A stretch of 17,637 bases of DNA, from contig JAKQEQ010000170.1 of the NCBI GenBank assembly GCA_029556545.1, positions 1-17,637 of the forward strand. The letters run 5' to 3'. This stretch comes from Candidatus Hydrogenedentota bacterium. Lineage in GTDB: Bacteria > Hydrogenedentota > Hydrogenedentia > Hydrogenedentales > JAGMZX01. Positions 1-17,637 of this stretch are shown here, in pieces. The notes under the pieces were generated by a model. The model saw only the letters and a list, made by a program, of their open reading frames with translations. It searched no databases and was not told the DNA's origin. The translations under genes and the position numbers were made by a program. Numbering within the stretch: position 1 is the first letter of the stretch; each line of letters opens with the position of its first letter.

Positions 1-1180
1 GAGGCCACCACTGGAATTGGTACGGATCCGATGCCGCAAGAACTCGGGCATCCACTATTGATGCTGGCTCGCCAATTACCTGGTAGGTTGCGGTGATCTC
101 GTCTCCATAGGCATCCCGCAGCCGGTGTCGAATGAGATTAATGGCCAAGTGCGTGATATCAATGCCAATCCAACGGCGGTTCAGCTTCTCGGCGGCGTCA
201 ATGGTGGTGCCGCATCCGCAGAACGGGTCAAGAACGGTGTCGTTCTCGTGACTGCTTGCCTTGATGATGCGTTCGAGAAGCGCCACCGGCTTCTGGGTCG
301 GATAGCCAAGACGTTCCGCGCCTGCGACAAACTCGATGTCGTCCCAAAAGTCGCCGATCGGGACAGCCTCTTGTTCGTCAAGATATCGCTTATATCGGGG
401 AACCCCTTTTCCGCCCTTGGGAACCACGATACGGCCTTTTTCGTACTCCGCTTGCATGCGCTTCTTGGTCCAACGCCACACCTTGGTCACGCCGAGGAAT
501 TCATAGGTAAGGTTGGGCCGGTTCGGGTTTGGGTTCAAGAGGCTTGTCAATTGGTATGGACGGCCCGATTCATCGAGCAGAGTGTATTGCTCGGCTGCCT
601 TCTGCGGATCATGGGGAAGATGCTGCGGGACCCAGTGTGCCTGCGTGCAATCCTTGGTGAACGCGAGGATTACGTCATGATTGCGCGCAAATCTGGTAAA
701 TGCGTGTCCTTTCGGATGGCTTCGCCGCCAGACGATCTCGTTTCGGTAATTCGCTGCGCCGAACACGGCATCCATCAGGAGTTTCAGGTAGTGGCTGGCG
801 GTGGGGTCGCAATGAAGATAGATGGCCCCTGTGGGCTTGAGCACGCGCTTCAGTTCCTGAAGACGCGGCGCCATCATTGACAGGTAGGCCAGCATATCGG
901 ACTCGCCGACAAGTTTGCGAAAGGCTTGTAGCGCCTCCGAGAGTCTGCCGCCCGCCTCGACCGTTTCCTCGTAACCGCGCGCCGCGTTGGCGTCCCAGCG
1001 CCAAGTGTCCTCGAACGCCTTTATTTGCGCGGCCGCTTGGGCGCCGTTGTGCTCTTTGAACAGCACATTGTAACTGGCGTCGGAGTTGAAGGGAGGATCG
1101 AGGTAGATGAGGTCCACGGATTCGTCGGCGAGGTGTTCGCGCAGTACCACCAAGTTGTCGCCGAAATAGAGTTGGTTCAT
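1..1180 (-). CDS. Site-specific DNA methyltransferase, beta class (N6-adenine or N4-cytosine), partial
   Basis: Transfers a methyl group from S-adenosylmethionine to a base in a DNA recognition site. The 393 residues visible from the ATG at 1180 stay open to the left edge. Catalytic motif IV is DPPF at residues 28-31, followed by NEIVWRR and a YPTQKP segment. The SAM-binding motif DPFCGCGTT comes late, at 318-326. Motif IV before motif I marks the beta class, with the target-recognition region between them at roughly 120-300. The last visible residues, DPYQFQWWP, match a segment that in related proteins is followed by an Mrr-like nuclease-type domain; that part would lie outside the window. 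No convincing ribosome binding site is seen; a GTG at 1201 is an alternative start. No restriction enzyme gene is visible. It lies 94 bp behind the guaA stop on the same strand. Methylation specificity cannot be read from the sequence. Confidence 0.92.
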   Translation of the reverse strand, partial: MNQLYFGDNLVVLREHLADESVDLIYLDPPFNSDASYNVLFKEHNGAQAAAQIKAFEDTWRWDANAARGYEETVEAGGRLSEALQAFRKLVGESDMLAYLSMMAPRLQELKRVLKPTGAIYLHCDPTASHYLKLLMDAVFGAANYRNEIVWRRSHPKGHAFTRFARNHDVILAFTKDCTQAHWVPQHLPHDPQKAAEQYTLLDESGRPYQLTSLLNPNPNRPNLTYEFLGVTKVWRWTKKRMQAEYEKGRIVVPKGGKGVPRYKRYLDEQEAVPIGDFWDDIEFVAGAERLGYPTQKPVALLERIIKASSHENDTVLDPFCGCGTTIDAAEKLNRRWIGIDITHLAINLIRHRLRDAYGDEITATYQVIGEPASIVDARVLAASDPYQFQWWP

Positions 1181-1274
1181 GGCACGCAATCCGTGTTGCA
1201 CAGTGACGCCTGTTTCGCGTCGAACAAGAGATTAATACACGGCGCAATTGCATCGCGAGCGCCACCGAGCGCGC

Positions 1275-2822
1275 CTACTCCCACTCGATGGTGCTGGGCG
1301 GCTTCGAGGAGATGTCGTAGAGGACGCGGTTGATATGCTTGACCTCGTTACAGATGCGGTTGGCGACGCGCTGGAGCACTTCGGGGGGGAAGCGGAACCA
1401 GTCGGCGGTCATGGCATCCTCGGAGGTGACGGCGCGGAGGCTGCATACCTCCTCGTAGGTCCGTTCGTCGCCTTGCACGCCGACGCTGCGCACGGGCAAG
1501 AGACACACCAGGGCCTGCCAGATATCACCGTAAAGACCGGACTTCTTGATCTCGTCGATGAAGATGGCGTCCGCCTCGCGCAAGGTTTCGAGGCGTTCGC
1601 GGGTGATCGCGCCGACGCAGCGCACGCCGAGGCCGGGACCGGGGAAGGGGTGTCGTCCCACGATCTCTTCGGGGAGTCCGAGTTCGCATCCGAGGGCGCG
1701 CACCTCGTCCTTGAATAGTTCCCGGAGCGGTTCGAGCAGTTCGAGACGCATCTTTTCGGGGAGGCCGCCCACGTTATGGTGGCTCTTGATGGTGGCGGAC
1801 GGGCCGCCGGTGGCGGAGACGGACTCGATCACGTCGGGATACAGCGTGCCCTGCGCGAGGATGTCCATGTGGCCAAGACGGCGCGCCTCTTCCTCGAAGA
1901 CTTTGATGAATTCCTTGCCGATGATCTTGCGTTTTTGTTCGGGGTCGGTGACGCCGCTCAGCCTCGCGAGGAATCGGTCCTCGGCGTCGACGTAATCGAG
2001 ATTGACGTGGAAATGGTCGCGGAAGACGCGCTGGACCAGTTCGGCCTCGCCCTTACGGAGCAGGCCGTTGTTCACGAACACGCAATTGAGCTGAGCGCCG
2101 ACGGCGCGGTGGATGAGCATGGCCGTCACGCTCGAGTCGACGCCGCCGCTGAGTGCGCACAGGACCCGCTTTGCGCCCACGTGGTCGCGGATGTCGGTCA
2201 CAGCGCGGTCCACGAACGACCCCATGTCCCAGTCGGCGGGACAGCCACAGATGGCGTGGACGAAATTGCTCAGGATGCGCTTTCCCTGCGGCGTGTGCAC
2301 AACCTCGGGATGGAACTGCACGCCGTAAAGCCGGCGCGCCGAATCGGCCACCGCCGCATAGGGCGAATTTGCCGTGCGCCCGATAACCTCGAAGCCCGGC
2401 GGGAGCGCAGTGACGCGATCGCCATGGCTCATCCAGACCTGCGTGCGCGCGTCGACGCCGTCGAGCAGGCCGTCGTCGTCGTCGTGTTCAAGCCAGGCGA
2501 CGCCATACTCGCGCTCGGCTGCGCGCTCGACTTTGCCGCCGAGCATTTGAGCCATTAGCTGCACGCCGTAGCAGATGCCGAGTATGGGCACGCCGATCTC
2601 GAAGATGGCAGGGTCGGGCAGCGGGGAGCCGGGCGCGTGGACGCTGGCGGGGCCGCCGCTGAAGATGATGCCGGCGGGCTGCAGCGCTTTCAGGCGCGCC
2701 GCTGGGATGCTGTAGGGTTCGATGAGGCTGAATACCTTCGCCTCGCGCACGCGCCGCGCGATGAGCTTGCTGTATTGCGCGCCGAAATCCAGCACGATGA
2801 CAGGGTGACCGGGGGTATCCAT
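1275..2822 (-). CDS. guaA: GMP synthase (glutamine-hydrolysing)
   Basis: Converts XMP to GMP using ATP and glutamine; cytosolic, last step of guanine nucleotide synthesis. Numbered from the ATG at 2822 (515 residues, normal family length), the N-terminal class I amidotransferase has its Cys84 nucleophile in GICYGVQ and His171/Glu173 in QFHPEV. The ATP pyrophosphatase domain has the PP-loop SGGVDSS at 225-231. The C-terminal dimerisation domain ends in the family signature PPSTIEWE. Three tandem starts exist: GTG 2828, ATG 2825 and ATG 2822. GAGG at 2828-2831 sits 5 bases before ATG 2822, which I prefer; the others add one or two residues. The guaB stop (2825-2827) overlaps these start codons, so the two genes are almost certainly translationally coupled. 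Confidence 0.98.
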
Positions 2823-2824
2823 CA

Positions 2825-4297
2825 TCACCTCGGAATCTGGTAATTCGGCGCGTCTTCAGTGATGGTGACGTCGTGGGGGTGGCTTTCGTGGAGTCCTGCG
2901 GCGGTAATCTCGACGAATCGCGCCTCCCGGTGCAGCGACGGGATGTCACGGCACCCGCAATAGCCCATCCCGGAACGGAGCCCGCCGACGAGGACGCGGA
3001 CGTAATCGGCGAGCAGGCCGCGATACGGCACGCGGGCTTCGATGCCTTCGGGGACGAACTTTGCGGGGTCTTCCTCGAACTGCAAGTAGCGCGTCTTTCC
3101 GCCGCGCTGCATGGCCTTTATCGAGCCCATGCCGCGGACGGCCTTGTAGGTGCGGCCCTCGTACAGGATGGTTTCGCCGGGGCTTTCCTCGGTGCCGGCG
3201 AAAAGGCTGCCGATCATGACGGTGTCCGCGCCGGCCGCGAGTGCCTTCACAATGTCACCGGAGTACTTGATGCCGCCGTCGGCGATGACGGGCACATCGT
3301 GTTTACGGCACTCCTCGGCCACCTCCCATACGGCTGAGAACTGCGGTTTGCCGACCCCGGTGACGACCCGTGTGGTGCAGATTGCGCCCGGCCCCACGCC
3401 CACCTTGACGGCGCAGACGCCCGCTGCGATGAGGTCCGCCGCGCCCGCCGCCGTAACCACGTTGCCGCCGACGACTTCGACGTCCGGGAAGCGTTCTCGC
3501 ACACGCCGGACCATGTCGAGCACCAGTGCGGCGTGGCCGTGCGCGGAGTCGACGACGAGTACGTCCACATGCGCGTCGACGAGGCATTCGGCGCGGCGCA
3601 TCTCGCCTTCACCGACGCCGACCGCCGCGCCCACACGCAAGCGCCCGAGGTCGTCCGTGCAGCGGTTCGGGAAATCCCGCGCCTTGTTGATGTCTTTGAT
3701 GGTCAGCAACCCGCGCAGGACGCCGTCGGCGTCGACGATGGGCAGTTTCTCGATGCGGTGCTCGTGGAGGAGGCGTTTGGCGTCTTCGAGGGTCGTACCG
3801 GGCCGCACGGTGACCAACTTCTCGCGCGGGGTCATCACAGACCCAATTGTGACCTCCAGATGCTCCTGAAACCGCATGTCGCGGTTCGTCAGAATGCCGA
3901 CCAGCCTGCCCTCGGTGTCCGTGATGGGCACGCCGGAAACGTGATAGTGCGCCATGAGATTCGCCGCGTCCCGCAGCGGGCGGTCCGGCGTCAGGGTAAA
4001 GGGCTCGCTGATAATCCCCGCCTGGGCGCGCTTCACGCGGTCCACTTCCGCGGCCTGGTCTTCCGGGGACAAATTCTTGTGAATGACGCCGAGGCCGCCT
4101 TCCTGCGCTATCGCGACGGCGAGGCGCGATTCCGTCACCGTGTCCATGGCGGCGCTGATCAGGGGGATGTTGAGGCGGAGTCGTCGGGTCAGCCGGGTGG
4201 TTACGTCCACGTCGCGGGGGAGCACATCCGACCGCGCCGGGACCAGGAGGACGTCGTCGAAGGATAACGCCCTCGGGATGCGTTCGTGAAGGTGCAT
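2825..4297 (-). CDS. guaB: IMP dehydrogenase
   Basis: Oxidises IMP to XMP with NAD+, the committed step toward GMP. The 490 residues match the usual bacterial length. The N-terminal barrel part carries FDDVLLVPA and SAAMDTVTE. Two CBS domains are inserted at about 95-210; these commonly bind adenine or guanine nucleotides and tune the enzyme. The barrel resumes with the catalytic loop GPGAICTTR, giving nucleophile Cys307. [11 protein letters not shown] at 338-348 binds the IMP phosphate and ribose region, and the mobile flap holds ARVPYRG at 421-427. It is first in the guaBA operon and driven by the promoter at 4328-4356. GGAG lies 12 bases before the ATG, somewhat distant. Nothing suggests inactivity. 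Confidence 0.98.
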
Positions 4298-4327
4298 GGC
4301 GGCAAGGGTCTCCGAATTAAGAGCGTG

Positions 4328-4356
4328 ATTATAGGAGCCCCGGCGCGCCTATGCAA
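4328..4356 (-). promoter_or_regulatory. Sigma-70-type promoter of guaBA
   Basis: On the minus strand, TTGCAT (4351-4356) and a perfect TATAAT (4328-4333) are separated by exactly 17 bases. The predicted transcript starts near 4321, about 24 bases before the guaB ATG. This is the best-formed promoter in the window. No purine-repressor operator was recognised beside it. Confidence 0.75.
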
Positions 4357-4393
4357 GACGGGGATGGAGGTTTCCCGCGCGACCTCCTGGGTC

Positions 4394-4460
4394 GTAGTCC
4401 ACGCTTCAGGGCGCTCTTCTTTCTCACGTACTTTCGAAGACAGGCTAAAGCTTGGACTAC
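4394..4460. repeat. Palindromic interspersed repeat (imperfect inverted repeat)
   Basis: GTAGTCCACGCTT (4394-4406) is repeated in inverted form as AAGCTTGGACTAC (4448-4460), pairing at 12 of 13 positions around a 41-base centre. Short pairing continues inward (CAG against CTA). The arms resemble dispersed palindromes I remember from genomes of Planctomycetes and neighbouring phyla, with arm edges near GTAGTCCA and GGACTAC. That link is memory only. The element lies between the guaBA promoter and the 3' end of the patatin gene. Confidence 0.5.
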
Positions 4461-4466
4461 AAACTG

Positions 4467-4497
4467 CCTTTGTGTCTTTTCTGTGCTCTTTGTGTGA
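4467..4497. repeat. Short 10-bp-period TGTGTCTTT-type repeat
   Basis: Just beside the palindrome, the plus strand shows about three degenerate copies of a TGTGTCTTTT-like unit at 10-base spacing (TGTGTCTTTT, CTGTGCTCTT, TGTGTGACGG). Read on the minus strand this is a CACAAAG/CACAGAA series, a type of low-complexity spacer common between genes in some uncultured bacteria. It may belong to the same interspersed element. No coding potential is apparent. Confidence 0.35.
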
Positions 4498-4528
4498 CGG
4501 TGGTGATCGGGCTTCAAGGGCTTGCGAG

Positions 4529-5623
4529 TCAGGCGTCGCCGCTGGCGGCGCGGAAAGGCCAGGGGAGGCGGCGGGGGAACACAGCGAGTCTTCTGCGCGG
4601 CTGGGCTTCGGGCTCGAGAAGTTTCTCGACGAGCGTGTCGAACAGGTCCTGTCGGCTTTCGGAGGTGTGGCGCCCGAGGGCCTTGAGGGCCTCGACGTTT
4701 TCCGGCGATGCGTCGTCGATGTAGGGGTGCGGCAGGCCGCCCTCCGGCAGCGCCGGGTTGATCCGCAGGTAGTGGTCGTCGCGGCGTGCGGCAGCGAAGA
4801 GTTTGCGCAACTGGTAGTCCACCGTGTCGGACGCGCCCGAGACCATGATCTCGGCGAGCGGCGCCATCCATCGCATGATGCCGTAATCCTTTACTACATT
4901 ATAATCGAGGCGTACCGGTGCCTGGCCCGTGCCTACCGAGAAGATAACCATATCGCGCGGCGCGGCCTCCGGGTGCAAGTCGCAGACTTCGGCGAAGGCG
5001 CAGAGCGCGGGATTGTTCGCGAAGACACCGCCGTCGATGTACGGGCGTGGCTCATCGAGATCGTTGCGAATGAGCGCGACGGGGAAGAAGGTGGGTGCGG
5101 CGGAGGTGGCGCGGGCCACGTCGCGCACGTAGTAATCGTGGCCGGGCCGCGTGCGCGCGTCATGCTGCGTGAAGAAGTGGGCCTTGCCGCGCTCGACGTT
5201 GTACGCCGTGATGAGGCATGGGCGCACGAGGTCCTTGAGTCGCGCGTCTCCGAAGTGTTTTTCAAATCCGGCTTCGAGTCCCGCCGCGTCGAATTTCTTG
5301 TGGAGGAAGCCGCCGCCTGACCGAAGCTTGCGCCACAACGTGCTCTGGAACACCGTGCCCCCGCATTCCTCGTAGATGCGGACGACGTCCTCGGCGGCGT
5401 GCCGCGCGCGCTCATGCTGTTCCGGGTCGGGCAGGAGGTACAGCGCCGTGAGGATGCCGCCCGTGCTTGTGCCCGCGAAGAAGTCGAAGAAATCCGCGAG
5501 GCGCGCGTCGGGCCGCCCCGACGCGGCCCGGAGCCGCTGTTCGAGCGCCGTCAAGACGCTTGCGGACAGGAGGCCGCGAATGCCGCCGCCGTCAACCGAG
5601 AGGATGCGAATATACCGTGCCAT
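4529..5623 (-). CDS. Patatin-like phospholipase / lipid acyl hydrolase
   Basis: Predicted serine hydrolase cutting acyl esters of phospholipids or other lipids with a Ser-Asp dyad. The 364 residues begin MARYIRILSVDGGGIRG; DGGGIRG at 11-17 is the oxyanion-hole loop. The nucleophile elbow GTSTGG gives Ser53. ATSAAPTFFP at 172-181 and DGGVFANNP supply the catalytic Asp197. No signal peptide is seen, so a cytosolic or inner-membrane-associated role is likely. The ATG at 5623 is preceded by GGGAG four bases upstream and leaves the oxyanion loop at the expected distance from the start, so I prefer it to longer frames. It is a single gene with its own promoter and is transcribed toward guaBA. Its substrate is unknown. 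Some patatin-like proteins are effectors in anti-phage nucleotide signalling, but no cyclase partner is present here. Confidence 0.93.
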   Translation of the reverse strand: MARYIRILSVDGGGIRGLLSASVLTALEQRLRAASGRPDARLADFFDFFAGTSTGGILTALYLLPDPEQHERARHAAEDVVRIYEECGGTVFQSTLWRKLRSGGGFLHKKFDAAGLEAGFEKHFGDARLKDLVRPCLITAYNVERGKAHFFTQHDARTRPGHDYYVRDVARATSAAPTFFPVALIRNDLDEPRPYIDGGVFANNPALCAFAEVCDLHPEAAPRDMVIFSVGTGQAPVRLDYNVVKDYGIMRWMAPLAEIMVSGASDTVDYQLRKLFAAARRDDHYLRINPALPEGGLPHPYIDDASPENVEALKALGRHTSESRQDLFDTLVEKLLEPEAQPRRRLAVFPRRLPWPFRAASGDA

Positions 5624-5653
5624 ACTACTCCCGCCGCCTTCGTTCGGGAAGAG

Positions 5654-5681
5654 ATTGTCCCACAAACTGCGGGTTTGTCAA
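5654..5681 (-). promoter_or_regulatory. Promoter of the patatin-like gene
   Basis: On the minus strand, a perfect TTGACA (5676-5681), a 16-base spacer and GACAAT (5654-5659, four of six matches) lie about 31 bases before the ATG. The inverted repeat ACAAAC/GTTTGT (5662-5667 and 5673-5678) sits within the promoter and overlaps the -35 box, so it could be a small operator. Confidence 0.55.
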
Positions 5682-5724
5682 GTCTGTTTTGCCGGACGGT
5701 CGCGTAATCTGATACGGGCTTCCC

Positions 5725-5753
5725 TTGCGGGCGGGCCGCCGGATTCTTACACT
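5725..5753 (+). promoter_or_regulatory. Weak candidate promoter of the glycosyltransferase gene
   Basis: TTGCGG (5725-5730) and TACACT (5748-5753) are spaced by 17 bases, about 40 bases before the ATG at 5793. The -35 match is poor (three of six), so this is only a candidate. The patatin promoter on the other strand lies about 70 bases away. Confidence 0.3.
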
Positions 5754-5792
5754 TACGCAGTGGAGGAGACGCATGTTGGGGAGGCTTCACTG

Positions 5793-6779
5793 ATGACGGA
5801 CTTCGGGCAAGCGGACGCTGGACCGAACGTGTCGTTTGTGGTCATCGGCTACAACGAGGGCGCGCGGCTCGAGGCGTGCCTGCGTTCGGTGCGCGAGGCG
5901 GACCTGGAGGGGCTGCGCACGGAGACGATATACGTGGACGGCGGCTCCAGCGACGACAGCCTTGCCGTCGCGCGACGCGCGGGCGCGGACATGTGCTTGG
6001 GCGGGGAACGCCGCCGCCGGGCCGCCGAGAACCGAAACCTGGGCCTCGCCCACGCCTCGGGGCGTTTGGTGCAATTCCTGGACGGCGACATGACGCTTGA
6101 GCGGTCGTGGGTGCGGGCGGGTCTCGAGGCGATTGAGGCGCATCCAGGCGCGGCCGTGGTGTGGGGGCGGATGCGCGAGGTCAATCCGAACGTGTTCTAT
6201 CGCGCGCTGCAGCTTGATTGGGAGTTTCCGGAAGGGCCGAGCCTGTATTGCGGGGGCGCGGCGATGTACCGGCGCGAGCCGCTGGTCGAACTGGGCGGCT
6301 TCCCGGAAGACACGGCGTTCGGCGAGGAACCGTATCTTTGCTGGCGCATCCGGAACGAACTGGGCATGCAAGTAATTCATCTGCACCAGGCGATGGTTGG
6401 TCACGATTTGGGGTATCGCGGCCTGCTGGATTATACGCGCCGCAATGTGCGCTGCGGGGAGACCTTCGCGGAGGTGGCCTCGCGATGCCGGTGCACGGCG
6501 GAGCCCTTGTGGCGGCGCGAGGTGCGATCGCATCTTGCGTGGGGCGCGGGCATTTTGGCGGTTCTTGCGCTGTTGCTGGCCGGACCTTGGGCCGCGCGGG
6601 CGGGCGTCGCGCTGTTGATGGCGGCGGTCTTGGCGCGCAAGACGATGGAGTGGCGGTGGCGGGGCAATGGTCTTGGCGTGTCATTCTTGTATGCGTTGCA
6701 TACATACTCGAGCAAGGTGAGCATCGCCTTCGGCATTGTCCGCTGGAGGCTTCGTCATATGTTTCGGCGGAAGAAATAG
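5793..6779 (+). CDS. Family 2 glycosyltransferase, membrane-associated
   Basis: Predicted inverting glycosyltransferase that moves a sugar from a nucleotide donor to an unknown acceptor on the cytoplasmic face of the membrane. The 328 residues begin with a GT-A fold: VSFVVIGYNEGARLEACLRS at 13-32, VDGGSSDDS at 48-56, and the metal-binding DxD as DGD at 97-99. GGAAMYRRE at 154-162 and GGFPEDTAFGEE at 168-179 are the usual acceptor and base region. A hydrophobic stretch at about 248-282 probably forms one or two membrane segments, and the tail is strongly basic. The ATG at 5793 follows GGGGAGG by 8 bases; the frame is open further upstream, but that part does not look like protein. The exported beta-helix gene follows 83 bp later. 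A role in cell-surface polysaccharide synthesis is inferred only from the family. Confidence 0.93.
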   Translation: MTDFGQADAGPNVSFVVIGYNEGARLEACLRSVREADLEGLRTETIYVDGGSSDDSLAVARRAGADMCLGGERRRRAAENRNLGLAHASGRLVQFLDGDMTLERSWVRAGLEAIEAHPGAAVVWGRMREVNPNVFYRALQLDWEFPEGPSLYCGGAAMYRREPLVELGGFPEDTAFGEEPYLCWRIRNELGMQVIHLHQAMVGHDLGYRGLLDYTRRNVRCGETFAEVASRCRCTAEPLWRREVRSHLAWGAGILAVLALLLAGPWAARAGVALLMAAVLARKTMEWRWRGNGLGVSFLYALHTYSSKVSIAFGIVRWRLRHMFRRKK

Positions 6780-6862
6780 GCGCGGCGCGGAATGTGCTAC
6801 CATCCACCGCGCCTTTGGGCACGAACGTGAATTTGCAGACGGTTTCCGAGGGAGGGTGTGTC

Positions 6863-8635
6863 ATGCACACGTACATCATTTTCTGTCTGGTCCCGTTGGC
6901 GTTGTGTGTTTCCCACATCGCGAACGCGGAGTGGCGGGTCGGCGACTTTGGCGCGAAAGGCGACGGGAAAACGGACGACACGGCGGCGTTTCAGCAGGCG
7001 CTCGATGCGGCCGGCGCGGCGGGCGGCGGCGTGGTCGAGGCGCCGGCGGGCACGTTCCGGATCAACGGGACGCTGTCGATTCCGGCGGGCGTGACGCTTC
7101 AGGGCACGTTCCGCACGCCGCCCAATTCCCATTATGGCAAAGGCCCCGAACTTGTGGGGACGGTGCTGCACGCCTACGCCGGGCGCGGGGCGCGCGAGGG
7201 TGCGCCGTTCATCCGGCTTGCGGGCAGCACGGCGACGCTGGCGGGCGTCACCGTCGCCTACCCGGAATGGAAGCAGTCCGACGTGCCGCCGATACCGTAT
7301 CCGCCGGCGGTTGCGGGCGAACACGTCGAGAACGTGGCGGTGATTGACTGCTGCATCATCAATGCCTATGAGGCGTTGTATTTCAAGAACGCGGCGCGGA
7401 TGATTATCCGCAATATCTTCGGGTATCCGAGCATGCGCGGCTTGTACATTGATGCGTGCTACGATATTTCGCGCGTCGAGAATTGTCATTTCTGGCCCTT
7501 CGGCGTCATGTACAAGCCGGACGACCCCTACTGCCTGTGGGTCAACGAGAACGGCGTCGCCTTCGAGTTCGCGCGCACCGACTGGCAATACGTGACGCAC
7601 ACGTTTTGCTTCGGCTACGGGGCGGGCTACAAGTTTTCGAAGTCCGAGAACGGCGCGTGCAACGGCAGCTTCGTGGGTATCGGCGCGGATTGCTGCAGCC
7701 GCGCGGTGCTGGTCGAGGACCTTCAGGAATGGGGACTGCTGATCACGAACGGCGAGTTCGTGGGCCGCTGGGGCAGCAAGGATTCCGTGTGCATCGAGGT
7801 TGCGCCCGAGGCGGGCGTCGGCAAGGTGAGCCTCAACAATTGCGCGTTCTGGGGGCCGATCGACCGGTGTATCTGGCATCGTAGTCCGAAGACACAGTTC
7901 ACGGCCATCGGCACAAACTTCTGCAACTGGGACATCCTGCTTGCGGGGTCGCCCGCGGTGCAGCTGGACGCGGGCAAGGCCATCTTCCAGGGAAACACCT
8001 TCGCCGACGGGGATCTGCACATCGAGATCGGTCCGGACGTGGCATCGGCAATCATTACGGGTAATCAGGCCGCGGGCGGGCTTGTCTGCGACAATCGGGC
8101 GGGCAAGCGCGCGCAACTGGCCTTGAACGAGGAAAGCCCGGTCACGTGGCCGCGCGGGTCGCTACGTCATTACGCGATCCGTATCGGTACCGAAGGCGAC
8201 CGCCGTTACGCCCGCGAGTGGTACGGCCCGGAGAAAGCCGGCGAATGGCCCGACGGCGCGGGCACGAAGCGCTGGTCCGGGGTGAAGTCGGTGTTGCGGC
8301 TGCCGGTCGAGCCGGGGCGCAAGTACACGATTACGCTTGAAGTCTTCGTGCCGCCCCTTGCCGTCGCGCCGGAGAACGGGCTCTACTTGGGCGATACGCC
8401 GATCATCCGTATTCCCGAGGAGGAAGGCCCGATGATCCTGACGGGGAAATTGCCCGCCACCGAGGCGGACGAGGTCGTGCTCGAACTGCGCGCGAAGGGC
8501 TGGCGGCCCAAGGAGGGGTTTGAAGAGACGATCTACGCGCGCACGTTGGGGGTGGCGGTGCGTAGTGTAACGATGAAAACGAAGGGTGCGCCCAAAGCGG
8601 TATACGACGCGAACACCGGCGAGTGGCGGGATTGA
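6863..8635 (+). CDS. Exported pectate-lyase-3-like beta-helix protein
   Basis: The 590 residues start with a Sec signal peptide (hydrophobic 4-20, likely cut after ANA at 22). The mature start, EWRVGDFGAKGDGKTDDTAA, is the hallmark of the pectate lyase 3 / glycosyl hydrolase 28-type right-handed beta-helix. The helix spans roughly 23-410. From about 430 a separate beta-rich region (HYAIRIGTEGDRRY onward, with a VEPGRKYTITLEV strand) looks like a carbohydrate-binding-type sandwich. GGAGGG at 6851-6856, six bases before the ATG, fixes the start. Fourteen cysteines lie in the mature protein, all between 163 and 409. The likely job is binding or cleaving an extracellular polysaccharide, but the catalytic residues cannot be assigned by eye and the substrate is unknown. 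Upstream lies a TGC-TACCAT extended -10-like element (6795-6803). Confidence 0.9.
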   Translation: MHTYIIFCLVPLALCVSHIANAEWRVGDFGAKGDGKTDDTAAFQQALDAAGAAGGGVVEAPAGTFRINGTLSIPAGVTLQGTFRTPPNSHYGKGPELVGTVLHAYAGRGAREGAPFIRLAGSTATLAGVTVAYPEWKQSDVPPIPYPPAVAGEHVENVAVIDCCIINAYEALYFKNAARMIIRNIFGYPSMRGLYIDACYDISRVENCHFWPFGVMYKPDDPYCLWVNENGVAFEFARTDWQYVTHTFCFGYGAGYKFSKSENGACNGSFVGIGADCCSRAVLVEDLQEWGLLITNGEFVGRWGSKDSVCIEVAPEAGVGKVSLNNCAFWGPIDRCIWHRSPKTQFTAIGTNFCNWDILLAGSPAVQLDAGKAIFQGNTFADGDLHIEIGPDVASAIITGNQAAGGLVCDNRAGKRAQLALNEESPVTWPRGSLRHYAIRIGTEGDRRYAREWYGPEKAGEWPDGAGTKRWSGVKSVLRLPVEPGRKYTITLEVFVPPLAVAPENGLYLGDTPIIRIPEEEGPMILTGKLPATEADEVVLELRAKGWRPKEGFEETIYARTLGVAVRSVTMKTKGAPKAVYDANTGEWRD

Positions 8636-8671
8636 CGCGCCGCCTCGGCGGAGACAACTCGCGATCGGCTG

Positions 8672-9607
8672 CTACTGGTTCGGCTGGGCGTCTCTCTGGC
8701 GTGCGGTCCATTCCGCGCTGAGGCGGGGTCGCTCTTTCCAGCGGCGGTGAAACCAGAGCCACTGCTCGGGGTGCTCGCGGACCATCCGCTCGATGGCGTC
8801 CTGGCAGCGCTGCGTGATATCGAGCAGGTCGTTCCGGGTATCGCCGGTGACCTCGTAGGGGATGCTTGGGAAGAATCGCAGGTGGTAGCGTCCGTTCGGC
8901 AGCCGCGTCATACTGGCGGGGTGAATCGGCGCGCCGGTGCGGAGCGCGAGCATAGCGGGGCCGATGGTGGCCCAACAGGGTTGGCCGAAAAAGGTGACGG
9001 GCAGGGCGCTCTCGCGCGGACTCTGATCGATGAGCAGGCCGACAAGCCAGCCGTCACCGAGCATCCGTTGCAGTTCCGCGCCCGCCTTGTCCTTCGGTAT
9101 CGTCTTGATCCCGGCGCTGCGTCGCAGGCCGTTGACGTAGCGGTCCATGACCGGTGCGTCGAAAGACCGCACGACCACGACGAGGCGAAATCCGTGGGCG
9201 ATGAGAATGCGGGGCATCCACTCCCAATTGCCGAGGTGGCCGCCGATCAGTACGGCGCCGCGATTCGGGTCGATGTGCTCGACGCCTTCGACGTCGATAT
9301 GGCGTCGCCATCCGTCGCCGCTCAGCGTGGGCAGTCGCGAGAGTTCGGCGGCGACGCGGACGGCGTTGTGCACCGCGCCGCGCAGGATGCGCTGCTTCGC
9401 CTTGCGGGAGAGCGTGTCGCCGTAAGCGAGATCGAGATTGGCCGTGCCGACGCGGCGCATCCGGGGGACGAGTCGGTAGGCGATTTCCGCGAGGCTTGAA
9501 CCCATGGCGCGCGTAACGGCCAACGGCAGTAGCCGGGTGAAGTAACCAAAGAGGATGGAGACCCACGCTGCAATCTGGCGGCCGAGGCGCCGACCCGCGC
9601 GCGCCAT
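8672..9607 (-). CDS. Lipid A biosynthesis acyltransferase family protein (LpxL/HtrB-like)
   Basis: Predicted inner-membrane acyltransferase adding a secondary acyl chain to a lipid A precursor or a similar glycolipid. The 311 residues match the family length. A hydrophobic N-terminal segment at about 11-31 anchors the protein. The HX4E active-site motif is HLGNWE at 124-129 (His124, Glu129). LIDQSPRES at 192-200 and the C-terminal WFHRRWKERP at 285-294 are family signatures. The ATG at 9607 lies two bases after the stop of the beta-CASP gene, with GAGG seven bases upstream inside that gene, so the pair is co-transcribed and probably coupled. Its presence is the main sign here of an outer membrane containing lipid A. 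Which acyl position it serves is unknown. It converges on the beta-helix gene, leaving 36 bp with no obvious terminator. Confidence 0.93.
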   Translation of the reverse strand: MARAGRRLGRQIAAWVSILFGYFTRLLPLAVTRAMGSSLAEIAYRLVPRMRRVGTANLDLAYGDTLSRKAKQRILRGAVHNAVRVAAELSRLPTLSGDGWRRHIDVEGVEHIDPNRGAVLIGGHLGNWEWMPRILIAHGFRLVVVVRSFDAPVMDRYVNGLRRSAGIKTIPKDKAGAELQRMLGDGWLVGLLIDQSPRESALPVTFFGQPCWATIGPAMLALRTGAPIHPASMTRLPNGRYHLRFFPSIPYEVTGDTRNDLLDITQRCQDAIERMVREHPEQWLWFHRRWKERPRLSAEWTARQRDAQPNQ

Positions 9608-9609
9608 GG

Positions 9610-10986
9610 CTATGCCTCGAGTTCGACGGTATCGCCCGCCAGGGGCGCGAACCGGGCGGCGCCGTTGCTTGTGTTCTCGCGCATCCACGCGATGGCCTCG
9701 GGATCGCCGTGGATGAAGATGATGTTGCGGGGGTGGAAGTGGTCGATGATGTTCTGGAGCGCCCGGCGCGGTGCGTGGGCGCTGAAGTCGAAACGCCGGA
9801 TGTATTCGAGAACCACTTCGACGGGGGCGTAGCCGAGCGCGAAATGGATGAAATCGCCGGGTTTCGCGTGGAGCAGCTTGTAGCCCAGGGTTTCGTGGTC
9901 CAGGTAGCCCACGAAGAAGATGCCGTGGCGTGTTTCCTTGACCATTTCCCGGGCGATCATGGCGGAGGGGGTCGTCTCGACCATCATGCCGGAGGTGGCG
10001 ATGATGATGCAGGGTCGCTCGAGGAGGTGGTCGATGCGCGCGGGGTCCCATACGTTGCCGACGCGGTCGAATAGGTCAAGCGGCCGGAGATAGGCGTCGT
10101 GGCGCAGGAAGTGGTCGAAGCGGTCGTAAATCTCGTACACCGCGCGGCCCAACCCGGAAGCGAAGATGGGCACGCTCGGGATACGTCCCTCTTCCTGAAG
10201 CCGCGAGACGATATTGAGCATTTCCTGTGTGCGGCCCAAGGCGAAACACGGCAGCAGCACGCAGCCGCCGCGGCGCAGCGTCTCGTCGATGGCGTCGGCG
10301 AGCCGGTTCACTTCCTCGTTATAGCACTTGATGTGCGATTCGTCGGTCGCGCCGCGGGTACACTCGATTACCAGGGTGTCCACGTCGAGACGATGATCGA
10401 GCAGCGTGTGCCCGCCCATGAGTTCCTGGTCGCACTCGCAGATGTCGGCGGTGTAGAAGAGGGTATGCCCCGGCATGCGGAGGAGGATGCTGGCGCTCCC
10501 GAGGACATGCCCGGCGTGATGGAAGCTCACTTGTACCGGCGGGTCCGTCGCCAGGTCGATGGGGGTATCCATCGAGAAGCCCTTGATGCAGCGCATGGCG
10601 TAGTGGACGTCGCCGTGGTCGTATAGCGGGTATTCTCGAATGCCCTTTTCACGCGCGAGCGTCTCCATGACGGCCACGCTGTTGTGCAGCATGCGGTCCA
10701 TGATCCGCACGGTCGGTTGCGTGGCGACCGCCTTCGTGAGGGGAAACTCGCGCAGCAGACAGGGAATCGCGCCGATGTGATCGACGTGGGCGTGAGACAC
10801 AATCAGGGCGTCGGGCGGACGGCGCAATAATTCCAACGCGGGCAAGGCGTCCTTGCCTTCTTTCTTCGGGTGGGTCCCGCAATCGAGCAGAATCTGACAT
10901 CCGTCAACGGAGACCCGGTAACACGTGGCCCCGACTTCGCCGCCGCCGCCCAGGACCGTAAAGGTAATCGAGGGTGATCCGCTCAT
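9610..10986 (-). CDS. Beta-CASP metallo-beta-lactamase-fold hydrolase (RNA-processing type)
   Basis: Predicted zinc-dependent nuclease of the CPSF73/Ysh1-like beta-CASP group, acting on RNA in the cytosol. The 458 residues carry HAHVDH at 65-70 (metal motif 2), GHVLGSA with His160 (motif 3) and TAD with Asp181 (motif 4). The beta-CASP part has motif A at Glu208 (IECT), CFALGRTQE at 247-255, motif B His404 in FSAHAPRR, and motif C His426 in FIHGDPEA. The usual SAHAD has become SAHAP. It lacks KH domains and the C-terminal RNase J domain. The ATG at 10986 lies only 9 bases past a good -10 box, so the mRNA is predicted to be almost leaderless. A GTG at 10995 would lie upstream of the expected transcript start. 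It heads the operon with the acyltransferase. Confidence 0.92.
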   Translation of the reverse strand: MSGSPSITFTVLGGGGEVGATCYRVSVDGCQILLDCGTHPKKEGKDALPALELLRRPPDALIVSHAHVDHIGAIPCLLREFPLTKAVATQPTVRIMDRMLHNSVAVMETLAREKGIREYPLYDHGDVHYAMRCIKGFSMDTPIDLATDPPVQVSFHHAGHVLGSASILLRMPGHTLFYTADICECDQELMGGHTLLDHRLDVDTLVIECTRGATDESHIKCYNEEVNRLADAIDETLRRGGCVLLPCFALGRTQEMLNIVSRLQEEGRIPSVPIFASGLGRAVYEIYDRFDHFLRHDAYLRPLDLFDRVGNVWDPARIDHLLERPCIIIATSGMMVETTPSAMIAREMVKETRHGIFFVGYLDHETLGYKLLHAKPGDFIHFALGYAPVEVVLEYIRRFDFSAHAPRRALQNIIDHFHPRNIIFIHGDPEAIAWMRENTSNGAARFAPLAGDTVELEA

Positions 10987-10995
10987 ACGCGACAC

Positions 10996-11025
10996 ATTCT
11001 ATTCGCAATTTGTCCGCGAATGCAA
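10996..11025 (-). promoter_or_regulatory. Promoter of the beta-CASP / acyltransferase operon
   Basis: On the minus strand, TTGCAT (11020-11025) and TAGAAT (10996-11001) are separated by 18 bases. The same -35 hexamer occurs in the guaBA promoter. The expected start of transcription near 10989 is within a few bases of the ATG at 10986. Confidence 0.6.
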
Positions 11026-11085
11026 CATCGGATCTGCAACTCCTGAATTCACAGGGACATAGTGCACAGTCGCGTTCCGTGGCGT

Positions 11086-11115
11086 TTGACGATACAAATT
11101 CGCATTCCCTAGAAT
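11086..11115 (+). promoter_or_regulatory. Promoter of menFDH
   Basis: TTGACG (11086-11091, five of six matches) and TAGAAT (11110-11115, five of six) are separated by 18 bases. Transcription would begin near 11122, leaving a leader of about 41 bases before the menF ATG at 11163. Confidence 0.65.
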
Positions 11116-11119
11116 GCGA
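11100..11119. promoter_or_regulatory. Palindrome over the menF -10 box, operator candidate
   Basis: TCGCATTC (11100-11107) and GAATGCGA (11112-11119) form a perfect 8-base inverted repeat around CCTA. The -10 hexamer TAGAAT lies inside it, so a bound repressor would block RNA polymerase. The half-site GAATGC recurs at 11018-11023, near the -35 box of the divergent promoter. No regulator gene is in view. Confidence 0.45.
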
Positions 11120-11162
11120 GGCACACACGCCCCGTCGTGAGGGAGGCCGTTCCACGTCCGCC

Positions 11163-12575
11163 ATGTCCGAAAAGTCCGACCAGTCCGAAGCCGCGTTGTC
11201 CCTCGAGGCGGCGATACGCCGCGCGGGCGCGCGCGCGGTCGAGGCCCTGACCGGCGCGTCCGCCGCTCCCGCGACGGTACGGCGCCTGGCGCGCGTGCAA
11301 GTCCCAATCGGTGAAGTCGCGGCGCTTGACTGGCTTCGCGCCCAGGCGCATCTGACGCAGTACTATTGGGCGGACCGGGACAATGCGTTTGAGATGGCGG
11401 GCGTCGGAGAGGCGGACGTGGTCGCTCCGGGTCAGGGAGACTTCGCCGGAGGCGACGTGTTTGCGTTCATGCGGGAGCGGCTTTCGCCCGAGGTGCGTGG
11501 CCAGCGTTATTACGGCGGCTTTCGCTTTCATCCGGGGCCGCCCCGCGGGGAACGTTGGCGCGCGTTTCACGATTTTCGTTTCGTCGTGCCGCGTTTCGAG
11601 GTCGTGCGGCGCGGGAAGCGGTATGATTTTGCCTGCAACGTCTTGCTGGGCGACGGGGCGGCGAACCGCCGCACGCTGGACGCCGTCGTCGAGATGCTCG
11701 AGTCGCTGCGCCAGCCCGTGCGCATGGCTAGGCTGCCGTTCCCGCCGGTGACGGCGCGGTCCGATGCGCCGGACCGGGCGTGTTGGGAGGCGACGGTGTA
11801 CGCCGCGCTTGAGGCCTTTCGCACGACGCCTTTAGAGAAGGTGGTGCTCGCGCGCGAGACGGTTTTCGAGACAGAGGGTCCGCTGGACCCCGTGGCGGTT
11901 CTTGCGCGGTTGGTCGAGTACACGGAGCAGTCCTTCGACTTCTGCTTTCATCCCGCGCCGGATCGCGCGTTCATTGGTGCGTCGCCGGAGTTGTTGTATC
12001 GGCGAAGCCAGTGTTTTCTCGAAAGCGAGGCGGTCGCGGGGACGCGCCCGCGCGGCCACACGGACGCGGAAGACGCCTTGCTGGGCGAGGTGTTGCTGAC
12101 GGACGACAAGAGCCGGCGAGAGCACGCCTATGTCGTCAAGATGTTGCGCAAGACATTTAAGGGTTTGTGTCGATCTGTGCGTTTCGATGAGAAGCCGTCG
12201 TTGCTGCGGCTGCGCAACGTGCAGCATCTTAAGGCGCGCATCGAGGGACTAATCGAGGGTCCCGAAGACGACGCGGCCTTGATCCGGGCGCTGCACCCGA
12301 CGCCCGCCGTGGGCGGCACGCCGCGCGCGGCGGCCCTGCGATGGATCGAGGAGTACGAGCCTTTCGACCGGGGCATCTACGCCTCGCCCGTGGGCTGGGT
12401 CGCGGCGGTCGGCGCGGAGTTCTGTGTCGGCATTCGCTCGGGACTCGTGCAAGGCAACACGTTGGCGCTGTATAACGGCGCGGGGATTGTGGCGGGTTCG
12501 GACCCGGCGGAAGAGTGGATGGAACTCGAACATAAGATGGGAAACTTTCTCAAGGTCCTGTTCGACTATGCTTGA
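11163..12575 (+). CDS. menF: Isochorismate synthase
   Basis: Converts chorismate to isochorismate, the entry step of classical menaquinone synthesis; cytosolic and Mg2+-dependent. The 470 residues match the family. The chorismate-binding domain fills the C-terminal part from about 205. Lys226 in EKVVLARE is the expected general base. ESEAVAGTRPRG at 287-298 holds the catalytic acid Glu289. Other ligands are His378 in LHPTPAVGG and the Mg-binding Glu454 in EWMELEHK. The ATG at 11163 is preceded by GGGAGG at 11141-11146, which is distant (16 bases), so initiation may be weak; no better start is seen. The last 8 bases overlap menD. Anthranilate or salicylate synthases share the fold, but the menD/menH context settles the role. 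Confidence 0.95.
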   Translation: MSEKSDQSEAALSLEAAIRRAGARAVEALTGASAAPATVRRLARVQVPIGEVAALDWLRAQAHLTQYYWADRDNAFEMAGVGEADVVAPGQGDFAGGDVFAFMRERLSPEVRGQRYYGGFRFHPGPPRGERWRAFHDFRFVVPRFEVVRRGKRYDFACNVLLGDGAANRRTLDAVVEMLESLRQPVRMARLPFPPVTARSDAPDRACWEATVYAALEAFRTTPLEKVVLARETVFETEGPLDPVAVLARLVEYTEQSFDFCFHPAPDRAFIGASPELLYRRSQCFLESEAVAGTRPRGHTDAEDALLGEVLLTDDKSRREHAYVVKMLRKTFKGLCRSVRFDEKPSLLRLRNVQHLKARIEGLIEGPEDDAALIRALHPTPAVGGTPRAAALRWIEEYEPFDRGIYASPVGWVAAVGAEFCVGIRSGLVQGNTLALYNGAGIVAGSDPAEEWMELEHKMGNFLKVLFDYA

Positions 12576-14370
12576 TAGCGCGCCTAACCTCAATCACTTC
12601 TGGTCCGCGTTGATTGTCGAGGAACTCGTCCGTTGCGCCGCAGGCGTCTTCTGCCTTTCGCCGGGATCGCGGTCGACGCCGGCGGCGACGGCCGTAGCGC
12701 AGAACGCCGCCGCTCGGTCCGTGGTGCACTTCGATGAACGCGGCGCGGGGTTTCACGCGCTCGGCTGGGCTTCGGCGACAGGCCGGCCCGCCGTGTTGGT
12801 TTGTACCTCCGGGACGGCGGCGGCCAACTACTGGCCCGCTGTGGTCGAGGCGGCGCAATCGCAGATACCGTTAATCCTGTTGACGGCGGACCGCCCCTCG
12901 GAATTGCTCGCGTGCGGCGCGAACCAGGCCGTCGATCAGGCCAAGCTCTTCGGCGACTACGTAAGGTGGCGCTTCGGTCTTCCGTGTCCCGACGTTCGTA
13001 TTCCGCCGGAAGTGTTGCTGACGACCGTGGATCACGCGGTGTATCGCGCATGCCGCGCCCCCGCCGGGCCGGTGCACCTCAACTGCATGTTCCGCGAGCC
13101 ACTCGCGCCCGTGGACGACGGTGCGGACCTCGCCGCATACGGTGCGTCGCTCGGACCTTGGCGCGAGAGCCGGCGACCGTATACGTGCTGGGAGGAGGGT
13201 GGCACGGGCCTCGCGCCCGTGGTGGCGGACCACGGGCAGGATGCCCATGCCACGAGCGCGGTGCTCGAAACGGTTCAGCGCGCCCGGCGCGGCCTTATCC
13301 TGGTCGGCTTACTGCGGCAGCAAGAAGAAGTGGATGCGGTTCGCGGGCTCGCGCGCGCGTTGGACTGGTCCGTGTTTCCCGACGTGGCGTCCGGGCTGCG
13401 TCTCGGCGGGATCGAGGGGAATGTCGTTGCGCACTATGATCAGTTATTGCTCTCGGACTCGTTTCGCGGGTTGTGCGCGCCGGATGTTGTGCTGCATCTC
13501 GGCGGACCGATGACCTCGAAGCGGGTGATCGAACATCTGGCGGCGAAGCGGCCCGAGTACGTGCGCGTGGCGGGGCATCCCGAGCGCGTAGACCCGCTGC
13601 ATCGTGTAACGCGGCGCATCGAGATGGACGTGGCGGTTTTCGCGCGTTGGCTGGCCGCGTCCGCGCCCGGCGCGGCGGATGCGGCGTGGTGCGACGCGTT
13701 GCGCCGGGCAAACCGCGCGGCGGCGGCAGCGATCGCCGCGTGGGAGCGGGATCGGGATGAACTCGACGAAATTGCCGTCGCGCGGCTGGTCCCCGAACTG
13801 CTGCCGGAGGGCGCGGCGATCTTCTGCGGCAACAGCATGCCGATTCGCGATCTTGACATGTATGCCCCCGGCGACGGCGCGGCGGTCCGGGTGTTTGCGA
13901 ATCGCGGCGCGAGCGGCATCGACGGCAACATCGCGACGGCGGCGGGCGTGGCGCGGGCGCTGCAAGGGCCAATGGCGGCGGTGATCGGTGACTTGGCGGC
14001 GCTGCACGATCTTAATTCCCTGGCGCTGCTGCGTGGCATGGACACGCCTTTCATTCTCGTGATCGTCAACAATGATGGGGGCGGTATCTTCTCGTTTCTG
14101 CCCGTCGCGGAATACCCGGACCACTTTGAGCGATTCTTCGCCGCGCCGCACGGCTTGTGCTTCCGCGATGCCGCCGGGCTGTTCGGCCTTGGCTACTGCA
14201 ACCCACGGACCAAGGCGGACTTCGAGGTTGCTTTTCGTTCCGCGCTCGAAGCGGGCGGGGCCGTAATCATCGAGGTCAACACCAAGCGCGACGAGAACCT
14301 GGTCGTACATCGTGCGCTTCAGGCGGAAATCGCCGCGGTCACCGACGGAGCGTGTATGACGAATGCGTGA
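12568..14370 (+). CDS. menD: SEPHCHC synthase (2-succinyl-5-enolpyruvyl-6-hydroxy-3-cyclohexene-1-carboxylate synthase)
   Basis: Thiamine-diphosphate enzyme joining 2-oxoglutarate-derived succinic semialdehyde to isochorismate with loss of CO2. The 600 residues carry SPGSRSTP at 31-38, the cofactor-activating Glu57 in DERGAG, CTSGTAAANYWPAVVEA at 79-95, and the ThDP motif from GDLAALHDLNSLALL (474-488) to VNNDGGGIFSFLP (500-512). Domain order is pyrimidine-binding, central, pyrophosphate-binding. The ATG lies inside the end of menF (8-base overlap), so the two are coupled. It is longer than E. coli MenD (about 556). Part of the excess is residues 211-229, encoded by a palindromic repeat inserted in frame in the linker after the first domain. 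All recognised catalytic segments are intact, so the enzyme is expected to work. Confidence 0.96.
   Translation: MLDSAPNLNHFWSALIVEELVRCAAGVFCLSPGSRSTPAATAVAQNAAARSVVHFDERGAGFHALGWASATGRPAVLVCTSGTAAANYWPAVVEAAQSQIPLILLTADRPSELLACGANQAVDQAKLFGDYVRWRFGLPCPDVRIPPEVLLTTVDHAVYRACRAPAGPVHLNCMFREPLAPVDDGADLAAYGASLGPWRESRRPYTCWEEGGTGLAPVVADHGQDAHATSAVLETVQRARRGLILVGLLRQQEEVDAVRGLARALDWSVFPDVASGLRLGGIEGNVVAHYDQLLLSDSFRGLCAPDVVLHLGGPMTSKRVIEHLAAKRPEYVRVAGHPERVDPLHRVTRRIEMDVAVFARWLAASAPGAADAAWCDALRRANRAAAAAIAAWERDRDELDEIAVARLVPELLPEGAAIFCGNSMPIRDLDMYAPGDGAAVRVFANRGASGIDGNIATAAGVARALQGPMAAVIGDLAALHDLNSLALLRGMDTPFILVIVNNDGGGIFSFLPVAEYPDHFERFFAAPHGLCFRDAAGLFGLGYCNPRTKADFEVAFRSALEAGGAVIIEVNTKRDENLVVHRALQAEIAAVTDGACMTNA
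13199..13253. repeat. 55-bp palindromic interspersed repeat within menD
   Basis: Outer arms GTGGCACGGGC (13199-13209) and GCCCATGCCAC (13243-13253) pair at 10 of 11 positions. The inner arms GCCCGTGGT (13215-13223) and ACCACGGGC (13229-13237) pair perfectly around the 5-base loop GGCGG. The menD frame reads it as GTGLAPVVADHGQDAHAT, and the reverse strand can be read as MGILPVVRHHGREARAT. Both resemble translations of a dispersed repeat I recall in many Planctomycetes and Hydrogenedentes proteins (GTGxPPV...GRDAHAT). That identification is from memory. The palindromic fold and the in-frame position are visible directly. Confidence 0.7.
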
Positions 14371-14430
14371 CCCGCGCCGCAGCGCGAATGCGGAGCAGTC
14401 CGTGCGCGGCCCGGTAAGGAGAGACAGACA

Positions 14431-15252
14431 TTGCGGAAGAATCCCCCGGCGGCATGGCGCATAGTGGGCGATGCGACGGCGCCGCCGGTTGTGTTTCTGC
14501 ACGGATTTCTGGGCGATGCGAGCGACTGGCGCGACGTTGCCGGCGTCTTGTCCGACAAATTCCGATGCATCTGTGTCGATTTGAACGGGCTTATCGCAAA
14601 CAACGCGCGGGCGGGCGACATGGCGGGCGTCGCGCGGGACCTGTTCAAGCGGCTGGAGGCCTCGGGCGTCTCGCGGGCGGCGTGGGTGGGCTACTCGATG
14701 GGCGGGCGGCTTGCGTTGTATTGCGCCCTCGAGCAGCCGGACCGTGTTTCGCGTCTCGTGCTCGAATCGGCTTCGCCCGGCCTTCGCGACGCGGCGGAGC
14801 GGTCGCAGCGGCGGGAGCATGACGCGGCGCTTGCGCGGCGGCTCGAAGAGGCGGCCGCGGCGGGGCAAGGGCCGGGCAACGCGGTATTTCGGGCGCTGCT
14901 CGAGTGGTGGTACGACCAGCCGCTGTTCGCCAGTCTGCGCGGTCGGCCCGAATTGTGCGAGGAAGTGATCTTTGGCCGCCTGCACGGTAAACCGCGTGTC
15001 CTAGCGGCGGTATTGCGCGCATTGAGCGTGGCGGACCAGCCCGACCTGTGGCCGCGATTGACGGAACACCGCATTCCGACGCTGTTGATCGTGGGGGACC
15101 TCGACCGGCGGTACCGCATCCTGGCGGAGGAAATGCTCGAGGCGTGCCCGGCGTTCGCGGTGAAGGTCTTCGACGGCTGCGGCCACAACGTGCACCTCGA
15201 AAACCCCGGCGGCTATACTACCGTTGTGCGCGCGTTCCTGTCGGCGCAGTAA
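14431..15252 (+). CDS. menH: SHCHC synthase, alpha/beta hydrolase (2-succinyl-6-hydroxy-2,4-cyclohexadiene-1-carboxylate synthase)
   Basis: Eliminates pyruvate from SEPHCHC to give SHCHC, the step after MenD. The 273 residues have the alpha/beta-hydrolase fold: VFLHGFLGDASDW at 21-33, nucleophile Ser89 in GYSMGGR, Asp225 in GDLDRR and His252 in GCGHNVHLENP. MenH-specific features include Arg93 after the nucleophile, LESASPGL at 111-118, the basic stretch after it, and WWYDQPLFASL at 159-169. These argue against a generic esterase. Translation starts at TTG 14431, backed by AAGGAG (14416-14421) nine bases upstream; no ATG or GTG fits better. The second-strand loop reads VDLNGLIANNARAG instead of the common VDLPGHG. 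The gene sits 60 bp after menD and is closed by the terminator at 15285-15315. Confidence 0.93.
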   Translation: MRKNPPAAWRIVGDATAPPVVFLHGFLGDASDWRDVAGVLSDKFRCICVDLNGLIANNARAGDMAGVARDLFKRLEASGVSRAAWVGYSMGGRLALYCALEQPDRVSRLVLESASPGLRDAAERSQRREHDAALARRLEEAAAAGQGPGNAVFRALLEWWYDQPLFASLRGRPELCEEVIFGRLHGKPRVLAAVLRALSVADQPDLWPRLTEHRIPTLLIVGDLDRRYRILAEEMLEACPAFAVKVFDGCGHNVHLENPGGYTTVVRAFLSAQ

Positions 15253-15284
15253 TTGTCCTGGCCCCTTGCGAAGGACGCCCCGAC

Positions 15285-15315
15285 CGGCTGCGAGGCCGCG
15301 CGAGCCGTGTTTTTT
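15285..15315 (+). terminator. Rho-independent terminator after menFDH
   Basis: CGGCTGCG (15285-15292) pairs with CGC-AGCCG (15299-15307, one bulged G) around the loop AGGCCG, followed directly by TGTTTTTT (15308-15315). The eight-pair GC-rich stem and T-tract form a standard terminator 32 bases past the menH stop. Confidence 0.6.
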
Positions 15316-15328
15316 CGCGGCCCGCCTG

Positions 15329-15337
15329 TGCTATCCT
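15329..15337 (+). promoter_or_regulatory. Candidate extended -10 element of the toxin-antitoxin operon
   Basis: TGC followed by TATCCT lies about 42 bases before the antitoxin ATG and just after the menH terminator. No good -35 box is visible at the right distance, so this rests on the extended -10 pattern alone. A similar TGTGCTA sequence occurs upstream of the beta-helix gene at 6793-6799. Confidence 0.3.
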
Positions 15338-15378
15338 GACTGTATTCTTGACGATATGTCGGTTGAGGAGATGAAATA

Positions 15379-15609
15379 ATGAGCACGTTGACCGATGTCA
15401 CTAGGGAAGCCTTGTCGCTTCCCGTCGAAGACCGCGTTGTACTGGCGCAACGTGTTTGGGACAGCATGGAGCACTTTGTGGACGCCGACATCGAGCAGGC
15501 ATGGATGGATGAGTCGGACCGAAGATGGCGAGAGATTGAGGAAGGGAAGGTCGAGTGCCAGTCGGCGGACGAGGTAATGAAACGAGCGCGCAAGGCTCTG
15601 GGACGCTAA
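15379..15609 (+). CDS. Antitoxin of a type II toxin-antitoxin pair (addiction-module component family)
   Basis: The 76-residue acidic protein resembles the short addiction-module antitoxins paired with ParE/RelE toxins. Its N-terminal helix TREALSLPVEDRVVLAQRVW at 8-27 is the typical opening of this family, and the C-terminal half (DESDRRWREIEEGKVE, then a basic tail KRARKALGR) would wrap the toxin. Such proteins usually also repress their own operon, although no clear DNA-binding domain can be seen here. The ATG at 15379 follows GAGGAG by 8 bases. The last 55 bases overlap the toxin gene. The pair stands between menH and menB, behind a terminator, so it probably has its own promoter. Confidence 0.85.
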   Translation: MSTLTDVTREALSLPVEDRVVLAQRVWDSMEHFVDADIEQAWMDESDRRWREIEEGKVECQSADEVMKRARKALGR

Positions 15610-15917
15610 TCCTCGACTACCATCCCAGCGCAGCCGCGGAACTGAGCGCGGCGGCCCAATTCTATGAGGGGAAATGCGCCGGCCTCGGGCACAAGTTCCT
15701 GGACGCTGTCGATCGGACACTTGCCGCCTTGCGGCAGTCTCCGATGCTCGGACGGCCCGAAGCGAGCGGAAAAAGAAAATGGCCCATGCGGCGTTTTCCA
15801 TATGCGATTATTTACAGGATCGAAGGCGTCTCTCTGTTTGTGCTGGCGATAGCTCACACCAGCAGAAAGCCAGGCTATTGGACCGTGAGGGACGAATCGT
15901 CCGATGTAGAACAATAG
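15555..15917 (+). CDS. ParE/RelE-family toxin
   Basis: Predicted toxin of a type II addiction module; ParE members poison DNA gyrase and RelE members cut ribosome-bound mRNA, and this sequence sits nearer the ParE/plasmid-stabilisation side. The core from residue 17 has LDYHPSAAAEL at 20-30, then GLGHKFLDAVDRTLAAL, and the family hallmark RRFPYAIIYRIEG at about 79-91, ending in AIAHTSRKPGYW. The only start codon in frame is GTG 15555, with GGAAGGG 8 bases upstream. It adds a 16-residue extension encoded inside the antitoxin gene. No ATG exists near the antitoxin stop, where such toxins usually begin. The frame is otherwise intact, so an active toxin is plausible. menB follows after 21 bases. 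Confidence 0.85.
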   Translation: MPVGGRGNETSAQGSGTLILDYHPSAAAELSAAAQFYEGKCAGLGHKFLDAVDRTLAALRQSPMLGRPEASGKRKWPMRRFPYAIIYRIEGVSLFVLAIAHTSRKPGYWTVRDESSDVEQ

Positions 15918-15938
15918 ATCAATTGGCGGAGTACGAAT

Positions 15939-16763
15939 ATGCCCCCCGTGAATTGGACAATTGCCAAGGAATACCAGGAAATCAAGTATGAGAAGGCGGA
16001 AGGGATCGCGAAGATCACGATTAATCGTCCGCACCGGCGCAATGCGTTCACGCCGCTGACCAACGATGAAATAAGCGACGCCCTGCGCGATGCGCGCTTT
16101 GATCCGAAAATCGGCGTGGTCATCCTTACCGGGGCGGGAACCAAGGCGTTCTGCAGCGGCGGCGACCAGAAAGTCCGGGGCGAATCGGGATACGTGGACC
16201 CGCACACCCGGCAGCAAAGACTCAATGTCCTCGATTTACACCGCCAAATCCGCACCTGCCCGAAGCCGGTCATTGCCATGGTCGCCGGGTATGCCATCGG
16301 CGGCGGCAATATTCTTGCCATGGTCTGTGACCTGACCATTGCCGCCGATAACGCCCTGTTCGGCCAGACCGGCCCCAAGGTAGGTTCTTTTGACGCTGGT
16401 TACGGTTCAGCCCATCTCGCCCGCATGGTAGGCCAAAAGAAGGCGCGGGAAATCTGGTTCCTGTGCCGCCAGTATACCGCGCAGCAGGCGCTGGAAATGG
16501 GAATGGTCAATACGGTCGTTCCCCTGGAGCGACTCGAAGCGGAAACGGTGGCCTGGTGCCGGGAAATCCTCGCGAACTCCCCCACAGCGCTCCGGTGCAT
16601 CAAGGCCGCCATGAACGCCGACGAGGACGGCCAAGCCGGCCTGATGGAGCTCGCCGGAAACGCCACCGGCCTCTTTTATATGACCGAGGAAGGCCAGGAA
16701 GGGCGGAACGCGTTCCTGGAAAAACGGCCTCCCGATTTCAGCCGCTTTCCACGCAATCCTTGA
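15939..16763 (+). CDS. menB: 1,4-dihydroxy-2-naphthoyl-CoA synthase
   Basis: Closes the second ring of the naphthoquinone by intramolecular Claisen condensation of o-succinylbenzoyl-CoA; cytosolic crotonase-fold enzyme. The 274 residues contain [14 protein letters not shown] at 26-39, the oxyanion-hole segments FCSGGDQ (71-77) and [12 protein letters not shown] (117-128), and the MenB signature [20 protein letters not shown] at 143-162. WFLCRQY at 173-179 separates it from ordinary enoyl-CoA hydratases. Gly145 in QTG places it with MenB enzymes that use bicarbonate as the catalytic base, rather than those with Asp at this site. The ATG at 15939 has GGCGGAG seven bases upstream. It lies 21 bases behind the toxin gene and may share its transcript. 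Confidence 0.96.
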
Positions 16764-17046
16764 ATGCTGACCGTCCACGGGGAGACAAAACGAAAAGGCT
16801 TTTTTTTTCAGTTGCTCCGCCGGCTTGAATACTTCTTCGGACCAAAGGTCAACCCGGATAGCGTCCAGAACCATGCAGTCTCGGGTAACACCAAAAGCAA
16901 ATGGAATGTATGTAGGCACACCTCCCGTCTCAAAAGTGGGGCCGGATATCGTTAGTTACATGGATGCTGTTGGAATTTGACTTGAAATAAGAAGCGGTAG
17001 TACTCTTGTTACACTAATAAGAGACGCTCATACGAAAGGAAAATAC
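16764..17046. other. AT-richer intergenic stretch without a convincing gene
   Basis: These 283 bases are clearly lower in GC than the men genes. They hold a run of nine T (16800-16808) without a credible stem, so no terminator is called. A 35-codon open frame runs from ATG 16873 to TGA 16980; it is open upstream to 16771 without a better start or a ribosome binding site, and I do not recognise its product. It could be the tail of a decayed gene. Close to the next gene, TTGACT (16977-16982) and TTGAAA (16982-16987) resemble -35 boxes, but no -10 hexamer lies at the right spacing. Confidence 0.5.
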
Positions 17047-17637
17047 ATGGATAAGCGTATTAGCAGGGCCTTAGGAACTGTTGGCTTGATTATAGTGGCG
17101 GGATTACCCGCCATGGCGGCTGGCTCTGCCAGTGCACCCATCGCCATCGGCTCCGTTGAATCACTCCAACGTATCGGGCTGGACCCGGCCTATCCACTGA
17201 ACGGGTATTATGTATTAACACAAGATATCGACGCGTCAGAGACTGCGCAGTGGAATAATGGCGCGGGATTTCTACCTATCGGCACGGCCCCTTCCTTTGG
17301 GACACCTATGGATGTTACCGATGAAGAAAGCCCGGACTCGGGGGGAAAGGACCTTTTCTTCAACGGATGGTTCGACGGGCAGGGATACCGTATCCGCGGG
17401 TTGTACATCAATCGTCCAGAGAATCATGGCGTAGGCCTGTTCCACACGCTGGCTGCCACGGCGGTCGTGGTGAACGTGGGGATTGAAGGCGGTAGTATCA
17501 CCGGAGCGCACTATGTGGGCGGGCTGGCGGGCGGCAACTGGTCCGAATCGGTTTCGGCGTGCTATTCCACTGCGGCTGTGTCCGGCCTGTCCCGGATAGG
17601 CAGCCTTATCGGAATCAATCGCGGCTTCATAGACGCC
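17047..17637 (+). CDS. Exported protein with GLUG-type repeats, partial
   Basis: The first 197 residues of a protein that continues past the right edge. AAAGGA (17035-17040) lies six bases before the ATG. Residues 3-24 form a Sec signal peptide: basic MDKRISR, a hydrophobic core, then possible cleavage after AMA (24) or SASA (30). The mature part has a YYVLTQDIDAS segment and FNGWFDGQGYRIRGL, a layout seen ahead of GLUG repeats in surface beta-helix proteins. Repeat-like units follow: GAHYVGGLAGGN at 153-164 and SRIGSLIGINRG near 182-193. Such proteins are usually large, secreted or surface-attached, sometimes adhesins or peptidases; the C-terminal part needed to decide is outside the window. 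Codon use is AT-richer than in the men genes, suggesting a different history. Confidence 0.85.
   Translation, partial: MDKRISRALGTVGLIIVAGLPAMAAGSASAPIAIGSVESLQRIGLDPAYPLNGYYVLTQDIDASETAQWNNGAGFLPIGTAPSFGTPMDVTDEESPDSGGKDLFFNGWFDGQGYRIRGLYINRPENHGVGLFHTLAATAVVVNVGIEGGSITGAHYVGGLAGGNWSESVSACYSTAAVSGLSRIGSLIGINRGFIDA

Follow-up and report, generated by a model that had tools for sequence, protein, structure and literature searches.

The menD gene of a Hydrogenedentota bacterium contains a 55-bp double hairpin within its coding sequence, which raises the question of what this DNA is and how it came to lie in the gene without breaking the reading frame. It was found in a window of 17,637 nucleotides, the whole stretch of DNA that was analysed, where a men cluster (isochorismate synthase, menD, menH and menB) surrounds the element. 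The features of the locus are the following:

12568..14370, plus strand: menD, 600 aa, host gene of the insertion (TIGR00173, 450 bits for a cut-off of 244)
13199..13253, plus strand: REPIN-like element, an inverted pair of GTGG-tagged hairpins, residues 211-229 (repeat search, alignment, covariance model, covariation)
13199..13202, plus strand: GTGG, the tag at the outer end of the left (B) half (alignment A1 of 28 copies shows it conserved)
13203..13221, plus strand: left (B) hairpin CACGGGC-ctcgc-GCCCGTG (A1 pairs 5-11/17-23, 96.9% of cells paired, C-G/T-A covariation)
13222..13230, plus strand: variable spacer between the hairpins, whose length differs by copy (alignment A1)
13231..13249, plus strand: right (A) hairpin CACGGGC-aggat-GCCCATG, with one C.A mismatch in the menD copy (A1 pairs 35-41/47-53, 95.9% paired)
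13250..13253, plus strand: outer tag CCAC, which is GTGG on the opposite strand (alignment A1)

The inverted-repeat arms (13199-13223 and 13229-13253) are 25 nt each, 84% complementary and separated by 5 nt, and the element's strand folds with z=-3.7 compared to dinucleotide shuffles, which confirms the double palindrome reported in a preliminary description of the locus. That description also proposed an in-frame insert at residues 213-228; the insert holds, but its exact span is codons 211-229, whose translation includes ..GGTGLAPVVADHGQDAHAT... The element has no match in Rfam.

MenD is composed of three Pfam domains, TPP_enzyme_N (14-126), TPP_enzyme_M_2 (236-419) and TPP_enzyme_C (450-570), and the insert indeed lies in the linker between the first and the central one, as had been noticed from the sequence. 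It is the only menD match in the host genome, where the second hit is weak (E 1.4e-5) and covers only residues 51-109. An alignment with relatives, suggested earlier as a check, shows that 61 aa separate the REPL anchor from the RGL anchor in the host, compared to 44-53 aa in 29 relatives (52 in the same genus); the segment is therefore absent elsewhere. Since the net gain in MenD is 9 aa rather than 18-19, the old linker has lost about 10 codons, so that the insertion preserved the frame, as first described, but was not a pure addition. The catalytic motifs are intact, again as described: E57, GDLAALHD..NNDGGG and further ones vary little or not at all across 26 sequences. The AlphaFold model of MenD, computed with the same number of sequences (26), has a mean pLDDT of 88.4, and its sole segment below 50 is residues 212-226. 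MenD probably still works with the insert.

The element is one of about 100 or more copies in the host genome (an assembly of 6.1 Mb in 195 contigs, 96% complete). A 69-nt query gives 46 matches in this genome. A covariance model, built from 28 copies and with the best 150 of 8528 candidates scored, finds at least 155 matches down to E=8e-18 on both strands; the matches listed correspond to 102 distinct places and include about 100 full copies. The half-unit GTGGCAYGGGCN5GCCC, with at most one mismatch, occurs 226 times, versus once for a reversed control, and half-units without a listed partner also occur. The genome-wide search and the covariance model that the preliminary description had called for thus both reveal a short hairpin at high copy number, which is characteristic of REPs and REPINs. 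In the 28-copy alignment, the consensus is GTGGCACGGGCGTCCCGCCCGTG, about 6-11 nt, then CATGGGCAAGATGCCCATGCCAC, and nearly all copies have the tag GTGG, of the GTAG/GTRG type that defines REPs, at both outer ends.

The alignment also shows which structure is conserved. Inside each half, C-G pairs have changed to T-A on both sides (A1 columns 7/21 and 37/51): 12 cells are changed on both sides compared to a shuffled mean of 3.8, and none of 500 shuffles reaches the observed value. The pairing of the long arms, on the contrary, shows no compensatory changes, and one particular pair fails in 20 of the 28 copies, which rules out one long hairpin as the conserved unit. The shuffles preserve the make-up of the columns but not the relatedness of the copies, and what counts most is therefore how differently the two structures fare on one and the same alignment. 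The unit consists of two tagged hairpins in inverted orientation; since the covariation is confined to the halves, as in REP pairs, the element is an inverted REP pair (a REPIN, or head-head REP dimer).

Among 68 genomes of the phylum, the number of half-units ranges from 0 to 226, a spread that a mobile family would be expected to show. The exact element is found in records of Verrucomicrobia, Opitutaceae, Lentisphaerae, Kiritimatiellae, Planctomycetota, Hydrogenedentes, Sumerlaeota and Acidobacteria. The distribution over Planctomycetes and Hydrogenedentes given in the preliminary description is thus right, and it is wider still.

Several other insertions can be compared with empty sites in relatives. 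MetH has gained 19 aa (57 nt for a 55-nt element) and a PIG-L deacetylase 18 aa (54 nt for a 52-nt element), and both inserts are clean, consisting of the element plus 2 nt. The gain is 14 aa in a heparinase-like protein and, as mentioned above, 9 aa in MenD; at these two sites old codons were lost, at insertion or later, so that the loss of target codons varies (0, 0, 5 and 10 aa). In a DUF4962 protein, a worn element is present at the same place in a sister genome, and this insertion is therefore probably older than the divergence of the two species. A search of 39 copies for target-site duplications of 1-10 nt is negative: they are at most in weak excess over shuffled pairing, and full matches are almost absent. 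The base before the tag is C in 54 of 78 ends.

Bacterial REPs are extragenic by name. The present family is also mainly extragenic, yet its intragenic share is unusually high: 13 of the 78 full copies with flanks lie within ORFs, in frame, and have coding signal on both flanks, compared to 36 with no such signal on either side and 22 with signal on one side only. A copy in an Eco57I methyltransferase (C116:52156) has Pfam support on both sides but falls below the threshold of this count. Besides MetH and PIG-L, the hosts include an IcmF-type B12-binding/MeaB protein, heparinase-like enzymes and a PMT_2 protein. Twelve of the 13 in-frame copies are in phase 1 (43% expected from the open phases, p=3.2e-4), and 10 of the 13 have the orientation and phase that read xGTGVPPVxEDHGQDAHAT (22% expected, p=3.7e-5). 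The REP family is thus often read through, and its strongly preferred codon phase inside genes gives a polar linker. These in-frame copies, together with the empty sites, support the initial idea of a mobile palindrome able to enter genes without breaking the frame.

Which enzyme could move such an element is suggested by a genome of the same genus (G001), whose contig C80 carries a RAYT-like gene (Y1/HUH, with an NHVH motif) that has the same REP as menD on both flanks; the REPs are in frame with the gene, as CGTGVPPVRAEKKEHGQDAHAT repeats. Although its protein scores 68.4 bits on the RAYT model NF047646, below the cut-off of 80, its anatomy (NHVH motif and flanking REPs) is that of a RAYT. 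The same REP also brackets related RAYTs in Lentisphaerae (L262) and in Opitutaceae (L263), so that REP-flanked RAYTs of one clade are found in three phyla. The L262 gene has one internal stop, and this copy may therefore be dead. In further genomes, sister RAYTs have the same layout, between sister REPs with other stems. The search for a Y1/TnpA-REP transposase, another check proposed from the start, is thus positive in the genome of the same genus and in two further phyla, and negative in the host's own 96%-complete assembly, where no RAYT flanked by the menD-type REP was found. The host genome has four RAYT-like genes, none of them flanked by the element family. Its one clade member, at C9:25921-26442, is 41% identical and has no such REPs adjoining. 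The gene at C116:53296-53685 was discarded as a REP-flanked candidate because the nearby REPIN sits inside the neighbouring methyltransferase gene, and so were the IS200-type proteins at C57 and C25, which have no REPs adjoining. Several high-copy genomes (G028, G049 and G066) also give no match to the clade.

We consider that the element is very probably a REPIN-type miniature mobile element, most likely moved by the RAYT clade of G001:C80, whose frame-keeping copies persist in genes. The clade RAYT, a single-strand HUH/Y1 transposase, would recognize the tag and hairpin (GTGGCACGGGC...GCCCGTG) on single-stranded DNA, and would copy or move the hairpin pair to new sites. Intragenic copies would persist only when the frame is kept, nearly always in one codon phase, which reads as a polar linker rich in Gly, Pro and His, other insertions being purged. 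In menD, the insertion would have hit the loop that joins the first domain to the middle one, which lost about ten of its original codons.

The length of the loop between the MenD domains varies (44-53 aa), and the segment might be seen as ordinary MenD sequence, a lineage-specific loop in which the palindrome is incidental. This can hardly be the case, because the genome has about 100 copies of the same 55-bp DNA, both within unrelated genes and in intergenic positions. It could also be that the palindrome is kept for a function in RNA or DNA, as an mRNA hairpin or a site for gyrase or another protein in the men operon, its place in menD being regulatory. REPs elsewhere have been credited with roles in mRNA and supercoiling (PMC3733652), and the strong fold of the element's strand would fit such a role. 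However, copies occur in unrelated genes and intergenic DNA, the menD site is empty in the 29 relatives, Rfam gives no match, and the codon-phase bias indicates that the peptide is under selection, and not just the hairpin; a regulatory origin is therefore quite improbable.

A different process may instead have spread the copies, for example template switching at hairpins, gene conversion or the action of another Y1 protein (e.g., that encoded at C116:53296-53685). The host's own assembly indeed has no RAYT adjoining these REPs, one copy has another RAYT-like gene about 1.1 kb away, and the uneven loss of target codons is untidy for a transposase. But RAYTs of one clade have exactly this REP on both flanks in three phyla, and the REP arrays around a RAYT may break assemblies: the REP-flanked matches are 45-364 bp from contig ends, so that the host's own copy may, at a guess, have been lost to assembly. 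Such a process is unlikely, and transposition by the clade RAYT is the reading that we retain.

The same clade is also found within genes. In six genomes, the reading frame of a host protein runs through a RAYT, and domains of that protein precede and follow it:

G021 (L184, G021:C113): RAYT embedded between Eco57I and TaqI_C, 1418 aa
G059: RAYT embedded between N6_Mtase and Eco57I
G033 and the Sumerlaeota genome G072: RAYT embedded between N6_Mtase/Eco57I and Type_ISP_C, that of G072 being a more distant relative of the clade
G032: RAYT embedded between GCV_T and GCV_T_C, in a GcvT-like protein
Planctomycetota G074, a MAG (L271, G074:C288): purH, whose AICARFT domain is split by the RAYT at profile positions 58/77

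No purH other than the split one was found in the G074 genome. A likely seventh case is G018, where a methyltransferase domain follows the RAYT. In the cases scanned (L184-L189), REP-like hairpins or their repeats are present on both sides of the embedded RAYT. At the Eco57I methyltransferase site, G021 has a whole RAYT cassette where the host genome has a REPIN. The genomes concerned include metagenome assemblies, and the fusion proteins are predicted ones. Two candidates were left out: a 685-aa frame (G016:C89), whose N-terminal part resembles a non-coding open frame, and the Opitutaceae gene L263, which does not count as a proven host fusion because Pfam matches nothing in its upstream part. 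Five genomes have RAYTs in frame inside large Eco57I or Type ISP restriction-modification enzymes (L184, L185, L186, L187 and L272), and the methyltransferase of L184 has more repeat-coded stretches (RRDAQATPDPLRRDAQATSDPL...) in another linker.

We lean towards the view that the REP-RAYT cassettes of these phyla are translated in-frame inserts, in which the transposase is internal to the host protein and the REPs act as linkers, solo REPINs such as that of menD being the small form of the same coding element. The clade would then show the in-frame habit of the REPs at a larger scale, inside enzymes up to the sole purH found. If the proteins are really made so, the transposase rides on host genes without silencing them, and genomes receive a steady supply of new inter-domain linkers. 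Within the part of the journals covered, literature searches returned no report of RAYTs in frame inside host genes; one paper mentions that unexpectedly long Y1 proteins were discarded as fusions or annotation errors (PMC6006769).

REPINs and RAYTs (PMC3116915, PMC8266576) and in-frame REP dimers in Opitutus terrae and Rickettsia (PMC3733652) are already known, and the menD insert is therefore a new case of a known phenomenon. The REPINs of Pseudomonas fluorescens SBW25 are similar inverted REP pairs with a short spacer, present as hundreds of RAYT-associated units, and the group I REP also starts with GTGG; however, they are almost all extragenic (14 16-mers overlap genes), compared to 13 of 78 pairs in frame here (PMC3116915). 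Di Nocera et al. (2013) described GTAG-tagged intragenic REP dimers, in O. terrae in particular; like the present ones, they occur in PVC bacteria as head-head dimers within known genes, in their ORFs, and most of the inserts (more than half) encode 20-30 aa (PMC3733652). Compared by description rather than by stem and loop consensus, the GTAG-20 elements of O. terrae mostly read GTGG, like the present one. The main text of that paper describes neither a preferred codon phase nor RAYTs read as in-frame parts of host genes, unlike what is seen here.

The Rickettsia palindromic elements, as far as they are presented in PMC3733652, are also short palindromes in frame in functional genes, but they have a CGTC tag (RPE-4/6) and no known transposase, whereas the menD element has a GTGG tag and an attached RAYT clade, which sets it apart from them. 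The REPtron, or TnpAREP system (PMC8266576, PMC6006769), has the same arrangement of an HUH/Y1 transposase gene between REPs, with a tag and hairpin. Unlike in the REPtron, the REPs here share the reading frame of the transposase and, in several genomes, that of a host protein extending to either side.

The window also contains a ParE-type toxin gene (PF05016) at 15555-15917, between menH and menB. On the minus strand, positions 4529-5665 encode a patatin-like protein near the model of the CBASS cGAMP-activated phospholipase (192 bits for a cut-off of 200), a possible anti-phage effector, and positions 9610-10995 a beta-CASP RNase that resembles the archaeal aCPSF1 and type VII CRISPR nuclease models, below both cut-offs.
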